Shown: one piece after another, positions 1-64,000 of the stretch
Numbering within the stretch: the first letter of the stretch is position 1
Layout of the letters: every line of letters begins with the position of its first letter
Assembly: GCA_026932145.1 (NCBI GenBank)
Contig: JAIXKT010000007.1
Coordinates: 155,436 to 219,435 of the forward strand
Direction of reading: 5' to 3'
Length of the DNA stretch: 64,000 bases
Origin: Bacteroidia bacterium
GTDB taxonomy: Bacteria > Bacteroidota > Bacteroidia > J057 > JAIXKT01
Notes under the pieces: model-generated
Told to the model about the DNA's origin: nothing
What the model saw: only the letters and a program-made list of their open reading frames with translations
The model's database searches: none
Program-made: the position numbers and the translations under genes

Positions 1-1457
1 AGCGTTATCCTAAGCGGGAATCTTCCTACTCACAAGACAGAGAGCGTTATCCTAAGCGGGAATCTTCCTACTCACAAGACAGAGAGCGTTATCCTAAACG
101 GGAATCTTCCTACTCACAAGACAGAGAGCGTTACCCTAAGCGGGAATCTTCCTACTCACAAGATAGAGAGCGTTATCCTAAGCGGGAATCTTTTTATTCA
201 CAAGACAGAGAGCGTTATCCTAAGCGGGAATCTTCAGATTCACAAGACAGAGAGCGTTATCCCAAGCGGGAATCTTCAGATTCACAAGATAGAGAGCGTT
301 ATCCCAAGCGAGAATCATCCTACTCACAAGACAGAGATCGTTATCCCAAGCGAGAATCTTCCTACTCACAAGATAGAGAGCGTTATCCTAAGCGGGAATC
401 ATCAGATTCACAAGACAGAGAGCGTTATCCTAAGCGGGAATCATCCTACTCACAAGACAGAGAGCGTTATCCCAAGCGGGAATCATCCTACTCACAAGAT
501 AGAGAGCGTTATCCTAAGCGGGAGTCATCTTATTCACAAGATAGAGAGCGTTACTCGGAGACTGGATCGGATAGAGATCCAGAACTTTCAAAAAGGCTAC
601 AAGAGCATTTTAATAATAGACGAAGTGATTCTCCCAAAGGTGGGCGTGGAAAAACGTTTCGGAGAAATACATTTGCTGATTCATTACCAAGTAAGAGTGA
701 GATTTTTACGCACGCAGAAACGGTTATGCGACTCAATCGTTACATGGCTATTTCCGGCTGCTGTGCCCGTAGAGATGCTGATGACTTAATTGTAAAGGGA
801 CAAGTTACTGTAAATGGAGATGTTGTAACTACGCTGGGTGCCCGTGTAAATACAGAAACAGATGTTATACAAGTGAACGGGAAAACGGTTAAGCCGCAAC
901 ATTATGTTTATATTTTACTCAACAAGCCCAAGAATTATATTACTACTACCGAAGATGATAAAGAAAGAAAAACGGTTTTAGAGCTGTTAAATAATCTGCC
1001 AACTAAGAGGGTTTTTCCGGTGGGTAGATTGGATAGAAATACAACCGGAATCTTGTTGATTACAAATGACGGCTCTTTAACAGAAAAACTAACCCATCCT
1101 TCATTTGAAGTTTCTAAGGTTTATCATGTTCGTTTAGATAGACCTGTAAAACCAGAAGATATGGAGGCACTTCAAACCGGGATTATGTTAGAAGATGGCT
1201 TTTCTAAGGTAGATAAAATCAGTTATATTGAGATAAATGACCGAATTTCAACAGACCAAGTGGGAGTAGAAATCCACATGGGTAAGAATAGAATTATCCG
1301 CAGAATGTTTGAACATCTTGGGTATCAGGTAATGTCTTTAGACAGAACTAAATATGCTTCTTTAACCAAAAAAGGAGTACCGCGTGGGCATTGGCGTTTT
1401 TTAACATCCAAAGAAGTAGCCTACTTAAAAATGCTTCCCGATAAGTCAGAATCTTAA
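1..1457 (+). CDS. rluB: RluB/RsuA-family rRNA pseudouridine synthase with a repetitive N-terminal extension (5' end outside window)
   Basis: Isomerises a uridine in ribosomal RNA to pseudouridine, by family assignment. From the Met codon at 726 the protein has an S4 RNA-binding domain (about the first 50 residues, starting MRLNRYMAISG) and then the synthase domain with the signature GRLDRNTTGILL; the catalytic Asp codon is 1032-1034. The frame stays open without a stop from position 3 to 726. The protein therefore carries an N-terminal extension of at least 240 residues: thirteen 14-residue repeats (RYPKRESSYSQDRE type), then a basic linker, before the S4 domain. Charged, disordered N-terminal extensions on this enzyme are common in Bacteroidota, from my knowledge of the family. 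The true start lies left of the window. Met 726 could be an internal start, but I see no promoter box in front of it. The stop overlaps the convergent gene by 4 bases. Confidence 0.9.
   Translation, partial: RYPKRESSYSQDRERYPKRESSYSQDRERYPKRESSYSQDRERYPKRESSYSQDRERYPKRESFYSQDRERYPKRESSDSQDRERYPKRESSDSQDRERYPKRESSYSQDRDRYPKRESSYSQDRERYPKRESSDSQDRERYPKRESSYSQDRERYPKRESSYSQDRERYPKRESSYSQDRERYSETGSDRDPELSKRLQEHFNNRRSDSPKGGRGKTFRRNTFADSLPSKSEIFTHAETVMRLNRYMAISGCCARRDADDLIVKGQVTVNGDVVTTLGARVNTETDVIQVNGKTVKPQHYVYILLNKPKNYITTTEDDKERKTVLELLNNLPTKRVFPVGRLDRNTTGILLITNDGSLTEKLTHPSFEVSKVYHVRLDRPVKPEDMEALQTGIMLEDGFSKVDKISYIEINDRISTDQVGVEIHMGKNRIIRRMFEHLGYQVMSLDRTKYASLTKKGVPRGHWRFLTSKEVAYLKMLPDKSES
3..548 (+). 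repeat. Thirteen tandem in-frame 42-bp repeats (14 codons each) coding a low-complexity basic/acidic segment
   Basis: Units start at 3, 45, 87, 129, 171, 213, 255, 297, 339, 381, 423, 465 and 507, all exactly 42 bases. Differences between units are mostly synonymous (for example cct/ccc for Pro, tct/tca for Ser, gac/gat for Asp). The few amino-acid changes are Tyr to Asp, Ser to Phe and Glu to Asp. The array probably continues left of the window. It codes the N-terminal tail of the pseudouridine synthase. Confidence 0.95.
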
Positions 1458-3622
1458 AAAGAGTAGCGTACTTGTAGTTTTAGCTCTGTACGTTTATTTC
1501 CTTGAATTAAATCTAATCCAGACCCGATTGTGTTTTCGTGATATAGTCGGGTTTGGGCTATTCGTACCCAAAAATCTACATTACGTTTAATGTTTCCGGC
1601 CAACATGAAGTACCAACGCTGGCCTAATCCGTAGTATGCCGGAATAGAGAAAGCTGTTAATACATCTTGTTCGTAAGCATAAATCCGTGCATTATAATCC
1701 GGAACACGAAAATGAGCCCAACGCACAGTAGCTTCTAACCAAGGTATAAACTTCCATACAACATCTTGGTAAAAAAGCAATCCTTGTTGGGTATAAAGAT
1801 TCTCTTTACTATACCAAACCGTTTCCAGCCGTGAATGAAGTTGAAGATTTTTGGCAACTAAATAATTAAAATCTAAGCGGAGTGTTTTTTTGACTACTGG
1901 AACTTGGTAAACAAGCATTTGGTTCGTTTCTGAACTGGATACATCTTGCTGCTTGAAGTCTCGCCTAAAACGAATATAAACCGAAGAATTACGGTTGATT
2001 TTATAGCTTATCTGGTGTAGGGTTTCTACTCCGTAGCTTGGAGCAGATGTTTTATAAAGATACCAAGGAAAGTAAATTACGTCTAAAAAAGAGGAATATG
2101 ACCATTTGGAGTTAATTTTTAATTTAAGTCCGGTGTAAATTGCCCGTTCATTTTGGAGGTCTAACGGTCGTTCTCCGAAAATGAAGCCATGCATTGAGTG
2201 GTAATCTTTGGGTAGATTTCTAATCTGGATAGCGAGTTCTGCGCGGGATGATACTGCGGCAGTAACGCCGGCAATACCGGCAACAGCACCGGAGGCCGAA
2301 CGGGCTATTTCCCCAAAGAAATTCATGTTCCTAAAACCCCAATCCCAATCAAAACCAACCAAATTATTGGTTTTTCCATTAAAGTTGTATCTCTGATAAG
2401 AATCCTCTCCGCGATACCAAGGTGTGCTATATCTTTGGTATAGGCCGGTTATTCCGATGTTTAAATTTCTTTCTGAAAAGGCTACCCGTCCACCTAATAA
2501 ATCTTCTGAAACACTGGCTTTCTGATTGATTTCACTTTCAGTGCGATGGTAGCCAAAGGTTTGAAAACTTGTAAATACCTCGTTATCAAATACTAAAGTG
2601 TCATATAGGGTTTTTACGGCAGCATCTAAATATTGGCGGGAGGCATAGACACTGAGCGAAAATTGTTTTAGTGCATAGGTTGCAGCTGCTCCACGTAAAA
2701 AATTAACTTCGTTGATAGAGGTGTAGGGTTGAATCCCTAAATCTACTCTCTTTACAGCGTTAATAGTTTCTGAGCCTTTTCCAAAGCCCAACCCCCTTGA
2801 AAGAATCAGCCCTTGTCCAACACTTACGACATAATCTCCGACTACGAGTCTTTTGAGGTTACCAAAATCCCGTAGATAAAAATGAGCACTTAGATAATCA
2901 TAGCCATAAGATCTCTTGGAGGGGTTCCAGCGAAAAGGCTCTCCGGCATCATTTTCTCCAATCAGGGCTATACTTACATTTTGGCGGTATTGGTAGCGGA
3001 TTCTGCTAAATGATTTCCACGGTGAACCTAAATATCTGGTTTTAGGCTGCCCTCTTGAAGTGGTATCCGGTGGTAAAAATCCCTCTTGCGGCTCTAATAT
3101 CCTTGAAAATCTTTGTATGGTAGAGAACTTCCCACCTTCTAAAATTAGCTTAAAATCAGGGCCTTTGGGATGTTGGTGTTTTCCGCGTATATCTAAACTT
3201 TTTCCTTCTTCTACTTTAATAAAGGGTTTTATTTTGGCGAAAACGTCTGCTGTCATTCCGGGAACGGCTTGTAACTCATAAATACTGGTTAAGAACCCAA
3301 ATTTATAAATGTAATTTTGAATAGCAGTAACCAGCATAGGGGAGAGGCCGGGTAGGTTAGCAAGTTGTTCGGCAGTTGCTTGATTTAGATCTAAGGGATT
3401 TCTTATCAGGTCGTTAAGATAATCCGTTAAAGTTGTCCAGTCTGTTTCTGAATCTTCTTGGGAACTTGTAACGGCATCTTCTATCAGTTGCTCTACATCG
3501 CGCTCTGCATTTATGGTATCTGCAATGAGTACTTGGCTGTAGCTCTTGGCAGTATAACCCAACAAACAGAGCATCATCCAAACTAACCCAAAGCTACGGT
3601 TTAGTAGTTTGCTGCTTTTCAT
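1454..3622 (-). CDS. Exported helix-hairpin-helix protein with a predicted outer-membrane beta-barrel
   Basis: 722 residues. A signal peptide ends near residue 30 (..AKSYSQ). Residues about 77-136 contain two helix-hairpin-helix motifs of the ComEA type (ATAEQLANLPGLS and YELQAVPGMTADVFAKI). The rest is rich in alternating beta strands with many Tyr/Arg/Phe and ends in the aromatic RYSF typical of barrel C-termini. Proteins of this layout are widespread in Bacteroidota; whether the motifs bind DNA or only act as a periplasmic protein module is not known to me. The start overlaps the end of the upstream barrel gene by 29 bases, which suggests one operon with it and the LpxD-like gene. The 3' end overlaps the convergent pseudouridine synthase by 4 bases. 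Confidence 0.75.
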   Translation of the reverse strand: MKSSKLLNRSFGLVWMMLCLLGYTAKSYSQVLIADTINAERDVEQLIEDAVTSSQEDSETDWTTLTDYLNDLIRNPLDLNQATAEQLANLPGLSPMLVTAIQNYIYKFGFLTSIYELQAVPGMTADVFAKIKPFIKVEEGKSLDIRGKHQHPKGPDFKLILEGGKFSTIQRFSRILEPQEGFLPPDTTSRGQPKTRYLGSPWKSFSRIRYQYRQNVSIALIGENDAGEPFRWNPSKRSYGYDYLSAHFYLRDFGNLKRLVVGDYVVSVGQGLILSRGLGFGKGSETINAVKRVDLGIQPYTSINEVNFLRGAAATYALKQFSLSVYASRQYLDAAVKTLYDTLVFDNEVFTSFQTFGYHRTESEINQKASVSEDLLGGRVAFSERNLNIGITGLYQRYSTPWYRGEDSYQRYNFNGKTNNLVGFDWDWGFRNMNFFGEIARSASGAVAGIAGVTAAVSSRAELAIQIRNLPKDYHSMHGFIFGERPLDLQNERAIYTGLKLKINSKWSYSSFLDVIYFPWYLYKTSAPSYGVETLHQISYKINRNSSVYIRFRRDFKQQDVSSSETNQMLVYQVPVVKKTLRLDFNYLVAKNLQLHSRLETVWYSKENLYTQQGLLFYQDVVWKFIPWLEATVRWAHFRVPDYNARIYAYEQDVLTAFSIPAYYGLGQRWYFMLAGNIKRNVDFWVRIAQTRLYHENTIGSGLDLIQGNKRTELKLQVRYSF

Positions 3623-4475
3623 TACTTGGGCGATTTACTAGATAAGAAAATGAAAATTGTGGAGTAAAGCCAAGGAGTAAATGACGCTCCATGCTAAAGT
3701 CCAGTTGATAGCTTTTCCATTTTAAACCAATTCCTGCGGTATAAACGAAGGGTTCTGTACGAGCACCTAATCGAATAGCCAGAATGGGGTGGGGTTTATA
3801 TTCTAAGCCTACGCGCATATCTAATGGCCAAATAGAACTTTGGTAGGCTTCTGCTGCTACGGAAAATGTTTTTCCGACTTTCCATAATGCGCCTACGGAT
3901 AGCACAGTAGGTAATGGTTCCTCACGATTAATTTTTAGCCGTGCTTGGTTTAAGTTAGTTACTCTTGCTCCAATATCTATTGATTTTGAAATACTTGTTT
4001 GGACTCCGGCATCTATAATCAAGGATGTTTGGGCGCCGTATTCCGGAATATGGGTGTTATAGCCGCCAATTTTAATGCCGCCACGGAATTTATTATCAAA
4101 TAATGAGATGGCGTAAGCAGCACTTATTTGGGTTTGGCGAAATAAATTATTTCCTCTTGAATAAGCTGTAATGCCTGCATAATGGTTTTGTATGGGCAAA
4201 ACAGCCGTTAATGCAGCGGTGTTAAAAGCATCCAAGAAGTAGGGCTGCCCGGCTGATAGCGAGGCCGAAAATGATGTTATGCCACAAATGCCGGCTGGGT
4301 TGGTTAGCAGTAGGTTAGGATCTCCATTGCCGGCACTGCCAAAGCCACTAAAAGCGGAAGTCTTAGCCCCAACCGTTTGCTCTATTTGGGAGAATACTCT
4401 TCCTGAGCAAAAAGTCATAATTATAGTTACTATGGAAATAAAGCGAAGCATCAGGTATAGTTTGTTAAGGGTCAA
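3594..4475 (-). CDS. Outer-membrane beta-barrel protein (PorV/PorQ/FadL-like)
   Basis: 293 residues. The N-terminus carries a hydrophobic signal ([16 protein letters not shown], cleavage near VFSQ). The mature start, with a Gly/Ala-rich stretch and LLLTNPAGI, resembles the hatch region of the PorV/PorQ/FadL-like barrels of Bacteroidota, where an NPAG(L/I) motif is frequent. The rest reads as amphipathic strands. Some relatives serve type IX secretion, but nothing here proves that role. The start overlaps the LpxD-like gene by 11 bases; a second Met eight residues later (codon at 4449-4451) would remove the overlap and give a cleaner signal peptide. Function is inferred from fold only. Confidence 0.6.
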
Positions 4476-5445
4476 TTTTTTTGATTAATTCCGGTAGCTT
4501 TTCGATGCAAGCTATTTCCCGCCAACTTTTTTTAAATTCTTTGGCGGGCACTCCTAAATAAGTTTTTCCGCCTTCTAATGATGCCAACACGCCTGATTTT
4601 GCCATCACAACGGCTCCATTTCCGATATAAATATTGCTGGGTATGCCAACCTGCCCCCATAAGGTTACGTCATCTCCAATATTGCTAACGCCGGCAATAC
4701 CTACTTGGGCAGCTATAATACAGCGTTTTCCAACCACAGTATCATGGCCAATTTGAACTAAGTTGTCTATTTTAGTATATTCACCAATAATTGTGTCGGC
4801 ACTTACGCCTCTGTCTATGGTTGTGTTTGCGCCAATTTCTACCCAATCTTCGAGAATAACACGTCCTTTTGTCAGCATTTTATCGCGACCATAGGGGCGT
4901 TTTTTATAGTAAAAAGCTTCCCCGCCAATAACTGCACCAGACTGAATACAGCAGTTTGAACCAATTTGGCAGTTATCATAAATAGTTACATTTCCATAAA
5001 TAAGTGTTTCTGAGCCAATTACAACATTGTTTCCGATGATAGTATTGTGCCCGATTTCGACATTACTTCCGACAGAAACGTTATTTCCGAATACTACATT
5101 TTTTCCGATGTGGGTATTTTCTCCCAAAATAGGTTCATTGTAAATATCTAAAGAAGAGCGGGGCTGAAAATATTCGGTCAGTAGGTTGTAATCCCGAAAA
5201 GGGTCGTTGCTTAAAATCAGTGCTTTGCCTTCGGGGATTTCTACTTCTTGGTTTAGTAAGATAGTTGTGGCACGGGAGTTAAGGGACTTCTTAAAGTATT
5301 TTTCAACATCCACAAACGTCAGGTCTCCGGGTTCTACCCGATGAATTTCGTTGAATCCGCTTACAATATGATTGGGGTTTCCCAGAACCTTGCCCCCAAT
5401 AATTCTGGCTATTTCGGTAACAGTAACAGGCTGTGTTAATTTCAT
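4465..5445 (-). CDS. lpxD: LpxD-like UDP-3-O-acyl-glucosamine N-acyltransferase (left-handed beta-helix)
   Basis: 326 residues. An N-terminal LpxD substrate-binding domain (residues about 1-95) precedes hexapeptide repeats of the left-handed beta-helix type (IGxNVVxG patterns from about 105 to 300). LpxD adds the second 3-hydroxyacyl chain to UDP-GlcN in lipid A synthesis. A His at 234, in QIGHDTVVG, sits where the LpxD catalytic His is expected. The usual GFGFA segment is replaced by [17 protein letters not shown]. That form recalls the second, divergent LpxD copy found in many Bacteroidota, so the exact acceptor is uncertain. First gene of a likely three-gene operon with the barrel and helix-hairpin-helix proteins. 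Confidence 0.75.
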
Positions 5446-5578
5446 GAGTCTGTTTTTCGATTGCCAAGTTACAAGTTTTTACAACATCAAGGTTATCCTC
5501 AACCGTTAATATTGCTTCAATAGTATGCCACTATTATTTTGTGGTTTATGGTATTCTCTAAAATATTACTTTCGTACT

Positions 5579-8500
5579 GTGAAAAAATTGAGTTTAATAT
5601 TACTTTTGGGGTTAGTTTCTTACTTAGCTTATGGCCAGTTTGAGGTTCCCCAAATAGTAATTGATGCAGAGGGGCATAGCGGAACCATTAAAGCCTTGCG
5701 TTTTACACCGGATGGTTCTAAGTTAGTTTCTTTTTCGGACGATAAAACGATTAAGATTTGGGACGTAGAGACAGGAGAGCTTATTCAGACGCTGCGTGGA
5801 CCGGCTATGGTAGGCCCTATGGGAATGGTAAACTCCGGTGCAATACACCCAAATGGAAATGTAATTGTATCAGGTGGATATTTTGGACCAGAAGTAAGTG
5901 AAAAATCCCAACTAATGGGGCGCATATTTTTATGGGATATTAACACCGGAAAAATCATCAAACAACTTAATGGACCTGAAAGTCCGGTTATTGCCTTGGA
6001 TATTTCCCCAAATGGAAAATGGCTCACCTGTGGAACTACCGATAATGAAATTGGTCTCTGGAATTTAACAGAATCTTCTCCCGGTATGAACCTAAGCGGT
6101 CATACCGAGCCTGTTTATGTAACCCAGTTTTCTCCAGATTCAAAATACTTAGTTACCGGAGGCTATGACAAAAAATTAATTCGCTGGGATTTATCTTCTT
6201 TTGTGCCCAATAAGCAGCCCGTTTATACGCTTATGACCGGCGGCCATACCGAAGAAATTAGAACCGGAACTTTTACCCCTGATGGTCAATTTTTTATATC
6301 AGGAGGCTATGATAATCAGCTAATTGTTTGGAACCAAGCCGGAAAAATAGAGCGTTATTTAGACCAAATTAAAGACCCAAATTATCCTGATTATTCATCA
6401 TTGGGAGATATTCATAGCTTAGCAATTACCCAAGATGGGAAATATGTAATTGTGGGCACTATTTTAACTACCGGAAAAAACGTGCAAATACTTGATTTTC
6501 AAACTGGTAAAATTGTCAAAACCTTTGATAAACATGATAACACCGTTACGGCAGTAACTACTTTTGGGGGTGAATGGGTTGCCTCAGCCGGCGGAGAAAA
6601 CCGTGATATTTATATCTGGAACATAAAAACCGGTGCTATAAAGCAGCATTTCGCCAGTAAAGGAACCCGAATTTACTCTGTAGCAGCAGGAAAACAGGGG
6701 GTAATCGGAATCAGTACCATAAAACGAAATACATATCAGTTTAATTCTATTGGCCAAATAAATTATCAATTCTCCTATAATAGTTTAAAACTAACCCAAT
6801 CATCAGGCCAAAGTGAGAGCTATCAAGGAGCAACCAAAGAATATGGGGGTATTACCGCTGTTAGGGAAAGTGACTATATTTTACGGCTATCTAACGGAAA
6901 TACGATAAAGTTAGACCCGAATGCTGAGGGAGTTATCATGGCATATACCTTTACGCCGCAAGGAAATATTGCTGTTGCAGGCACTTTTCGCACCCAATTA
7001 TTTGATATTAAGGGCAGAAAATTGTTAGAATTTTTAGGCCATACTGCAATGGTAACTTCATTGTGTGTTTCTCAGGATAAAAAGTTTTTAATTTCGGGAA
7101 GTAGCGACCAAACGGTACGCCTTTGGGATCTCTCCGAAAAACCCACTATCGCCATTACATTTGAGGAGTTTAAGCAAATGCTAATTAAGCAATTAGGAAG
7201 CGAAGAAAAATTAAATGAAGTTATCAAAGAAAAAAATATTAACTTATCTAATTTATACTTAGATGCTTACGAGCCGTTTATTACACCATTTTGCAATTTA
7301 TTTCTCACTCAAAACGGGGAGTGGATTCTTTGGAAAAATGATAATTATTACGCAAGTTCTCCCAAAGGGAGTTCTTATGTAGGTTTTCATATAAACCAGA
7401 AAAGCGACCAAGAGGCTAAGTTTATGCCATTTGAGCAATATGATTTGCAGTATAACCGCCCTGATAAAGTGCTGCAAGCCTTAACAAACCCAGATCCCAA
7501 GCTGATAAATGCTTTTTATCGTGCTTGGCAAAAGCGCATCGAAAAATACCATGCCTTAGCTGATTCTGTGGTAAACCCAAGTGATGTTCCCAGCATAGAA
7601 TTACAAACCAATTCTCAGGTTACAGATTCATCCAATATCCGTATCAAGTTTAATGCAAGTGATTTTAAATATCGCTTAGACCGCATGAATATTTACCTCA
7701 ATGGAGTTCCGATTTATGGAATACAAGGCCAAGATTTATCTTTTGGAAACAAAGAAAAAAGCCCAACTACGCTTATTTATTCCATGAAAACACCAATTTT
7801 GCCGGGAAAAAATAAAATACAGGTTTCAGTTAAAAATAGAATAGGCATAGAATCTGAAAGGCGGACAATCACTGTTATTTCCAAAGAGAAACCGACCAAA
7901 CCGAATCTTTATGTAATCACCATAGGAACTTCCATTTATAAGGATAAGCGATTTAATCTTTCTTTAGCTGCAAAAGATGCCCAAGATATTGCTAAACAAT
8001 GGAATAATAGACAAGATTTATTTGAAAAAGTCTTTGTTCATTCCTATACCAATGAGCAGGTAACGAAAGAAAATCTATTAAAAATCAAGGAAACGCTATC
8101 AGAAGCTACTACCAAAGATGTTGTGATTCTTTTTGTAGCCGGGCACGGTATTTTAGATTCTAAATTAGATTATTACTTTGGCACACATGACATAGACTTT
8201 AATGACCCTGCCAAACGCGGATTTAGCTATCAAGAACTTGATAATCTGTTAGATGGAATCAAGCCAATCCGAAAATTATTATTGATAGACAGCTGCCATT
8301 CAGGAGAACTTGATAAAGAGGAAGTTACCAGAACACAAAATATACCGGCAGAAGTTGGTAATATCAAGTTTCGTTCGGCAGGGACAGTAGTAACGTCTAA
8401 GCCGGCTTTTGGGGAAGAAAATACGGGTATTTTATTAGGGCAATTATTTTCAGATATACGCAGAGGAACCGGCGCAACTGTTGTTGCCGCTGCCGGCGGT

Positions 8501-8722
8501 ACGGAGTTCGCATTAGAATCCAATGAATGGAACAACGGCCTCTTTACCTATGCTTTCCTAAACGGATTAACGAAGAAAGCAGCCGACCTAAATAATGATA
8601 ACATCATAATGCTCAGTGAGTTAAAAGAATATATCCAAAAAACTGTATTTGAACTCTCGCAAGGCAAGCAAAATCCTATATCACGGCAAGAAAACCCAAT
8701 TGTAGATGTTCGGCTTTGGTAG
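5579..8722 (+). CDS. Exported WD40-repeat caspase-like (peptidase C14) protein
   Basis: About 1047 residues. I chose GTG 5579 because it starts a compact signal peptide (VKKLSLILLLGLVSYLAYG, cleavage before Gln) four bases after a TACTTTCG promoter-like box; an ATG at 5525 in the same frame adds 18 residues and cannot be excluded. WD40 repeats fill residues about 30-527 (GHSGTIKAL, GHTEPVYVT, GHTEEIRTG, GHTAMVTSL). A linker with a beta-sandwich-like part follows (about 530-770), then a caspase domain from about 775. The catalytic dyad is intact: His 856 in VAGHG and Cys 906 in DSCHSG. Bacterial caspase-like proteases of this type usually cleave after basic residues. The signal peptide places it outside the cytoplasm. 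Substrate unknown. Confidence 0.85.
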   Translation: MKKLSLILLLGLVSYLAYGQFEVPQIVIDAEGHSGTIKALRFTPDGSKLVSFSDDKTIKIWDVETGELIQTLRGPAMVGPMGMVNSGAIHPNGNVIVSGGYFGPEVSEKSQLMGRIFLWDINTGKIIKQLNGPESPVIALDISPNGKWLTCGTTDNEIGLWNLTESSPGMNLSGHTEPVYVTQFSPDSKYLVTGGYDKKLIRWDLSSFVPNKQPVYTLMTGGHTEEIRTGTFTPDGQFFISGGYDNQLIVWNQAGKIERYLDQIKDPNYPDYSSLGDIHSLAITQDGKYVIVGTILTTGKNVQILDFQTGKIVKTFDKHDNTVTAVTTFGGEWVASAGGENRDIYIWNIKTGAIKQHFASKGTRIYSVAAGKQGVIGISTIKRNTYQFNSIGQINYQFSYNSLKLTQSSGQSESYQGATKEYGGITAVRESDYILRLSNGNTIKLDPNAEGVIMAYTFTPQGNIAVAGTFRTQLFDIKGRKLLEFLGHTAMVTSLCVSQDKKFLISGSSDQTVRLWDLSEKPTIAITFEEFKQMLIKQLGSEEKLNEVIKEKNINLSNLYLDAYEPFITPFCNLFLTQNGEWILWKNDNYYASSPKGSSYVGFHINQKSDQEAKFMPFEQYDLQYNRPDKVLQALTNPDPKLINAFYRAWQKRIEKYHALADSVVNPSDVPSIELQTNSQVTDSSNIRIKFNASDFKYRLDRMNIYLNGVPIYGIQGQDLSFGNKEKSPTTLIYSMKTPILPGKNKIQVSVKNRIGIESERRTITVISKEKPTKPNLYVITIGTSIYKDKRFNLSLAAKDAQDIAKQWNNRQDLFEKVFVHSYTNEQVTKENLLKIKETLSEATTKDVVILFVAGHGILDSKLDYYFGTHDIDFNDPAKRGFSYQELDNLLDGIKPIRKLLLIDSCHSGELDKEEVTRTQNIPAEVGNIKFRSAGTVVTSKPAFGEENTGILLGQLFSDIRRGTGATVVAAAGGTEFALESNEWNNGLFTYAFLNGLTKKAADLNNDNIIMLSELKEYIQKTVFELSQGKQNPISRQENPIVDVRLW

Positions 8723-8775
8723 CTATTTGCTTCCAAAAAAGATTTACCGATACTGCGTAAAGCTAACTTTTCCTG

Positions 8776-8783
8776 TATATTTG
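8776..8783 (+). promoter_or_regulatory. TAnnTTTG -7 box (TATATTTG) for the amidohydrolase gene
   Basis: An exact match to the Bacteroidota -7 consensus. Only six bases separate it from the ATG at 8790, so the transcript would start at or very near the start codon. This also rejects the longer reading that begins at 8706 inside the caspase gene. Confidence 0.6.
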
Positions 8784-8789
8784 CGAATT

Positions 8790-11783
8790 ATGAAGCGAGC
8801 TAAGCTATTTGGTTATCTTTTCTTGTTTATTTGGAAACTGATTCAGTCTGCGTTAATTGCTGATTGTCAGGGAGTAACAACATTTCCGCCAGTTGGAGTC
8901 CATGAGAAAAATCCTACCCAAATTGCCTTTTTGAATGCTACCATTGTCGTTTCTCCCAACCAACGCCTTACCAATGCTACACTATGGGTTGAAAATGGTA
9001 TTATTAAAGCTGTAGGAAGTAAAATTCCTATTCCATCCTCTGTTTACACCGTAGATTTAAAAGGCCGTTGGATATTTCCGGCTTTTATAGAACCCTATTA
9101 TCCCGTTGGTAATTCAGATGCTAAACCAGCAGATATTAAGCCCCCTAAATATTGGAATCCGGCAGTAAGCCCTGAAAATAAAGTTATTAACTATCTTTCT
9201 AAGGCGTTTCCGGCAATTTATGATTTACGAAAAAATGGTTTTGGGGCTGCCCATTGTGTACCTGATGATGGAATATTTCGAGGAAACGGCTGTTTTGTAT
9301 TGCTGCAAGACGGCCTAACGAATAGCCAAGTATTAAAACCAGAATGTAGCCAAAATCTATCTTTCAATAAAGGAAAATCTCCCGAAGACTATCCCGGCTC
9401 CTTAATGGGAGCTATCGCGCTGATGAGGCAAACATTTTTAGATGCCTCTTGGTATCGAGATACTTGGAAAGTTTATCAAAACAACCCGAAACTTCCTAAG
9501 CCGGAGTTTAACCTTAGTTTGCAGCAATTACAGGAGTTTATGGCTGGAACAAACCCGTATGTTTTTCAAGCCCAAAACACCTTAGAAATGCTGCGTATGG
9601 CTAAGATATCCCAAGAATTTGACCTAAAAAAACTCATCTGCGTTGGTACTCCCTTTGACTATGAATGGGCAAAACCCATTTCAGCGACCAAAATGGCCTG
9701 CATCTTACCGATGAACACCCCTAAGCCAATCTATGCAGATAATCCCTTAGATTATCTAAATGTAAGCCTTGGCCAGCTGCGCAGGTGGGAGCAATCTCCC
9801 AAAAATCCCGTTTATCTATTAGCACAAGATATTTCTATATCATTTACAACCAATCAATTAGATAAAGAAACCACATTTTGGAAACAGTTATATAAGTTTT
9901 TGGAATACGGCCTTACAGAGGAGCAAGCATTAGCCGCTCTTACAACACAGCCAGCCCGTTGGTTCGGGGTAGAAAAACAATTAGGCACCATAGAAGCCGG
10001 AAAAATAGCTAACTTCATAATCACCTCCGGTAATATCTTTTACCAAAATGCTACTATCTTGGAAACTTGGGTGCAGGGAAACCAAACAATAATTCAATCT
10101 GTGCCTTCCATAGACCCAAGAGGTACTTATGTAGCGATACTTGGCAATAGTAACGTAAGTTTAACGATTAGCGGAACGTTATCAGAGCCAAAAGCAGAAA
10201 TAGAGCAAGCAGGAAATAAATACAAAACTAAAATCACATGGCAAAACCCAACCTTAAAAATCGAATCTGATGACTTTCCTGACCGCTTGAACCTTGCGTT
10301 AAGCCCTGAAGTAAACGGATTAGTTGGCGTTCGTTATATCCAAACCAAGCCTTCACCAATATCTTTTACCAAACAAAAAAGTTTTCAAGATACTTTACTA
10401 AAGCCGGTAACGGTAATTCCTAACGCAGTTTCTTCACCCATCACATTTCCCAACAAAGCTTATGGACGCACGGTGTATCCGCTTTCGGAATCCCTTTTGT
10501 TCAAAAATGCAACAGTTTGGTCAAATACCGAAAAAGGTATTTTAACCGAAACAGATGTTTTTATTGCACAGGGAAAAATTCAAAAAGTGGGGAAAAACTT
10601 ATCCATTCCGGGAGCCAAAGTCGTTGAGGCTTCGGGAAAACATTTAACTAACGGTATTATAGATGAACATTCACATATTGCAATTACCGGCGGGGTTAAT
10701 GAAGGCACTCAATCCGTTACAGCAGAAGTACGTATCGGAGATGTGATAGACCCAACCGATATAAATATTTACCGGCAGCTTTCGGGAGGCGTAACTACCT
10801 CGCAATTATTACACGGGTCAGCAAACTGTATCGGCGGGCAGGCCGCTTTGGTAAAACTACGATGGGGCAAAACACCGGAAGAATACAAAATAGAGCAAGC
10901 ACCATTATTCATCAAATTTGCCTTAGGCGAAAATGTAAAACAAAGTAACTGGGGAGATAAATATAGTGTTCGCTATCCGCAAACCCGGCTTGGAGTAGAG
11001 CAAATATTTCGAGATGCATTCCAAACAGCCAAAGAATACGAAAAAAACTTACTCTCTAATAATACCTTAAACAGCTATCCTGTACGTAGAGATTTAGAAC
11101 TCGATGCCATCGTCGAAATTTTACAAAAAAAGAGATTTATAACCTGCCATTCTTATGTGCAATCTGAAATCCTAACCCTGATGCGAGTAGCTGAATCATT
11201 TGGTTTTCAGGTAAATACATTTACCCACATCTTAGAAGGCTATAAAATAGCAAATGAAATGAAAAAACATGGCGTAAATGCCTCTACTTTTTCAGATTGG
11301 TGGGCATATAAATATGAAGTTATTGATGCTATTCCACAAAATGCCGCTTTACTTTTGCGTAAAGGAATCGCAACGGCTATCAACTCTGATGACCCTGAAA
11401 TGGGCAGAAGACTTAACCAAGAAGCCGCTAAGAGTATAAAATATGCAGGATTATCAAAAGAAGAAAGCTGGAAAATGGTAACGTATTATCCTGCTAAAAT
11501 GTTGCATTTGGATAATAAATTGGGCACGATAGAACCCGGAAAAGATGCCGATTTGGTCATTTGGAGCCAAGAACCGCTCAGTATTTATGCCATAGCAGAA
11601 CAAACCTATGTGGACGGTGCCTTGTTATATGATGCACAAGAGAGCCGTAAGCAAAGTGATGCTATTGAGCAAGAACGCATTCAATTGATAGAGAAGATGC
11701 GAAAATCTGCCCAAACAAATGGTAGCACATTGCCTACCGAAGAGATAAAAGAAGAATATTCCTGCGGCGGGCATGGCCATTAA
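8790..11783 (+). CDS. Exported double amidohydrolase-family protein
   Basis: 997 residues from ATG 8790, with a hydrophobic N-terminus (KRAKLFGYLFLFIWKLIQSALIA) as export signal. It holds two amidohydrolase-like halves. The N-terminal half has the beta-sandwich start (FLNATIVVSPNQRL) but no HxH metal motif after it (FIEPYYPVG instead), so it looks non-catalytic. The C-terminal half (from about residue 570) has the metal-binding HxH at 627/629 (DEHSHIA), further His at CHSY and FTHILEG, and INSDDPEM near the end, as in imidazolonepropionase-like hydrolases. The substrate cannot be told from sequence; peptides or cyclic amides are possible. The C-terminus ends in a Cys/His-rich tail (SCGGHGH). 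dprA overlaps its 3' end by 11 bases. Confidence 0.8.
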   Translation: MKRAKLFGYLFLFIWKLIQSALIADCQGVTTFPPVGVHEKNPTQIAFLNATIVVSPNQRLTNATLWVENGIIKAVGSKIPIPSSVYTVDLKGRWIFPAFIEPYYPVGNSDAKPADIKPPKYWNPAVSPENKVINYLSKAFPAIYDLRKNGFGAAHCVPDDGIFRGNGCFVLLQDGLTNSQVLKPECSQNLSFNKGKSPEDYPGSLMGAIALMRQTFLDASWYRDTWKVYQNNPKLPKPEFNLSLQQLQEFMAGTNPYVFQAQNTLEMLRMAKISQEFDLKKLICVGTPFDYEWAKPISATKMACILPMNTPKPIYADNPLDYLNVSLGQLRRWEQSPKNPVYLLAQDISISFTTNQLDKETTFWKQLYKFLEYGLTEEQALAALTTQPARWFGVEKQLGTIEAGKIANFIITSGNIFYQNATILETWVQGNQTIIQSVPSIDPRGTYVAILGNSNVSLTISGTLSEPKAEIEQAGNKYKTKITWQNPTLKIESDDFPDRLNLALSPEVNGLVGVRYIQTKPSPISFTKQKSFQDTLLKPVTVIPNAVSSPITFPNKAYGRTVYPLSESLLFKNATVWSNTEKGILTETDVFIAQGKIQKVGKNLSIPGAKVVEASGKHLTNGIIDEHSHIAITGGVNEGTQSVTAEVRIGDVIDPTDINIYRQLSGGVTTSQLLHGSANCIGGQAALVKLRWGKTPEEYKIEQAPLFIKFALGENVKQSNWGDKYSVRYPQTRLGVEQIFRDAFQTAKEYEKNLLSNNTLNSYPVRRDLELDAIVEILQKKRFITCHSYVQSEILTLMRVAESFGFQVNTFTHILEGYKIANEMKKHGVNASTFSDWWAYKYEVIDAIPQNAALLLRKGIATAINSDDPEMGRRLNQEAAKSIKYAGLSKEESWKMVTYYPAKMLHLDNKLGTIEPGKDADLVIWSQEPLSIYAIAEQTYVDGALLYDAQESRKQSDAIEQERIQLIEKMRKSAQTNGSTLPTEEIKEEYSCGGHGH

Positions 11784-12885
11784 AACAGAAAACGAAGATG
11801 AGTTAATACATTTAATTGCGTTAAAGGCAGTTAGTGGACTTGGGCCTATTCTTTGCCGAAACTTAGTGGCCTATTGCGGCAGTGCCAAAAATGTATTCTC
11901 AAAAAATAAATCCCAGCTTGAAAAAATTCCCGGAATAGGAAATAATACTGCCCACGCAATTAGAAATGCTACCCAAAATATAGCTCAAGCTGAAATAGAA
12001 CTCTCTTATTATCAAAAAAATAATATCAGTGTTATCCCTTATTTTGATACTCGTTTTCCTACAAATCTTAAAGAAATACCGGATAGCCCCGTTGTTTTGT
12101 ACATTCAGGGAGAGACAAAATTCAATGACCAAATCTTTGTGTCTATTGTGGGAACAAGAACCCCAACTGAATATGGGAGAAAGCAAGCCGCTCGTTTCAC
12201 AGAATGTTTGTCGGCTGCTAACATAAATATAGTCAGTGGATTAGCTTTTGGCATTGATGCAGAAGCTCATAAAACTGCGTTAGCAAATAATGCTTTAACC
12301 ACCGCTGTTATAGCACACGGCTTAGATAGAATTTATCCGCAACAGCATAAACAATTAGCCCAAAAAATTATAGATAGTGGCGGCAGCATTATTTCGGAAT
12401 ATCCTGTTTATACCAAACCGGAACCTGTATTTTTTCCCGCCAGAAACCGTATCATAGCTGGCCTGTCAATAGCCGTAATTGTCGTTGAAGCTGCCCACAA
12501 GGGAGGTGCTTTAATTACTGCCCGATTGGCTTTTGACTATGACAGAGATGTTTATGCCGTACCCGGCAATCTTGGAAACAAAACATCCGAAGGTTGTAAC
12601 GCCTTGATACAAAAAAATATAGCTAAAATTATCATTAATCCGGAAGACTTACTCACGGAGATAATGCCGGTTATTAATTCGCCTAAGCCTAAAATTGCCA
12701 CTTCGTTGCTACTTACCCAAGAGCAGCAAATAGTCTTGAATGTATTAGCAGACCAAACCTTAGCCTTAGATAAATTGCACGATCTCACTCAAATTTCTAT
12801 TGGAAATTTGATCTCAATTATGTTAGAATTAGAATTTAGTGGACTTGTGAAGCAATTACCAGGTCGTCTTTTTGTGAAAATATAG
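11773..12885 (+). CDS. dprA: DNA-processing protein DprA
   Basis: 370 residues. DprA loads RecA onto incoming single-stranded DNA during natural transformation; it acts in the cytoplasm. Helix-hairpin-helix motifs are at the N-terminus (LEKIPGIGNNTAHAIR). The Rossmann-like DprA core follows, with VGTRTPTEYGR, NIVSGLAFGIDAEAH, YPVYTKPEPVFFPARNR and EAAHKGGALITARLA. A short winged-helix-like C-terminal domain (LDKLHDLTQISIGNLISIMLE) ends the protein. Length is normal for the family. It overlaps the amidohydrolase gene by 11 bases, so the two are probably cotranscribed although functionally unrelated. No other competence gene is adjacent. Confidence 0.93.
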   Translation: MAIKTENEDELIHLIALKAVSGLGPILCRNLVAYCGSAKNVFSKNKSQLEKIPGIGNNTAHAIRNATQNIAQAEIELSYYQKNNISVIPYFDTRFPTNLKEIPDSPVVLYIQGETKFNDQIFVSIVGTRTPTEYGRKQAARFTECLSAANINIVSGLAFGIDAEAHKTALANNALTTAVIAHGLDRIYPQQHKQLAQKIIDSGGSIISEYPVYTKPEPVFFPARNRIIAGLSIAVIVVEAAHKGGALITARLAFDYDRDVYAVPGNLGNKTSEGCNALIQKNIAKIIINPEDLLTEIMPVINSPKPKIATSLLLTQEQQIVLNVLADQTLALDKLHDLTQISIGNLISIMLELEFSGLVKQLPGRLFVKI

Positions 12886-12888
12886 TAG

Positions 12889-13572
12889 TTATTCAGGGAT
12901 AACTTCGGGTATTATTTTCAATTTCTTACAGGTTTTAGATACACATTTTTGGGTGATTTTTCGCAATGGTAGTGTCAATAATGCAGATCCGGAACCTACT
13001 AAAATACCGGTAATAACATCCCCCGGATAGTGAACTCCTAAATAGTTTCTTGTATAAGATATTAACAAACAACCACTTATTGATATAGCACACCAATACC
13101 AAGGTTTTTTTTCAAGAATAATCATCGTAGCCAAAGAACTGGCAATAGCAGCGTGCCCTGAAGGAAATGAAAATCCAGTTTTATGGAAAGGTACAGAAAA
13201 AATGGCAGGATCGGGCCGTTCTCTGCGAAAAGTATTTTTGAGTAAAAAAATTGAACTAAAAGCTATTCCCGTAGCTAAGGTACGTGTTGCTCCTTGCGTG
13301 ATTTTGTTTAAGTCTTTGTGAATAACCCCATCAACAACCGGCCAGATATTTAAGACGGCTGTTAAGGGGTAAATACTCTGTGAAGCCCCCCAAACGAATT
13401 TATCCTGCATCGTATTTGTACCGGCTTTATTTAATTGTTTAAGCAAATTTATTTCCCATTCTGCTGGTTTATGTTGCGCAAACAAATAGCTTGAAATCAA
13501 TAATTTAGATAATAAAAAATAGATAAAAAAGAAAGTTCTTAGGTTCATTTTGGGAATAGAAAGTGTTTGCAT
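12889..13572 (-). CDS. PAP2-superfamily membrane phosphatase
   Basis: 227 residues from the ATG at 13570-13572, chosen because a TATTTTTG box lies nine bases upstream and because this start leads straight into a signal peptide or first membrane helix (FFFIYFLLSKLLISSYLFAQ). The reading frame could extend to 13689 but that would cross the upstream hairpin. The three PAP2 motifs are present: KNTFRRERP, PSGHAA and TRNYLGVHYPGDV (Thr replaces the common Ser). The family removes phosphate from lipid pyrophosphates such as undecaprenyl pyrophosphate or from phosphatidate; which one is not decidable here. Convergent with dprA, three bases apart. Confidence 0.88.
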   Translation of the reverse strand: MQTLSIPKMNLRTFFFIYFLLSKLLISSYLFAQHKPAEWEINLLKQLNKAGTNTMQDKFVWGASQSIYPLTAVLNIWPVVDGVIHKDLNKITQGATRTLATGIAFSSIFLLKNTFRRERPDPAIFSVPFHKTGFSFPSGHAAIASSLATMIILEKKPWYWCAISISGCLLISYTRNYLGVHYPGDVITGILVGSGSALLTLPLRKITQKCVSKTCKKLKIIPEVIPE

Positions 13573-13581
13573 AATAATTCC

Positions 13582-13589
13582 CAAAAATA
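13582..13589 (-). promoter_or_regulatory. TAnnTTTG -7 box (TATTTTTG) for the PAP2 gene
   Basis: Minus-strand TATTTTTG, seen on the plus strand as CAAAAATA. It is an exact consensus match nine bases before the chosen ATG, placed after the hairpin that ends the preceding gene. Confidence 0.55.
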
Positions 13590-13663
13590 TGTTTTTAAAG
13601 GCTAATATTCTATTTAAGAGAACGTTATTTTTTAGGGTGTACCAAAACTGGCAGTTTGAGATT

Positions 13664-13716
13664 GGCTTATAAAAAGACAAAGCAACCAATTTGGTTGCTT
13701 TGTCTTTTTATAAGCC
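13664..13716 (-). terminator. 26-bp perfect inverted repeat, intrinsic-terminator-like
   Basis: Arms 13664-13689 and 13691-13716 are perfect reverse complements around a single base. The stem includes the core AAAGCAACC/GGTTGCTTT flanked by A and T tracts, so transcripts from either strand end in a U-rich run. It sits 12 bases past the stop of the TonB-C-like gene and before the PAP2 promoter. Confidence 0.8.
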
Positions 13717-13727
13717 TTAAATTCCTA

Positions 13728-14903
13728 TTAATGGTCTCCTGAGCCTTCCGGAGTGTAGTTATATTGAGAGTTTTCAGCTTGCCCAGTGTTAAAATAACGA
13801 GGGGCGTTGTTAAATGCATCTGTATCAAATCCTTTTCCAGTACAATCTATATCGGTTTTAAATTCTAATAAGAAGCTCCGCTTAAATCGGGTAGAAGGTG
13901 TAAATTTCATTCCTTGGACGACTCCGGGTAATACTGTCCGAACTTCATCTGTATTAGCACGGAAAATTCTATAATTAACGACTGCACCAGATGCATCAAG
14001 CGTAAGTTCTGTTAGCGTTTGTGCAAGGCCGCAGATTCCAGCTTTCCGTAGTGAGGATTTAACATAAATCATCATTGCTTGCTCACCTCCACTATATTGT
14101 GGGTTATCAAAACGTGGCCCAGAAGTATTTAAAGTTGTTTTGATATGAGATTCATCCGGTTTTTTATCACCAGTTGAAACATATTTTGGATTGGGTAAGG
14201 CTAAGCTATCTGTATTTGTATTCCCTTTTTTATTATTGGCTTGGGTATTCTTGGTAGTATTAGATGTAGTAGTGGTGGTAGTAGGTGTTGTTGTTGTGGG
14301 TGGGGGAGTTTTCTTTTCATTTTTCTTAGCTGCTTCTTCACGAGCACGTTGCTCTTCACGGGCGCGTTGTTCGGCAGCGATACGCATCTTTTCGGCTTCT
14401 ATACGAGCGCGGTCTTCTGCTTCTTTAATGGCTTGGTTATTTGCGGTATTATCATTTTGAGCAGTAGGAACTGTTCCGCTTGGTAGCGGAATAGGTGTAT
14501 AGGTGTTGTCATCAGGATTTCCTTTGCAAGCAATTAACGGCTTTAACTCAAAATAAACTGCTTTTGTGGTTTTTATTGAGGCAGGATTCCACTTGATTCC
14601 CCGAACAATATCCACTACAGAACTTTTGTAGCAATCATTTTTCCCTGTTAAAGATTTAGCCGTTAAAACTGTGCCACTCGGGTCTATTTTTACTTCTAAG
14701 TAGATAGCATCATTTCCGCAGCACTTAGATTTCGTTTCTAACTGTTCATAAATATATTGTTGAACAGTGTGTTTTCCATCATCAAAAATAAATGTGGTTG
14801 GGTCAGCCTGTACTTTGGTTACGTCAAACTGTTGAGCAAAAACAGAAGACGAAGCCACCCCTGATGCAAAAAATCCGAAGAATATTAATGAGTGTAATTT
14901 CAT
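13728..14903 (-). CDS. Periplasmic protein with two TonB-C-like domains joined by a charged helix and a Thr-rich linker
   Basis: 391 residues. A signal peptide ends near ..SSVFAQ. Residues about 60-125 (YLEVKIDPSGTVLTAKSL ... VRGIKWNPAS ... VYFELKPL) and about 285-355 (ELTLDASGAVVNYRIF ... VVQGMKFTPS ... FLLEFKTD) each resemble the C-terminal domain of TonB, with the pattern of a dGxV strand, a w/kFxP turn and a final strand. Each carries Cys pairs. Between them lie an Ala/Glu/Arg-rich predicted coiled coil (about 160-195) and a Thr/Pro/Asn-rich linker. There is no N-terminal membrane anchor beyond the signal peptide and no visible ExbB/ExbD neighbours, so energy transduction is unlikely. A scaffold or adaptor role is my inference. 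Confidence 0.65.
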   Translation of the reverse strand: MKLHSLIFFGFFASGVASSSVFAQQFDVTKVQADPTTFIFDDGKHTVQQYIYEQLETKSKCCGNDAIYLEVKIDPSGTVLTAKSLTGKNDCYKSSVVDIVRGIKWNPASIKTTKAVYFELKPLIACKGNPDDNTYTPIPLPSGTVPTAQNDNTANNQAIKEAEDRARIEAEKMRIAAEQRAREEQRAREEAAKKNEKKTPPPTTTTPTTTTTTSNTTKNTQANNKKGNTNTDSLALPNPKYVSTGDKKPDESHIKTTLNTSGPRFDNPQYSGGEQAMMIYVKSSLRKAGICGLAQTLTELTLDASGAVVNYRIFRANTDEVRTVLPGVVQGMKFTPSTRFKRSFLLEFKTDIDCTGKGFDTDAFNNAPRYFNTGQAENSQYNYTPEGSGDH

Positions 14904-15359
14904 ATACGCTTGAAGATAAGCTATTTCCTAAAAAAATAAATGCTTTTGTAAATTTTGCCAATATTAAACCTTTTTCTAATACGTTGTACTTTTTCTGATA
15001 TTTTTAAAAAAATAATCCTATCTGCCACAACAAAGTACGTAGGCAGTAGCGTTTTTCACCGATAGGTTAAATCTATTTTTAACTTACCTTAATTTGTTTT
15101 TAGATAAAAATTAAGGACACCAGTTACACTATTTTAAGTCACTTTTCTATATTAAAAACCATAACTGAATATAAGTTTTTTAATAATCAAAAAATTATTA
15201 ATTTTTAAAAAATTAATAATCAATTAGATATGAAAAATATAAATAATACATCTAAACTGCATCAAATGAATAGAATAATACTAAAAAAATCTTAATTTTG
15301 CAGTTCATAGTGTACAACTATTAGAAGAATATACAATTTAGAATTTCAATCTCTTATCT
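14904..15359. other. 456-bp divergent intergenic region
   Basis: Very AT-rich. It holds the start regions of the divergent TonB-C-like and beta-barrel genes. A TATCTTCA near-consensus box lies just before the minus-strand gene and TAATTTTG lies on the plus side. A 9-bp inverted repeat (CCTTAATTT/AAATTAAGG) occurs at 15087-15116. I find no open frame with coding character and no RNA gene that I recognise. Confidence 0.6.
15293..15300 (+). promoter_or_regulatory. TAnnTTTG -7 box (TAATTTTG) for the duplicated beta-barrel gene
   Basis: Exact consensus match, giving a 5' leader of about 53 bases before ATG 15360. Confidence 0.55.
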
Positions 15360-16715
15360 ATGAAAAAATACATATTAACATTAATTGCATACTCTGTAAC
15401 TGTTTACGGTGTGGTTGCGCAGCGTATGAACAGCGCACCATTCGTTCAATTTGGTGCAGGAGTAAGCACTTATTTTGGGGACTTACAAAAAGATAACCTA
15501 AGTATGAAGCCCGGCTTTGAATTTGGTATTGGAAAGATGTATCAAAATGGCTTGGGAGTAAAGGCTAATATCTTATTTAGTTCAGCAGATGGTCAAAAAG
15601 ATAATAAATCTTCGGCAGGAGTACTTCGTTCCAAAGAAAGTTTTTATACATCTTTTAATGAGTTTTCTATTCAGGCAAGTAAGACTATATTCCCATTTAA
15701 CCGCTCCACTCATATATCTGATCGTTTTTATGAGAACCTTTCTGTTTATGGGTTCGCCGGAGTAGGTTTAACCCTTTATAGTTCTCGGCACTTAATAGAT
15801 ATAACAGATGCTTCAAAGGTGATTGAAACAAGGACTAATGCTGTAACGCCGGTTATTCCAATAGGTTTAGGCGTTTCATACCGAGTTTATCGCGACTTTT
15901 ATGTTGGTGTAGAAGGCGGAGGGCGCATTCTTTTTACGGATAAATTTGACTCTCGTGAGGGAAAAACCAAAAAGAATGATTTTTACACTTTTTTTAGTTT
16001 AAGTATTGCTAAAACAATACATCCGCAAAAAACCAAATATCATAATTCCGGTAGAGGAGAAAGTTATCTGTTTGGCCAGTTATCAGGCGGCCCGATACAC
16101 TATTTCGGAGATCTAAGAGGCGGAAACTCTAAGTCAGGGTTTAGAACAGGAGTTAGTTTTGCAATCGGATATTTATTTGGAAAAGGATTCTCTATTAAAG
16201 CGAATGCCCTTATCGGCAATATGGGTGCAGAGAAAACAAATTTCAAAAAGGCTATTAATGAGGTTACTACCGAAACTTTTGATAGTAAAATCAATGAATT
16301 TAGCTTAATTGGTTCATGGAGCTTTCTGCGCTTACCACACGCCAGAGTTCCGGGAGCTATCAACAACACCAGTATAGCAATGTATGTATTCGCAGGTATC
16401 GGCGTTCTACAATACGAAACATCGGGATTAGAAATATTTAAAGCTACTAATATTGTTCGTACTACATACGTAAATCAACCTAAGCAAAAAACTACTCCTA
16501 TTGTTCCTGTTGGGCTTGGAGTTCGTTATGGGTTTATTAAGAACCTATACTTGCACGCTGAATTTGGTTATCGTTTTACCCAATCTGATGATTTAGACGC
16601 CAGAGTTGGAAAGACCAAAAAGAATGATTACTATTCTTTCACAAATTTAGGTATCACCTATTTATTTGGTGGATTTCAAAGACGTGGTGGTATGATGAGC
16701 TGCCCACGCTTCTAA
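15360..16715 (+). CDS. Outer-membrane protein with two homologous beta-barrel domains
   Basis: 451 residues. A signal peptide ends near ..YGVVAQ. The protein is an internal duplication: residues about 25-220 and 225-440 share the order of motifs (STYFGDL / IHYFGDL; VIPIGLGVSYRVYRDFYVGVEGG / IVPVGLGVRYGFIKNLYLHAEFG; GKTKKNDFYTF / GKTKKNDYYSF). Each half looks like a small eight-strand-type outer-membrane barrel of the kind common in Bacteroidota. No enzymatic motif is visible. The gene stands alone between its own promoter box and terminator. A structural or adhesion role is possible but not shown. Confidence 0.75.
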   Translation: MKKYILTLIAYSVTVYGVVAQRMNSAPFVQFGAGVSTYFGDLQKDNLSMKPGFEFGIGKMYQNGLGVKANILFSSADGQKDNKSSAGVLRSKESFYTSFNEFSIQASKTIFPFNRSTHISDRFYENLSVYGFAGVGLTLYSSRHLIDITDASKVIETRTNAVTPVIPIGLGVSYRVYRDFYVGVEGGGRILFTDKFDSREGKTKKNDFYTFFSLSIAKTIHPQKTKYHNSGRGESYLFGQLSGGPIHYFGDLRGGNSKSGFRTGVSFAIGYLFGKGFSIKANALIGNMGAEKTNFKKAINEVTTETFDSKINEFSLIGSWSFLRLPHARVPGAINNTSIAMYVFAGIGVLQYETSGLEIFKATNIVRTTYVNQPKQKTTPIVPVGLGVRYGFIKNLYLHAEFGYRFTQSDDLDARVGKTKKNDYYSFTNLGITYLFGGFQRRGGMMSCPRF

Positions 16716-16736
16716 AAATTAATAAGAAACAGTTAG

Positions 16737-16768
16737 AAAGCGAGAGGAATTATTCTTCTCGCTTTTTT
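16737..16768 (+). terminator. Intrinsic terminator after the duplicated barrel gene
   Basis: Stem AAAGCGAG (16737-16744) with CTCGCTTT (16758-16765), extendable by weaker pairs into the loop, followed by a T run. It separates the barrel gene from the RNase P RNA promoter. Confidence 0.75.
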
Positions 16769-16803
16769 ATTTTAAGAATTTTTATGGGAGTATGATTTTT
16801 GGT

Positions 16804-16811
16804 TACATTTG
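16804..16811 (+). promoter_or_regulatory. TAnnTTTG -7 box (TACATTTG) for RNase P RNA
   Basis: Exact consensus match. The next bases lead, six positions later, into the GGGAGG that opens the P1 helix, so it fixes the RNA 5' end near 16817. Confidence 0.65.
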
Positions 16812-16816
16812 CAATT

Positions 16817-17180
16817 GGGAGGATTAGTTGAGGCTGTCGCTGGTGTTTTTTATACGAGAGGAAAGTCCGGGCAACATAGAGCGGCTTGCATCCTAACGGG
16901 ATGGGTCGCCGGAGGTAAGGCCGGCGATACAGAAAGTGCAACAGAAAATATACCGCCTAATGAAAATTAGGTAAGGGTGAAATCGCGGGGTAAGAGCCCA
17001 CGGCATCAAAAGTGCTGGTAAACCTCAAGCGTTGAAAGACCAAATATACCGGCAATAGAGGGCTGCTCGCCCGAGCCGGAGGGTAGGTCGTTAGAGCTGC
17101 TGCGTGAGCAGCAACATAGATAAATGACAGCCACTACAATAGTAGCACAGAACCCGGCTTACCAACTGATACTCCCAGTT
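16817..17180 (+). ncRNA. rnpB: RNase P RNA (bacterial type A)
   Basis: The catalytic RNA that removes tRNA 5' leaders. The diagnostic conserved blocks are present: GAGGAAAGTCCGGGC near 16857-16871 and ACAGAACCCGGCTTA near 17149-17163, with the GGTAAGGGTGAAA and GTAAGAGCCCAC blocks in between. The two ends pair as helix P1 (GGGAGGATTAGTTG with CAACTGATACTCCC, with wobble or mismatch at two places). A run of T follows and should act as terminator. The 3' end is approximate by a few bases. Confidence 0.95.
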
Positions 17181-17248
17181 TTTTTACAATCTTACTAAAT
17201 TATAAAGAATACATAATAGTTAGTTTCTTACATAAAGTCTTCATTTCC

Positions 17249-18628
17249 ATGAACCTAAATTGGTTTCCAAGTATATGTTTAATACTATTTTGGGCTTTTT
17301 CTGTATTTAATCCATTATTTTGGGATACTATTCAGTTTGCCTCATATCATCCAACTTATTATTTTGAGAATAACTTTAATCAATGGTTTCTGCCTCCTCA
17401 TTTAGATAGTGGTCATCCGCCTTATTTTGGATTATACATAGCATTATGTTGGAAATTATTGGGACGTGAACTATGGGTAACCCATTTGGCTATGCTTCCT
17501 GCGGTTTTAGCTATTGCTTATTTTTTACAAAAACTATCCCAAAATATTTCAGGTGGGTGTTTGTTTAGCTGGATGTTTGTTTGCTTTGCAGGTATAATAG
17601 GGCAGATTATGCTGGTAAGCCCAGATGTATTGCTGGTACTGTTTTGGTTATTAGGTGTTTATGGAATTATTAACCGGCAAAAGACGATTATCATTTTTTC
17701 TGTAATATTATTGGGAATGATAAGTATGCGTGGTATGGTTGCTGCCGTTGGGCTATTTTTATGGCAAGGCTGGATATATCGCAGCGAAAAAAATAACGTA
17801 TTAAAAACCATTTATTTATACATTCCCGGAGGCTTGCTTGCAATGGCTTACTTCGTAGTTCATTATTTCAGAACAAAGTGGATTGGTTATCACACAAATT
17901 CAACATGGGCAGATAGTTTCTTATATGTAGATTTTCACGGATTTCTAAAAAACATCATTGTTTTAGGCTGGAGATTAAATGATTTTGGTGTTTTTATTAT
18001 TTGGTTATCAATAATTTATATTTTATTTAAACAAAAGATACCAATTAAAAGTTGGCTTTTTGAGTTAGGAAACTGGGGTGTTTTACTTATTATTAACCTA
18101 ATTTTATTTGCAGCAATAATGCTTCCTTATACCGGTTTAATGGGACATCGCTATTTATTACCGGTTTATATTTCGCTATTTTGGGTATGGGCACATATAG
18201 CACAAAAATATCCCTACAGGAAATTTGTGATAATAGGAATTTTGGGGATAGTTTTGGGAAATATATGTTTTTATCCTCAACCGATAGCAACCGGTTGGGA
18301 TAGCACGCCACTTCATATTTTCTATTTCCCGATTCGCCAGCAATGTATTAACTATCTAAAAAACAATAATATACCGCTTGAAACAGTTGGTTCGGCTTTC
18401 CCTAATTTAGATCCATTATTCATTACTGATCTATCTGCTCATGATTCAAGTGCTTTTGCTGAAAAGAATTTGAATAGCCAAAATCGGATTTTTTACAGTA
18501 ATATCTTTAACAATTTTACTGATTCAGAACTTCAAGAACTTCATTCTGAATGGGTTATAGAAAAGGATTGGAGTAGCTGGCCTATCACAGGAATATTATA
18601 CAAAAAGCCTAAGCCATCGGATTTATAG
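17249..18628 (+). CDS. GT-C/ArnT-like membrane glycosyltransferase (GT39/GT83 type)
   Basis: 459 residues with about ten hydrophobic helices. The first external loop contains FWDTIQFASYHP and, further on, DSGHPPYFGLY, matching the acidic and HPP features of PMT/ArnT-like transferases, which use polyprenyl-phosphate-linked sugars. The acceptor could be lipid A, protein or a glycan and cannot be named from sequence. The C-terminal domain after the last helix (from about 375) is soluble and probably periplasmic. It begins shortly after rnpB, and no clear TAnnTTTG box is visible before ATG 17249. It is convergent with dapD. Confidence 0.7.
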   Translation: MNLNWFPSICLILFWAFSVFNPLFWDTIQFASYHPTYYFENNFNQWFLPPHLDSGHPPYFGLYIALCWKLLGRELWVTHLAMLPAVLAIAYFLQKLSQNISGGCLFSWMFVCFAGIIGQIMLVSPDVLLVLFWLLGVYGIINRQKTIIIFSVILLGMISMRGMVAAVGLFLWQGWIYRSEKNNVLKTIYLYIPGGLLAMAYFVVHYFRTKWIGYHTNSTWADSFLYVDFHGFLKNIIVLGWRLNDFGVFIIWLSIIYILFKQKIPIKSWLFELGNWGVLLIINLILFAAIMLPYTGLMGHRYLLPVYISLFWVWAHIAQKYPYRKFVIIGILGIVLGNICFYPQPIATGWDSTPLHIFYFPIRQQCINYLKNNNIPLETVGSAFPNLDPLFITDLSAHDSSAFAEKNLNSQNRIFYSNIFNNFTDSELQELHSEWVIEKDWSSWPITGILYKKPKPSDL

Positions 18629-18638
18629 TTTCTGAAGT

Positions 18639-19466
18639 TTAGACAGAAACGTTAAACTCCCTTAACGCATTGTTCAAAGAGGTTTTTAGATCTGTAGAGG
18701 CTTTTCTTTTTCCGATGATGAGGGCCGCCGGAACCTGAAAGGTGCCAGCAGGAAAACTTTTAGGGATAGATCCGGGAATGACAACACTTCTGGGTGGAAT
18801 AAATCCGGTGTATTCAACAGGTTGGTTTTCAGATACATCTATAATCTTAGTAGATGCAGTTAGTACGACATTAGCACCTAAAACGGCCTCCTGAGCTACA
18901 TGAACTCCTTCTACTACAATACAACGTGAGCCAATAAAACAGCCATCTTCGATTATTACAGGCTTTGCTTGTAGTGGTTCTAACACTCCCCCGATACCAA
19001 CTCCGCCACTCAAATGCACTCTTTTTCCAATCTGTGCACAAGTACCTACCGTTGCCCAAGTATCAACCATAGTTTCTTCATCAACATAAGCACCAATATT
19101 TACATAGGAAGGCATCAAAATAACTCCTTTGGCCAAATAAGATCCGAAACGTGCTACTGCAGGCGGCACTACACGTACCTCAGAACCCGTGTAATCCGTC
19201 TTTAGCGGAATTTTATCCCGATATTCAAAAGGTAAAACCTCAATTGACTTAGCTGGCTGCTGGCGAAAATACAATAAAATAGCTTTTTTAACCCATTCAT
19301 TCGTAATCCATTGCCCGTCATTATCGGGAGTCGCTGCCCTAATTACTCCCTTATCCAACATAGAAATCACTTTATGAGGTGCATTTTCATGTAGCTTAGA
19401 AGTTGTAAGTAATTCCGGATAATCATAGGCTTCCTCTATTAAGCCAACTAAATTTGGTCTTGCCAT
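18639..19466 (-). CDS. dapD: 2,3,4,5-tetrahydropyridine-2,6-dicarboxylate N-succinyltransferase
   Basis: 275 residues, the normal length. DapD succinylates tetrahydrodipicolinate in the lysine/diaminopimelate pathway, which feeds both protein and peptidoglycan synthesis. The sequence shows the N-terminal helical domain, then a left-handed beta-helix with the DapD-typical stretches RVVPPAVARFGSYLAKG, MPSYVNIGAYVDEETMVDTW and SGGVGIGGVLEPLQA, and the C-terminal end PAALIIGKRK. It starts nine bases after the clpC stop and so is probably cotranscribed with clpC. Confidence 0.96.
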   Translation of the reverse strand: MARPNLVGLIEEAYDYPELLTTSKLHENAPHKVISMLDKGVIRAATPDNDGQWITNEWVKKAILLYFRQQPAKSIEVLPFEYRDKIPLKTDYTGSEVRVVPPAVARFGSYLAKGVILMPSYVNIGAYVDEETMVDTWATVGTCAQIGKRVHLSGGVGIGGVLEPLQAKPVIIEDGCFIGSRCIVVEGVHVAQEAVLGANVVLTASTKIIDVSENQPVEYTGFIPPRSVVIPGSIPKSFPAGTFQVPAALIIGKRKASTDLKTSLNNALREFNVSV

Positions 19467-19475
19467 ACTTGGCTT

Positions 19476-21980
19476 TTATACTTGTGATTCGGCGGGAGAC
19501 GCTGCTTCTATTGTAACTTTAATTTCTTGTGTAGCTGAGTCTAAATCCACTAAGATGGTATCATCAGAATGAACTTCATTGGTTAATAATGCTTCTGATA
19601 TTGGGTCTTCAATATACTTTTGAATAGCACGAGCCATTGGGCGGGCACCATACTGCTGGTCATAGCCTTTTTCGGATAAAAACTGCTTTACTGTATCAGA
19701 AAGCCGAATGTTATATCCTAACTTTTTGACTCTTCCGAATACTTTTTCAAGCATTAAGTCAATAATTTTGAAAATATCTTCTTGGGTTAAAGAGTTGAAA
19801 ATAATAACATCATCTATTCTATTCAAGAACTCCGGCCTAAAGACCTTGCGCAAAGCACCTTCAAGTGTTGATTTAATACGGTCATCAACTTGGTCTGTTT
19901 TGGCACTTGTAGAGAAGCCAACGCCTGATCCAAAGTCTTTGATTTCTCGGGCACCCACGTTTGAGGTCATGATGATGATGGTATTTCTGAAGTCAATTTT
20001 TCGGCCAAGCCCGTCTGTTAAAGTACCGTCATCTAATACTTGCAGCAGAATGTTGAAGATATCTGGATGTGCTTTTTCTATCTCATCAAGTAGGATAACG
20101 CAATAAGGTTTTCTCCGTACTTTTTCGGTAAGTTGTCCGCCTTCTTCATAACCTACGTATCCGGGGGGTGCACCAATTAAGCGTGATACAGAAAATTTCT
20201 CCATATATTCGCTCATGTCAATACGAATCAGGGCATCATCTCCGTCAAAGAGATAGCGGGCAAGTTCTTTTGCTAATTCTGTTTTTCCAATTCCGGTAGA
20301 ACCTAAAAATATGAATGACCCGATGGGTTTGTTTGGGTCTTTTAGGCCGATTCGGGAGCGTCTGATGGCTTTGGCCAGCTTTTCGATAGCTTGGTCTTGG
20401 CCGATAACGCGATTTCTCAGCTCATCTTTTATGGTTAAAAGTCGTTTCGCATCTCCTTCTGCAATTTTAGTTACCGGTATTCCGGTCATCATTCCTACGA
20501 CGGTTGCAATATCATGCTCGCTTACTACAAACCGTTGAGAGCGGGTTTCTTCCTCCCAATTTAGCTTTGCTTGTTCTAATTCTTCTATCAAGCGTTTTTC
20601 TTGGTCGCGTAGCTGGGCGGCTTCTTCATATTTTTGGCTTTTTACAACCTTATTTTTTCGTTCTTTAATTTCTTCTATTTTGGCTTCTAAGTCTAAGATG
20701 TATTTGGGAACGTGGATATTGGATAGATGAACTCTGCTACCGGCTTCGTCCATAACGTCAATGGCTTTATCTGGGTAGTTTTTGTCGGTAATATAGCGTC
20801 CGCTTAGGAATACACATTCTTTAATTGCTTCTGGTGTGTAGGTTACGTTATGGTGGTCTTCGTATTTTGACTTTATATTTTCGAGGATTTGGATGGTTTC
20901 TTCTGGTGAGGTTGGCTCAACCATGATTTTTTGGAATCTACGTTCGAGTGCGCCATCTTTTTCGATATATTGGCGGTATTCGTCGAGGGTAGTTGCGCCG
21001 ATACATTGGATTTCGCCTCTGGCTAAGGCTGGTTTAAACATATTGGAGGCATCTAATGAGCCGGATGCGCCTCCTGCGCCTACTAAGGTGTGTAGTTCGT
21101 CTATGAAGAGAATTACGTCAGGAGATTTTTCTAACTCGGCCATAACAGCTTTCATACGCTCTTCAAATTGCCCTCTGTATTTGGTTCCGGCTACGAGTGA
21201 GGCTATATCTAAGGTAACGACCCGTTTGTTAAACAGCACTCTACTTACTTTTCGTTGTACAATGCGGAGAGCTAATCCTTCTGCAATTGCTGTTTTACCG
21301 ACACCCGGTTCTCCAATAAGTACCGGATTGTTCTTTTTTCTTCGGGAAAGGACTTGGGCTACGCGCTCAATTTCTTTTTCGCGCCCAACAATTGGGTCTA
21401 ATTTGCCATCTTCGGCAGCTTTGGTTAAGTCACGGCCAAAGTTATCTAATACCGGCGTTTTAGATTTTATATTTTTCTTGGTTTTATCCTGTGGTTGATT
21501 TTCTCCGGAGTCTAAATGATCTGAGGGCATAGCCATCTGAATATCCTTAGACCGTTCGTCTTCTAACTCTGCCAGTACAGCATCATAACTAACGTTGTAT
21601 TTAGCTAATAATTGCGCAGCTAAGTTGTCGTCATCTCGTAAGATAGAAAGTAATAGATGCTCAGTACCAATTAAGTCGCTATTAAAATACTTTGCCTCAA
21701 GATAGGTAACTCTTAGGACTTTCTCGGTTTGTTTGGTTAGGGGAATATTAGAGAAGTTTGCTGTTGTGGAAACGGAACGGACACTATCTTCAACCTGTTT
21801 TCGGAGTTTATTTAAATCAACGCCTAAGTTAATTAGCACCTTAATAGCCATTCCTTCTCCTTCTCGGATTAGCCCTAAGAGTAAATGTTCTATACCAATA
21901 TAGTCATGACCTAAGCGTAATGCCTCTTCGCGGGCATAATGAAGAACATCCTTGACACGATTAGAAAAGTTAGCTTCCAT
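19476..21980 (-). CDS. clpC: ATP-dependent Clp protease ATP-binding subunit ClpC
   Basis: 834 residues. Hexameric AAA+ unfoldase that feeds proteins to ClpP in the cytoplasm. Domain order: two N-terminal Clp repeats (residues about 1-145), the first AAA module with GEPGVGKTA and Walker B VILFIDELH, the middle region with a UVR motif (KYEEAAQLRDQEKRLIEEL), the second AAA module with GSTGIGKTE and VILLDEIEKAH, and a C-terminal D2-small domain (YGARPMARAIQKYIEDP). The UVR motif and length fit ClpC rather than ClpA or ClpB. clpP is not in the window. dapD follows nine bases downstream. Confidence 0.96.
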   Translation of the reverse strand: MEANFSNRVKDVLHYAREEALRLGHDYIGIEHLLLGLIREGEGMAIKVLINLGVDLNKLRKQVEDSVRSVSTTANFSNIPLTKQTEKVLRVTYLEAKYFNSDLIGTEHLLLSILRDDDNLAAQLLAKYNVSYDAVLAELEDERSKDIQMAMPSDHLDSGENQPQDKTKKNIKSKTPVLDNFGRDLTKAAEDGKLDPIVGREKEIERVAQVLSRRKKNNPVLIGEPGVGKTAIAEGLALRIVQRKVSRVLFNKRVVTLDIASLVAGTKYRGQFEERMKAVMAELEKSPDVILFIDELHTLVGAGGASGSLDASNMFKPALARGEIQCIGATTLDEYRQYIEKDGALERRFQKIMVEPTSPEETIQILENIKSKYEDHHNVTYTPEAIKECVFLSGRYITDKNYPDKAIDVMDEAGSRVHLSNIHVPKYILDLEAKIEEIKERKNKVVKSQKYEEAAQLRDQEKRLIEELEQAKLNWEEETRSQRFVVSEHDIATVVGMMTGIPVTKIAEGDAKRLLTIKDELRNRVIGQDQAIEKLAKAIRRSRIGLKDPNKPIGSFIFLGSTGIGKTELAKELARYLFDGDDALIRIDMSEYMEKFSVSRLIGAPPGYVGYEEGGQLTEKVRRKPYCVILLDEIEKAHPDIFNILLQVLDDGTLTDGLGRKIDFRNTIIIMTSNVGAREIKDFGSGVGFSTSAKTDQVDDRIKSTLEGALRKVFRPEFLNRIDDVIIFNSLTQEDIFKIIDLMLEKVFGRVKKLGYNIRLSDTVKQFLSEKGYDQQYGARPMARAIQKYIEDPISEALLTNEVHSDDTILVDLDSATQEIKVTIEAASPAESQV

Positions 21981-21988
21981 AGTAAAAC

Positions 21989-22013
21989 AAAGATTTTGTC
22001 CGTAAGTTTACGA
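21989..22013 (-). promoter_or_regulatory. Probable clpC promoter region with an adjacent small palindrome
   Basis: On the minus strand AATCTTTG (one mismatch to TAnnTTTG) ends eight bases before the clpC ATG. Just upstream of it, at 22002-22013, is the palindrome CGTAA-GT-TTACG, which might be a repressor site. Both calls are by pattern only. Confidence 0.35.
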
Positions 22014-22036
22014 AACAGATGATAAAAAGTTACAGT

Positions 22037-23068
22037 TTATTGAAACAGTAGTAAGATAAATGCAAGAACCATTAAGTTAAGTAGTGATAGCGGTAGTAGT
22101 ACTTTCCAGCCAATATCCATTAGTTGGTTGTATTTAAAGCGGGGTAAAGTCCAGCGTACCCAGATAAAGACATATACTAAGAAGAAGGTTTTTAGGCAAA
22201 ACCAGCCTAAGCCCCAACCCAATTGCGGCCAAAATCCCCAACTTTGAACGCCTAAAGATTTCTCTCCGATACCTAAGTAACCACCTAAAAATAAAGTAGT
22301 CATCAGAGCAGAAGAGATTACTATGTTTAGATATTCTCCCAAAAAGAACGATCCAAACTTCATGGAGCTATATTCTGTATGATAGCCACCTACCAACTCT
22401 TGTTCTGCTTCTACTAAGTCAAAGGGAACACGGTTTGTTTCTGCTAAGGCGCAAACGAAAAAGATTAAGAATGTAAGTGGATTCACAAAAACGAACCATA
22501 CGGAGCTTTGTGCTTCTACTATGGATGTCATACGTAAATATTCTCCGTTATTTGTTGGCAAAAAGTGGTTGGATAGTAATACAATGCTCACCACACAAAT
22601 CCCCATAGGTATTTCATAAGAAAGCATTTGTGCAGAAGACCGCAAACCGCCTAACAAGGAGTATTTACTATTTGAACTCCAACCGGCTAATGTGATTGAA
22701 TATACTGCAACTGAGGCAATTCCCAAAGAGTATAACACTCCGATATTTACGTCAGCGATATGCAGCCCGCGTGCTAATGGAAGTAGTGCTAAGCCAGCAA
22801 CTGCTAAAAGAACGCCAAGCATAGGTGCTAAAGCATGGATATACCGATTAGAACTAGTCGGAACAATATCTTCTTTGAATAAAAGTTTAATAGCATCCGC
22901 CAAAGGCTGTAATAAACCAAAAGGCCCCACCCGATTAGGCCCTAACCGCTGCTGCATAAAAGCGCAGATTCTACGCTCAGCCAGAACAACGTAGGCAGCT
23001 GCCGTTAAGCCTACAAATAACGTTAATCCAATAATTATTAACGAATTAATTAATGCGTCTATACTCAT
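22037..23068 (-). CDS. nuoH: NADH-quinone oxidoreductase subunit H
   Basis: 343 residues. Membrane subunit of complex I that helps form the quinone-binding chamber and couples it to proton pumping. Typical NuoH segments are present: AERRICAFMQQRLGPNRVGPFGLLQPLADAIKL in the first part (given here only as landmarks), ETNRVPFDLVEAEQELVGG in the middle, and RWTLPRFKYNQLM near the end, with eight or more membrane helices. No other nuo gene is next to it: clpC follows and an intergenic region with its own promoter precedes. Thus the complex I genes of this organism are probably split over several loci. Confidence 0.95.
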   Translation of the reverse strand: MSIDALINSLIIIGLTLFVGLTAAAYVVLAERRICAFMQQRLGPNRVGPFGLLQPLADAIKLLFKEDIVPTSSNRYIHALAPMLGVLLAVAGLALLPLARGLHIADVNIGVLYSLGIASVAVYSITLAGWSSNSKYSLLGGLRSSAQMLSYEIPMGICVVSIVLLSNHFLPTNNGEYLRMTSIVEAQSSVWFVFVNPLTFLIFFVCALAETNRVPFDLVEAEQELVGGYHTEYSSMKFGSFFLGEYLNIVISSALMTTLFLGGYLGIGEKSLGVQSWGFWPQLGWGLGWFCLKTFFLVYVFIWVRWTLPRFKYNQLMDIGWKVLLPLSLLNLMVLAFILLLFQ

Positions 23069-23084
23069 GCTTCAGTTAAAATCC

Positions 23085-23102
23085 CTTTGCACGGCAAAGT
23101 TA
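23085..23102 (-). promoter_or_regulatory. nuoH promoter (TAACTTTG) overlapped by an inverted repeat
   Basis: Minus-strand TAACTTTG occupies 23095-23102, an exact -7 match. The sequence CTTTGC-ACG-GCAAAG (23085-23099) is a perfect inverted repeat that overlaps the box and the predicted transcription start. It could be an operator or a short 5' stem. Confidence 0.5.
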
Positions 23103-23339
23103 ATTTTTCTCCAAACATAATCTACACAGATATTCGTATTAGATAAAAAGTTTTTTACAGATATAGGCAAAAAGAACAAGAAAAAAATAAAAAATCAGGA
23201 AGATTTTAGTATATAACAGAATGATAACCAATATTATTATGTTGTGCTGATTTGATTATTTTGTGATAAAGAGTAGCTTGCTGAAAAATAGATACTTTAA
23301 AATAGTGAACTTAGCTTAGGCATAATTATTGAATACCGC

Positions 23340-23347
23340 TACATTTG
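23340..23347 (+). promoter_or_regulatory. TAnnTTTG -7 box (TACATTTG) for the von Willebrand A-like gene
   Basis: Exact consensus match 20 bases before ATG 23368, leaving a leader of roughly 14 bases. Confidence 0.6.
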
Positions 23348-23367
23348 TAAATTACTGAATTATTGTG

Positions 23368-24801
23368 ATGAATCTAAAGAATATAATTTTCTTTATCTTA
23401 TTGGCTGTAACGACTTTTATAGCTGCTTTTGGGCAACTTCCTCCGCCCACTTTACGCCCTACGGATTCAACAGCCGTTATTTATTTGGTTTTTCAATACA
23501 CTAATTTAAAGCCATTTGCCAATGAAGGGGTTGCTATAGTAGGGCGCGCAAGCAAAAGAGAATTTAAAACTAAGACAAATAGGATAGGGATAACTGAAGT
23601 TATGGTTCCTATCGGAGATAAATATCAAATATTATTTGGCGATAGCAGCCGAGTAGAAATATTAGAGGTTGCGGCTATTCCTAATAAAATTATCAAGAGA
23701 ACTATTATTGTAGATAAGACAGCCACGATTGAGTTTCATTTTAATAATATGAATGATAGACCTGTTTCGGGTGAGGCAGTTTGGCTCATCAGCAAGCAAA
23801 CAGGTAAACGATATGATGGAATTACAAATGCACAGGGAATAGCTTTGTTTCAAGTGCCTATTGGGCAAGATTATGTCGGTAATGTGATGTATAACAGTAA
23901 TTTTTACGTTTTTAAGATGGTAGATAAAGGTCAGGCTACAAACTACTTTACCTATTATTATCATGGGCAGGGAAAAGAGTTGATAGAAGCTCGTATGAAA
24001 TCAGAAGCCCGTGCGAAAGAATATCTGGCTATTCGCGACAAAAAACGAAAAGAAATTGACTCCCTCCGAAGGGTAGCATTAGAACGATACAAACGCGAAC
24101 GTTCCCATGTTGACTCTTTGTATGATTATTATTCCGTTGATGATTACTTAAAAGCCTTAGAAACCGAGCAAGAAGATGATGCAGTAGAAAAAGTTTTTAA
24201 CAGAAATAAACAATGGAAGATCAAGACAATTGTATGTGATGTTACCGGCAGTATGGGGCCATTTATGGATCAATTAGTTAGCTGGTTTAATGCTCATTAT
24301 AACGCAGATATTCCGATGAATATAGTCCTTTTTAACGATGGTGATGCTAAGCCACAAGAACAGAAAATAGTTGGCCAAACAGGTGGGATATATTTTTGTG
24401 CAAACTGCACTCCCCAAAGCCTAAAACAAACGATATTAAAAGCTATGGATGCCGGATATGGTGGAGATAGCCCCGAAAATGACGTAGAAGCATTACTCGC
24501 AGCGCAAGAAAAATTTCCAGATTCAGCCGAGCTATTCTTAGTCGCTGATGCCTATACGGATTTTAGAGATATAAGCCTGATTCCTAAACTGTTAAAACCA
24601 GTTCGAGTAATATTATGCGGTGCTTATTATAGCGTAGAACCCGTTTATTTAGAACTTGCCGCAAAAACAAAGGGGTCTGTTCATACAATTGATAAAGATT
24701 ATTTAGATTTAATTAAATTGGGAGCAAATAACCAAATCAGTATTGCCAAGCAACTTTTTCAATTAGTAAGCGGTACTTACAAAGAAGTTAAAAAGAAGTA
24801 A
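23368..24801 (+). CDS. Exported von Willebrand factor A-like protein with two Ig/carboxypeptidase-regulatory-like domains
   Basis: 477 residues from ATG 23368 (a GTG one codon earlier is possible). A signal peptide ends near ..AAFGQ. Two beta-sandwich modules follow (about residues 30-115 and 115-195); the second has the GKRYDGITNAQGIALFQVP turn typical of carboxypeptidase-regulatory-like folds. A charged helical stretch (about 205-265) leads to a vWA-like domain with a MIDAS-type motif DVTGSM at 291-296 and a later YGGDSPENDVEALLAA segment. Such domains bind a divalent cation and protein ligands. Cellular role unknown; it is convergent with the MATE exporter, four bases apart. Confidence 0.7.
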   Translation: MNLKNIIFFILLAVTTFIAAFGQLPPPTLRPTDSTAVIYLVFQYTNLKPFANEGVAIVGRASKREFKTKTNRIGITEVMVPIGDKYQILFGDSSRVEILEVAAIPNKIIKRTIIVDKTATIEFHFNNMNDRPVSGEAVWLISKQTGKRYDGITNAQGIALFQVPIGQDYVGNVMYNSNFYVFKMVDKGQATNYFTYYYHGQGKELIEARMKSEARAKEYLAIRDKKRKEIDSLRRVALERYKRERSHVDSLYDYYSVDDYLKALETEQEDDAVEKVFNRNKQWKIKTIVCDVTGSMGPFMDQLVSWFNAHYNADIPMNIVLFNDGDAKPQEQKIVGQTGGIYFCANCTPQSLKQTILKAMDAGYGGDSPENDVEALLAAQEKFPDSAELFLVADAYTDFRDISLIPKLLKPVRVILCGAYYSVEPVYLELAAKTKGSVHTIDKDYLDLIKLGANNQISIAKQLFQLVSGTYKEVKKK

Positions 24802-24805
24802 TAAT

Positions 24806-26203
24806 TTAGGCAGAAACGGGTGCTGCCATAGTAGGTAGCACATTGTTTTGGGGGGTAGCTACGTATTTGGATTTTTGTTTAACTAACGAAAGATAACGCC
24901 AGCACTGTAAAATAGCGGATGCCGAAAGCCCTATCGCAAAGCCAATCCAAACGCCTTTGACACCCCATCCGGAACGGTAGCCCAAGAAATATGCCCAAGG
25001 TAATCCAATCCCAACATAAACGACTAAGGTGATTATAGTTGGGATTTTTATATCCCCAAGCCCGCGTAACAACCCTTGCGCAACCACCTGAGTTCCATCG
25101 GAGAGTTGAAAAATACTACAAATCAGCAAAAGTTCTGAGGCTATCATAATGACCTCATGTTCAGCCGGATTTACATACAGTAGCGGTAACCAATTGTTTA
25201 GCAGAATGAAACACGAAGCGAAAAAAAAGGTAAACACTGCCGTAACTGCAAAACAAACCCTACCGGCACGAACCAATGCTGGGTAATTATTACTTCCTTT
25301 AGCTTCTCCAACCATAATGGAGCCCGCTATCGAAATTCCAAGTGAAAACATATAAGTCATGCTGGCTAAGCCCATTGCAATTTGGTGGGCAGCTAACTTT
25401 TCAGCTCCCATCCAGCCAATAATGTAGGCAGCAAAAACAAAAGCAGAGGTTTCAAAAAAATACTGCAATCCTGCACCTAAGCCCATCCTGCCAATTTTTA
25501 TAAAAACTAAACGGTTCAATGAAAATGGAAATAAAGGGAGCGAAATACCTCCGTGTGGGCGCACCAACTGCCAAAGTATCAATATAGCCATTAGCCAACG
25601 AGCTATTAATGTAGCCCAACCCGCACCATTTAAGCCCATAGCCGGAAACCCAAACTTCCCAAAAATTAAAGTCCAGTTTAATAATATATTGACAACCAAC
25701 CCAATAAGTGTTATCCAAAAACCTTGTATAGTTCTACCTAAGCCGTCACTAACGCCCTTAGCAGCCATGAAGATAGCCAAAGGCAATGCAGAACTTCCGA
25801 TGATGCGGAAATAAGGAATTGCCAAAGTATTTACTTCGGGGGGCTGTTCTAACCAACTTATCCCTCCGGCAAAAACACCAAAAATAATTCCAAATCCGCC
25901 ACCGGCTATAAGTGCCCAAACTAAACCCATGTGAAAGTAATCCTTCACTATTGAGGTTGTATCAGCACCCTTTGCCGTAGCCGTCAAGGGAGCCAAAACA
26001 GACACAATCCCAATACCCAATGTGAATAACAAAAAAAAGGTTGAATTAACGATTGAAGCTGCTGCTAAAGCAACGGAACCCGTTTGTCCTACCATCATAT
26101 TGTCCGTTATCCCCATCAAAACAATACTCACTTGCCCTAAAACAATAGGATAACTTATTTTTAATAAACGTTTTAACGTTGGAACATATCCCTCTAACCG
26201 CAT
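24806..26203 (-). CDS. MATE-family multidrug/sodium (or proton) antiporter
   Basis: 465 residues from the ATG at 26201-26203. I chose this start because a TATCTTTG promoter box at 26233-26240 lies inside the longer reading that would begin at 26245. The protein has twelve hydrophobic helices arranged as two similar halves, with MatE features such as GQVSIVLMGITDNMMVG in helix 1 and a matching GLRGLGD(I/-)KIPT segment in the second half (QGLLRGLGDIKIPTI). The family exports cationic drugs or flavonoid-like compounds in exchange for sodium or protons. Substrate cannot be predicted. Confidence 0.9.
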   Translation of the reverse strand: MRLEGYVPTLKRLLKISYPIVLGQVSIVLMGITDNMMVGQTGSVALAAASIVNSTFFLLFTLGIGIVSVLAPLTATAKGADTTSIVKDYFHMGLVWALIAGGGFGIIFGVFAGGISWLEQPPEVNTLAIPYFRIIGSSALPLAIFMAAKGVSDGLGRTIQGFWITLIGLVVNILLNWTLIFGKFGFPAMGLNGAGWATLIARWLMAILILWQLVRPHGGISLPLFPFSLNRLVFIKIGRMGLGAGLQYFFETSAFVFAAYIIGWMGAEKLAAHQIAMGLASMTYMFSLGISIAGSIMVGEAKGSNNYPALVRAGRVCFAVTAVFTFFFASCFILLNNWLPLLYVNPAEHEVIMIASELLLICSIFQLSDGTQVVAQGLLRGLGDIKIPTIITLVVYVGIGLPWAYFLGYRSGWGVKGVWIGFAIGLSASAILQCWRYLSLVKQKSKYVATPQNNVLPTMAAPVSA

Positions 26204-26232
26204 CTCATCCCCTCTTTGTAAAAAAACGAGCG

Positions 26233-26240
26233 CAAAGATA
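26233..26240 (-). promoter_or_regulatory. TAnnTTTG -7 box (TATCTTTG) for the MATE gene
   Basis: Exact consensus match on the minus strand, 29 bases before the chosen ATG. It separates the MATE gene from the upstream thiS operon. Confidence 0.6.
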
Positions 26241-26317
26241 GACAAAAACGCTTCGTAGGTTGTATCTTAAAAGTGTTCCGCTTATATTTTGTCTAAATGA
26301 TAATTTTTTGAGAAAAA

Positions 26318-26527
26318 CTATCCGCCTTGGCGAGCTGTGATAATATCCACAGAATCGCCCGCCTTTAAGGTTATTGACTCCCAATCTGTTTTTGAAATAA
26401 CAGACTGATTTATCGCCACTGCTATTCCACCTGATTCATTTAAGATTCCCAGATAATCAAGCAATTCTGAAATATGCTTAATTTGATCATCAATATTTTG
26501 GGGTTTTCCATTAACGATTAAGTCCAT
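26318..26527 (-). CDS. thiS: Sulfur carrier protein ThiS
   Basis: 69 residues from the ATG at 26525-26527 (a TTG three codons earlier is possible). ThiS is a small ubiquitin-like protein whose C-terminal Gly-Gly is adenylated and thiocarboxylated to give sulfur for the thiazole ring of thiamine. Seen here: the start MDLIVNGK, the ALxINxxxI strand (VAINQSVI), GDSVDIITARQGG and a terminal Gly-Gly. No other thiamine genes are nearby; it is the last gene of a likely LysE-SDR-thiS operon and overlaps the SDR gene by 17 bases. A MoaD-like carrier is the alternative but the GDxVxIITA-QGG end fits ThiS better. Confidence 0.85.
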   Translation of the reverse strand: MDLIVNGKPQNIDDQIKHISELLDYLGILNESGGIAVAINQSVISKTDWESITLKAGDSVDIITARQGG

Positions 26528-27500
26528 ATTTTTCAATAAATTGAGGTACTAAGTTGTTGATTACAGATTCTATGGGTTCAAAAATGAAGCCAGTAGCTTC
26601 GGTTATTTTGTTGTTGTTGTATTGATATGTATTACCGATAGTTTTGGCAGATTCGAGGGAAACAATGGGTTCTTTTTGGGTTATGAAGCTGATTACTTCG
26701 GATAGAAATCCGGCGAGTAAAACAAGTTTTGGTGGCAGTTCAATGCTTGGGGGAGTGTTATTGAATGCTTTAGCAATGAGTTCAAAGATCCGTTTGTAAG
26801 ATAAGTTTTCACTTACCAAGATAAATCTTTCTCCGGTTAAATCTTTTCTGCCTGCTAAGATAACCGCAGCTTTTGCCACATCATCGGCACTTACGAAACC
26901 ATTTCCGCCTGGGGGGTAGAGCCTGCGCCCGTGAGCCATTTTTCTGAATACATTAGAGGAGCTGCGATTCCAGTCAGAAAACCCAAAAATCACACCTGGA
27001 TTCACAATAACGGCGTTAAGGCCTTCTTCTACACCCCGCAGCACTGCTAATTCTGCTTTGTACTTGCTGCGAGCATACATAGAATTTTGGGAACTATTTA
27101 CCCAAATATTGTTTTCATCTAACATACCGTTTGTAGTTTCACTACGCCCCAAAGCCGCTATTGAGCTTATATGCACCAAACGCTGTATCCCCATTTGCAA
27201 AGAAATATTTACCACGTTGTTAGTTCCCTCTACATTTGTGGTAAGCATTTCTGGATGTTTTTTTCTCCAAAAGCTAACAATAGCTGCGGTATGTATCACA
27301 GAATCAACACCTTCTAAGGCTTTTTGGAGCCCCAATACATCTAACACATCGGCAGCTACAATTTCTGTATTAGATCGAAAAGGATCTAAATTATGGTCAT
27401 TCGGATTTCGCACAAGCAGCCGGACGGTTTCTCCTTGTGATAATAATAAGCGAGCTATATGGCTTCCTACCAGACCATTGGCACCTGTAATTGCTACCAT
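26511..27500 (-). CDS. Extended short-chain dehydrogenase/reductase (NAD-dependent epimerase/dehydratase family)
   Basis: 329 residues. The N-terminal Rossmann motif ITGANGLVGSHIA (nucleotide-binding TGxxGxxG) is at residues 4-16. The catalytic pattern is present as Ser in HISSIAALG, and YARSKYKAE contains the YxxxK pair. VNPGVIFG follows, as in extended SDRs of the dihydroflavonol reductase/epimerase type. It probably acts on a sugar nucleotide, a sterol-like or a hydroxy-carbonyl substrate; nothing specifies which. It overlaps the LysE gene upstream by seven bases and thiS downstream. Confidence 0.88.
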   Translation of the reverse strand: MVAITGANGLVGSHIARLLLSQGETVRLLVRNPNDHNLDPFRSNTEIVAADVLDVLGLQKALEGVDSVIHTAAIVSFWRKKHPEMLTTNVEGTNNVVNISLQMGIQRLVHISSIAALGRSETTNGMLDENNIWVNSSQNSMYARSKYKAELAVLRGVEEGLNAVIVNPGVIFGFSDWNRSSSNVFRKMAHGRRLYPPGGNGFVSADDVAKAAVILAGRKDLTGERFILVSENLSYKRIFELIAKAFNNTPPSIELPPKLVLLAGFLSEVISFITQKEPIVSLESAKTIGNTYQYNNNKITEATGFIFEPIESVINNLVPQFIEKYGLNR

Positions 27501-28123
27501 TGAAGTTTAGAAAAAGACCAACTTACAAACTGAATACAAGCTAATGCAATGAAAAGCCATGCTAAAATACGCTGAATCAACACTTTGTTTTTATAACTTA
27601 ATCCTTGTTTTCGCCTATCGGCAATTAACGCTACAGATACCAGCAGCCCGAGTGCCCCTACTGCAATTCCTGCTGCAAACCATAATTGTATCGCAAATAC
27701 ATCCGATAACCATTCTAAACTCCGCAGATAAGCTACCACTCCAAGCCAAAAAGGAACAAGCATTGGATTGATTGCGCCTAAACTAATTCCAAATAATAGG
27801 CTCATCCCTCCATTTCTGGGTTTCGGGTCTTCCTCTGAAATCTTCTTTCGTAAGTGAAAAAAACCTAACCCAGCCAAAAGTATTGCGGCTATTAAATGTA
27901 ACCAATGAAAAAAAGCCTGATTAATAGCAAAAAAATGTAAACTGGCTATGGCAAAAAGACAATATAGCAATTCAATAAGTGCGCCCCCTAAGGCAATCTC
28001 AAATCCAGTCCGCTTGCCTTGCAAGAGCGTTGCCTGAACAACGGCTACGTTTAACGGACCTACCGGTATTGAAGCAATAAAGCTAATTAATAAACCCAAC
28101 AAAAAATGAAATGCTTCGGTCAT
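27494..28123 (-). CDS. LysE/RhtB-family exporter
   Basis: 209 residues with about six membrane helices. The first helix carries the family signature (SFIASIPVGPLNVAVVQATLLQG), and a similar GISLGAINPMLVPFWLG occurs before the middle of the protein. The family exports amino acids or related small molecules. First gene of a LysE-SDR-thiS operon (7-base overlap with the SDR gene), preceded by a TAAGTTTG promoter box. Substrate unknown. Confidence 0.88.
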   Translation of the reverse strand: MTEAFHFLLGLLISFIASIPVGPLNVAVVQATLLQGKRTGFEIALGGALIELLYCLFAIASLHFFAINQAFFHWLHLIAAILLAGLGFFHLRKKISEEDPKPRNGGMSLLFGISLGAINPMLVPFWLGVVAYLRSLEWLSDVFAIQLWFAAGIAVGALGLLVSVALIADRRKQGLSYKNKVLIQRILAWLFIALACIQFVSWSFSKLQW

Positions 28124-28144
28124 ACCTATATAAACATCAACTTA

Positions 28145-28152
28145 CAAACTTA
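28145..28152 (-). promoter_or_regulatory. TAnnTTTG -7 box (TAAGTTTG) for the LysE operon
   Basis: Exact consensus match on the minus strand, 21 bases before the LysE ATG. Confidence 0.6.
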
Positions 28153-28593
28153 GGATTTAGGTAATAGTAGTTTCTAAGCAATAAAGTTCAATGAAAGTAT
28201 TACATTTTAAAATGAAATGCAAATGTACCACAAAAGCACATTGCCCGCCAGAGAATGTAAAATCAGTATTGGATATCCTATCCCAAAATAGCCCCTAATA
28301 TTTTTCGTATCTACCCAATAGAAGGAATGGAATACTCTTACACCTGAAAATTACTTGATTTTTAGCACTGATAACAAGTTAGTAAACGCTTAATAAAAGC
28401 CGCTAAATCACCGAAGCAGCAGAGTTGGTTCAAGTATACATAGTGTGAATGTATTGATACAGAAATAATTAAAAATTATTTCTTGTGTAATAAAAGGTGA
28501 GTACATTTTTTTTTTAAAAGCATTTGTATTTGATAAAATTTTGCTCAACTTCGCAAACGGAATCACACACAACACACAATAAAGTTTAGAACT
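28153..28593. other. 441-bp intergenic region upstream of citrate synthase
   Basis: AT-rich, no coding frame that I trust and no RNA gene that I recognise. A weak promoter-like pair for citrate synthase is visible: TTTG at 28523-28526, 19 bases, then CAACTTCG at 28546-28553 (two mismatches to TAnnTTTG), leaving a leader of about 35 bases. Confidence 0.45.
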
Positions 28594-29895
28594 ATGGCTG
28601 AAGTTGCAGAAATTAAATTAGGGGACAAGACGCTTTCCTTACCTGTAGTAACTGGTTCAGAGCAAGAAAAAGCTATTGATATCACTAAGTTACGAGACAT
28701 GACCGGCTACATAACGTTAGACTCCGGCTACAAAAACACTGGTGCTACTAAGAGTGCAATTACATTTTTAGATGGAGAAAACGGGATACTACAATACCGG
28801 GGCATTCCGATAGAGCAGTTAGCAGAAAAGTCTTCCTTCTTAGAAGTAGCTTATCTCTTGATTTTGGGAGAATTACCTACCGAAGAAAACCTTAGAAACT
28901 GGGAAAATCGTATCACTAAACATACGTTAATCCATGAAAATACGAAGCAGTTTTTTGAAGGATACCCAACAAGTGCGCATCCTATGGGGATTTTGTCTTC
29001 TACAATTTGCTCAATGGCTGCATTTTACCCAGAATCCTTAAAACCACACGGAACCCCAGAAAGTGTTGGACTTACAATCAGCCGCTTAATGGCAAAAGTT
29101 CCTACTTTAATTAGCTGGATATACAAAAAATCCATTGGGCATCCATTCATGTATCCGCAGAACAATTTAGATTATTGCTCTAACTTCCTGCACATGATGT
29201 TTTCTATGCCAACACATGATTATGAAGCAGATCCCGTTGTTGTAGATGCGCTCAATAAATTACTTATCTTACATGCTGACCATGAGCAAAACTGCTCTAC
29301 CTCAACAGTGCGAATGGTCGGATCATCCCATGCAAACTTATATGCAAGCATTGCAGCAGGAGTATTAGCTCTATGGGGGCCACTACACGGAGGTGCAAAC
29401 CAAGAAGTAATGGAAATGCTCGACATCATCAAAGAAGACGGCGGCGATGTTTCTAAATTTGTAGAAAAAGCTAAAGATAAAAATGATAACTTCCGTTTGA
29501 TGGGCTTTGGACATAGAGTTTACAAAAACTTTGACCCACGTGCCAGAATTATTAAAAAAGCATGCGACCAAGTGCTTGATAAACTTGGTATCAATGACCC
29601 TGTTTTAGATATTGCTAAACGGTTAGAAGAAGCTGCACTCAAAGATGATTATTTTGTAGAAAGAAAATTATATCCCAACGTTGATTTTTACTCCGGTATA
29701 ATTTACCGCGCAATAGGCATTCCGGTAGATATGTTTACTGTGATGTTTGCACTTGGCCGCCTACCCGGCTGGATAGCCCAGTGGAAAGAAATGCGTGACC
29801 AAAATGAACCCATCGGAAGACCACGCCAAATCTATACCGGTTATACAAAACGCGATTGGTGCTCATTGCAAGAGCGTAAACCAATTTCAAAATAA
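28594..29895 (+). CDS. gltA: Citrate synthase
   Basis: 433 residues, the usual length of the hexameric type II enzyme. It condenses acetyl-CoA and oxaloacetate at the entry of the citric acid cycle. Landmarks: ILQYRGIPIEQLAEKS near residue 70, the active-site His regions LHADHEQNCSTSTVR and GPLHGGANQ, and FGHRVYKNFDPRA, followed by VDFYSGIIYRAIG with the catalytic Asp. It stands alone with a strong hairpin terminator downstream. Confidence 0.97.
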   Translation: MAEVAEIKLGDKTLSLPVVTGSEQEKAIDITKLRDMTGYITLDSGYKNTGATKSAITFLDGENGILQYRGIPIEQLAEKSSFLEVAYLLILGELPTEENLRNWENRITKHTLIHENTKQFFEGYPTSAHPMGILSSTICSMAAFYPESLKPHGTPESVGLTISRLMAKVPTLISWIYKKSIGHPFMYPQNNLDYCSNFLHMMFSMPTHDYEADPVVVDALNKLLILHADHEQNCSTSTVRMVGSSHANLYASIAAGVLALWGPLHGGANQEVMEMLDIIKEDGGDVSKFVEKAKDKNDNFRLMGFGHRVYKNFDPRARIIKKACDQVLDKLGINDPVLDIAKRLEEAALKDDYFVERKLYPNVDFYSGIIYRAIGIPVDMFTVMFALGRLPGWIAQWKEMRDQNEPIGRPRQIYTGYTKRDWCSLQERKPISK

Positions 29896-29913
29896 CATTT
29901 AGTTTATAATAAT

Positions 29914-29970
29914 TTTTAAACTTGTAGTGGCCTAAACAATTCAAACGTTTAGGCCACTACAAGTTTAAAA
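29914..29970 (+). terminator. 24-bp perfect hairpin terminator after citrate synthase
   Basis: Arms 29914-29937 and 29947-29970 are perfect reverse complements with a nine-base loop. The arms contain the core CTTGTAGTGGCCTAAAC and end in A/T runs on both sides, so the hairpin could work for either strand. Confidence 0.8.
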
Positions 29971-30140
29971 GAGATAAAGAACTTGGCGTATAAATTTAAG
30001 CTATTTATCTCTTTTTGAACGATTTTAGATATTACAATAGCGATAAAAACCTAATATTTTGCTATAAAAACTATGTATAATAAATCGTAATAAAGTGTTT
30101 CAATCAGTAAAAATAATGGGATTATTACTAAAATAGATAT

Positions 30141-30158
30141 TTTGTAAAATAAAATTTG
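30141..30158 (+). promoter_or_regulatory. Possible promoter of the giant secreted-protein operon
   Basis: TAAAATTTG at 30150-30158 is one base longer than the TAnnTTTG consensus and lies 45 bases before ATG 30204. The rest of the 29971-30203 gap is AT-rich, with no gene visible. Confidence 0.3.
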
Positions 30159-30203
30159 CGAACTTGCCGAACTGTCAAAACTGTGCTTAACAGACTAAAT
30201 TTA

Positions 30204-33200
30204 ATGTTTAATTCATTGTTAAACAAGATATTACCGTTAATACTGCTATTTTTTATAGTATGTGCAGATTTATTTGCACAAGTAAAGATGACACTTCAGC
30301 TAGAACAAAAGCTAAATTCTACGTCAGATTCTGTGTATTTTGATGTTTATATAAAGCGGGTGTCTGCAACTTTTTTTCGCTTAGGAACTTCTGACTTTGT
30401 TATCGAAATAGATACCACTATCTTAGATATTAATGCTAAAACGATTGTAACACGAGGAATTTGGGACAAATCTAATACAGGGGACACTTGTTCCTATTTG
30501 TATATGGACTTAGGCCCTAGTACACCTTCAAATACAACCTATATTAACTTAACGGTAAGAGCCAATACTTCTTGTACACCTACTTGTGTACCATCTGGTA
30601 GCTGTGGAATAGGTGTACCATTTAACAATAGAACTCTCGTAGGCAGGATTGCTATTAAGGTAAAGCAGTGTGGTAAGCCAATAACTTCAGAGTGGCGCTT
30701 TTTAGCTACTAATGACACCCCCCCAAGAGGAGATATTACGGATTATGTTACCGGTGCTTCTATTCGGCGCTTTGTGTTTTTCCAACCAACGAAAATGGTT
30801 GAAAGTTGCCCTGCTATCGTAGATTCATTTAAAGCGAGTAAAGACACAATCTGTAGAACAGACCCAATTACTTATACTGTTAGCTCATATTCATCTGATT
30901 CAGTATTTTTTTACAGAGGCACAACCCTTTTACAGGCTGATACCGCTAAAAATTATACCACAAACATAAATCAAGATAGCATTTATGCAATTACCAAAAA
31001 CATCTCTTGTAACTGTCTGGATACTACGGACATTATTCCGGTTAGAATATATGATTTCCCCGTTATAGCCAGCCAGCTCTCGGATTCTATTATTTGTGAA
31101 AACAGTTCAGCCGTTTTATTTGTAGAGGGCGCAACCAGCCAACAATTTCAATGGCAAATCTCAACTGATAATATTTTTTTTTCCAATACCTCTGGCTTAG
31201 GCGCGAATGGCCCTATTTTTTGGACAAGCCCACTAAACGATACAAGCTATTTTCGGTGCATTCTAAGTAACGCCAGCCGTTGTACTACAATTACGAATCC
31301 GATTACAATATTCACTGTTCCACGCCCAAGTGTTAGAACATTTGATAAGCCGGATACAGCCGTTTGTGTTGGCGGAACTGTAAATTTGGTAGCCCATAAT
31401 GTTGTGGGCACAACCCAGTGGCAAACATCTCCGAATGGTATTTTAAACTGGATAGATATTGCAGGTGTTACAGATACCAACACCGTCTCCCCACCGCTAA
31501 CTACGAGTATTTATTTTCGCTTAAAAACCTCAACACCTTGTGATAGTAGTTTTTCCAACGTTCATTTTGTACGCGTATTCAGCCCCTCACAGGGTACTTT
31601 CAATACAGTTATTCCGGATGTTTGCGTGGGAGATACCACCATTCCATTAGGCGCGCAAGTAACTTCCGGATCCGGTAAATGGTCAACTCCTAACGGAAAA
31701 GGAGGATTTTCCAATTCAGATGACCCAAATGCACGTTATGTTGCAGCCAATGTGGACGGAGGAGTAACTGTGCAGCTTAATTGGACTGTAAGTAACGGAC
31801 CCTGCTCAGATTCAGTATATACAAAATTTGTAAATGTTTTAGATAAGCCACTTGCGTTATTTTCCAATGCACCGCTACCAATATGTGCAGGTAACACGTC
31901 TGCTCCCATGGGAGCTACTGCTGTCAATGGAACAGGATTTTGGCTTGAAAATGGATTAGGTTCAATGACCAACCCAAACAACCCTAATGCTCAATATATT
32001 AGCACACAGGCAGAAGCCGGAGATACGGTTGATATTTCGTGGATAGTCGGAAACGGCATTTGTAAAAGTGATACCACTATCCAGCGGCTCATTATCTCAG
32101 CGGAGCCTTTTGGCGCGTTTAATACAAATTTACCATCTCTTTGCGCCGGAGACTCTTCTCTGCCTTTGGGTGGCCACATTGACGTTGGAATAGGACAATG
32201 GGCTTCTACCGGACAAGGAGTGTTCTACCCGTCTCCTTTTGATAGTAACGCTGTGTATATTTCCAGCCCATCTGATTCCAACACAACAGTTACTATCTCT
32301 TGGGAAGTTTCTTCACCCGGATGTGTTCCCAAAATATACATACAGGCTTTTCCCGTAAGTTCAGAGCCACTTGGAGACTATCTCGTTAAGCCGGACACTA
32401 TTTGCGCCGGTGGCAAAACAGATTCTTTAGACGGTATTACCATCAGAGGAACCGGCTTCTGGGTTACACCTAACGGGTCAGGAACTTTTGATGACCCGAA
32501 TAACCCCGAATCTCCTTATTTATCAGATACTATTAATGACCCAACTCTACCGAACGGAAATGTTCAGCTATGTTGGGTTGTTGTAAACGGCTCATGTGTT
32601 CCGGATTCAAACTGCCAGCTACTTCATGTTCTAAATATGAGAATATCAGGCTCTTTTTCTGTAAAACCGGATTCTATTTGTATTGGAGATAGGACCAAGC
32701 CATTGGGAGCAACAGCCGTTAACGGTATAGGACGCTGGACACATAATGGTGCCGGATATTTTCTGGACTCCTTAGATGGCAATACCCGCTATGTATCCAA
32801 CCCATTAGATGCCGGAAAAACAATTCAATTAAAATGGACTATTACCAATAGCTTTTGCAAGCAACTGGCTTTTACCCAGAAGCTGAAAGTTTATAATACC
32901 CCTTACGGAGTTTTTGCAACAACTCCCCCGCCAGTATGTGCGGGAAATACTTCGGTAAATTTAGGGGCATTTGCCTTTGTTGGAACGGGGCGTTGGGCGC
33001 AAGGAGCTAATGGATTAGGCACTTTTTTAGATAATAAAGGTCTTGCCGTAACTAATTTAGATCCAAATGGAAAATATGCTTCAAATCCTGCTAACGCTGG
33101 GGATACTATTGATATTTACTGGATTACATCTAACGGCCCATGTAAAGAAGATACGATTACCAGAAGGTTAATCATAGGAAGCCCGCCGGCGGCTACTTTT

Positions 33201-36200
33201 CCGGTTGGGCCACCAATGATTTGCGCCGGTGGTAATTCAGATACCTTAGTAGTAAATATCACCTCAGGAGCGGGGATTATTTGGGATGACGGCTCTGCTA
33301 ATGGAGCTTTTTATCCACCCAATAAACCTCGTTCTATATACTATTCCAACTTGGTTGATGCGGGACAAACCGTAACCTTAACGGCTAAGATATACAGCCC
33401 CGGCTGTGATACCTTATATTTAACTCAGCCCATTCAGTTATCAAATACCATCATCGAAGGATATTTTTCCAACGCACCCCCACCAATCTGCATCACAGAT
33501 ACTACTCAACCCTTAAATTCTTCGGTTGTTAGCGGTACTGGTAGCTGGGAGGCAAGTGTACTCGGAGGGCAGTTTATCCCGAATATTTTTGATACTGCTG
33601 CCAGATATATCCCACCTCCAACTGTTCCCGGTGCCTCAGATACAATTACCTTGATATGGCGTGTTTCTAATGGAGTTTGTAATGATTTGTTGCTACCTCA
33701 ACCACTCATTGTTTATAATATACCGGACGGCTCTATTGTAACGGCTCCACCACCTGTTTGTTTTGGGTCTATTTCAGATACCTTACGTGTACAAACAAAT
33801 ATAGGCGTTGGAACTTGGGTACATTTTGGGACTGGCGGTTTTGATAATTCTAATAAATCGGATGCCCGATACATCCCTGGCCCCGGCGACGTTGGCACTT
33901 GTGTTCCCATAGCTTGGGTTGTTACGAACGGACCTTGCACCGTGGACTCTAACTTCACAACTATTTGTATAGACGCTGTACCTGCCGGCGGATTCTTTAC
34001 GAATGTGCCAGCAGTATGTGCAGGATCACCAACAGTTCCGCTTGCTGCTACCATATCTACCGGAAAAGGTAAGTGGTACGCCATTGGTGGAAATGGCGGA
34101 CATTTCGATAATGACACCATCCCCAATGCTATCTATTTTACCAATCCCGCCGAAGCAGGAACTACAATTCGTTTGTATTGGATTGTAACTAACGGCATTT
34201 GCAGCTCAGATACCAACTTTCAGGATTTGCAGGTTTTAAATACATCGGTAGCTGGAACGTTTAATACTACCTTAGATTCTATTTGTGCACTTACCCCTAC
34301 AATTTCTTTAGGAGCAACGGTTTCTGCCGGAACGGGTAGATGGACGGCTATGATTAACGGTAATCCTGCCGGAGGAACATTTTCTCCCAGCGACTTAGAT
34401 TCAAATGCTGTCTATATTCCACCAATTTCGGCGGTTGGTCGAAACATAAATATCTGCTGGAATATCACCAACGGCAATTGTAATGAACTCGATTTATGCC
34501 AAACGCTATTTGTCAGAAACTATCCAGCAGGCGAGTTCGTCTCTGAGCTAAGGCCAATTTGTGCCGGCGATACTTCTGATACCTTACGAGCAATAGTTTC
34601 TTTTGGAACTGGTAAATGGGTTACTTTAAATGGATTAGGAACATTTTCAGATTCCCTGCGAAGTGATTCTGTGGTATATTTTTCCCATATTAATGATCCG
34701 ATAAATGTATCTATTGTTTGGGTTGTTTCGGCTCCGGGGTGTGTTTCGGATTCAAATTTTAAGATGCTACGTGTGTATGAACATCCGCAAGGTGATTTTT
34801 CAACGGCACCAGACAGTATTTGTGCAGGCACTGCATCTGCCCCATTAGGGGCGACTTTGACGGTCGGCTTCGGTCAGTGGGAATGTACCAACTGCATTGG
34901 CGGATTTACAGCACCTTCTACCGACCCGAATGCACGTTATGTTGCTCTTGTGGATCCATCTGTAACTACGTCCAGTAAACCTGTTACGCTAACTTGGGTA
35001 ATTACTAATGGCCCCTGTGATACTGTTCGATATAACCAAGATATTGTAATTCAGACTCCCTCGTTGGGTGCATTTTTACCTCCTGCCAATGCAGAAGTTT
35101 GCTATCAAGATACTTCCGATACATTGCGCGGAAAGGCTATTTATGGACAAGGTTTTTGGACAACTTCCGGAAGTGGGTCATTTTCACCCAATAACACCGA
35201 TACTAATGTTGTTTACATCGCTGGCTCAGCAGATAAAGATACCGCAGTAACCATAACTTGGACAGTAATCAATGGCAAGTGTGATCCGGTTCAGTATCAA
35301 CAGTATCTATTTGTATATGACGTACCCTTGGGCGATTTTAGCACACCATTAGACACGGTTTGTGCCGGCTATCCTTCAATACCCTTGGGGGCTACATTAA
35401 AAGGAGCATATTCTTACGGAAGATGGTCGCATAACGGGGCGGGAAGTTTTTCTGATGCGAATAATCCAAATGCGCGCTATCTATCTGTTCGTGCAGACGG
35501 AGGGGATACCATCACACTTACTTGGACGGTATTCAATGGGCCGGGTTGCGACAGTATTTCGTATTCCCAGTTATTATTTGTTAGACAAGCAGTTGCTACT
35601 GTTAATCCAGACACATCTTTGTGTTTGGGGGATACAGTACGGCTTATGGCTTCAGGTGGAACATTCTATTCATGGAGAGATTTAATAACTGGCCAGCCTG
35701 GTCAAGAGTTAAGCGACCCAAATGTAGCCAGTCCATATTGCTTTGCTACTCAAAGTAGAGCCTATTTAGTTCAGGTGCAGGATAATTTAGGCTGTGTATT
35801 CCAAGATACAGTTCAAGTGATTGTTAGGCAGCCAGATACAACTACTGTTTCTACAAATGTATTTGTTTGCTCCGGAGATTCGATTCAGATATTTGCTACT
35901 AACGGTTTAGCTTATCACTGGGTAGGGGAGGGGATTAGCTCCCCAAATAGTGCGGTAACGTACATAAAGCCGACCCAAACGCAATTATATGACGTATTTA
36001 TCTACACCGCTTCTGGATGTACAGCTAAAAAACAAGTGTTAGTTACAGTATATCCAACTCCAGAGCCAGTTATAACAGGTAAAGATATTTGTGTGGGTTT
36101 AGACTTAGTTCTCAGACTTGAAAATGATGGAACCTGTGTAAATCGTTATTGGTTTAGAGGGAATATAAGTCAGGTACTAAGTAGCGGAAATCCCGACCAA

Positions 36201-36908
36201 ACTAACCCTAGATTTATCCACCAAGCAGATACTTTATTAGCCGATTCTTTAAAAATAGGTGCCTATACTTTCACTTTTGCCTGTAGAAATATTCAAGGAT
36301 GTATTGGCTTAGATGAATATACTTTTAATGTGAGTATGCCACCGCTTGCAGGTCTTACAGGTGATACCGTAGTGAGGCCATATAATAATCGGAGGGTTCG
36401 ATTTACAGATACTTCTGTAGATGCAGTACGCTATTTGTGGGACTTTGGAGATCCTGCAAGCGATACGATAACTGCTGCCGATACTGTTATTAACAATATT
36501 TCAAATCTCCAAAATCCTGAACATTTCTTTTCGCAGCCGGGAACGTACTCAATAGCACTTTATGTAGAAAACGAACTCGGTTGTGGGGATATTTATGTAG
36601 CCACAAACTATGTTATTATCAAACCGCCCCGTTATGATTTTCCAACAGCTTTTTCTCCCAATGGAGACGGAATAAATGATATATTTAGACCACTACCGGC
36701 AGATAATACGGCAAATGTGCTGTTTATGCAAATCTATGACCGTTGGGGAAAGTTAGTCTTTGAGAGTACCAATGACCCCAAAGGTTGGGATGGAAAAACA
36801 CCCAGCGGAGAACCTTTTGACGTAGGAGCCTATTCCTACAAAGTAATGATTGAACTGCCTATTATAGGGCCAACACTATACACCGGTAATGTATCCTTAG
36901 TAAAATGA
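30204..36908 (+). CDS. Giant secreted repeat protein with a gliding-motility/T9SS type B C-terminal sorting domain
   Basis: 2234 residues from ATG 30204, which opens a clear signal peptide (NSLLNKILPLILLFFIVCADLFAQ region); a TTG 16 codons earlier would put charged residues in front. After an N-terminal beta-rich region (about 25-470) come fifteen repeats of about 88 residues (about 473-1797), each opening with a Cys motif such as ICAGDTS and ending in an ITNGxC-like strand. Ig-like modules and a PKD domain (YLWDFGDP, about 2060-2140) follow. The last about 90 residues (FPTAFSPNGDGINDIFRP ... YDRWGKLVFES ... GWDGK ... GAYSYKV) are the type B sorting domain recognised by the type IX system. 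It is predicted to be exported and attached to or released from the cell surface, like SprB-type adhesins. The stop overlaps the SprF start. Confidence 0.9.
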   Translation: MFNSLLNKILPLILLFFIVCADLFAQVKMTLQLEQKLNSTSDSVYFDVYIKRVSATFFRLGTSDFVIEIDTTILDINAKTIVTRGIWDKSNTGDTCSYLYMDLGPSTPSNTTYINLTVRANTSCTPTCVPSGSCGIGVPFNNRTLVGRIAIKVKQCGKPITSEWRFLATNDTPPRGDITDYVTGASIRRFVFFQPTKMVESCPAIVDSFKASKDTICRTDPITYTVSSYSSDSVFFYRGTTLLQADTAKNYTTNINQDSIYAITKNISCNCLDTTDIIPVRIYDFPVIASQLSDSIICENSSAVLFVEGATSQQFQWQISTDNIFFSNTSGLGANGPIFWTSPLNDTSYFRCILSNASRCTTITNPITIFTVPRPSVRTFDKPDTAVCVGGTVNLVAHNVVGTTQWQTSPNGILNWIDIAGVTDTNTVSPPLTTSIYFRLKTSTPCDSSFSNVHFVRVFSPSQGTFNTVIPDVCVGDTTIPLGAQVTSGSGKWSTPNGKGGFSNSDDPNARYVAANVDGGVTVQLNWTVSNGPCSDSVYTKFVNVLDKPLALFSNAPLPICAGNTSAPMGATAVNGTGFWLENGLGSMTNPNNPNAQYISTQAEAGDTVDISWIVGNGICKSDTTIQRLIISAEPFGAFNTNLPSLCAGDSSLPLGGHIDVGIGQWASTGQGVFYPSPFDSNAVYISSPSDSNTTVTISWEVSSPGCVPKIYIQAFPVSSEPLGDYLVKPDTICAGGKTDSLDGITIRGTGFWVTPNGSGTFDDPNNPESPYLSDTINDPTLPNGNVQLCWVVVNGSCVPDSNCQLLHVLNMRISGSFSVKPDSICIGDRTKPLGATAVNGIGRWTHNGAGYFLDSLDGNTRYVSNPLDAGKTIQLKWTITNSFCKQLAFTQKLKVYNTPYGVFATTPPPVCAGNTSVNLGAFAFVGTGRWAQGANGLGTFLDNKGLAVTNLDPNGKYASNPANAGDTIDIYWITSNGPCKEDTITRRLIIGSPPAATFPVGPPMICAGGNSDTLVVNITSGAGIIWDDGSANGAFYPPNKPRSIYYSNLVDAGQTVTLTAKIYSPGCDTLYLTQPIQLSNTIIEGYFSNAPPPICITDTTQPLNSSVVSGTGSWEASVLGGQFIPNIFDTAARYIPPPTVPGASDTITLIWRVSNGVCNDLLLPQPLIVYNIPDGSIVTAPPPVCFGSISDTLRVQTNIGVGTWVHFGTGGFDNSNKSDARYIPGPGDVGTCVPIAWVVTNGPCTVDSNFTTICIDAVPAGGFFTNVPAVCAGSPTVPLAATISTGKGKWYAIGGNGGHFDNDTIPNAIYFTNPAEAGTTIRLYWIVTNGICSSDTNFQDLQVLNTSVAGTFNTTLDSICALTPTISLGATVSAGTGRWTAMINGNPAGGTFSPSDLDSNAVYIPPISAVGRNINICWNITNGNCNELDLCQTLFVRNYPAGEFVSELRPICAGDTSDTLRAIVSFGTGKWVTLNGLGTFSDSLRSDSVVYFSHINDPINVSIVWVVSAPGCVSDSNFKMLRVYEHPQGDFSTAPDSICAGTASAPLGATLTVGFGQWECTNCIGGFTAPSTDPNARYVALVDPSVTTSSKPVTLTWVITNGPCDTVRYNQDIVIQTPSLGAFLPPANAEVCYQDTSDTLRGKAIYGQGFWTTSGSGSFSPNNTDTNVVYIAGSADKDTAVTITWTVINGKCDPVQYQQYLFVYDVPLGDFSTPLDTVCAGYPSIPLGATLKGAYSYGRWSHNGAGSFSDANNPNARYLSVRADGGDTITLTWTVFNGPGCDSISYSQLLFVRQAVATVNPDTSLCLGDTVRLMASGGTFYSWRDLITGQPGQELSDPNVASPYCFATQSRAYLVQVQDNLGCVFQDTVQVIVRQPDTTTVSTNVFVCSGDSIQIFATNGLAYHWVGEGISSPNSAVTYIKPTQTQLYDVFIYTASGCTAKKQVLVTVYPTPEPVITGKDICVGLDLVLRLENDGTCVNRYWFRGNISQVLSSGNPDQTNPRFIHQADTLLADSLKIGAYTFTFACRNIQGCIGLDEYTFNVSMPPLAGLTGDTVVRPYNNRRVRFTDTSVDAVRYLWDFGDPASDTITAADTVINNISNLQNPEHFFSQPGTYSIALYVENELGCGDIYVATNYVIIKPPRYDFPTAFSPNGDGINDIFRPLPADNTANVLFMQIYDRWGKLVFESTNDPKGWDGKTPSGEPFDVGAYSYKVMIELPIIGPTLYTGNVSLVK
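31620..35590 (+). repeat. Fifteen diverged tandem repeats of about 88 codons in the giant T9SS substrate
   Basis: Each repeat starts with a (V/I/L)C-G/A motif followed by PLGA-like residues and a G-G-W turn (examples: VCVGDTTIPLGA, ICAGNTSAPMGA, VCAGSPTVPLAA, VCAGYPSIPLGA). Each also has a conserved N-A-x-Y strand and a closing NGxC. The paired Cys suggest one disulfide per module. DNA identity between repeats is low, so the array is old and not in obvious active expansion. Confidence 0.85.
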
Positions 36909-37942
36909 TGTTTCTAAAAAGAATAACACTTTGGGTGGTCGCTTTGCTAATAGTTAGGGAGGGTTTAGCACAAGACCTGAATTATTCTCTGATATATGCA
37001 ACGCCTAACGCCATTAATCCGGCTTATGTGGGGCTTGTAGAGGGGAAAATGCGTTTTAACCTTACTCACCGGTATCGCCAGCAAACGGCTTCGGCTGCCT
37101 ATAACTCCTCTATTCTTACCGGAGACCTGAATTTGAATAGTGAAAAATTTAAAGGTGGAGTAGGGGTTCTGTTTTCTACAGACTTAGCCAGCTATATCCG
37201 TACTAACCAAATGCAGATATGCGCTGCCTATGATATTCCCTTAGGTGTAAAGGTTCGTTATGACCACCTACGTGCCGGCGTTCAGTTAGGCTTTGCCCAA
37301 AGACACATCGAAGATTCTCGGCTGTTCTTTGAAGACCAATATGACGGAGACGCTTTCTCTAAACCAACCCAAGAAACATCATTAGCTCGCTTTTCCAAAG
37401 CTAACTTAGATATTTCAAGCGGCATAACGTACTACCGTACGCAAAAAATTAAAGGTAATCCAGAATTTAACCCGTGGGCAGGCTTTGCCGTATATCACAT
37501 TAACCAACCGCACGTCGGGTTCTATGGCTTTAAAGAAGATAAGCAATCTATCCGTTTCGCAGCCAATTTCGGTGGAAAACTTAGGACGCGAACCCCCCTC
37601 GATTTGAATGCAAATATCTTATACCTAAGACATAATAATTCCCAACTTGCTAACTATACTTTTTTTGCCAGATGGGTATTTTTTGATAAAGGAATATGGT
37701 TTTCTCATGAAAACGCCTCCATTATGCTCGGAGCAACAGCCCGCTCTACTGAATCTATCGTATTTTTCTCCGGCTTTGAATTTGATAAACGCTTATCATT
37801 TGCCTTTTGCTTTGATTTTGTTACCTCTAAAGCACACCTAATTAACGGTAATTTTGGTGGAATTCAACTAATGCTTCACTATAATATTGGATTTCGTAAT
37901 TTAGATAGAAAAACATCGGCACTTCCATTTCCAACATTTTAA
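36905..37942 (+). CDS. sprF: PorP/SprF-family type IX secretion outer-membrane protein
   Basis: 345 residues. A signal peptide (FLKRITLWVVALLIVREGLAQ) leads into DLNYSLIYATPNAINPAYVG, the characteristic start of PorP/SprF proteins, followed by outer-membrane strands. SprF proteins are needed for secretion of the SprB-type substrate encoded next to them. Here the start overlaps the substrate gene stop in ATGA, so the two are translationally coupled and probably form a substrate/partner pair. The phosphatase gene follows six bases downstream. Confidence 0.92.
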   Translation: MMFLKRITLWVVALLIVREGLAQDLNYSLIYATPNAINPAYVGLVEGKMRFNLTHRYRQQTASAAYNSSILTGDLNLNSEKFKGGVGVLFSTDLASYIRTNQMQICAAYDIPLGVKVRYDHLRAGVQLGFAQRHIEDSRLFFEDQYDGDAFSKPTQETSLARFSKANLDISSGITYYRTQKIKGNPEFNPWAGFAVYHINQPHVGFYGFKEDKQSIRFAANFGGKLRTRTPLDLNANILYLRHNNSQLANYTFFARWVFFDKGIWFSHENASIMLGATARSTESIVFFSGFEFDKRLSFAFCFDFVTSKAHLINGNFGGIQLMLHYNIGFRNLDRKTSALPFPTF

Positions 37943-37948
37943 TCAAAT

Positions 37949-39478
37949 ATGTCTGCAACATACGTAGCTATACGCGAGAATCGTAAACGAGAACAACTCG
38001 CTCGCAAAAGTACCCGCAACCTAAGTCTGGGTATGTTAGTCGCTTCCATTGTCATGGCAATTGCTTTTATCACTTGCCTGTTAGTTTTTAAAATTACGGG
38101 ACAGTGGCTGTATCTGTCATTAACGGTTATTGGCGTATCCTTAATAGCAATCGGATATATGGTTTTTCGCCTCTACAATATTGTAGGATTTACAACTGCG
38201 GTAGTTGAAAAAAAAGCAACAGAAACGGTTGATAAAACCGAAGGAAAATTTAAAGCCTTGATACAAAATTCAATGGACATCATTACAATTATTGATATCA
38301 AAGGAAAAATTTTGTACCTAAGCCCTTCCAGCGAACGTATTTTGGGCTACCCAATAGATGAAATGCTGAACCTTAGCATCTATGAACTGATGCACTCAGA
38401 AGACCATTGCCTGCTTCAAAACGCATTAGATAAAGGAGAATCTTTTGTGTTTTCTTACCGGATGCAACATTACGATGGAACATGGCTCTACTTTGAATCC
38501 ATAGGAACAAACCTAACCAATAACCCACAAATCAAGGGCGTGGTGATTAACTCCCGTGATATTACTGACAGAAAAAAAGAAGAAGAAGAACGCCGCCAAA
38601 AAGAAATTGCTGCCGTAAGACTTAGTTTTGAAAAAGCCAAAACCGAAAAAGAAAAAGAAATTATTGAGGCTTCAAAAGCTGAATTGGAAAAAGCCTACCA
38701 AATTATTGAACATCATAATCATGAAATTACAGATTCAATAACGTATGCTTTTCGTATCCAAACGGCATTATTACCCCCAATTGAAAATATCCAGCAAATT
38801 ATCCCGCAGTCATTTGTATTATGGCGGCCAAAAGATATTGTAAGCGGGGACTTCTTCTGGTTTGCCCAGATTGGCCACCGTTCCCTAATTGCAACGGCAG
38901 ACTGTACCGGCCACGGTGTCCCCGGCGCATTCATGACAATGATTGGAAATACACTCCTAAATCAAATTGTTATGGCTGATGATATTTATCAACCCAACGA
39001 GATCTTAGAAAGACTGCATCTTGGCGTTAGAAAAGCCCTAAAACAAGCCGAAGAAGGCTCTAAGTCAAGGGACGGTATGGACATCGCCTTTACAATGATT
39101 GACCACAATACCAAAACCCTGTATTACGCGGCTGCCAATAGACCGCTATACTTTGTCAGAAATGGCGAATTAGAAGAATATAAAGCCGATAAATATTCAA
39201 TCGGAGGCTTACAGACAGAAAAAGAAAGGCACTTTACATCCAATGAAATCTCATTACAGCCCGGAGATACTTATTACATTTTCTCTGACGGATACCATGA
39301 CCAATTCGGTGGCTCCAAAGGCCGTAAATTTATGACTAAACAACTCAAAGAAAAGCTAATCGCAATCCAAGATATGAATATGGAAAGCCAACGAGAGTTT
39401 TTAGATAAAACTATCGTTGATTGGATGGGAACCAGAGAGCAAATTGATGATATTCTGGTAGTTGGCGTACGCATATAA
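37949..39478 (+). CDS. Membrane PAS-SpoIIE serine phosphatase
   Basis: 509 residues. Two membrane helices (about 27-48 and 52-74) precede a PAS domain (about 98-212, with IIDIKGKILYLSPSSERILGYP), a charged coiled coil (about 212-262) and a PP2C-type SpoIIE domain (about 280-508). Metal-binding acidic positions are visible in SGDFFWF, ADCTGHGVPGAFMT and DGYHDQFGG. Such phosphatases typically dephosphorylate anti-sigma antagonists or other regulators. It is cotranscribed with the T9SS substrate and SprF, six bases after sprF, so control of surface secretion or motility is a reasonable inference, not proven. Confidence 0.87.
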   Translation: MSATYVAIRENRKREQLARKSTRNLSLGMLVASIVMAIAFITCLLVFKITGQWLYLSLTVIGVSLIAIGYMVFRLYNIVGFTTAVVEKKATETVDKTEGKFKALIQNSMDIITIIDIKGKILYLSPSSERILGYPIDEMLNLSIYELMHSEDHCLLQNALDKGESFVFSYRMQHYDGTWLYFESIGTNLTNNPQIKGVVINSRDITDRKKEEEERRQKEIAAVRLSFEKAKTEKEKEIIEASKAELEKAYQIIEHHNHEITDSITYAFRIQTALLPPIENIQQIIPQSFVLWRPKDIVSGDFFWFAQIGHRSLIATADCTGHGVPGAFMTMIGNTLLNQIVMADDIYQPNEILERLHLGVRKALKQAEEGSKSRDGMDIAFTMIDHNTKTLYYAAANRPLYFVRNGELEEYKADKYSIGGLQTEKERHFTSNEISLQPGDTYYIFSDGYHDQFGGSKGRKFMTKQLKEKLIAIQDMNMESQREFLDKTIVDWMGTREQIDDILVVGVRI

Positions 39479-39528
39479 TCGCGTTATCAGCAATTTTTGG
39501 CAATAAAGATAATTTACTACCTTCTAAA

Positions 39529-39536
39529 TACTTTTG
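39529..39536 (+). promoter_or_regulatory. TAnnTTTG -7 box (TACTTTTG) for the SUKH gene
   Basis: Exact consensus match with a leader of about 45 bases. A second, imperfect box TACTTTCA lies closer, near 39570, and would give a leader of about 8 bases. Confidence 0.4.
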
Positions 39537-39588
39537 TGCATATTTGAGGCACGATACAATTAATCTACTTTCATAAACTTATAGCCAA

Positions 39589-40074
39589 ATGGAAAATATT
39601 CCTAAATTAGAAAAAATATATCCTCCCGTTTCGATTCAGCTTATAGATAAAATGGAAAAGAAGTTGGGAATATCTTTACCCCAGATATACCGAGAATTTT
39701 TGCTGCAATATAATGGCGGAATACCTTTTTACAACACCTATGACGTTATTTCTGACCAAACAAAAATTATTCTCTATAAGATAGTTATAACTCAGTTTTT
39801 AGGAATATCTCAAGGTTCTCCGGATGATATTGAAACGGTTTATAATGCCGTTAAGTCCAGAATTCCACCTAAGGTGCTGCCAATAGCATACGACCAATTT
39901 AAAAATATTATCTGTGTAGCTACTGACGAAATAGATTTGGGTAAAATATATTTCTGTGCGCTAATACCTAAAATACCAGGGCTTTCTGATATAATGGGAA
40001 TGCAGCAAAAAATATTAGTAGCCTCTAACTTTGAGCATTTTGTAGAAAAACTATATAGACAAAGGTTTCTATAA
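39589..40074 (+). CDS. SMI1/KNR4 (SUKH) family protein
   Basis: 161 residues, one SUKH domain. Seen: an N-terminal helix pattern SIQLIDKMEKKLGISLPQIYREFLLQYNGG, which is the usual SUKH opening (helix, then LP..(Y/F)..FL...NGG), and a C-terminal helix NFEHFVEKLY. In bacteria many SUKH proteins are immunity proteins against polymorphic toxins. No toxin gene is adjacent, so this is either an orphan immunity protein or a housekeeping member of the family. Convergent with mutL. Confidence 0.75.
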   Translation: MENIPKLEKIYPPVSIQLIDKMEKKLGISLPQIYREFLLQYNGGIPFYNTYDVISDQTKIILYKIVITQFLGISQGSPDDIETVYNAVKSRIPPKVLPIAYDQFKNIICVATDEIDLGKIYFCALIPKIPGLSDIMGMQQKILVASNFEHFVEKLYRQRFL

Positions 40075-40101
40075 CTACCCTAAATCTCCAATAATAGTTC
40101 T

Positions 40102-41844
40102 CTAAAACCAGCTTTCTACATCTTGTTTAGAGATTTTCTTTTGAATAACTTCCCCAAACGGGCTGACGTATTTTTCTTGGCAGCGGCTTAGTTCTGACCA
40201 TAAATTGGTGATTTGCTCTATGGTTAAGGCTGATGTTTGATGCGACCGGCAGAAATTCAGCGCAATTTGTTCTTTGGGATATTGTATTGACACCGAATCG
40301 GGGCTATCCAAAATAGAAAGCAATTGGCTTTCTGCTTCATTAAAAGCTAAGCCAAAAGGTAGTGCCGTGATTAGCCAAGAATTTTCATTATAGGGAATTA
40401 TTTCAAACCCAATTTTAGCTAAAGTTGGGATTAACTCTGCTAAAACAATATGTTGTTCCGGCGAAAGCAATAATCGTTGCGGGTACAACAGTTTTTGGCT
40501 TGCGATTTGACTTCCTTTAAGCGCAGCCAAATAACGCTCATACCACACCCGTTCCCGGGCAGCTTCGGCCTGTAATAAAAAAAGTTCATCAGATTGCCGA
40601 ACCAACCAAAATGGCGTAAACAAAGGAGTAAACGTAGTGTTTTTGTAACTATCTGAAAATAAAGAGGATTTGCTATTGTTTTCCTGAATGGGCTTGTATA
40701 ACTTATCTAATAGATGAGCAAAAGATTCCGGTTTATGGGTGTTTTCCGAACGATACATACTTTGAATAGTGGGTTCATTTTCAGAAATATCCCGATTTTG
40801 TACTTCTGTAATAGCTCTTTGTAGTTGAAAATCAGCTATATCCGGTAAAGATAAAGTTTGCCCTATGGCTTTCTTGACGGCACTATTAACAACACCGTAA
40901 ACAAGGCGGTCGTCTTCAAATTTAATTTCTGATTTTGTTGGATGGATGTTAATATCGGTTTTAGCGGGATCTATGGTCAGGTTAAGGACATAAACGGGCA
41001 ATGTTTCGGCAGGTAATGTTTGCCGGTATGCAGTTGTAACGGCATGATTTACAGAGTAATCCTTGACAAAGCGACCGTTTACAAATAGAAACTGCTCTCC
41101 TCTTGTTTTTCGGGCTATTGCCGGAGTACCTACATAGCCGCTGATAGAAAGCATGGGTGTGCTTTCCGAAACAGCTAATAAATCAGTTTCTTTTATCCAT
41201 GGATAAATTTGGCAAATACGACCGGATAAAGTTGTTGGGAAATAATCCGTTGCCGTTTGAGTATCAATTTCTAAGCTAAAATGAACTGCCGGATAGCTCA
41301 ATGCAATTCTTTGAAATTCTGCAATAATTTGTTTTAGTTCTGTTGTGTTGGATTTCAGGAAGTTACGTCTTGCCGGTACGTTAAAAAATAAGTTTCTGAT
41401 GCTCAAAATGCTGCCTTCGGTGGTGGGAAACGGCTCATGTTTTAAAATAGTTCCTCCTTCGATGGTTACGATTGTACCTATTTTGCTTTCATTTTGCTTT
41501 GTTTTGAGTTCTACCTGTGCTACTGCCGCAATACTGGCAAGGGCTTCTCCTCTGAAACCCAATGTTTTGATTTGGAATAAATCCTTAGTTGTTTTTATTT
41601 TGGAGGTTGCGTGCCGCTCAAAGCACATACGCGCGTCATGGAACTCCATTCCGCAGCCATTATCTTGAATGAGAATAAGTGTTTTTCCGGCATCTTCAAT
41701 GCGTAATAATATTCGGGTTGCTCCTGCGTCAATGGCATTTTCTAATAATTCTTTTACCACTGAGGCCGGTCTTTGCACCACTTCGCCTGCAGCAATTTGG
41801 TTTGCTAAGGAATCCGGTAATAGTTGTATCTTGGAGTCAGACAT
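40102..41844 (-). CDS. mutL: DNA mismatch repair protein MutL with eroded endonuclease motifs
   Basis: 580 residues. The GHKL ATPase half is intact: ENAIDAGAT, DNGCGM, ATSKI and TLGFRGEALASI are all present. MutL links mismatch recognition by MutS to strand removal. In nuclease-type MutL the C-terminal half has DQHAxxExxxxE and CPHGRP. Here the matching stretch at 425-436 reads QAEAARERVWYE and the other at 561-566 reads SPFGEV, so the metal-binding residues appear lost, while a Cys at FCRS remains. The start codon overlaps the uvrB stop by one base (TGATG), so translation is coupled to uvrB. Slightly short for the family. Confidence 0.93.
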   Translation of the reverse strand: MSDSKIQLLPDSLANQIAAGEVVQRPASVVKELLENAIDAGATRILLRIEDAGKTLILIQDNGCGMEFHDARMCFERHATSKIKTTKDLFQIKTLGFRGEALASIAAVAQVELKTKQNESKIGTIVTIEGGTILKHEPFPTTEGSILSIRNLFFNVPARRNFLKSNTTELKQIIAEFQRIALSYPAVHFSLEIDTQTATDYFPTTLSGRICQIYPWIKETDLLAVSESTPMLSISGYVGTPAIARKTRGEQFLFVNGRFVKDYSVNHAVTTAYRQTLPAETLPVYVLNLTIDPAKTDINIHPTKSEIKFEDDRLVYGVVNSAVKKAIGQTLSLPDIADFQLQRAITEVQNRDISENEPTIQSMYRSENTHKPESFAHLLDKLYKPIQENNSKSSLFSDSYKNTTFTPLFTPFWLVRQSDELFLLQAEAARERVWYERYLAALKGSQIASQKLLYPQRLLLSPEQHIVLAELIPTLAKIGFEIIPYNENSWLITALPFGLAFNEAESQLLSILDSPDSVSIQYPKEQIALNFCRSHQTSALTIEQITNLWSELSRCQEKYVSPFGEVIQKKISKQDVESWF

Positions 41845-43862
41845 CAGTTTTTGGAGCGGTCTTTGAGTTCTTTTTCATAGTTTTTCATTTCATCGCGAAA
41901 GCGGGCGGCTTCGGTGAAGTTGAGTTCTTGAGCCGCTTGTTCCATGCGTTTTTTGCTTTCTGAGATTAACTTATTCAGTTGCTGGGGTGTTAGATAAGGG
42001 GCAATGGGATCTGCTGCCTGAATAGAATTATCATTAGATTGGTTATATATTTTTTCGGTTTTATTTTTGTGCCCGATAATAATTTCTTGAACCTGCTTTG
42101 TTGTGCTTTGAGGGATAATTCCATGTATTTGGTTGTATTCCAACTGTTTGATCCTTCTGCGTTCGGTTTCGTCGAGTAATTTTTGCATAGATCGGGTAAT
42201 TTTATCGGCATACAAGATTACTCTTCCGTGAACGTTTCTGGCTGCTCTTCCTGCAATTTGGATAAATGCCCGCGCAGATCGCAAAAATCCCTCTTTATCA
42301 GCATCTAAGATAGCTACCAACCCAACTTCAGGGAGGTCTAATCCCTCCCTGAGTAAATTGATACCTACTAAAACATCAATTTTTCCTTCCCTTAATTCAT
42401 TCAGAATATTTACCCGTTCTAATGCTTCAATGCCTGAATGAAGGTATCTGGTAGCGATTCCCACTTCGCTGAGATAGCGAGCTAACTCTTCGGACATTCG
42501 TTTGGTTAAGGTAGTAACTAAAACCCGATTTTTTAGCTCAAGTTCTTGGTGGATTTCTTCTACCAAATCATCAACTTGATTGTAAAGTGGGCGTATTTCT
42601 ACTGGAGGGTCAAGTAGCCCTGTGGGGCGGATAATTTGCTCTACTACAACGCCGTTAGAGCGTAATAATTCATAATCGGCGGGCGTTGCGCTCACATAAA
42701 TAGTCTGATTTTGAACAGATTCAAACTCATCAAAACGTAAAGGCCGGTTATCTAATGCAGAGGGTAATCGAAATCCATGCTCAATAAGTTCTAATTTTCT
42801 GGATTTATCTCCGCCATACATACCTCCGACTTGCGGAATAGTAACATGGCTCTCATCAATAAAGAGTAGAAAATCATCCGGAAAATAATCTAAGAGGGTG
42901 TATGGGCGGGATCCTGGTTCACGCTCTGTGAGGTATCTGGAATAATTTTCTACACCACTACAATACCCAAGCTCACGCATCATCTCTAAATCAAACTCTG
43001 TGCGCTCTTTCACTCGCTTAGCTTCAAGAGGCCTCCTACTTTGTTCAAAATAATCAATTTGAGCTACTAACTCATCTTGAATCTGATAAATGGCTTTATT
43101 TAACACTTCTTTGGAGGTAACAAAGAGGTTGGCCGGAAAAATTGTATAATCAGCCATATCAGCAATGGTTTTGCCATTAATAGGGTCAAATTTACTTATT
43201 TTTTCAACCTCATCACCCCAAAAGATAATTCGTATTCCAAAATCGTCATAGGCCGGAAAAACCTCTATGGTATCTCCTCTGACCCGAAAGTTACCGTGTT
43301 TAAACTCGATTTCACTTCGGGAATAATAAATCTGTACCAACCCATACAAAAACGTAGATCTGTTAAGCCGTTCTCCCAAACGGATTTCCAAAATACTATT
43401 GGCATAATCTTCCGGCCTGCCGATTCCATAAATACATGAAACAGAGCTTACTATGATAATATCTCTTCTGCCGCTTAATAAAGCAGAGGTAGCTCTTAAC
43501 CGTAATTTTTCAATTTCGGAATTAACGGCTAAATCTTTTTCTATGAAGGTATCTGTAACGGCGATATAGGCTTCGGGCTGGTAATAATCATAATAAGAAA
43601 TAAAAAATTCTACTAAGCTTTTGGGAAAAAACTGCCTAAACTCGGCATACAACTGTGCTGCAAGGGTTTTATTGTGAGAAAGTATGAGTGTAGGGCGGTT
43701 GGTTTGAGCTATCACATTGGCCATAGTAAACGTTTTACCGGATCCGGTTACGCCTAATAAAACCTGATTTGAATCTCCGGCAAGAACCCCCTGCACCAAT
43801 TGAGCAATAGCCTCCGGCTGGTCGCCAGTCGGAGAATATTCAGAAACTAATTGAAATGACAT
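41844..43862 (-). CDS. uvrB: Excinuclease ABC subunit B
   Basis: 672 residues, normal length. UvrB verifies DNA damage delivered by UvrA and recruits UvrC in nucleotide excision repair. Landmarks: Walker A GVTGSGKT at 37-44, YYQPEAYI of the beta hairpin, LLIFIDESH-type motif as LLFIDESHVTIPQ, helicase motifs TLTKRMSEELARY and EGLDLPEVGLVAILDADKEG, and a C-terminal UVR motif (MEQAAQELNFTEAARFRDEM). Middle gene of an operon: six bases after the HD-domain gene and overlapping mutL by one base. Confidence 0.97.
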   Translation of the reverse strand: MSFQLVSEYSPTGDQPEAIAQLVQGVLAGDSNQVLLGVTGSGKTFTMANVIAQTNRPTLILSHNKTLAAQLYAEFRQFFPKSLVEFFISYYDYYQPEAYIAVTDTFIEKDLAVNSEIEKLRLRATSALLSGRRDIIIVSSVSCIYGIGRPEDYANSILEIRLGERLNRSTFLYGLVQIYYSRSEIEFKHGNFRVRGDTIEVFPAYDDFGIRIIFWGDEVEKISKFDPINGKTIADMADYTIFPANLFVTSKEVLNKAIYQIQDELVAQIDYFEQSRRPLEAKRVKERTEFDLEMMRELGYCSGVENYSRYLTEREPGSRPYTLLDYFPDDFLLFIDESHVTIPQVGGMYGGDKSRKLELIEHGFRLPSALDNRPLRFDEFESVQNQTIYVSATPADYELLRSNGVVVEQIIRPTGLLDPPVEIRPLYNQVDDLVEEIHQELELKNRVLVTTLTKRMSEELARYLSEVGIATRYLHSGIEALERVNILNELREGKIDVLVGINLLREGLDLPEVGLVAILDADKEGFLRSARAFIQIAGRAARNVHGRVILYADKITRSMQKLLDETERRRIKQLEYNQIHGIIPQSTTKQVQEIIIGHKNKTEKIYNQSNDNSIQAADPIAPYLTPQQLNKLISESKKRMEQAAQELNFTEAARFRDEMKNYEKELKDRSKN

Positions 43863-43868
43863 TGGCTA

Positions 43869-45020
43869 TCATGTATTATAGGAAACAAAAACAGTTTCAT
43901 GAGCGAGCCACGGATGAAAATATTGCATAGAAAGATGCTCAACCCAAGCTTGTTGGCGTAGTTGAGTATCTTGTAATTGCGGATTCCGGCTCAATAAAGT
44001 TTCCCATGACTCGTCCCAAAATAAATGCACTACGGTAAACCCACTTTCGGCAAGCATTCGGGTTAAAAACTTTGCGGTTGGCCGATGCCATAATGGAAAA
44101 TTTAACCCTAAAATATAGGCAGGGTTCAACTCACACCACCGTTTAAAGTGAAGTAACTCAATTTCAGAAAGATTATGCTTAGATGTAGGATTAAAAAGCC
44201 TCTCAGTGCCAATATGCTGATCGAGGCCATGCAGAATATTTGAAAAATTAGTTGCGATAGGTAAATAAACCGTTTTACCTACATTCTTTTCAGTATTGAA
44301 AGCACTTTTGGGAATAGTATCCGGCCTTTGAAGGGAGCGTTGATCTAACAAATAGTTCATGTAGTTTTTCTGAACCACAGTGGCTTTTTGAAAATCATCT
44401 TGAAAATCATGAAAGTTACCTAATTTTTGCTCAACATGATGAACTACTTTGGTATTAAAGGCAGATAATAAATCCTGATTTTCTATCCAATCTTCGCAAA
44501 TACGTCCTTTAAAATCAATTTGGGCAAAAACGCCGAGAAGTCTTATATCACAGCTGGAGTGTAGGCTTTCCATTAAGTTAAATGGCCGGTTTGCTTTCAT
44601 CCACCTAAAAGGTGCATAATGCCATTTAACGAGTTGGCAAATAGTTTGTTTTTCAAAGGTAGATAATTCCGGTGCATGGGAAAGCAATATGTGCCGTGCT
44701 ATTGAAACGCCGGCAGCTTCATGCCCGCGAGCTGTCCAGCGTCCTTGCTCGTAACGTGTAACGGAAGGTTTCCCAATATCATGTAGCAAGCAAGCCCACT
44801 TTAAGATACGTGCTGCGGTTTGGCTTAGATTAGCAGCTTGTAGATACTCCAAACAAACTTCCGTAACCAAGCGAGTGTGATTCATCACACTGCCTTCTCT
44901 GTGATACTTAGGGTTTTGCGGACATCTGGATAGAATTTCCCGATACCGCTGCGGAAGCCACTGAATAATTTCTTCAGCTTGTTTTTGAATAAAATTATCT
45001 CCCCTTCTTTGAACTTCCAT
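43869..45020 (-). CDS. HD-domain phosphohydrolase fused to a polynucleotide-kinase-like domain without a recognisable P-loop
   Basis: 383 residues. Residues about 40-160 are an HD domain with His 48, the HD pair at 80-81 (LLHDIGK) and His 100, so metal-dependent phosphohydrolase or nuclease activity is likely. Residues about 245-380 resemble the later part of P-loop polynucleotide kinases (LNFPLWHRPTAKFLTRMLAE, then VVHLFWDESWETLLSRN), but the place where GxxGxGKS should stand reads VYLPIATNFSNILHG. The kinase half may therefore be inactive or remodelled. It is the first gene of an operon with uvrB and mutL and has its own consensus promoter, suggesting a nucleic-acid repair role. This function is inference. 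Confidence 0.65.
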   Translation of the reverse strand: MEVQRRGDNFIQKQAEEIIQWLPQRYREILSRCPQNPKYHREGSVMNHTRLVTEVCLEYLQAANLSQTAARILKWACLLHDIGKPSVTRYEQGRWTARGHEAAGVSIARHILLSHAPELSTFEKQTICQLVKWHYAPFRWMKANRPFNLMESLHSSCDIRLLGVFAQIDFKGRICEDWIENQDLLSAFNTKVVHHVEQKLGNFHDFQDDFQKATVVQKNYMNYLLDQRSLQRPDTIPKSAFNTEKNVGKTVYLPIATNFSNILHGLDQHIGTERLFNPTSKHNLSEIELLHFKRWCELNPAYILGLNFPLWHRPTAKFLTRMLAESGFTVVHLFWDESWETLLSRNPQLQDTQLRQQAWVEHLSMQYFHPWLAHETVFVSYNT

Positions 45021-45046
45021 CTAAAAGGACAATTTTGCCTACTTAG

Positions 45047-45078
45047 CAAAAGTAAGTTTTAATTTAGATAAAAACAAA
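45047..45078 (-). promoter_or_regulatory. Bipartite promoter TTTG-N20-TACTTTTG of the HD-uvrB-mutL operon
   Basis: On the minus strand, TTTG (45075-45078) lies 20 bases before TACTTTTG (45047-45054), matching both elements of the Bacteroidota promoter with usual spacing. The leader is about 20 bases. Confidence 0.65.
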
Positions 45079-45099
45079 CTGATTCTTTGCTGCGAAATG

Positions 45100-47076
45100 C
45101 TATTTAAAGAGTGTTTTAAACACCTCTTCATTGATTTTTACGGGATAATTTTTTTCCAAAGAAACTTCCCATTCTTTTTCAAGTTGGGTTTGGTAGCGGG
45201 TAATACACTCGGCTTTTGCTTCTTCATAGGTTTTGATTCCTACCGGCAATATTTCTGCTAACCGGTAAAAAAGATATACATTAACTTCCTTTTTTATCGG
45301 GGTGGTATAATTTAGCTGTTTATTCGCCATTTCTCTGGATAAAGCATTCGATTCTTTTTCGTAGATAATGGGGATGATTCTGAGTTTTGAAGTTTTTACG
45401 TTAATGATAGTATCAATAGCAACATCGTTTTGGCCATTTTGGAGCATTGTTTTAACCTCTGCTAACACCGTAGAATCGCTTGCGCGGTATTCTTTGATAC
45501 GGACACTTTCTTTGCGCGGAAAACTATCTTTATGGCTTTCGTAATAGGTTTTTAAACCAATGGTATCTTCAACTGCACGTTTCCAGACTTTCTTCTCGGT
45601 CAATGTAAAAAGTAAAATTCCTTCTTTGTATTCCTTAACTAAGTTGCGAAATTCGGGATACTTGAATTCAAGGCGGGTTTGCTCATAATCTAAAAGCATT
45701 TTTTCGATAAATGCATCAATATCATTAGCCAATGCTTGTTTAATAGATTGATTTAAGTTGTTTCTATTTCGGTTATTTTGGTTAAAAGCTAATAGTTGCT
45801 TAACGGTGTATTGCTTGTCTGCGAAAGAGAAAAGTTCTAATTGGGCTAAAGCCTCGCCTAAACTATCTCCGGTAAAGTTAGGATACACATAATCTTGTTT
45901 TAGATTTTGCTCAAATTTTTGGATGTTGGCAGTATTTTGCTTAAAGTTGTATTCCTTTTTTAGTCTTTCAATAAGTTTCTTTTCGGATATTTTTGCGCGA
46001 CTATCTTTGGAAACCTTACCTTTAAGTTCAGCTTTGGCTTGTTCAAAGGTTTTTAGGGGAGTTTCTTCGGTAACTTTTAGGATATGATAGCCGAATCGGG
46101 TTTGGAATGGTTTTGAAAATTCACCTTTTTTGAGGTTCGCTTTGGCGTTATCCATTTCTGGGAGTAATCTATCTGTGCCGAGGTCTCCGCCGCGTTTGGC
46201 TGTGTTTGGGTCTTCAGAAAATTCCTTAGCGAGCTCTGCAAAGTCTTCACCGGCTGTTAAGCGTCTGTATAATTCGTTTACTAACTGTAAGGCCTGAGTA
46301 GAATCTTTACTTCTGTAGTTTTCCCCGTAGCGAATAATGATGTGGGCAGCGCGTTTAGATCCCTGGGCAGGCTGCTTATCGGCTACCTTAATCAAGTGAT
46401 AACCATATTGTGAGCGAATAGGCATAGAAATCTCCCCTTTAGGAGTTTGATAAGCCCCAGTTTCAAAAGGATATACCATTTCAAAAACGGTAAAAAATCC
46501 TAAATCTCCGCCGTTGGTTGCGGCACTCGGGTCATCAGAATGATGTTTAGCCATATTCTCAAAAGTTTGATGATACTTTAACACAGAATCGCGTATAGCG
46601 ATAGCCTTCTGATATGCCTGCAAAGAATCCGCTGGGTTTGCATCAATGGTACACTTTATCAAAATATGGCTTGCCTTTATCCTAAATTGATACCGCTGAT
46701 AAGCCTCCGTTATCAACTTATCTAACACTTCTCTCTCAATGAGATATGGCTGCGATAGCTGCTTTTGATATTGCATAAACTCATCCTTGAAAGATTGTGA
46801 AGTATCTAACCCAAGCTCGTATGCCTCAATGACTTTACGCTTAAATTTGGTGTATAATGATAAGTAGTCTCGGTATTGAGCTGCGGTATGGTTTTTGGCA
46901 GCAGATTGCCCCCCACTATTCTTTTGATAAACGTATTCAAACTCAGCTTTGGAAACCGTAGTTTTGTTTTTGTCAGAAAAAGTAAGAAGTGCGGGGGAAT
47001 TTCCTGTTGGTTTGGGTTGGGCTAACAAAAGTATCGGTAATCCTAAAAAACAAACAGCTACAAAAAGTTTTTGCAT
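45100..47076 (-). CDS. Periplasmic peptidyl-prolyl cis-trans isomerase (SurA/PpiD-like, parvulin type)
   Basis: 658 residues from the ATG at 47074-47076, which opens a signal peptide (QKLFVAVCFLGLPILLLAQ). The reading that begins at 47115 is rejected because the promoter box lies inside it. Two parvulin domains are visible, about residues 133-238 (KASHILIK ... GGDLGFF ... GYHLIKV) and about 243-345 (AAHIIIR ... GGDLGTD ... GYHILKV). An N-terminal helical part precedes and a long helical C-terminal part follows. The family helps outer-membrane proteins fold. Divergent from lipA. Confidence 0.88.
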   Translation of the reverse strand: MQKLFVAVCFLGLPILLLAQPKPTGNSPALLTFSDKNKTTVSKAEFEYVYQKNSGGQSAAKNHTAAQYRDYLSLYTKFKRKVIEAYELGLDTSQSFKDEFMQYQKQLSQPYLIEREVLDKLITEAYQRYQFRIKASHILIKCTIDANPADSLQAYQKAIAIRDSVLKYHQTFENMAKHHSDDPSAATNGGDLGFFTVFEMVYPFETGAYQTPKGEISMPIRSQYGYHLIKVADKQPAQGSKRAAHIIIRYGENYRSKDSTQALQLVNELYRRLTAGEDFAELAKEFSEDPNTAKRGGDLGTDRLLPEMDNAKANLKKGEFSKPFQTRFGYHILKVTEETPLKTFEQAKAELKGKVSKDSRAKISEKKLIERLKKEYNFKQNTANIQKFEQNLKQDYVYPNFTGDSLGEALAQLELFSFADKQYTVKQLLAFNQNNRNRNNLNQSIKQALANDIDAFIEKMLLDYEQTRLEFKYPEFRNLVKEYKEGILLFTLTEKKVWKRAVEDTIGLKTYYESHKDSFPRKESVRIKEYRASDSTVLAEVKTMLQNGQNDVAIDTIINVKTSKLRIIPIIYEKESNALSREMANKQLNYTTPIKKEVNVYLFYRLAEILPVGIKTYEEAKAECITRYQTQLEKEWEVSLEKNYPVKINEEVFKTLFK

Positions 47077-47103
47077 AATAGCTACGAAATTCAAAAAAAC
47101 CTG

Positions 47104-47111
47104 CAAAGATA
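47104..47111 (-). promoter_or_regulatory. TAnnTTTG -7 box (TATCTTTG) for the isomerase gene
   Basis: Exact consensus on the minus strand, 27 bases before the chosen ATG. Confidence 0.6.
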
Positions 47112-47203
47112 ACACGCTTTTGGAAATAACTTAAAAACCTGAAATAAAATTGAGATTTCTTCTGTGCTTCTTTTGCGCCCGCCTTAGTAAACTAAAATTA
47201 CCC

Positions 47204-47211
47204 TAATTTTG
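47204..47211 (+). promoter_or_regulatory. TAnnTTTG -7 box (TAATTTTG) for lipA
   Basis: Exact consensus match, 43 bases before ATG 47255. Confidence 0.55.
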
Positions 47212-47254
47212 TTGGCTAATAAAATAAGAACTTTTAAAGAAAGAGTGCGGTGCT

Positions 47255-48124
47255 ATGAATGAATCCCCGGTACTTCAAGAAGACGGCCACAAAAAACGTC
47301 CAGACTGGTTGCGCGTTAAGTTACCCTATGGCGAAAACTTTACTTCCGTCAGAAAAGTAATTGATAATCATAAACTTCATACTGTTTGTGAAAGTGCTCG
47401 TTGCCCAAATATGGGAGAATGTTGGGGTGCCGGAACGGCAACGTTTATGATATTGGGCAATGTTTGCACGCGTTCCTGTAACTTTTGCGCTGTAGCTACT
47501 GGGAAACCGACCGAATACGACACCGCAGAGCCGGAGAGAGTTGCCGAAGCAACCGCTTTGATGAAAATAAAACACTGCGTAATCACCTCCGTTAATCGAG
47601 ATGAATTGGCAGACGGCGGAGCTTCAATATGGGCAGCTACCATTAAAGCCGTTTACAACCGATGTCCAGGAATAACCATCGAAACTTTAATACCGGACTT
47701 TAAGGGTAACTGGGAATCTTTACAAATAGTGCTCAATGAACACCCTGATATTATCTCCCATAATATGGAAACCGTAAAACGCCTATATCGTAGGGTGCGC
47801 CCACAAGCCAAATATGAACGTAGCTTAGAGGTGATCCGCCACATAAAAGATTCCGGCATCAAAACAAAATCCGGAATCATGCTTGGCTTAGGCGAAACTG
47901 AACCGGAAATTATTGAACTGATGCAGGATTTACACGCACATGGATGCGATGTGTTTACCTTGGGACAATATTTACAACCTACTAAACTACATCTACCAGT
48001 CGCAGAATTTGTGCATCCAGATAAATTTGCGTACTATAAAAAAGTAGGTTTAGAAATAGGCTTTTCTTATGTAGAATCCGGCCCCCTTGTGCGCTCCTCA
48101 TATCACGCTGAACGGCATATTTAA
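47255..48124 (+). CDS. lipA: Lipoyl synthase
   Basis: 289 residues, normal length. Radical-SAM enzyme that inserts two sulfurs into octanoyl groups bound to lipoyl domains. Both iron-sulfur clusters are visible: the auxiliary cluster motif [13 protein letters not shown] and the radical-SAM motif CTRSCNFC. The C-terminal Ser ligand region RSSYHAE is present. It has its own promoter box and is followed, after 136 bases, by accA. Confidence 0.97.
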
Positions 48125-48205
48125 CCGAAAAAACAACCCATTTGAGGCACTAAAAACCTTATTTTGCAGAACCATCACACGATATTAAAGCCATTTACAG
48201 GCTGA

Positions 48206-48254
48206 TTTGTTGGATAATTCCTGATTTTGTGCAATTTGCACCTTCATTATCCAA
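48206..48254 (+). promoter_or_regulatory. Nested inverted repeats immediately upstream of accA
   Basis: Outer arms TTGGATAAT (48210-48218) and ATTATCCAA (48246-48254) are perfect reverse complements. Between them lies the perfect palindrome GTGCAA-T-TTGCAC (48229-48241). A TTTG at 48206 and the near-consensus boxes TGATTTTG and GCAATTTG are in the same stretch, and the outer right arm ends six bases before the accA ATG. It may be an operator or a structured 5' leader. Confidence 0.45.
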
Positions 48255-48260
48255 TCATAC

Positions 48261-49220
48261 ATGAATTATTTAGATTTTGAGAAACCAATCGTAGAGCTTG
48301 AATCTAAATTGTTAGAGATGAAGCAGTTAGCGAGCCAAAATCGGGTTGATTTTAGTGCTGCCATCAACGAATTAGAACGTAAAACGCTTGAGCTAAAAAA
48401 GCGGATTTACACAAATCTTACCCGTTGGCAGCGGGTTCAGCTATCTCGGCACCCTGATAGACCCTATACCTTAGATTATATCTATGCCATAACAGATGAA
48501 TTTATCGAATTGTTTGGAGACCGGCTGTATGGAGATGATAAAGCTATGGTAGGCGGCTTTGCAAAAATCAACGAACAAACAGTGATGCTGATTGGCCAAC
48601 AAAAGGGGAGAGACACCAAGTCAAGACAGTACCGCAATTTTGGTATGGCAAACCCTGAAGGATACAGAAAAGCATTGAGATTAATGAAGTTAGCTGAAAA
48701 ATTTAATAAACCTATCGTTACCTTAATAGACACACCGGGAGCTTTTCCGGGAACCCATGCCGAAGAAACAGGACAAGGCGAAGCCATAGCCAGAAACCTA
48801 TTGGAAATGGCAACGATTTCTGTACCTATTATTTGCATCGTAATTGGTGAAGGAGCTTCAGGAGGTGCATTGGGAATAGGCGTGGGCGATAGAATTTTTA
48901 TGCTCGAAAACACTTGGTATTCAGTAATTTCTCCCGAATCTTGTTCCAGTATTTTGTGGCGAAATTGGGATCATAAAGCCGAAGCCGCAGAGGCACTGAA
49001 GTTAACTGCCAAAGATAACCTTGATTTAGGAATTATTGACGGAATTGTGCCAGAACCTCTCGGCGGTGCACACAGAGACCCAACTACCATGTACCGAATA
49101 GTTCGCTCTTTAATCTTAAAACAACTACAAGAACTCTCCACTCAAAAGCCTGAAACCCTTGTAAACGAGCGTATTAAGCGGTTTTCTTCATTGGGTATTG
49201 TAAAATACGCGCCTGATTGA
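48261..49220 (+). CDS. accA: Acetyl-CoA carboxylase carboxyltransferase subunit alpha
   Basis: 319 residues, normal length. Together with AccD it transfers carboxyl groups from biotin to acetyl-CoA, the first committed step of fatty acid synthesis. Landmarks: the N-terminal helical part, [41 protein letters not shown] and the oxyanion-hole-like [15 protein letters not shown]. The DUF58 gene follows ten bases downstream. The region before the ATG has nested inverted repeats that may regulate it. Confidence 0.97.
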
Positions 49221-49230
49221 ACGCTGAACC

Positions 49231-50106
49231 ATGACAATTCAGGAAATTCGACAGGACATTAGGCACATACAAATTCTAACTAAAAACTTATTAACCAGCC
49301 AATTTTCAGGTGCGTTCAGAACAGCCATTCGTGGAACCGGCTTGGAATTTGACGAAGTACGCCAATACTTTGCCGGTGATGATGTCCGAAGAATTGACTG
49401 GAACGTTTCGGCACGAACCAACAGCCTGTTTGTTAAGCAATATAAGGAAGAACGAGAGCTGAATATCCATCTTTTAATAGACGTAAGCCGTTCACATAGA
49501 GGACTAAGTAGCCAGAAATGGAAACAAACACTCTCTTTAGCAGCCACTTTGGGTCAGGCAGCATTAAATAGTCGAGATAATCTTTCTGTTGCTTCATTTA
49601 GCAGCATTTTGGAGGCATATTTTCCCGCCATTAAAAATGAGGCACAATTTTGGGCAAATTTAACGCAGATTGTTTCCCGCGAACCCAAAGAACATACTAC
49701 CGATATTCGAGAGGCACTGCAAGCATGGTATCTAAATCGCCCTAAGCGTGGCGTTGTTTTTATATTTTCAGACTGCTTTAACCCATGTAACTATGCCGAT
49801 ATTCTGAAAATAGTATCTGCTAAATATCAAATTGTCATCTTTAGGATTTTAGAATCCTCTTTTTTACCGGAAGTACGCGGCTTTTTGCCCGTTCAGGATA
49901 GTGAAACAGGTACATTAAGTTGGGTATCCGGAAACCAAAATGATGCTTCTTCGTGGAGCCAAATTAATACAGAAATATTAAACTACTTACGTGGTTTATA
50001 TCAAAAAAATGGAATCGGATGTGTTCAAATAAGCAGTGATGAAAACTATTTCTCAAAAGTACAGCTATTTTTCAGCAAACCTTTCTTAAAACAGTTTTTG
50101 TTGTAA
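49231..50106 (+). CDS. DUF58-family von Willebrand A-like protein
   Basis: 291 residues. The DUF58 signature is clear: GTGLEFDEVRQYFAGDDVRRIDW at about 30-53, SARTNSLFVKQYKEERE, and a MIDAS-like DVSRS at about 88-92 for metal binding. In most Bacteroidota such a protein sits between a MoxR ATPase and BatA-type membrane proteins; here neither is present and it instead follows accA by ten bases. It is cytoplasmic by sequence (no signal peptide). The MoxR-associated chaperone-like role is known for the family only in outline. Confidence 0.85.
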   Translation: MTIQEIRQDIRHIQILTKNLLTSQFSGAFRTAIRGTGLEFDEVRQYFAGDDVRRIDWNVSARTNSLFVKQYKEERELNIHLLIDVSRSHRGLSSQKWKQTLSLAATLGQAALNSRDNLSVASFSSILEAYFPAIKNEAQFWANLTQIVSREPKEHTTDIREALQAWYLNRPKRGVVFIFSDCFNPCNYADILKIVSAKYQIVIFRILESSFLPEVRGFLPVQDSETGTLSWVSGNQNDASSWSQINTEILNYLRGLYQKNGIGCVQISSDENYFSKVQLFFSKPFLKQFLL

Positions 50107-50320
50107 GAAGGGTTTCTAAAAATTCGGTAAAAAGTAAAATAAGTGATTGATTTTCAATAAAATAAGTAATTAAAAATTTTGATAGCACACTGATAATCAG
50201 TATATTTTTGTTTGGAAAAAAAACTAAAAAACCAGTGATTATCTACGGATTTAGAAAAATTGTAGATAAGATTTTTTTTTAGAGAGTATTGCGTTATTGA
50301 GTAATTTGCCCCGATTCGTT

Positions 50321-51193
50321 ATGTCAATAAAAACAAAGGCATCCGTTGCTTTTAGTGTAGATTTTGAGGACTGGTTTCAGGGTATAGAAATCCCTATGCA
50401 GCAATGGGAGCAATATGAACCTCGGCTTGAAAAAGGAACGCAGCCGCTATTAGATATGTTGGAGAAGAATCAGGTACGGGCAACTTTTTTTGCATTAGGA
50501 TACATCGCCCGCAAGAATCCTGAATGGATAAAAACAATATCTTCAAAAGGGCATGAATTGGCTTCACATGGATATTCCCATGAAAAAGTTTACAATCTAA
50601 CGCCGGCAGCATTTAGGGAAGAAATAGCTACCACTAAAAAGCTAATTGAAGATTTAACGGGAAAACCGGTGCTTGCTTATCGCGCCCCCTATTTTTCAAT
50701 TACATCTGATAGTTTGTGGGCACTCGAAGTTTTGGCCGAAGAAGGATACACCATTGACTGCTCTATCTCTCCTATAAAAACATGGCGTTATGGAATAGCG
50801 AACTGCCCCGATGAGATTTTTTATATTCCAGAAGTAAAACTCATCGAGTTTCCGGTTTCTCCATTTAAAATATTAACCAAACGTCTTGCTATTGGAGGAG
50901 CTTATTTTCGGCTATTTCCTTATTTTTTAACCCGAAACGGAATCCGTAGCCGAGTGGAAAATAATCAACCCACTATGTTTTATATTCATCCTTGGGAATA
51001 TGACCCTAAGCATCCCGTTGTTGATATTCACTGGAAAGCCAAAATCACCCATTACACCGGCTTAACGAACACTATCCCATTCACACAAAAGCTATTACAA
51101 GAATTTTCTTTCAAAACTGTTTCTGAATTAGTACAAGATTACGGTGGAAAAAACAGCTACAAAAACATCAGCCTTTCGTTACTCAAGGATTGA
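50321..51193 (+). CDS. Polysaccharide deacetylase (NodB-like, DUF3473-type)
   Basis: 290 residues from ATG 50321; a TTG eight codons earlier is less likely because a near-consensus TAATTTG box overlaps it. NodB-fold features: SVDFEDW with the metal/catalytic Asp pair, ASHGYSHEKV with the HxxxH metal ligands, YRAPYFSIT and, near the end, MFYIHPWEYDP as in the DUF3473 group. Members deacetylate acetamido sugars in exopolysaccharides. The downstream GNAT-like gene overlaps it by 50 bases. No other exopolysaccharide genes are in the window. Confidence 0.87.
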   Translation: MSIKTKASVAFSVDFEDWFQGIEIPMQQWEQYEPRLEKGTQPLLDMLEKNQVRATFFALGYIARKNPEWIKTISSKGHELASHGYSHEKVYNLTPAAFREEIATTKKLIEDLTGKPVLAYRAPYFSITSDSLWALEVLAEEGYTIDCSISPIKTWRYGIANCPDEIFYIPEVKLIEFPVSPFKILTKRLAIGGAYFRLFPYFLTRNGIRSRVENNQPTMFYIHPWEYDPKHPVVDIHWKAKITHYTGLTNTIPFTQKLLQEFSFKTVSELVQDYGGKNSYKNISLSLLKD

Positions 51194-52250
51194 ACCGGCA
51201 GATTATCAAAAACTGATTCAGTCAATAGATGAAATTTTATGCGAAGGAAATTCCCATAATGCAGGTAAATATGACCTCAATCATTGGTATTGGCAGTATC
51301 TAAAACTACCGTCCGCAAAGGCGTTTATTTATGGTGTTTTTGATGAAAATGACCTTCTAATAGGATATTACCATATTCCTTGCTATACGGGACATATTGG
51401 AGAAAAAAAAGTCCTGATTGGGATGATTCAGGATGTTGCCATTAGCCAAAAGTCTCGAGGTGGAGGAGTTTTCCGCCAATTAGCACAATATGCTCACCAA
51501 GATATTGCGCAAGAAGTGGATTTTATCTATACCTTTCCAAATCACAAAAGCATCCATACCTTTATCAAATACAACCAATATTCTTTACTCAAAACGTTAC
51601 CGGCTTATATTTTGCCCATTAATGCCGCCAAAATCATTCACTCAAAATTAAAAATCCCCCTAATCAACCATTTAGCGACACCTTTTACTTTCTTACATCA
51701 AAAAATTTGTCAAGTGAATGTTCCCAAAGATTATCAATTTATTTTTGACCATTCACTTAATCTTGAAACGGAGCAGCTACTAAAATCCTTCAATGCGTTA
51801 CACAGAATTGGTTTAGATAAAAATAACCAATATATTCAATGGCGTTTTTTTGACAAACCCAATTCAAAACATTATTTGTTAAAGGTCATTCAGAACCAGA
51901 AATTACTGGCTATTTTGGTTTTTAAAGTAGATGAAATGCTGGGAAACCCCAGTTTGTTGCTCATGGATTTTGCCTACATAGAAACCGAAAACCATGTTTT
52001 AATGGCTTTACAATGGCTAAAAGATGTTGGCTTAAGCCAAATTCCAGAATCCGTCAATTTACTATTTACTTCTGGAAATTCATTGATATTTAACAGTTTA
52101 TATAAAGTTGGTTTTGTAAAAATCCCCAATCAATTTAGCCCAAGACCATTAAATTTACTAACAAAGAATATTCGCCTAACCGATTGTGCCAATGCTATTT
52201 TTGATTCAAACAATTGGTTAATTACCTTGGCAGATTGGGATGTCTTTTAG
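51144..52250 (+). CDS. GNAT-like N-acyltransferase, probably acting with the deacetylase
   Basis: 368 residues from GTG 51144, overlapping the deacetylase by 50 bases; no later start keeps the full fold. The GNAT core is in the first half: IGMIQDVAISQKSRGGGVFRQLAQYA has the acyl-CoA-binding loop pattern (R/Q-x-x-G-x-G/A), followed by DFIYTFPNHKS. The second half (about 190-368) looks like a second, degenerate acyltransferase-like domain. Pairing with a deacetylase suggests it modifies the freed amino group or a surface glycan; this is inference. Confidence 0.65.
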   Translation: MEKTATKTSAFRYSRIEPADYQKLIQSIDEILCEGNSHNAGKYDLNHWYWQYLKLPSAKAFIYGVFDENDLLIGYYHIPCYTGHIGEKKVLIGMIQDVAISQKSRGGGVFRQLAQYAHQDIAQEVDFIYTFPNHKSIHTFIKYNQYSLLKTLPAYILPINAAKIIHSKLKIPLINHLATPFTFLHQKICQVNVPKDYQFIFDHSLNLETEQLLKSFNALHRIGLDKNNQYIQWRFFDKPNSKHYLLKVIQNQKLLAILVFKVDEMLGNPSLLLMDFAYIETENHVLMALQWLKDVGLSQIPESVNLLFTSGNSLIFNSLYKVGFVKIPNQFSPRPLNLLTKNIRLTDCANAIFDSNNWLITLADWDVF

Positions 52251-52330
52251 GAATACTATCTGTGATTTGTTACTATACTTAACCGACTTTCTTCTTCAGT
52301 TGTTTTTTTGTTTTTTCTCTAAAATATGTT

Positions 52331-52358
52331 TTTGGAATTATAATAAAGCCTATTTTTG
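52331..52358 (+). promoter_or_regulatory. Bipartite promoter TTTG-N16-TATTTTTG for the acyl-CoA dehydrogenase gene
   Basis: TTTG at 52331-52334 and the exact -7 match TATTTTTG at 52351-52358, leaving a leader of about 30 bases before ATG 52394. Confidence 0.55.
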
Positions 52359-52393
52359 AGAAAAATTATGTAACTAATTTACCTATTTAAAAT

Positions 52394-54190
52394 ATGAGTG
52401 TTGCTATGACCAATTTATTAAAAGGCGGCGAATTTTTAGTGAAAGACACAGCCGCAACCGATGTTTTTGTTCCAGAAGAATTTAACAGCGAACAGAGAAG
52501 TTTAGCTGATATGTGTGGTGATTTCTTGGTTCATGAAGTCTATCCATACATTGAGGCATTGGATAAAATGGACAATCCTAAGCTGATGCCTGAGTTAGTA
52601 ACTAAGGCCGGCAATCAAGGGTTATTGGGTATTTCTATCCCTACCGAATATGGCGGTTATGGGATGGATTTCATTACGGCTATGCTTACCACAGAGGTTT
52701 TAGGCGCAGGACATTCATTTTCAGTAGCTTTGGCTGCCCATACCGGCATTGGTACGTTACCGATATTATACTTTGGTAATGATGCCCAAAAAGCTAAATA
52801 CTTGCCTAAATTAGCTTCCGGCGAATGGAAAGCCTCTTACTGCCTCACAGAGCCGGGGTCTGGATCAGATGCATTAGGAGCTAAAACCAAAGCTGTATTA
52901 TCCGATGACGGAAAACACTACATCATTAACGGCCAAAAAATGTGGATAACCAACGCCGGCTTCGCAGATGTATTTGTTGTATTCGCCAAAATAAATGGAG
53001 AACAATTTACCGGATTTATTGTAGAAAAAGGTACCCCGGGGCTAAGTCTGGGAGAAGAAGAAAAGAAAATGGGTATAAAAGGCTCTTCAACGCGGCAAGT
53101 TTTCTTTAATGATATGAAAATACCCGTAGAAAATTTACTGGGAGAAGCCGGAAAAGGGCACTTGATAGCATTCAATATTCTGAATATCGGAAGGATTAAA
53201 TTGGCCGCAGCCGTTTTGGGGGGAGCCAAAAAAGCAGCCTCAGTATCAGCTCAATACGCCATCGAAAGACACCAATTTAACACCTCTATTTCCAAATTCG
53301 GTGCCGTTCAATATAAATTAGCGGAACAAGCTATCAGGATATTTGCCTTAGAAACAGCTACTTATAGAGCAAGTAACGATCTACGCCTTACCGAAGAACA
53401 AAACCTTGCTGCCGGTATGAGTACCAATGATGCTCTTTTAAAAGCAGCCGAAGAGTTTTCTGTAGAATGTGCTATGCTTAAAGTATTTGGATCAGAAGTG
53501 ATTGATTATGTGGTAGATGAAGGTGTACAAATCTATGGAGGCATGGGCTTTTCAGCAGAAGCACCGATGGATAGAGCCTACCGTGATGCCCGAATCAACA
53601 GAATCTTTGAAGGCACTAACGAAATCAACCGCTTACTTACCGTAGATATGCTCCTGAAAAAAGCGATGAAAGGCAAGTTAGACCTGATGACTCCCGCTAT
53701 GGCAGTTCAAAAAGAACTTATGTCTGTTCCAGATTTCAGCACCCCAGATGATTCTATCGTATTTGGCCGTGAGAAAAAACTAATCAAAAACCTCAAAAAA
53801 GCAGCATTAATGGTTGCCGGGGCTGCCGTCCAAAAATTCATGCAGAAATTAGCCCATGAACAAGAAATCTTGATGAACATTGCAGATATGTGCATAGAAA
53901 CCTATGTTTGTGAGTCCTTTATGCTGCGGGTAGAAAAACTAAAAACTACGAATCCGGCAAGCGAAACGAATGCCGTTTTGGAGCAAATGTTCTTAACATA
54001 CCTAAATGATGCCGCAGACCGCGTTTTTATAGCTGGAAAAAATGCCTGCAACGCCTTCGCCACCGGAGACGAACTTCGCGTGATGCTTATGGGTATGAAA
54101 CGATTCACAAAATCAGAACCATTTAACACCAAAGATGCCCGCAGACAAATAGCCCAAGCCGTTATTGCTGCCGGTAAATATCCTTTCTAA
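52394..54190 (+). CDS. Acyl-CoA dehydrogenase (long VLCAD-like form)
   Basis: 598 residues, longer than the 380-residue classic type because of a C-terminal extension of about 170 residues, as in very-long-chain forms. FAD enzyme for the first step of fatty-acid beta-oxidation. Landmarks: YCLTEPGSGSDA and WITNAGFADVF of the FAD/substrate site, GMGFSAEAPMDRAYRDARINRIFEGTNEI with the catalytic Glu near its end (cited as landmarks). Length and motifs favour long acyl chains but do not prove it. Own promoter upstream, hairpin downstream. The beta-oxidation partner genes are not in the window. Confidence 0.93.
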   Translation: MSVAMTNLLKGGEFLVKDTAATDVFVPEEFNSEQRSLADMCGDFLVHEVYPYIEALDKMDNPKLMPELVTKAGNQGLLGISIPTEYGGYGMDFITAMLTTEVLGAGHSFSVALAAHTGIGTLPILYFGNDAQKAKYLPKLASGEWKASYCLTEPGSGSDALGAKTKAVLSDDGKHYIINGQKMWITNAGFADVFVVFAKINGEQFTGFIVEKGTPGLSLGEEEKKMGIKGSSTRQVFFNDMKIPVENLLGEAGKGHLIAFNILNIGRIKLAAAVLGGAKKAASVSAQYAIERHQFNTSISKFGAVQYKLAEQAIRIFALETATYRASNDLRLTEEQNLAAGMSTNDALLKAAEEFSVECAMLKVFGSEVIDYVVDEGVQIYGGMGFSAEAPMDRAYRDARINRIFEGTNEINRLLTVDMLLKKAMKGKLDLMTPAMAVQKELMSVPDFSTPDDSIVFGREKKLIKNLKKAALMVAGAAVQKFMQKLAHEQEILMNIADMCIETYVCESFMLRVEKLKTTNPASETNAVLEQMFLTYLNDAADRVFIAGKNACNAFATGDELRVMLMGMKRFTKSEPFNTKDARRQIAQAVIAAGKYPF

Positions 54191-54217
54191 ATTTTAGTAA
54201 CAAACTCATTTCCATAA

Positions 54218-54265
54218 ATTTACCCATAACATTACTTCTTATAAGAAGTAGCGTTATGGGTAAAT
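54218..54265 (+). terminator. Long imperfect hairpin between the acyl-CoA dehydrogenase and the next gene
   Basis: Outer arms ATTTACCCATAAC (54218-54230) and GTTATGGGTAAAT (54253-54265) pair perfectly. Inner arms TACTTCTT (54233-54240) and AAGAAGTA (54243-54250) continue the stem after a two-base mismatch. There is no strong T run after it, so it might be a weak terminator, an RNA-stability element or an attenuator for the gene that starts at 54288. Confidence 0.55.
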
Positions 54266-54287
54266 AACCATTTAAAAAGTAAAAATT

Positions 54288-56330
54288 ATGTATTCAATCA
54301 TCAGCGGCGGTCTAAAAACAGCACTAAAAGCACTTTTAGCAACCTACCCCGATGACGAACATTTGATCAACTTAGTAAGTCGTTCCTATCGCCTTAGCTG
54401 GGTAGAATATGAACAATTAACGGATGGGTACTTTGCCAAACAAAAAGTAACCCCCCAAAATGCCGAAAAACTCATCGCTATCGCTCAGGCATATTTACTT
54501 TTTGAGTTCCAAACCCAGTCTTTTACAAGGCTAAATAATTTATTATCAACATTTTCTAAAAAATGGATAGAATATCATCCCAATTGGGAAATTGAACATC
54601 AATGTTGGATAACCTGCGCCAAAAGAATTCATCGCTTAATTTCGATAGAAGAATTTGAAAACTGGCTAAATCAAAAAGCCTTACAGACTGGGGACGTTTT
54701 TCCAATGGGTTTTTTCTTGGCAGGCTACACTTTGTTACACGAAAAACGCCCGGAATATTCTATCCGGATTCAGTTTTGGATGGAAAAAGCTATCCGTAAA
54801 AGCCCTCAACAGCCGATAGCTTTGTTATCCATGACAAGTTTGGTTCAAGTGCTGTTGCAATTTCCAAACCGAGAAACCTTAATTTATGCAAGAGAAAAAA
54901 TCAGCCAATTAGCAGACCAGTTTCAGGCTTTTGAAGAAGCACACATTATTTTTATTGACCTCATGATGCAATCGCTCATTGAGGAACTTGTGTTGCAACC
55001 TGATATTGAAGAGCGCCGCCTGATTTTATATGCCCTCAAAGATCATTGCCTAAGAGAAATTGCCCGCAAAGAACGCTATTCGGCTGAAATTCAGGGGTAT
55101 TTATACTATCGTTTGGCTTATGCCTATTTTCAGTTAGCTACTTTAGGAGAAAAATCATTGTGCCAAGAAGCACTTCGGCAAATAGATGCAGCCTTAATCC
55201 TCAATGAAGTTCGTCCGGATATTATCAATGTGCATCAATATCAGCAACTTAAATACCGGATCATGTTGCTTTCCGGTGATTCTACGGCTGCTTTTCATTC
55301 CCTAAAAGACTTGGCTACATGGTTTAAAAAAGATGGTGATTATCAAAAATATGCAGAAACAATTTCTTTGGCTGCGCACGCCTGCGAACACTCCGAATTA
55401 TGGACAAAAGGAATAGAATACTTGGTAGAGCAAACAGAACCACTTATCAAACGCCTGCCGGAAGGCGGCTGCGAAGCAGTGGTAATTCTCTTAGAAACTC
55501 TTACTCAATTACTTAACCAAGCAGTTTATAGTAGCAAATTAAAACTAATTACCGAAAAAGGATACAATTATTTTCAGCTATTTACACGTTTCCATGACTT
55601 TTGCAGCCAAAATCCTAATTCCGTAGGGCTTCGCTTGTGGGAACGATATGTAGATATTTTTAGAAATAGTAAAATTATTGCCCAAAACAATATCCATATT
55701 TTCTTTAGCTATCATCAAGAATCTATAAAGATTCTAACTATATCTGCCAGATTGTCAGGAAATAATCACTCATACAAAGTAGCTCAGGATTTACTGCAAT
55801 CTATCGGTAATCCAAGATGCCCCGCTAATATTTTTACCGGAAAGTGGAGCGATTTTGCAGAAGAACCCGCAAACTTTAGAAATAAAGTGTTGAATCAATG
55901 TATCTCTATCACAAGAGGTGATTTACCACTTGCGTCTGAACACCTTAACTTTTCTTACCGGAATATCAGAAGCTATTTATCTCAAAATGAAATAGATAGA
56001 TTAGGAAACTTTTTGTATGAAATTCAAACAACAAATCCGGCTCTGGAACAAGGTATCCGTAAAATGCTCTATGATATGCACTTACAAGGAACTTTGTATG
56101 AAATTATTTTTGATTTACCGGTTTTTTTAGTCAATAACCATAAAGGGTTCTCTCTGAATACCTTTGTTGAAGTCCTTGATCTAAAATATAATACTGCCTC
56201 AAAATACCTAAAAGGTTTAGTTCAGTTTGGGTTAATACGCCCAGAACGGTTTGGAGAGCATAAAAACTACTATTTTTTAGAAAAGGAAACCATCTTTAAC
56301 CATATTTATGAAGCAAACCTAAATAAATAA
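54288..56330 (+). CDS. Uncharacterised helical-repeat protein with a C-terminal winged-helix-like domain
   Basis: 680 residues, not recognised. It is almost entirely alpha-helical by composition, with repeated helix pairs that look like degenerate TPR-type repeats (for example YRLAYAYFQLATLGEKSLCQEALRQID near 270-300). There is no signal peptide and no membrane segment, so it should be cytoplasmic. The last about 60 residues (FVEVLDLKYNTASKYLKGLVQFGLIRPE, then KNYYFLEKE) have the pattern of a winged helix: recognition-helix-like TASKYLKGL followed by a G-I-turn and a wing. A ligand-sensing regulator is one possibility. It follows a long hairpin and is convergent with the WG-repeat gene. Confidence 0.5.
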   Translation: MYSIISGGLKTALKALLATYPDDEHLINLVSRSYRLSWVEYEQLTDGYFAKQKVTPQNAEKLIAIAQAYLLFEFQTQSFTRLNNLLSTFSKKWIEYHPNWEIEHQCWITCAKRIHRLISIEEFENWLNQKALQTGDVFPMGFFLAGYTLLHEKRPEYSIRIQFWMEKAIRKSPQQPIALLSMTSLVQVLLQFPNRETLIYAREKISQLADQFQAFEEAHIIFIDLMMQSLIEELVLQPDIEERRLILYALKDHCLREIARKERYSAEIQGYLYYRLAYAYFQLATLGEKSLCQEALRQIDAALILNEVRPDIINVHQYQQLKYRIMLLSGDSTAAFHSLKDLATWFKKDGDYQKYAETISLAAHACEHSELWTKGIEYLVEQTEPLIKRLPEGGCEAVVILLETLTQLLNQAVYSSKLKLITEKGYNYFQLFTRFHDFCSQNPNSVGLRLWERYVDIFRNSKIIAQNNIHIFFSYHQESIKILTISARLSGNNHSYKVAQDLLQSIGNPRCPANIFTGKWSDFAEEPANFRNKVLNQCISITRGDLPLASEHLNFSYRNIRSYLSQNEIDRLGNFLYEIQTTNPALEQGIRKMLYDMHLQGTLYEIIFDLPVFLVNNHKGFSLNTFVEVLDLKYNTASKYLKGLVQFGLIRPERFGEHKNYYFLEKETIFNHIYEANLNK

Positions 56331-56346
56331 CTAATCTAATTTACTG

Positions 56347-56394
56347 ATTTTAAGTAAGATTTGACTAAGTTATACTGTTTTGGGAACTTAAAAT
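56347..56394 (+). terminator. Weak hairpin between convergent genes
   Basis: ATTTTAAGT (56347-56355) pairs perfectly with ACTTAAAAT (56386-56394) across a 30-base loop, and a T-rich stretch follows. Low confidence as a terminator because of the long loop. Confidence 0.3.
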
Positions 56395-56401
56395 AGTTTT
56401 A

Positions 56402-57208
56402 TTATTTAAACTTATTGATATTGATAGTGCTCCATGCTCCATGTTGGCGCACTTCGGTTCTGCCTTTGGCATCAAAACTATTTCTGGGAGACTTTAATGC
56501 TTCATATTGGAATGGGATAACTACTTTTTGGGTTTTATCAATAGCTCCCCATAATTTTCCTACTTTAACAAAGGCGGCACCTAAGTTAAAATTTCGGGCA
56601 TCTGAATAAATAAATGGGATGATTATTTGGCCATTCGTGCCTATATAACCCCATTTTCCGCCATTTTTTACGGCAGCTAAATCATCGCTAAATTCTAAGG
56701 CATCTTCATATTGGCAAGGAATAAATTCGTGTAAATCGTTGGATAGATACCCAAATTTTCCATCGCAAATCACCAATCCAAGTTGATTAGCATACATACA
56801 ATATTGAATTCCATTGGGTTGGTGTTCGCACCAGAGGCGTAATTCGTCATAACGGCAGGGTTGCTTTAAAATACCATTAAAATCATAGATACCCCATTTT
56901 TGGTTTTTGGATACGGCAAAGCAATCCCAGTCTGAAATACACACTACTTTGTCAAATTGGCATGAGATTACTTCTTTTCCGGTAGTGTCGCAAAAACCCC
57001 ATCCGTTAGCAGAAAAAACCGGTGTGATTATTTGCCCCTTTTCAAACGGAAAAATCATTTTATAGGTAGGTGGAACAATTATTTGTTTGTTTTTTTTGTA
57101 CCGAATACCCCATAAATTACCGTGTTCAAAGGGTTCAAAGGTGCTTTTTTGGCTATATCCTTCTAAAAACAAACAAAAAAACAGTATCCAGTAGATACGC
57201 ACATCCAA
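56402..57208 (-). CDS. Exported WG-repeat protein
   Basis: 268 residues. Start by TTG at 57206-57208, or GTG two codons later; both keep the signal peptide (RIYWILFFCLFLEGYSQ). The mature part is built of WG repeats (motifs LWGIRYKK, GWGFCDTTGKEVI, KWGIYDFNGIL, KWGYIGTNGQIIIPF, LWGAIDKTQKVVIPF), each followed by a short beta hairpin with YD/YE. WG-repeat proteins are frequent in Bacteroidota and their function is mostly unknown. A near-consensus TATCTTAG box lies about 20 bases before the start. It is convergent with the helical-repeat gene. Confidence 0.8.
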   Translation of the reverse strand: MDVRIYWILFFCLFLEGYSQKSTFEPFEHGNLWGIRYKKNKQIIVPPTYKMIFPFEKGQIITPVFSANGWGFCDTTGKEVISCQFDKVVCISDWDCFAVSKNQKWGIYDFNGILKQPCRYDELRLWCEHQPNGIQYCMYANQLGLVICDGKFGYLSNDLHEFIPCQYEDALEFSDDLAAVKNGGKWGYIGTNGQIIIPFIYSDARNFNLGAAFVKVGKLWGAIDKTQKVVIPFQYEALKSPRNSFDAKGRTEVRQHGAWSTININKFK

Positions 57209-57522
57209 TATATTTTGAGCTAAGATACATTATTTTTACGTTAGCTAACGAGAAAAAGCACTTAGCCGTTTGTTTTTAGGCTTATTTAGTTCAAAAATAC
57301 GCTAACTAATCTTGGAGTGCAGCTTAGAAAATGCCGCTTTTATGGATTCTAAATCCCAATAAAGAAAGATTCTATTTTCTAAAATGTGCATAAAGTATTT
57401 AGAAAATGTGAATAAGTGGTTATTTTTCAACAATAAACACTTACTGTTATAATTCAAAAAAAAAGCGTAATTTCGCAAGGTGGAGTAATCTACGTAAAAA
57501 CCATACATTACATCATTGTGGT
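57209..57522. other. 314-bp divergent intergenic region with promoter of the STAND gene
   Basis: Contains the WG-gene start signals on the minus strand. On the plus strand TAATTTCG (57468-57475, one mismatch to TAnnTTTG) lies 47 bases before ATG 57523. A minus-strand frame at 57302-57571 is not credible as a gene. Confidence 0.5.
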
Positions 57523-60500
57523 ATGAAAGATGAATTAGTCTTATCTGGTCAGGCAGAAGGTGTTGAATCAACTGAAACTACTGAGGAAAAACATATTCGG
57601 CGGAAGGTTTATTTGGCATGGTCGGGGGAAGATGTCAAAGAGAAGCGGGATATTTTGGCCTTTATACTTGAAAAAGCAGGGTTAGAAGTCTATCCGCAAG
57701 GGAACATCCCATTGGAAGAGTCTGAATTTAAAGATGTTGTTATCAAGTCTTTATCTGTTACAGAATGTTATATTCATGTATTGGGTTCAACCTTTGGGAG
57801 TCCGTTAGCCAGCAATCCGGAGGTTTCTTTGCCATTGTATCAATATGAAAAGGCAAGCCAAAAATCCCGTGAAACCGCCGGAAAGTATAAACGCTTCGTT
57901 TGGAATTTACCTACCGAAAATACCCAAATAGATGAAAAACAGCAGGACTTTATTCAGGGTATTCAAAATAACCTAACTCGAGACATTATGTTTACGAGCG
58001 TAATCAGTCCGGCACAATTCGTAGAGGATATCCGCACCTCCTTACAGGAAGAAGAACAGGTAGTCTCTTTTACCAAAGAATACGATTACTGCTTTTTGTA
58101 TAACATTCAGGATGCAGCAGAATGCTACCAAATTATAGAAACAGCATCAGAAGACCACCGCATAACGACTTTAACGGTTGTTCCTGAAAATGAAGTAGAT
58201 TACCGGAGTCAGGCTATTATCCAGATACGTAAGAGCCGTTTGGCTATTGTATATTTCAAAGAATGTGCAGACTGGGCGATTTCGTTTACCAAGCAAGTTT
58301 GGAAGCTAATTGGTGGTGCATCATCAAACACACCTATCTTGATGCTGGGAGAAGATGAGCCTCGTAGAAATCGTTTTTTACGCTTTCAGGCTCCCCAACT
58401 CCAATTACAGGTACTCTCAAAAGACCAGTTTTTACCCACAATCCAAAAAACATTTGAAAAAGTTTATCGAGGACAGGCTATTGTAGAGCAAACGTTCAGC
58501 CCATACACCGGTTTACGGCCATTTTCAGAAGACGAATCTATCTTTTTTAAAGGACGCGAAAAGCATATAGACAGCATTTTGCGTATGATTGAACGGAATA
58601 AATTTTCGATGGTTACGGGCTCTTCAGGGGACGGTAAGTCATCGTTGATTTATGCCGGCGTTGTTCCCTCTGTTAAAGGGGGCTTTTTACGGTCAGTATT
58701 TAGCAAATGGGCAGTTGCCGATTTCCGCCCAGAAAGAACACCTCTTACCAACCTTTCCAATGCCTTAGCTGCGGCTTTGCGCCAGCGAAATGCCGAACAA
58801 GTAGAAACAACCCTGAGTTATGGCTTCTCTGCATTGGTAGATTTATACAAAAAATCGTCTATCTACTGCGATATAACCGGAAAAGATTACCTTGAAGCCG
58901 ATGAAGAACAACGAAGAAACTTACGCAGGCAGGCTGCAAACCTACTGATTATAGTTGACCAATTTGAGGAGTTTTTTACTAATGCCGAAAACTACCGAGA
59001 TTCCATAGCCTCTCCGGTAGCACAAATCACGGTAAACGTTCTTATCGAAACCATACGCATCGCACATGAAGAAGACCTGCCTATTTTTGTCGTCTTCACG
59101 ATGCGGTCGGACTACATTGGTCAGTGTGTCGCTTTTCGAGGTTTTGCAGAACTTATCGGCCAGAGTACGTATTTCGTCCCAAGATTAAAACGTGAAGAAA
59201 TTCAGGAAGTTATCGAAGCTCCGGCTCGGTTAAATGGAGATAAATTGAGCTTACGCCTAAGCCAACGACTGCTTAATGACTTAGGAGACGGCATAGACCA
59301 ACTACCGGTGCTTCAGCATTGTCTTCACCAAATGTGGGAAGTCGCCCAAAAAGAAAAAAAAGAAATAGACCTCCTCGAATACGCCAAAGTAGGCGGCCTA
59401 AGCGCTAATAAACTCCCCAAAGAAGACCAGTCTAAATTCCGTGAATGGTTCAACAAGCTAACTCCAGAAACCCAAAACCTATATGATAAGCCCAGATTAC
59501 GCAATATATTAAGCCGCCACGCAAATGAACTCTACGAAATAGCCCACGAATACTACAACAAAAACTACACCCCAAAGGCAGATAAAGAAACTATCACCGA
59601 AATTGTAAGAATAGCATTCATTTGTTTAACTAAAATTGATGACAATCGTGCGGTGCGAAACCGTATGACCTTAAAGCAGATTGCTGAAATTTATGGAGGC
59701 GAAGAAGCAGATTATGTTATTGTGGGGCACGTACTTAACCTATTTCGTGAACGAGGAAATAACTTTATTCAGCCTTACATCTCAAACGACCCTGATTCTG
59801 TAGAATTGCGCCCAGAATCTGTCCTTGATATTACACATGAATCCTTAATTCGGAACTGGGAAAAATTAATAGAGTGGGCTGAAGCCGAAAACAAAAGCGT
59901 TCAGATATACAACGACCTAAAAATTCAGTTAGATAGTTGGCTTGTTAATGAAAAGTCTTCCAAATATCTGTTATCTACCGGGCCATTCAGTTATTTTCAT
60001 GCATGGTATGAAAAACAACGCCCCAATCCGGCTTGGGTAAACCGCTACATCCGCCCGGACGAAATGATTCCATACTTAGAACCTATGGAACAAGCAACAC
60101 TCTATTTAGATGACTTAGAAGAGTTTCTCCGGTTAAGTAAACAAAAAATAGAACGTAACCGTAGGTTAGTATTGTTTGCTATTGGAGTGATTTCCACCCT
60201 GCTACTCATATCGCTTATTGCCACTTATTTTGCCTCATTGTCTCGTAATGAAGCGTTGATTCAAAAAGCCAATGCAGAAAGACACGCATTGATAGCAGAA
60301 AGACAGCGATTAATAGCAGAAAACAAAACTCGCGAAGCTGAAAATCAACGACTTATAGCAGAACGCGAAAAACTTAGGGCAGAAACAAACTTCCTGGTAG
60401 CAGAAGCTCAACGAAAAATTGCAGAAGGTGAACGCGCAAATGCAGTTTCACAAACAGTAATAGCCGAAAACCAACGCAAAATAGCCGAAAACGAACGTAG

Positions 60501-62109
60501 AATCGCTGAAAACCAAAGAATTATTGCTGAAAATCAAACCAAAATAGCAGACCAAGAAAGAATGCGTGCGGAAGAAAAAGAAAAAGAAGCTCTTCTTCAA
60601 CAAGAAATAGCTACCCGCCAACGTAATAACGCAATGATTACACAATCCCTCTTTTTGTCTGATTTAGCAAGGCAAGAAGTGAAAAAGAAAAACCCCATTG
60701 TAGCACTACTCTTAGCCCAGCAAGCTCTTCCCAAAGATTTATCAAATCCAGATAGACCTTACGTAGAAGAATCCGAAGCTGCTTTGTACAACGCCGTAAA
60801 CGCTATCGTAAACGAAAAACCCAAAGGAGTTCTATTAGGGCATAAGAACAAACTGATATACAACGCCTTTTCACCGGACGGAAAAACACTCGTAACCACT
60901 TCTTGGGATAAAACAGCCAGACTCTGGAACGTTTATACCGGCAAACAAATCTCTATCCTTACCGGACACACCCACATCGTTGATAATGCGTACTTCTCTG
61001 CCAGAGGAGATTTATTGGTAACGATGGCCGAAGACTTCTCTGCACGGGTCTGGACTTTCCCCGAAGGGAAAAATATATCTACCTTACGAGGCCATAAAAA
61101 CCTACTTACCCACGCCACCATCAGCACAGACGGAGCGAAAATCCTAACAACCTCTATAGACAAAACAGCCCGCATCTGGGATACCAAAACAGGAGAAGTA
61201 ACCCATGAACTTGTAGGCCATTCCGATGAAGTGTTGTATGGAGCATTTAGCCCGGACGGTTCCCGTATCGCCACAGCCTCAAAAGACGGAACAATCATTT
61301 TGTGGGATAACTCCGGCAAACAAATTCGACAAATACACGCTCACAACGCCGAAGTAGTGTTTGTAGTATTTAGTTTTGACGGAAAAATGATGGCTTCCGC
61401 CTCAAATGACAACACCGCACGCATCTATAATGCCACCACCGGAGAAAATATTTTCGTATTAAAAGGTCATAAAGCCGGCGTTAATCATGTGTCATTTAGT
61501 CATAACAACAATTTAGCCGTTACGGCCTCCAAAGACTCTACCGCAAAAGTTTGGGATACCAGAACCGGCAAAGAACTCGCTAAATTAGAATCTCACAGCG
61601 CGTCAGTGTATCATTCTGTGTTTTCACCAGATGATAAAAGAATAGCTACTTCTTCAGATGATAACACCGTTCGCTTATGGGACGGAAAGTCTTTCCTTGA
61701 GTTAGCTTTCTATGCAGGCCATACCGGCTTAGGATACTATGCCGCATTTAGCCCTGATAGTAAACGCTTAGCAGTAGCATCAGATAAGTTTTCCGTTAAG
61801 ATATACGAAGTATTCCCAAATTATCAAGACCTACTTAATTACGCAGATAGCCTCAAAAACAGAGAACTCTCGGATGAAGAAAGACGCAAATATTTTGTGT
61901 CAGATAACCGCGTAAGACAAGAAGTTCAGGAAAACAAAAAAGAAGACCAAGAAAAGAGCGAAGAGTCTAAATATTATATCGTTCAATTTGGAGAAACGAT
62001 TTATAGTATTGCCAGAAAGTTTGGAATTACCGTTGATGACTTGATGAATTGGAACAAAATAGAGAATGATAGCGTAGTACCATACCAAAAGTTACGTGTC
62101 CGAAAATAA
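57523..62109 (+). CDS. TIR-like / STAND NTPase / transmembrane / WD40 / LysM signalling protein
   Basis: 1528 residues. Order: TIR- or DUF4062-like domain (about 28-140, RRKVYLAWSGEDVKEKR); a second TIR-like segment (about 185-320); nSTAND1-type NTPase (from about 327, PYTGLRPFSEDE) with Walker A GSSGDGKS at 366-373 and Walker B LLIIVDQFEEFF with Asp 479; one membrane helix (about 882-905); an Ala/Glu-rich heptad coiled coil (about 906-1040, IAENQRKIAENER type); eight WD40-type repeats (about 1105-1445); a C-terminal LysM domain (about 1482-1528). STAND NTPases sense a ligand and oligomerise to switch on an effector. With one helix, the NTPase should be cytoplasmic and the WD40-LysM part periplasmic, where LysM can bind peptidoglycan. 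Followed 23 bases later by a TPR gene. Confidence 0.85.
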   Translation: MKDELVLSGQAEGVESTETTEEKHIRRKVYLAWSGEDVKEKRDILAFILEKAGLEVYPQGNIPLEESEFKDVVIKSLSVTECYIHVLGSTFGSPLASNPEVSLPLYQYEKASQKSRETAGKYKRFVWNLPTENTQIDEKQQDFIQGIQNNLTRDIMFTSVISPAQFVEDIRTSLQEEEQVVSFTKEYDYCFLYNIQDAAECYQIIETASEDHRITTLTVVPENEVDYRSQAIIQIRKSRLAIVYFKECADWAISFTKQVWKLIGGASSNTPILMLGEDEPRRNRFLRFQAPQLQLQVLSKDQFLPTIQKTFEKVYRGQAIVEQTFSPYTGLRPFSEDESIFFKGREKHIDSILRMIERNKFSMVTGSSGDGKSSLIYAGVVPSVKGGFLRSVFSKWAVADFRPERTPLTNLSNALAAALRQRNAEQVETTLSYGFSALVDLYKKSSIYCDITGKDYLEADEEQRRNLRRQAANLLIIVDQFEEFFTNAENYRDSIASPVAQITVNVLIETIRIAHEEDLPIFVVFTMRSDYIGQCVAFRGFAELIGQSTYFVPRLKREEIQEVIEAPARLNGDKLSLRLSQRLLNDLGDGIDQLPVLQHCLHQMWEVAQKEKKEIDLLEYAKVGGLSANKLPKEDQSKFREWFNKLTPETQNLYDKPRLRNILSRHANELYEIAHEYYNKNYTPKADKETITEIVRIAFICLTKIDDNRAVRNRMTLKQIAEIYGGEEADYVIVGHVLNLFRERGNNFIQPYISNDPDSVELRPESVLDITHESLIRNWEKLIEWAEAENKSVQIYNDLKIQLDSWLVNEKSSKYLLSTGPFSYFHAWYEKQRPNPAWVNRYIRPDEMIPYLEPMEQATLYLDDLEEFLRLSKQKIERNRRLVLFAIGVISTLLLISLIATYFASLSRNEALIQKANAERHALIAERQRLIAENKTREAENQRLIAEREKLRAETNFLVAEAQRKIAEGERANAVSQTVIAENQRKIAENERRIAENQRIIAENQTKIADQERMRAEEKEKEALLQQEIATRQRNNAMITQSLFLSDLARQEVKKKNPIVALLLAQQALPKDLSNPDRPYVEESEAALYNAVNAIVNEKPKGVLLGHKNKLIYNAFSPDGKTLVTTSWDKTARLWNVYTGKQISILTGHTHIVDNAYFSARGDLLVTMAEDFSARVWTFPEGKNISTLRGHKNLLTHATISTDGAKILTTSIDKTARIWDTKTGEVTHELVGHSDEVLYGAFSPDGSRIATASKDGTIILWDNSGKQIRQIHAHNAEVVFVVFSFDGKMMASASNDNTARIYNATTGENIFVLKGHKAGVNHVSFSHNNNLAVTASKDSTAKVWDTRTGKELAKLESHSASVYHSVFSPDDKRIATSSDDNTVRLWDGKSFLELAFYAGHTGLGYYAAFSPDSKRLAVASDKFSVKIYEVFPNYQDLLNYADSLKNRELSDEERRKYFVSDNRVRQEVQENKKEDQEKSEESKYYIVQFGETIYSIARKFGITVDDLMNWNKIENDSVVPYQKLRVRK

Positions 62110-62132
62110 AATATCACTTATCATGGGTATCT

Positions 62133-62462
62133 ATGAGTAATTTAAAATCAGAAAGACTATCGCAACTACTTAGTTTTCAGGAGCAAGACCCTAATGATAC
62201 GTTCATTACATTTGCCTTAGCTTTAGAATATGTTAGCTTAGGTGAGGATGAAAAAGCCTGTAATTTGTTCGACTCCATTTACCAAAAAAAACCTGATTAT
62301 GTTGCATTATATTACCAGTATGGGAAGTTAATGGAAAAACTGAATCGGATAGAAGATGCTAAAAGATTATACCAAGAGGGTATAGTTTATGCAGAAAAGA
62401 TGGGAGAAGTTCGTACTCGTGCAGAACTTTTTACCGCTTTGCAAGAAATGTTAGATATGTAG
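62133..62462 (+). CDS. Small tetratricopeptide-repeat protein
   Basis: 109 residues, mostly helical. Two TPR-like units are visible (FITFALALEYVSLGEDEKACNLFDSIYQKKPD and YYQYGKLMEKLNRIEDAKRLYQEGI). No signal peptide, so cytoplasmic. It starts 23 bases after the STAND gene stop and may be cotranscribed, possibly as a protein-protein adaptor. Partner unknown. Confidence 0.75.
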   Translation: MSNLKSERLSQLLSFQEQDPNDTFITFALALEYVSLGEDEKACNLFDSIYQKKPDYVALYYQYGKLMEKLNRIEDAKRLYQEGIVYAEKMGEVRTRAELFTALQEMLDM

Positions 62463-62478
62463 CAGCCTTAAAGTGAAA

Positions 62479-62522
62479 TTTAGAAAACAAGGATAGTTTT
62501 GTTTCATTCCTTGTTTTCTAAA
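62479..62522. terminator. Bidirectional hairpin terminator whose right arm codes the end of PhoH
   Basis: TTTAGAAAACAAGGA (62479-62493) and TCCTTGTTTTCTAAA (62508-62522) are perfect 15-base reverse complements with a 14-base loop. The right arm lies inside phoH and specifies its final residues (LENKE region). The hairpin serves both convergent genes. Confidence 0.7.
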
Positions 62523-63472
62523 CGGGAAACTGTTTCGTAGGCTTCTAATATTTTTTTAACTAATTTATTACGAACAACATCGTGTGCATTTAGGAATACA
62601 AATCCGATGTTTGGAATATTTTGAAATATTTTTAATGCTTGCAAGAGACCTGATTTTTGGTTTTTAGTTAAGTCTATTTGGGTAGTATCACCGGTAACGA
62701 TAATCTTAGAGTCAATACCTAATCGGGTCAAGAACATTTTCATTTGCAATTCGGTAGCGTTTTGGGCTTCGTCAAGTAAGATAAAGGCGTTCGTAAGTGT
62801 ACGTCCGCGCATATAAGCGAGCGGGGCAATTTCTATGATATTTTTTTCAAGGTAAGCGCGTAGTTTTTCCGGTAAAATCATATCCTCGAGTGCGTCATAG
62901 AGTGGTCTCAGGTAGGGGTCAATTTTTTCCTTTAAATCTCCGGGTAAAAATCCGAGACTTTCTCCGGCTTCTACTGCCGGGCGTACCAAAATGATTTTAC
63001 GCACCCTTTTCTCCTTCAAGGCTTTAACAGCCAAAGCTACTGCTGTATAAGTTTTACCCGTCCCGGCTGGGCCTACTGCAAATAAAATATCATTCTGCGT
63101 AGATAATGCTACCATTTCTTGCTGCCCTTTGGTTTTTGCCCGTACTGGATTTCCTTGCACACCATACAAAATTAAGTTTGGGTCTGAGTTAGATTCATGA
63201 AAAGAGCTTGAGTTAGCAATATTTCCAGCTAATATATCTGAAAAGCGGTAGTGTTCCAAAGAACCTCTTCGTTGAATTTCCTGAATCATACTACCAATTA
63301 ACTGGCTGATTATTTGTATTTTATCAGGTTCACCTTGTAATTTAAGCTGATTACCGCGTGCGATAAATTTAACATCCGGAAAGGTCTCCCGAATACGGTT
63401 TAAATATTCATCATTTGTGCCATAAAAGGCACGAATATCAGCATTATCTATGGTTAAAATTTGTTCTTGCAA
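62504..63472 (-). CDS. phoH: PhoH-family ATPase
   Basis: 322 residues, TTG start at 63472 because no ATG or GTG lies in frame just upstream. Family of cytoplasmic P-loop ATPases related to RNA helicases, with proposed roles in RNA metabolism under stress. Residues 1-75 are a short KH-like region. The ATPase core shows Walker A GPAGTGKT at 134-141, VRPAVEAGESLGFLPGD, MRGRTLTNAFILLDEAQN (Walker B) and GDTTQIDL. Length fits the standard form without a PIN domain. Convergent with the TPR gene. Confidence 0.93.
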   Translation of the reverse strand: MQEQILTIDNADIRAFYGTNDEYLNRIRETFPDVKFIARGNQLKLQGEPDKIQIISQLIGSMIQEIQRRGSLEHYRFSDILAGNIANSSSFHESNSDPNLILYGVQGNPVRAKTKGQQEMVALSTQNDILFAVGPAGTGKTYTAVALAVKALKEKRVRKIILVRPAVEAGESLGFLPGDLKEKIDPYLRPLYDALEDMILPEKLRAYLEKNIIEIAPLAYMRGRTLTNAFILLDEAQNATELQMKMFLTRLGIDSKIIVTGDTTQIDLTKNQKSGLLQALKIFQNIPNIGFVFLNAHDVVRNKLVKKILEAYETVSRLENKE

Positions 63473-63602
63473 ATGTCCTGTATTAAAAAGTAAGGCAAGA
63501 TAACCAAAAAAGAGGACTAAAACAAATAGTTATTTCTGATTTTAACGTTACCGAATTTTAGGTTTGGACTACACCCAGATTTAATTGATTCAATTTTTTC
63601 GA

Positions 63603-64000
63603 TTAAGAAATCAGTTCAGTAAAGGTCTCCACCGAATAATCGTGGAGTTGGTTATAGATAGAATCCCGTTCTATCGGTTGATAACCGGCATTTTTGATTA
63701 GTTGGATAAGTTCTGGTGTTGTCATACTGGGCGTTTGGTCTTCTGCGCCAGCCATAGAATAGATTTTGGTAGAGTCATCAATTGTGCCGTCTATGTCATC
63801 CACACCAAAACTTAGGCTCATTTGAGTAGTTTCCCGCCCAATCATTGGCCAGTAGGCTTTAATATGTGGGATATTATCTAAAAATAATCTACTTATTGCG
63901 TAGTTTTTTAGGTCTTCTATAATGGAGGTTTCTACAATGTGCGCCATGTCGTTATTTTCACGGCGGAATTTTAGTGGGATGAAAGTATTAAAGCCATGCG
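63603..64000 (-). CDS. mqnE: Aminofutalosine synthase MqnE, C-terminal part (5' end outside window)
   Basis: The 3' end of a radical-SAM enzyme of the futalosine pathway for menaquinone. The reading frame runs open from the window edge: before the internal Met at 63947 it reads HGFNTFIPLKFRRENND, then AHIVETSIIEDLKNYAISRLFLDNIPHIKAYWPMIG (landmark) and LSFGVDDIDGTI, matching MqnE/MqnC C-terminal barrels. The CxxxCxxC cluster motif lies beyond the window, so MqnC cannot be fully excluded, but the GVDDIDGTI-type end favours MqnE. Menaquinone made by this route would be the quinone for the NADH dehydrogenase seen at nuoH. Confidence 0.85.
   Translation of the reverse strand, partial: HGFNTFIPLKFRRENNDMAHIVETSIIEDLKNYAISRLFLDNIPHIKAYWPMIGRETTQMSLSFGVDDIDGTIDDSTKIYSMAGAEDQTPSMTTPELIQLIKNAGYQPIERDSIYNQLHDYSVETFTELIS

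Follow-up and report, generated by a model that had tools for sequence, protein, structure and literature searches.

The gene at positions 5579-8722 of the window, the 64,000-nucleotide stretch of a Bacteroidia bacterium contig analysed here, probably encodes a metacaspase-like cysteine protease that is exported by the Sec route and works in the cell envelope, tethered to a propeller and most likely soluble in the periplasm. The predicted export signal, the order of the domains and the intact, conserved catalytic residues are read from the sequence itself, while we infer the compartment, the specificity, self-processing, the part played by calcium and the role of the protein.

In the mechanism we propose, signal peptidase I would cut off residues 1-19 and free Gln20, which is expected to become pyroglutamate. 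The propeller would hold a substrate or partner, as a platform for docking or sensing, with the C14 domain positioned by the linker and an Ig-like domain. Asp800 and Asp904 would bind an Arg or Lys of the substrate, and His856 and Cys906 would cut after it. Maturation would probably occur by self-cleavage after Arg932, within a flexible loop, and an EF-hand-like loop may let calcium aid folding or activity. Its likely role is to cleave proteins of the envelope, or imported ones, in a regulated manner, and not to serve as a death switch in the cytoplasm.

Gene and domain order

What the initial annotation described is correct at these coordinates. The frame starts with a GTG at 5579 and stops at 8722. 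A signal peptide is followed by a WD40 region, a linker, an Ig-like domain and a C14 caspase domain, the Ig-like domain being an addition to that annotation.

5579..8722, + strand: WD40-C14 gene; GTG start, open frame without stops, 1,047 aa
5579..5635, + strand: predicted signal peptide, residues 1-19, predicted cut before Gln20; from the sequence, kept in orthologues, Gln at +1 as in the Q-rule
5651..7153, + strand: WD40 beta-propeller region, residues about 25-525; Pfam WD40 1.2e-53, PDB 2ymu 1.3e-90, Foldseek propellers
7430..7465, + strand: linker motif FEQYDLQYNRPD, residues 618-629; kept in the alignment of homologues
7592..7882, + strand: Ig-like beta-sandwich, residues about 672-768; AlphaFold model pLDDT about 76-95, weak Big_7 match
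7907..8689, + strand: C14 caspase domain, residues 777-1037; PF00656, model, Foldseek to GSU0716 and MALT1

The start at 5579 gives a 19-residue signal peptide, matching most orthologues. An in-frame ATG at 5525 is a possible start, but the leader would then have 37 residues, exceeding most orthologues; the cleavage site is identical for both. Six WD40 repeats exceed the Pfam threshold, and the propeller region claimed earlier is confirmed. Three features had been overlooked: an Ig-like domain, the FEQYDLQYNRPD motif and an EF-hand-like loop, DLNNDNIIMLSE. There are only four cysteines in the protein (151, 496, 572 and 906). The full-length model (pLDDT 68.6, pTM 0.48) is too weak a guide to the sensor geometry, i.e. 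the blade count and the contacts between propeller and protease.

The caspase domain

The Peptidase_C14 match (PF00656) scores 47.4 bits against a cut-off of 21.4, or 49 bits in the whole-genome search, and spans residues 780-1037 of the protein and profile positions 5-225 of 233. The residues and loops discussed below are:

7976..7978, + strand: Asp800, putative S1 pocket, equivalent of TbMCA2 Asp95; invariant in 47 homologues, aligned via metacaspase-4; role of Asp95 as in PMC4357240
8144..8146, + strand: catalytic His856 (VAGHG); invariant in 47 homologues
8288..8290, + strand: Asp904, putative S1 pocket, equivalent of TbMCA2 Asp211; invariant in 47 homologues; role of Asp211 as in PMC4357240
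8294..8296, + strand: catalytic Cys906 (DSCHSG); invariant in 47 homologues
8315..8461, + strand: flexible inter-subunit loop after the catalytic Cys, residues 913-961; low pLDDT
8372-8377, + strand: candidate self-cleavage site Arg932-Ser933 in the inter-subunit loop
8585..8620, + strand: EF-hand-like calcium loop DLNNDNIIMLSE, residues 1003-1014; EF-hand_1 2e-4 (under cut-off), 12-residue spacing, flanking model helices

Against solved structures, a C14-only profile matched metacaspase-4 (9.6e-8), GSU0716, yeast metacaspase-1, metacaspase-9 and TbMCA2, plant, yeast and trypanosome metacaspases thus being represented; the profile matches to metacaspases in the PDB cover mainly the p20 part. 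A conserved p10 domain would separate a metacaspase from an orthocaspase, which has p20 only. The single linker-C14 sequence gave no match in the PDB, the matches coming from profiles only. A model of the C-terminal half has a mean pLDDT of 82.9, with the Ig-like and C14 domains confident and C14 mostly above 90 except at residues 913-961. This model shows a confident caspase fold, which Foldseek matched to GSU0716 and MALT1.

An intact His/Cys dyad had been proposed from the motifs VAGHG and DSCHSG. These are not chance motifs, because both residues are invariant in the 47 homologues, which are mostly 19-40% identical to the WD40-C14 protein, and the claim holds. In the alignment with metacaspases, Asp800 falls on the Asp of the LRGCxND stretch and Asp904 on that of DxC, while the position of TbMCA2 Cys92 is taken by Ala797. 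As the TbMCA2 equivalents, Asp95 and Asp211, hold basic P1 residues (PMC4357240; PMC6426788), the alignment leads us to expect cleavage after Arg or Lys.

In 32 of the 47 homologues the inter-subunit loop contains an Arg that directly precedes Gly, Ser or Ala, a count above all 2,000 shuffles (mean 14.9, maximum 24). This enrichment is suggestive only, because the sequences are related and the shuffle test ignores kinship. It suggests that the protein may process itself at the Arg-small site of the loop. The EF-hand-like loop has its canonical form in 22 of the 61 family members, too few for a family hallmark, in 3 of 21 other exported C14 proteins and in none of 17 other C14 proteins. Free calcium is higher in the envelope than in the cytoplasm. 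A calcium requirement is widespread among metacaspases (PMC4357240).

Export and compartment

The predicted signal peptide is MKKLSLILLLGLVSYLAYG, and the mature protein would begin with QF. Signal peptides were called by a simple rule, a hydrophobic core plus the -3/-1 residues, backed by conservation in orthologues. Gln at +1 marks signal peptidase I substrates in Bacteroidetes, the "Q-rule" (PMC5837995). By its predicted signal peptide with Gln at +1, the WD40-C14 protein is a Sec/SPI-exported protein of the Bacteroidota type.

The family was searched for with the linker-Ig-C14 part in 100 relatives and 395 Bacteroidota genomes; the loci were fetched and the N-termini read. This gave 58 members with an open 5' end, from Bacteroidota and one Verrucomicrobiales. 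By the simple rule, 52 of the 58 have a signal peptide with Gln at +1 and five are otherwise signal-peptide-like. The sole doubtful leader belongs to a member whose frame begins inside the propeller (L068). For comparison, the rule with Gln at +1 also passed 26 of 104 non-caspase open reading frames at comparable loci, and several of the 26 can be recognised as exported proteins. The initial annotation had claimed a cleavable signal peptide, and when orthologues lacking one were looked for, 57 of the 58 proved to have a signal peptide or a similar leader, which favours export.

The same genome contains three C14 proteins, all with a signal peptide. One of the other two lies on contig C46 and is a paralogue with 43% identity. 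The other, encoded on contig C1 (L037:7103-8902, - strand), joins WD40 to a C14 caspase in about 600 aa; its signal peptide ends in FGQ, and it is not closely related to the window gene. Thirty-eight further Bacteroidota C14 proteins, sorted by eye, gave about 21 exported ones, with a signal peptide or as lipoproteins, and about 17 that are cytoplasmic or unclear, the latter mostly short and single-domain. An exported caspase had been presented as an exception; with about half of these other sampled proteins exported, this is not borne out. The exported propeller-caspase is the normal form of the family across Bacteroidota and not a one-off.

The location had been given as periplasmic or extracellular. 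Residues 525-1047 gave no match to a type IX sorting domain (PF18962 or similar) at E-values up to 10, and a type IX sorting tail is found in the gene adjoining the C46 paralogue. Because the protein has no such tail, the periplasm is its likeliest location, and the sequence is most simply read as that of a periplasmic protein; the extracellular half of the claim is less likely, as the genome does have type IX cargo. A surface location reached by another route is possible.

This bears on the strongest of the alternatives, in which the enzyme is secreted and digests protein outside the cell as food, while the propeller binds polymers or particles. The protein is exported, and a 2016 metagenome study suggested that bacterial metacaspases have extracellular roles, and also suggested the degradation of phytoplankton polymers in Bacteroidetes (PMC4933709). 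However, the sorting tail is missing from this protein though present in the genome, the narrow Arg/Lys pocket fits processing better than digestion, and the many paralogues with differing N-terminal modules indicate regulation. We consider a digestive function unlikely.

Family, genomic context and known relatives

The N-terminal module varies among the relatives (WD40, TolB-like propellers, WG repeats) while the protease is retained, and in two genomes (G057, G215) family members lie in tandem or in clusters. Taken together, the tandem or clustered copies and the swapped modules suggest a diversification of sensors on a constant protease. Tandem and clustered exported caspase genes are seen at L042 and L043 (G057), on contig C1 of G215 and on contig C6 of G235; at L043 a 178-aa C14 fragment, likely a decaying duplicate, lies beside a full copy. 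One stretch (L041:2435-13844) holds, besides a family member, a TPR protein and two more C14 genes; TPR or DUF4384 occur as partner domains, and signal peptides are present throughout. Outside Bacteroidota, a full-length member with 29% identity is found in Verrucomicrobiales (L035:6129-9836, + strand); its Cys motif is DTCQAG and it has an additional C-terminal stretch. A contig search with the single WD40-C14 protein found two loci only.

A wider reading, which we offer tentatively, is that Bacteroidota possess a large class of periplasmic, self-maturing, Arg-specific caspases with a constant linker-Ig-C14 core and exchangeable sensors (WD40, other propellers, WG repeats), for which envelope work and not cytoplasmic death may be a main job. 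Bacterial caspase relatives are discussed mostly as cytoplasmic death or immunity enzymes. An exported family with fully conserved catalytic residues gives a simple entry to the role of caspases outside the bacterial cytoplasm, and lets one ask whether self-cleavage of the loop is an on-switch. The interest lies in the family and not in the single copy, as the window gene is ordinary within it.

The neighbours of the WD40-C14 gene are housekeeping genes: a divergent lpxD-like gene upstream, and an amidohydrolase and a dprA-like gene downstream. Across the compared loci no neighbour is conserved except further caspase-type or TPR genes and one lipoprotein-like gene, the latter common to L034 and L041 only, and beyond these no operon or partner gene could be proposed. 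Membership in a defence system was also considered, and the PADLOC matches are weak only; the HEAT-ARM_XIII match falls in the WD40 part and recurs in the other WD40 protein of the window.

That other protein (57523-62109, + strand) has a TIR-like N-terminus, an nSTAND1 NTPase (4e-68), one membrane segment, a coiled coil, a WD40 propeller and a C-terminal LysM-like stretch. The initial annotation had linked this STAND protein with the caspase, and their co-occurrence gives no support to the link. Among the 100 relatives, close WD40-C14 homologues occur in seven genomes (G009, G015, G034, G038, G057, G061, G097) and full-length STAND homologues, 44-58% identical, in six (G001, G005, G006, G008, G010, G063), with no overlap. 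At loose thresholds the overlap is 6 of 12 genomes, against 4.1 expected.

These results weigh on a second alternative, a death or anti-phage effector that works from the envelope side, e.g. by killing the cell or its neighbours upon damage. Its fold relatives function in cell death, the PADLOC "caspase" model gives a weak match (1.3e-5) and a survey from 2012 put forward roles in death or fratricide at the surface (PMC3501461). Set against this are the unconserved housekeeping neighbours, the failure to co-occur with the STAND protein, and the model for EACC1-associated caspases (NF047832), whose cut-off is not reached (68 of 140 bits). We regard such an effector as slightly less probable still than the digestive protease. 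That the caspase domain is a scaffold no longer serving as a protease is very improbable, since pseudo-orthocaspases do exist in bacteria but make up only 10 of 1078 Bacteroidetes sequences (PMC6426788), and here His, Cys and both pocket Asp are retained in 47 of 47 homologues.

The periplasmic processing protease that we favour can be compared with several known systems. With the bacterial orthocaspases and metacaspases of C14 (GSU0716, MaOC1) it has PF00656, the His/Cys dyad and the acidic pocket residues in common; it differs in being exported and fused to a WD40 region, a linker and an Ig-like domain, none of which is present in GSU0716 (285 residues in the solved chain). The MALT1 paracaspase has Arg specificity and, like our protein, a caspase fold adjoining an Ig-like domain (Foldseek E-value 4e-9). 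However, MALT1 is eukaryotic, cytoplasmic and about 15% identical, and in the matched constructs its Ig3 follows the caspase domain. The gingipains (C25, Porphyromonas gingivalis) are likewise clan CD cysteine proteases that Bacteroidota export; Gln follows their signal peptide, and they have the Arg/Lys specificity expected for the window protein. They differ in belonging to another peptidase family and in having a type IX sorting domain, and their destination is the cell surface.

The type of protein is already known: in 2012 Asplund-Samuelsson et al. reported WD40-C14 proteins of bacteria that may carry signal peptides (PMC3501461). In that survey WD40 was the partner domain seen most often (10.9% of 671 sequences), helices at the N-terminus were read as likely signal peptides, extracellular roles were suggested, and 28 genes were counted in Haliscomenobacter, a member of the Bacteroidetes (PMC3501461). 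The widely distributed WD40 form described there was metacaspase-NACHT-WD40 (PMC3501461), while the window protein has no NTPase and its protease is C-terminal. A limited literature search found no assayed exported C14 protease from bacteria.

Elsewhere in the window, an open frame at 3-1454 (+ strand) lies upstream of a pseudouridine synthase gene (726-1457) and is continuous with it; its repeats of RYPKRESSYSQDRE form a repetitive N-terminal extension.

Follow-up and report, generated by a model that had tools for sequence, protein, structure and literature searches.

In the 64,000-nucleotide stretch of Bacteroidia bacterium DNA analyzed here (the window), a phosphatase gene directly follows the genes for a giant T9SS substrate and its PorP/SprF carrier, which raises the question of what could tie a signaling enzyme to a surface protein. 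Our main reading, to which we assign a probability of roughly 0.45, is that an Ig-repeat adhesin and its carrier are tied to a SiaABC-like switch, forming a conserved adhesin-plus-signaling unit.

Organization of the locus and its giant substrate

The ORF listing of the window showed three co-directional frames on the + strand, at 30156/30204 to 36908, 36905 to 37942 and 37949 to 39478. An earlier, sequence-only reading had placed substrate, SprF and phosphatase correctly, as well as the ATGA overlap between the substrate stop (TGA, 36906 to 36908) and the SprF ATG at 36905 and the six bases (TCAAAT) between the SprF stop (TAA, 37940 to 37942) and the phosphatase ATG at 37949. Its three genes stand, but it missed a fourth, which encodes a SUKH (SMI1/KNR4) family protein (39589 to 40074, + strand) and begins 110 bases past the phosphatase. 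We infer that the four genes are co-transcribed as one unit. Upstream lies a citrate synthase gene (28594 to 29895), separated from the operon by an inverted repeat at 29901 to 29983 (arms 29901 to 29937 and 29947 to 29983, 84% complementary) that is probably the citrate synthase terminator. A search for the Bacteroidota promoter motif gave 5 matches in the window versus 4.5 expected, none of them before the operon. An Rfam scan of the window at gathering scores returned RNase P as its sole match.

The first gene (30204 to 36908, +) encodes a protein of 2234 aa. ATG 30204 is the first ATG in its frame and opens an N-terminus that is signal-peptide-like by eye; the ORF lister gave TTG 30156, further upstream, as an alternative start. 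A PKD domain followed by a CHU_C type B sorting domain occupies 36342 to 36848, with scores of 50.3 bits for CHU_C (cut-off, 27) and 49.2 for the T9SS type B model TIGR04131 (cut-off, 35), and this C-terminal sorting domain over the curated cut-off makes the protein a type B substrate. The same genome encodes PorK, PorL and PorM over cut-off, and PorN below it (65.2 of 85.9), at one locus. The substrate would be exported through Sec and the T9SS, with SprF as its carrier. The central region of the substrate (31599 to 35630, +) consists of some 15 Ig-like repeats in tandem, each about 88 aa long; the repeat profile found 16 copies in total, the first of which scored weakly (14.5 bits) and lies immediately before that region. 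Two cysteines per repeat were invariant across 12 overlapping repeat pairs aligned, and one repeat pair was modeled with a pLDDT of 91. A PDB search with the whole substrate as a single sequence gave no match at E 0.01.

The second gene (36905 to 37942, +) encodes a PorP/SprF family outer-membrane carrier/anchor, scoring 112.1 bits against PorP_SprF (PF11751; cut-off, 22.3) and 127 against TIGR03519 (cut-off, 90.55). A search of solved structures with a profile of the SprF clade gave no match at E 0.01.

Conservation of the gene order

Conservation of the three-gene order, which the sequence-only reading had proposed as a check, was investigated in 395 genomes of the class, with at most the best five SprF candidates per genome being scored. 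An SprF orthologue was found in 17 genomes. It was directly followed by the phosphatase gene in 15 of these, the phosphatase orthologue lying elsewhere in the other two (G002 and G335), and directly preceded by the substrate gene in 16, the contig of the 17th starting inside SprF. The linked order spans five families, four of them (f1, f2, f6 and f7) from one order and the fifth being f50. In the ten f50 genomes, the phosphatase frame has its first ATG after a gap of 1 to 3 bases past the SprF stop, compared with 6 bases here. In other families the order recurs at about 34 to 45% SprF identity and 40 to 56% phosphatase identity; recurrence at such identities goes beyond chance.

As a control, the phosphatase was found beside 0 of 37 non-orthologous SprF loci (with flanks of 1.5 kb at most). 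A second look at ten of the same 37 loci with larger flanks again gave 0 of 10; at one of these ten, L174, the SprF gene was absent from the ORF caller's list. In a phosphatase tree, the 13 linked and 3 unlinked rows formed one clade (support 100/98), apart from 10 paralogues of the own genome. This tree comprised 54 rows after 14 truncated near-duplicates had been dropped from 68, and excluded phosphatases of less than about 230 aligned residues (including those of G005 and G247) and several own-genome paralogues. One further genome, G008 (96% complete), has the phosphatase, and an SprF orthologue was not found in it. Phosphatases at unrelated loci in close relatives, which the sequence-only reading had named as evidence against a link, therefore do occur in three of 18 genomes (G002, G008 and G335), where they interrupt a link that is conserved elsewhere.

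Thus, the link between phosphatase, SprF and substrate is conserved and, in the loci sampled, specific to this SprF clade, which makes a functional tie likely. Moreover, distant relatives also keep the core genes together, suggesting a coupling of surface attachment and internal signaling. The phosphatase could instead be a passenger of the operon, retained through shared expression and without effect on the adhesin. Indeed, the f50 unit continues into FTCD (7 of 7 sufficiently long loci tested) and into LpxD and LpxC (6 of 6), whose functions are unrelated, so that adjacency in f50 does not require joint action. The own genome is also rich in SpoIIE phosphatases, and in G002 and G335 the phosphatase lies apart from SprF. 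However, a passenger fits poorly with a single phosphatase clade that directly follows SprF in 15 of 17 genomes from five families and was found beside none of the 37 other SprF genes, and we regard this explanation as possible but doubtful.

A SiaA-like phosphatase, its SUKH neighbor and the Sia families

The third gene (37949 to 39478, +) encodes a protein of 509 aa in which PAS_9 scored 48.7 bits (cut-off, 27) and SpoIIE 70.2 (cut-off, 25). The PAS domain lies at 38246 to 38569 (family model and structure match) and the PP2C/SpoIIE catalytic domain at 38876 to 39472 (family model and alignment to SiaA 6k4e), both on the + strand. Two hydrophobic helices joined by a six-residue loop (38033 to 38164, +) were delimited by hydropathy and charge as residues 29 to 47 and 54 to 72, and a structure model showed a helical hairpin at this N-terminus with modest confidence. 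The two-helix PAS-SpoIIE phosphatase of the sequence-only reading was thereby recovered. Behind this two-helix anchor, both the PAS and the PP2C domain are predicted to be cytosolic, with both the N and C sides in the cytosol. Only one segment exceeded the hydropathy threshold in 3 of 10 orthologues scanned, namely all three scanned from f50, so that a two-helix anchor is only putative there.

The best solved match of the phosphatase was the PP2C domain of SiaA (6k4e), both by sequence (1.7e-36) and by fold (E 3.1e-21, TM 0.88 on target). Residues D301, D318, D375, D447, D451, D500 and D501 were invariant in the 16 aligned orthologues. Taken with the two matches, this makes the domain one of the SiaA PP2C type with metal-binding aspartates; the protein fell short of the SiaA equivalog model NF038263 (206.8 of 700 bits). 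The substrate of SiaA is the phosphoprotein SiaC, according to the text available of PMC7647112. This likeness bears on the idea, raised from the sequence alone, that a sensed signal controls secretion or surface use of the giant protein by dephosphorylation. The tie between phosphatase, SprF and substrate is likely, but dephosphorylation of the secreted protein is not supported, since a PP2C domain predicted to be cytosolic should not reach an exported substrate. Its literal version, in which the phosphatase acts on the substrate or SprF before export, draws on gene adjacency only and conflicts with the predicted cytosolic position of the domain and with its closeness to a SiaC phosphatase. 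It also has against it that both proteins are presumably exported through Sec in an unfolded state, and we consider it most improbable.

The SUKH protein matched PF09346 with 70.5 bits (cut-off, 25.4) and also exceeded the cut-off of PF14568, which places it in the superfamily. Outside f50, its gene comes directly after that of the phosphatase in all 8 genomes, G002, G008 and G335 among them. Bacterial SUKH proteins often act as immunity proteins, for which a toxin neighbor would be expected, whereas here the neighbor is the phosphatase. None of the Pfam and NCBIfam matches of the four neighbors scanned was a toxin domain, although novel toxins would escape such models. A literature search on SUKH gave no on-topic paper among the matches listed. 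The protein, presumably cytosolic, is probably a partner of the phosphatase, judging from conserved adjacency, and such a pair would offer a testable function for the SUKH fold other than immunity. Carried further, the real functional pair could be phosphatase and SUKH protein, the latter serving as an adaptor, an inhibitor or a phosphoprotein target, while the T9SS cassette would be a frequent but looser neighbor. This would agree with the adjacency even where SprF is elsewhere or not found, and with this protein being the sole SUKH match of the genome, over cut-off, in 7 of these 8 genomes. In contrast, in all 10 f50 genomes found with this SprF the phosphatase remains next to it, and no SUKH gene was seen beside the phosphatase in the 8 whose contig continues past it; moreover, another contig of the own genome carries two more SUKH genes. 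We thus view a primary SUKH pairing as rather unlikely.

The SiaC family was found in 18 of 18 genomes, and SiaB-family kinases adjoin SiaC in the own genome. The own SiaC tested scored below the SiaC equivalog cut-off (90.7 of 150) and above that of Pfam SiaC. Based on these families, SiaC-family phosphoproteins are the likely targets of the phosphatase. Counting against this, the unit holds no SiaB or SiaC gene, the nearest SiaC found lying on the same contig at a distance of about 41 kb; together with 17 SpoIIE matches in the genome, this indicates that SiaC pairing is not specific to this phosphatase. The name SiaC is reportedly also used for a surface sialidase, which was set aside as another protein. 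GGDEF domains were found in 0 of 18 genomes, while 8 of 14 control genomes gave matches, and a SiaD/c-di-GMP output was set aside for these genomes.

In the unit that we favor, a long Ig-repeat surface protein with a type B sorting domain would leave the cell via Sec and the T9SS, and its dedicated PorP/SprF carrier would hold this adhesin at the outer membrane. The inner-membrane-anchored phosphatase, its PAS and SiaA-type PP2C domains facing the cytosol, would be tuned by the PAS domain and perhaps also by the cytosolic SUKH protein, its probable partner. It would remove phosphate from a SiaC-family phosphoprotein to which SiaB-family kinases encoded elsewhere add it, and the phosphorylation state of SiaC may set the conditions for production or use of the adhesin. 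As GGDEF matches were not found, SiaC should act here through an output other than the diguanylate cyclase SiaD.

Comparison with known secretion and signaling systems

The substrate repeats match GhpA, the grappling hook protein of Aureispira sp. CCB-QB1, by profile (3.6e-41 for the whole protein; 1.7e-8 for the best single stretch), and the two-repeat fold also matches (Z 9.2, rmsd 7.5, 176 aligned residues, 20% identity); GhpA has 5898 aa compared to 2234 aa here. The hooks of this predator are T9SS secreted (PMC11205867, in part). GhpA kinship was nevertheless rejected as a clue to function, because the same repeat is present in 4 of 8 type B substrates used as controls and unrelated phage proteins equal the Z of GhpA over one domain. 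The repeat is thus a common Ig-like module that does not point to grappling hooks.

In SprB/SprF and other pairs of type B CTD substrate and PorP/SprF protein from Flavobacterium johnsoniae and Porphyromonas gingivalis, the carrier gene directly follows that of the substrate, as here, and such carriers are described to secrete and anchor their cognate substrates (PMC9143113, PMC12618676). The third partners named in the accessible text of these two papers are PorE-like proteins, in contrast to the predicted cytosolic signaling phosphatase of this locus, and the word "phosphatase" is absent from the main text of PMC9143113, PMC12618676 and PMC12635249. A large repetitive type B substrate with an SprF gene directly downstream would suit an SprB/SprF-like gliding adhesin, gliding being one of the properties that the sequence-only reading had proposed to test, and the own genome has a GldJ-like gene whose score of 346 bits approaches the GldJ_short cut-off of 382.9. 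However, no GldJ model reaches its cut-off in this genome. Moreover, SprF proper, the gliding adhesin carrier, was taken to be marked by Cys-X-Cys in its periplasmic C-tail, linked to GldK, and neither the carrier, which ends in LPFPTF, nor any orthologue has this motif or any cysteine in the last 18 residues (0 of 17). The F. johnsoniae SprF has this cysteine pair and requires it for gliding (PMC12635249, in the part available), so that a gliding role is very unlikely here. A tail cysteine at position -4 was observed in 25 of 32 other relatives, with four fusion proteins of more than 450 aa left out. Among the 7 relatives without one are L167, with a tail ending in PFPRF, and the PorP that the own genome encodes beside PorK, so that absence of the cysteine is not unique to this SprF clade.

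A more specific proposal, which we put forward tentatively and think doubtful at present, is a diguanylate-cyclase-free SiaABC-type Ser/Thr phosphorylation switch that gene order couples firmly to a single T9SS adhesin plus carrier, the SUKH protein acting as phosphatase adaptor. If true, this would be a new coupling of cytosolic phosphosignaling to a surface adhesin in Bacteroidota. Among the matches listed in open-access literature, as far as their text was available, no paper joined the T9SS or SprF with a SpoIIE/SiaA-type phosphatase. T9SS control in P. gingivalis is described to run through PorXY and SigP, to which a phosphatase of the SiaA type, linked to a single type B adhesin, would add an independent line of control devoted to that protein. 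As these genomes have many SiaA-like phosphatases and SiaC proteins and gave no GGDEF match, the locus may serve as an entry to the role of SiaC without SiaD.

The SiaABCD pathway of Pseudomonas aeruginosa controls aggregation and biofilm (PMC7647112 and PMC8457831, in part). It shares with the own genome a SiaA-type PP2C domain and the SiaB and SiaC families. It differs in that SiaB and SiaC are unlinked to the phosphatase here and GGDEF, as in SiaD, was not found in the 18 genomes, so that the locus does not constitute a SiaABCD system, and in that the phosphatase described here carries a PAS domain and two short N-terminal helices and adjoins a T9SS adhesin.

Gene layout and conservation of the SprF-phosphatase link

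Four consecutive genes on the forward strand were delineated as open reading frames (ORFs) and assigned by family models: a type B T9SS substrate (30204-36908), a PorP/SprF protein (36905-37942), a PAS-SpoIIE phosphatase (37949-39478) and, as fourth gene, a SUKH (SMI1/KNR4) protein (39589-40074). The sequence-only reading had described an overlap between the substrate and SprF genes, which the coordinates bear out (36905 < 36908), and a six-base gap between SprF and the phosphatase, which is indeed present. The unit is preceded on its 5' side by a gene for citrate synthase and by a strong inverted repeat, the next long ORFs 3' of the SUKH gene are on the opposite strand, and a search of the three inner junctions gave no inverted repeat of at least 12 bases. 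Elsewhere in the window, at 16820-17177, a bacterial class A RNase P RNA exceeds the gathering score. The whole assembly (own genome) comprises 3.48 Mb in 66 contigs.

A profile of the SprF clade was run against 395 genomes of the class. Seventeen genomes scored at least 372 bits, and the next best dropped to 141 bits. The three-gene order was kept, the phosphatase gene lying directly 3' of SprF in 15/17 genomes (own genome, G010, G006, G001, G005 and ten of family f50, which we take to be hot-spring bacteria from the names of its records) and the substrate gene immediately 5' in 16; the contig of the 17th, G063, starts within SprF. At the G315 locus (L160, 8120-10925), the substrate reads as a pair of overlapping ORFs, reflecting a frameshift or an assembly error. 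Among 37 control loci with non-orthologous SprF, 14 of which match the substrate, a phosphatase of this kind was found within 1.5-kb flanks in none (0/37), nor with larger flanks at ten of them (0/10). In named database records, the phosphatase adjoins SprF at 12 of 14 loci, mostly from the same genomes and hence no independent count; the nearest of these records that carry the genes are metagenome-assembled Bacteroidetes or Bacteroidia.

In G002 and G335, SprF is unlinked and the orthologous phosphatase lies on a different contig, and in G008 (G002's genus, 96% complete) the phosphatase and SUKH gene are present, but the search gave no orthologous SprF. Phylogenetic analysis of 54 PP2C domains placed 13 linked rows and three unlinked orthologues in one clade (100/98, bootstrap not fully settled), apart from ten other own-genome phosphatases. 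By this phylogeny, the SprF-linked phosphatase is a single orthologue and no recurring coincidence. The sequence-only reading had held that phosphatases at unrelated loci in close relatives would refute the proposed coupling; such loci do occur in three genomes, but linked and unlinked phosphatases belong to one clade, and these cases are interruptions of a linkage that is conserved elsewhere. A main rival explanation, that the phosphatase is a passenger, would suit the breaks in G002 and G335; the 15 retained adjacencies speak against it.

The SUKH gene and the neighbourhood in f50

The SUKH gene lies directly 3' of the phosphatase in 8/8 genomes outside f50 (own genome, G010, G006, G001, G002, G008, G335 and G005). 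In G005, the phosphatase is split over two contig ends, one holding residues 70-394 and the other residues 390-509 followed by SUKH, and the two pieces presumably continue each other. The neighbouring SUKH is the sole match of the genome in seven of the eight; own genome has three. The other main rival holds that phosphatase and SUKH protein form the pair, the T9SS genes being looser neighbours. The genomes with an unlinked phosphatase fit this, while f50 argues for the SprF link, with SUKH matches above cut-off in 0/10 genomes (five have weaker ones elsewhere). There, the phosphatase is followed by FTCD in 7/7 loci tested and long enough, with LpxD and LpxC also downstream in 6/6. Two ORFs of ~180-220 and 330 aa lie closely 5' of the substrate (e.g. 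locus L157, 12339-13906) in at least six of nine f50 loci; a Pfam search in one genome gave no match for the pair.

A SiaA-like phosphatase and its candidate target

The N-terminal part of the phosphatase shows, by hydropathy and charge, two hydrophobic helices joined by a loop of six residues, with a positively charged N-terminus, so both ends of this hairpin are predicted to be cytosolic. A hydropathy scan gave at least two segments in 7/10 orthologues and only one above threshold in the three from f50. The structural model (mean pLDDT 79, pTM 0.51) is good for PAS and PP2C and modest for the hairpin. The best solved relative, by sequence and by fold, is SiaA of Pseudomonas aeruginosa; because the cut-off of the SiaA equivalog model was not reached, we class the phosphatase as SiaA-like, not SiaA. 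SiaA dephosphorylates a threonine of SiaC, against the kinase SiaB, according to PMC7647112. SiaC is present in all 18 genomes with the phosphatase and GGDEF matches were found in 0/18, which argues that the SiaC output here should differ from that of SiaD.

Own genome encodes three SiaC homologues with adjoining SiaB-family kinases. At two of its loci (L146, 6963-9561; L147, 7760-9297), SiaB-like and SiaC-like genes alternate, each array being followed by a small protein without family match above cut-off; neither phosphatase nor cyclase was found among the scanned neighbours. At L070 (7332-10200, contig C54), a REC-GAF-SpoIIE phosphatase gene forms two ORFs flanking a DDE transposase ORF. 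Two 254-aa ORFs on separate contigs (L070, 16947-17711; L148, 8874-9638), identical in their first 50 residues, are probably copies of one insertion element.

Beyond the observed parts, order, conservation and kinship of the unit, we propose, with a probability a little under one half, that SprF would export and hold the adhesin while the phosphatase, controlled by PAS and perhaps also by the SUKH protein, would act on a cytosolic member of the SiaC family and thereby tune the adhesin, setting when it is made or used.

The adhesin and its carrier compared with known systems

Pairs of type B substrate and SprF are established (PMC9143113 and PMC12618676), as the sequence-only reading had stated for SprB/SprF. 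For a SpoIIE/SiaA-type phosphatase tied to such a pair, no report was found in the open-access literature among the matches listed.

By repeat profile, the substrate carries ~15 repeats of ~88 residues, each with two cysteines that are invariant in aligned repeat pairs, and an Ig-like fold is predicted (pLDDT 91). A two-repeat profile matches GhpA, the grappling hook protein of Aureispira, and the repeat model aligns with it across both repeats; however, the same repeat occurs in other type B substrates too.

In Flavobacterium johnsoniae, a cysteine pair in the SprF tail bonds to GldK and is required for gliding, not for export (PMC12635249). In contrast, the last 18 residues contain no cysteine in any of the 17 SprF orthologues of the unit, 14 of which end in PFPxF or PFPxW. 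Most SprF/PorP relatives have a PCPRF-like tail, and the cysteine at -4 (25/32 of the other relatives), where the unit's clade has Phe or another residue, is at most a putative equivalent of the F. johnsoniae pair. The cysteine-less tail is not unique to this clade, since own genome's PorP next to PorK likewise has no tail cysteine, and the tail of L167, which scores best among the non-orthologues, also closes with PFPRF. We read the SprF tail as a sign of an adhesin that is not tied to the gliding track.
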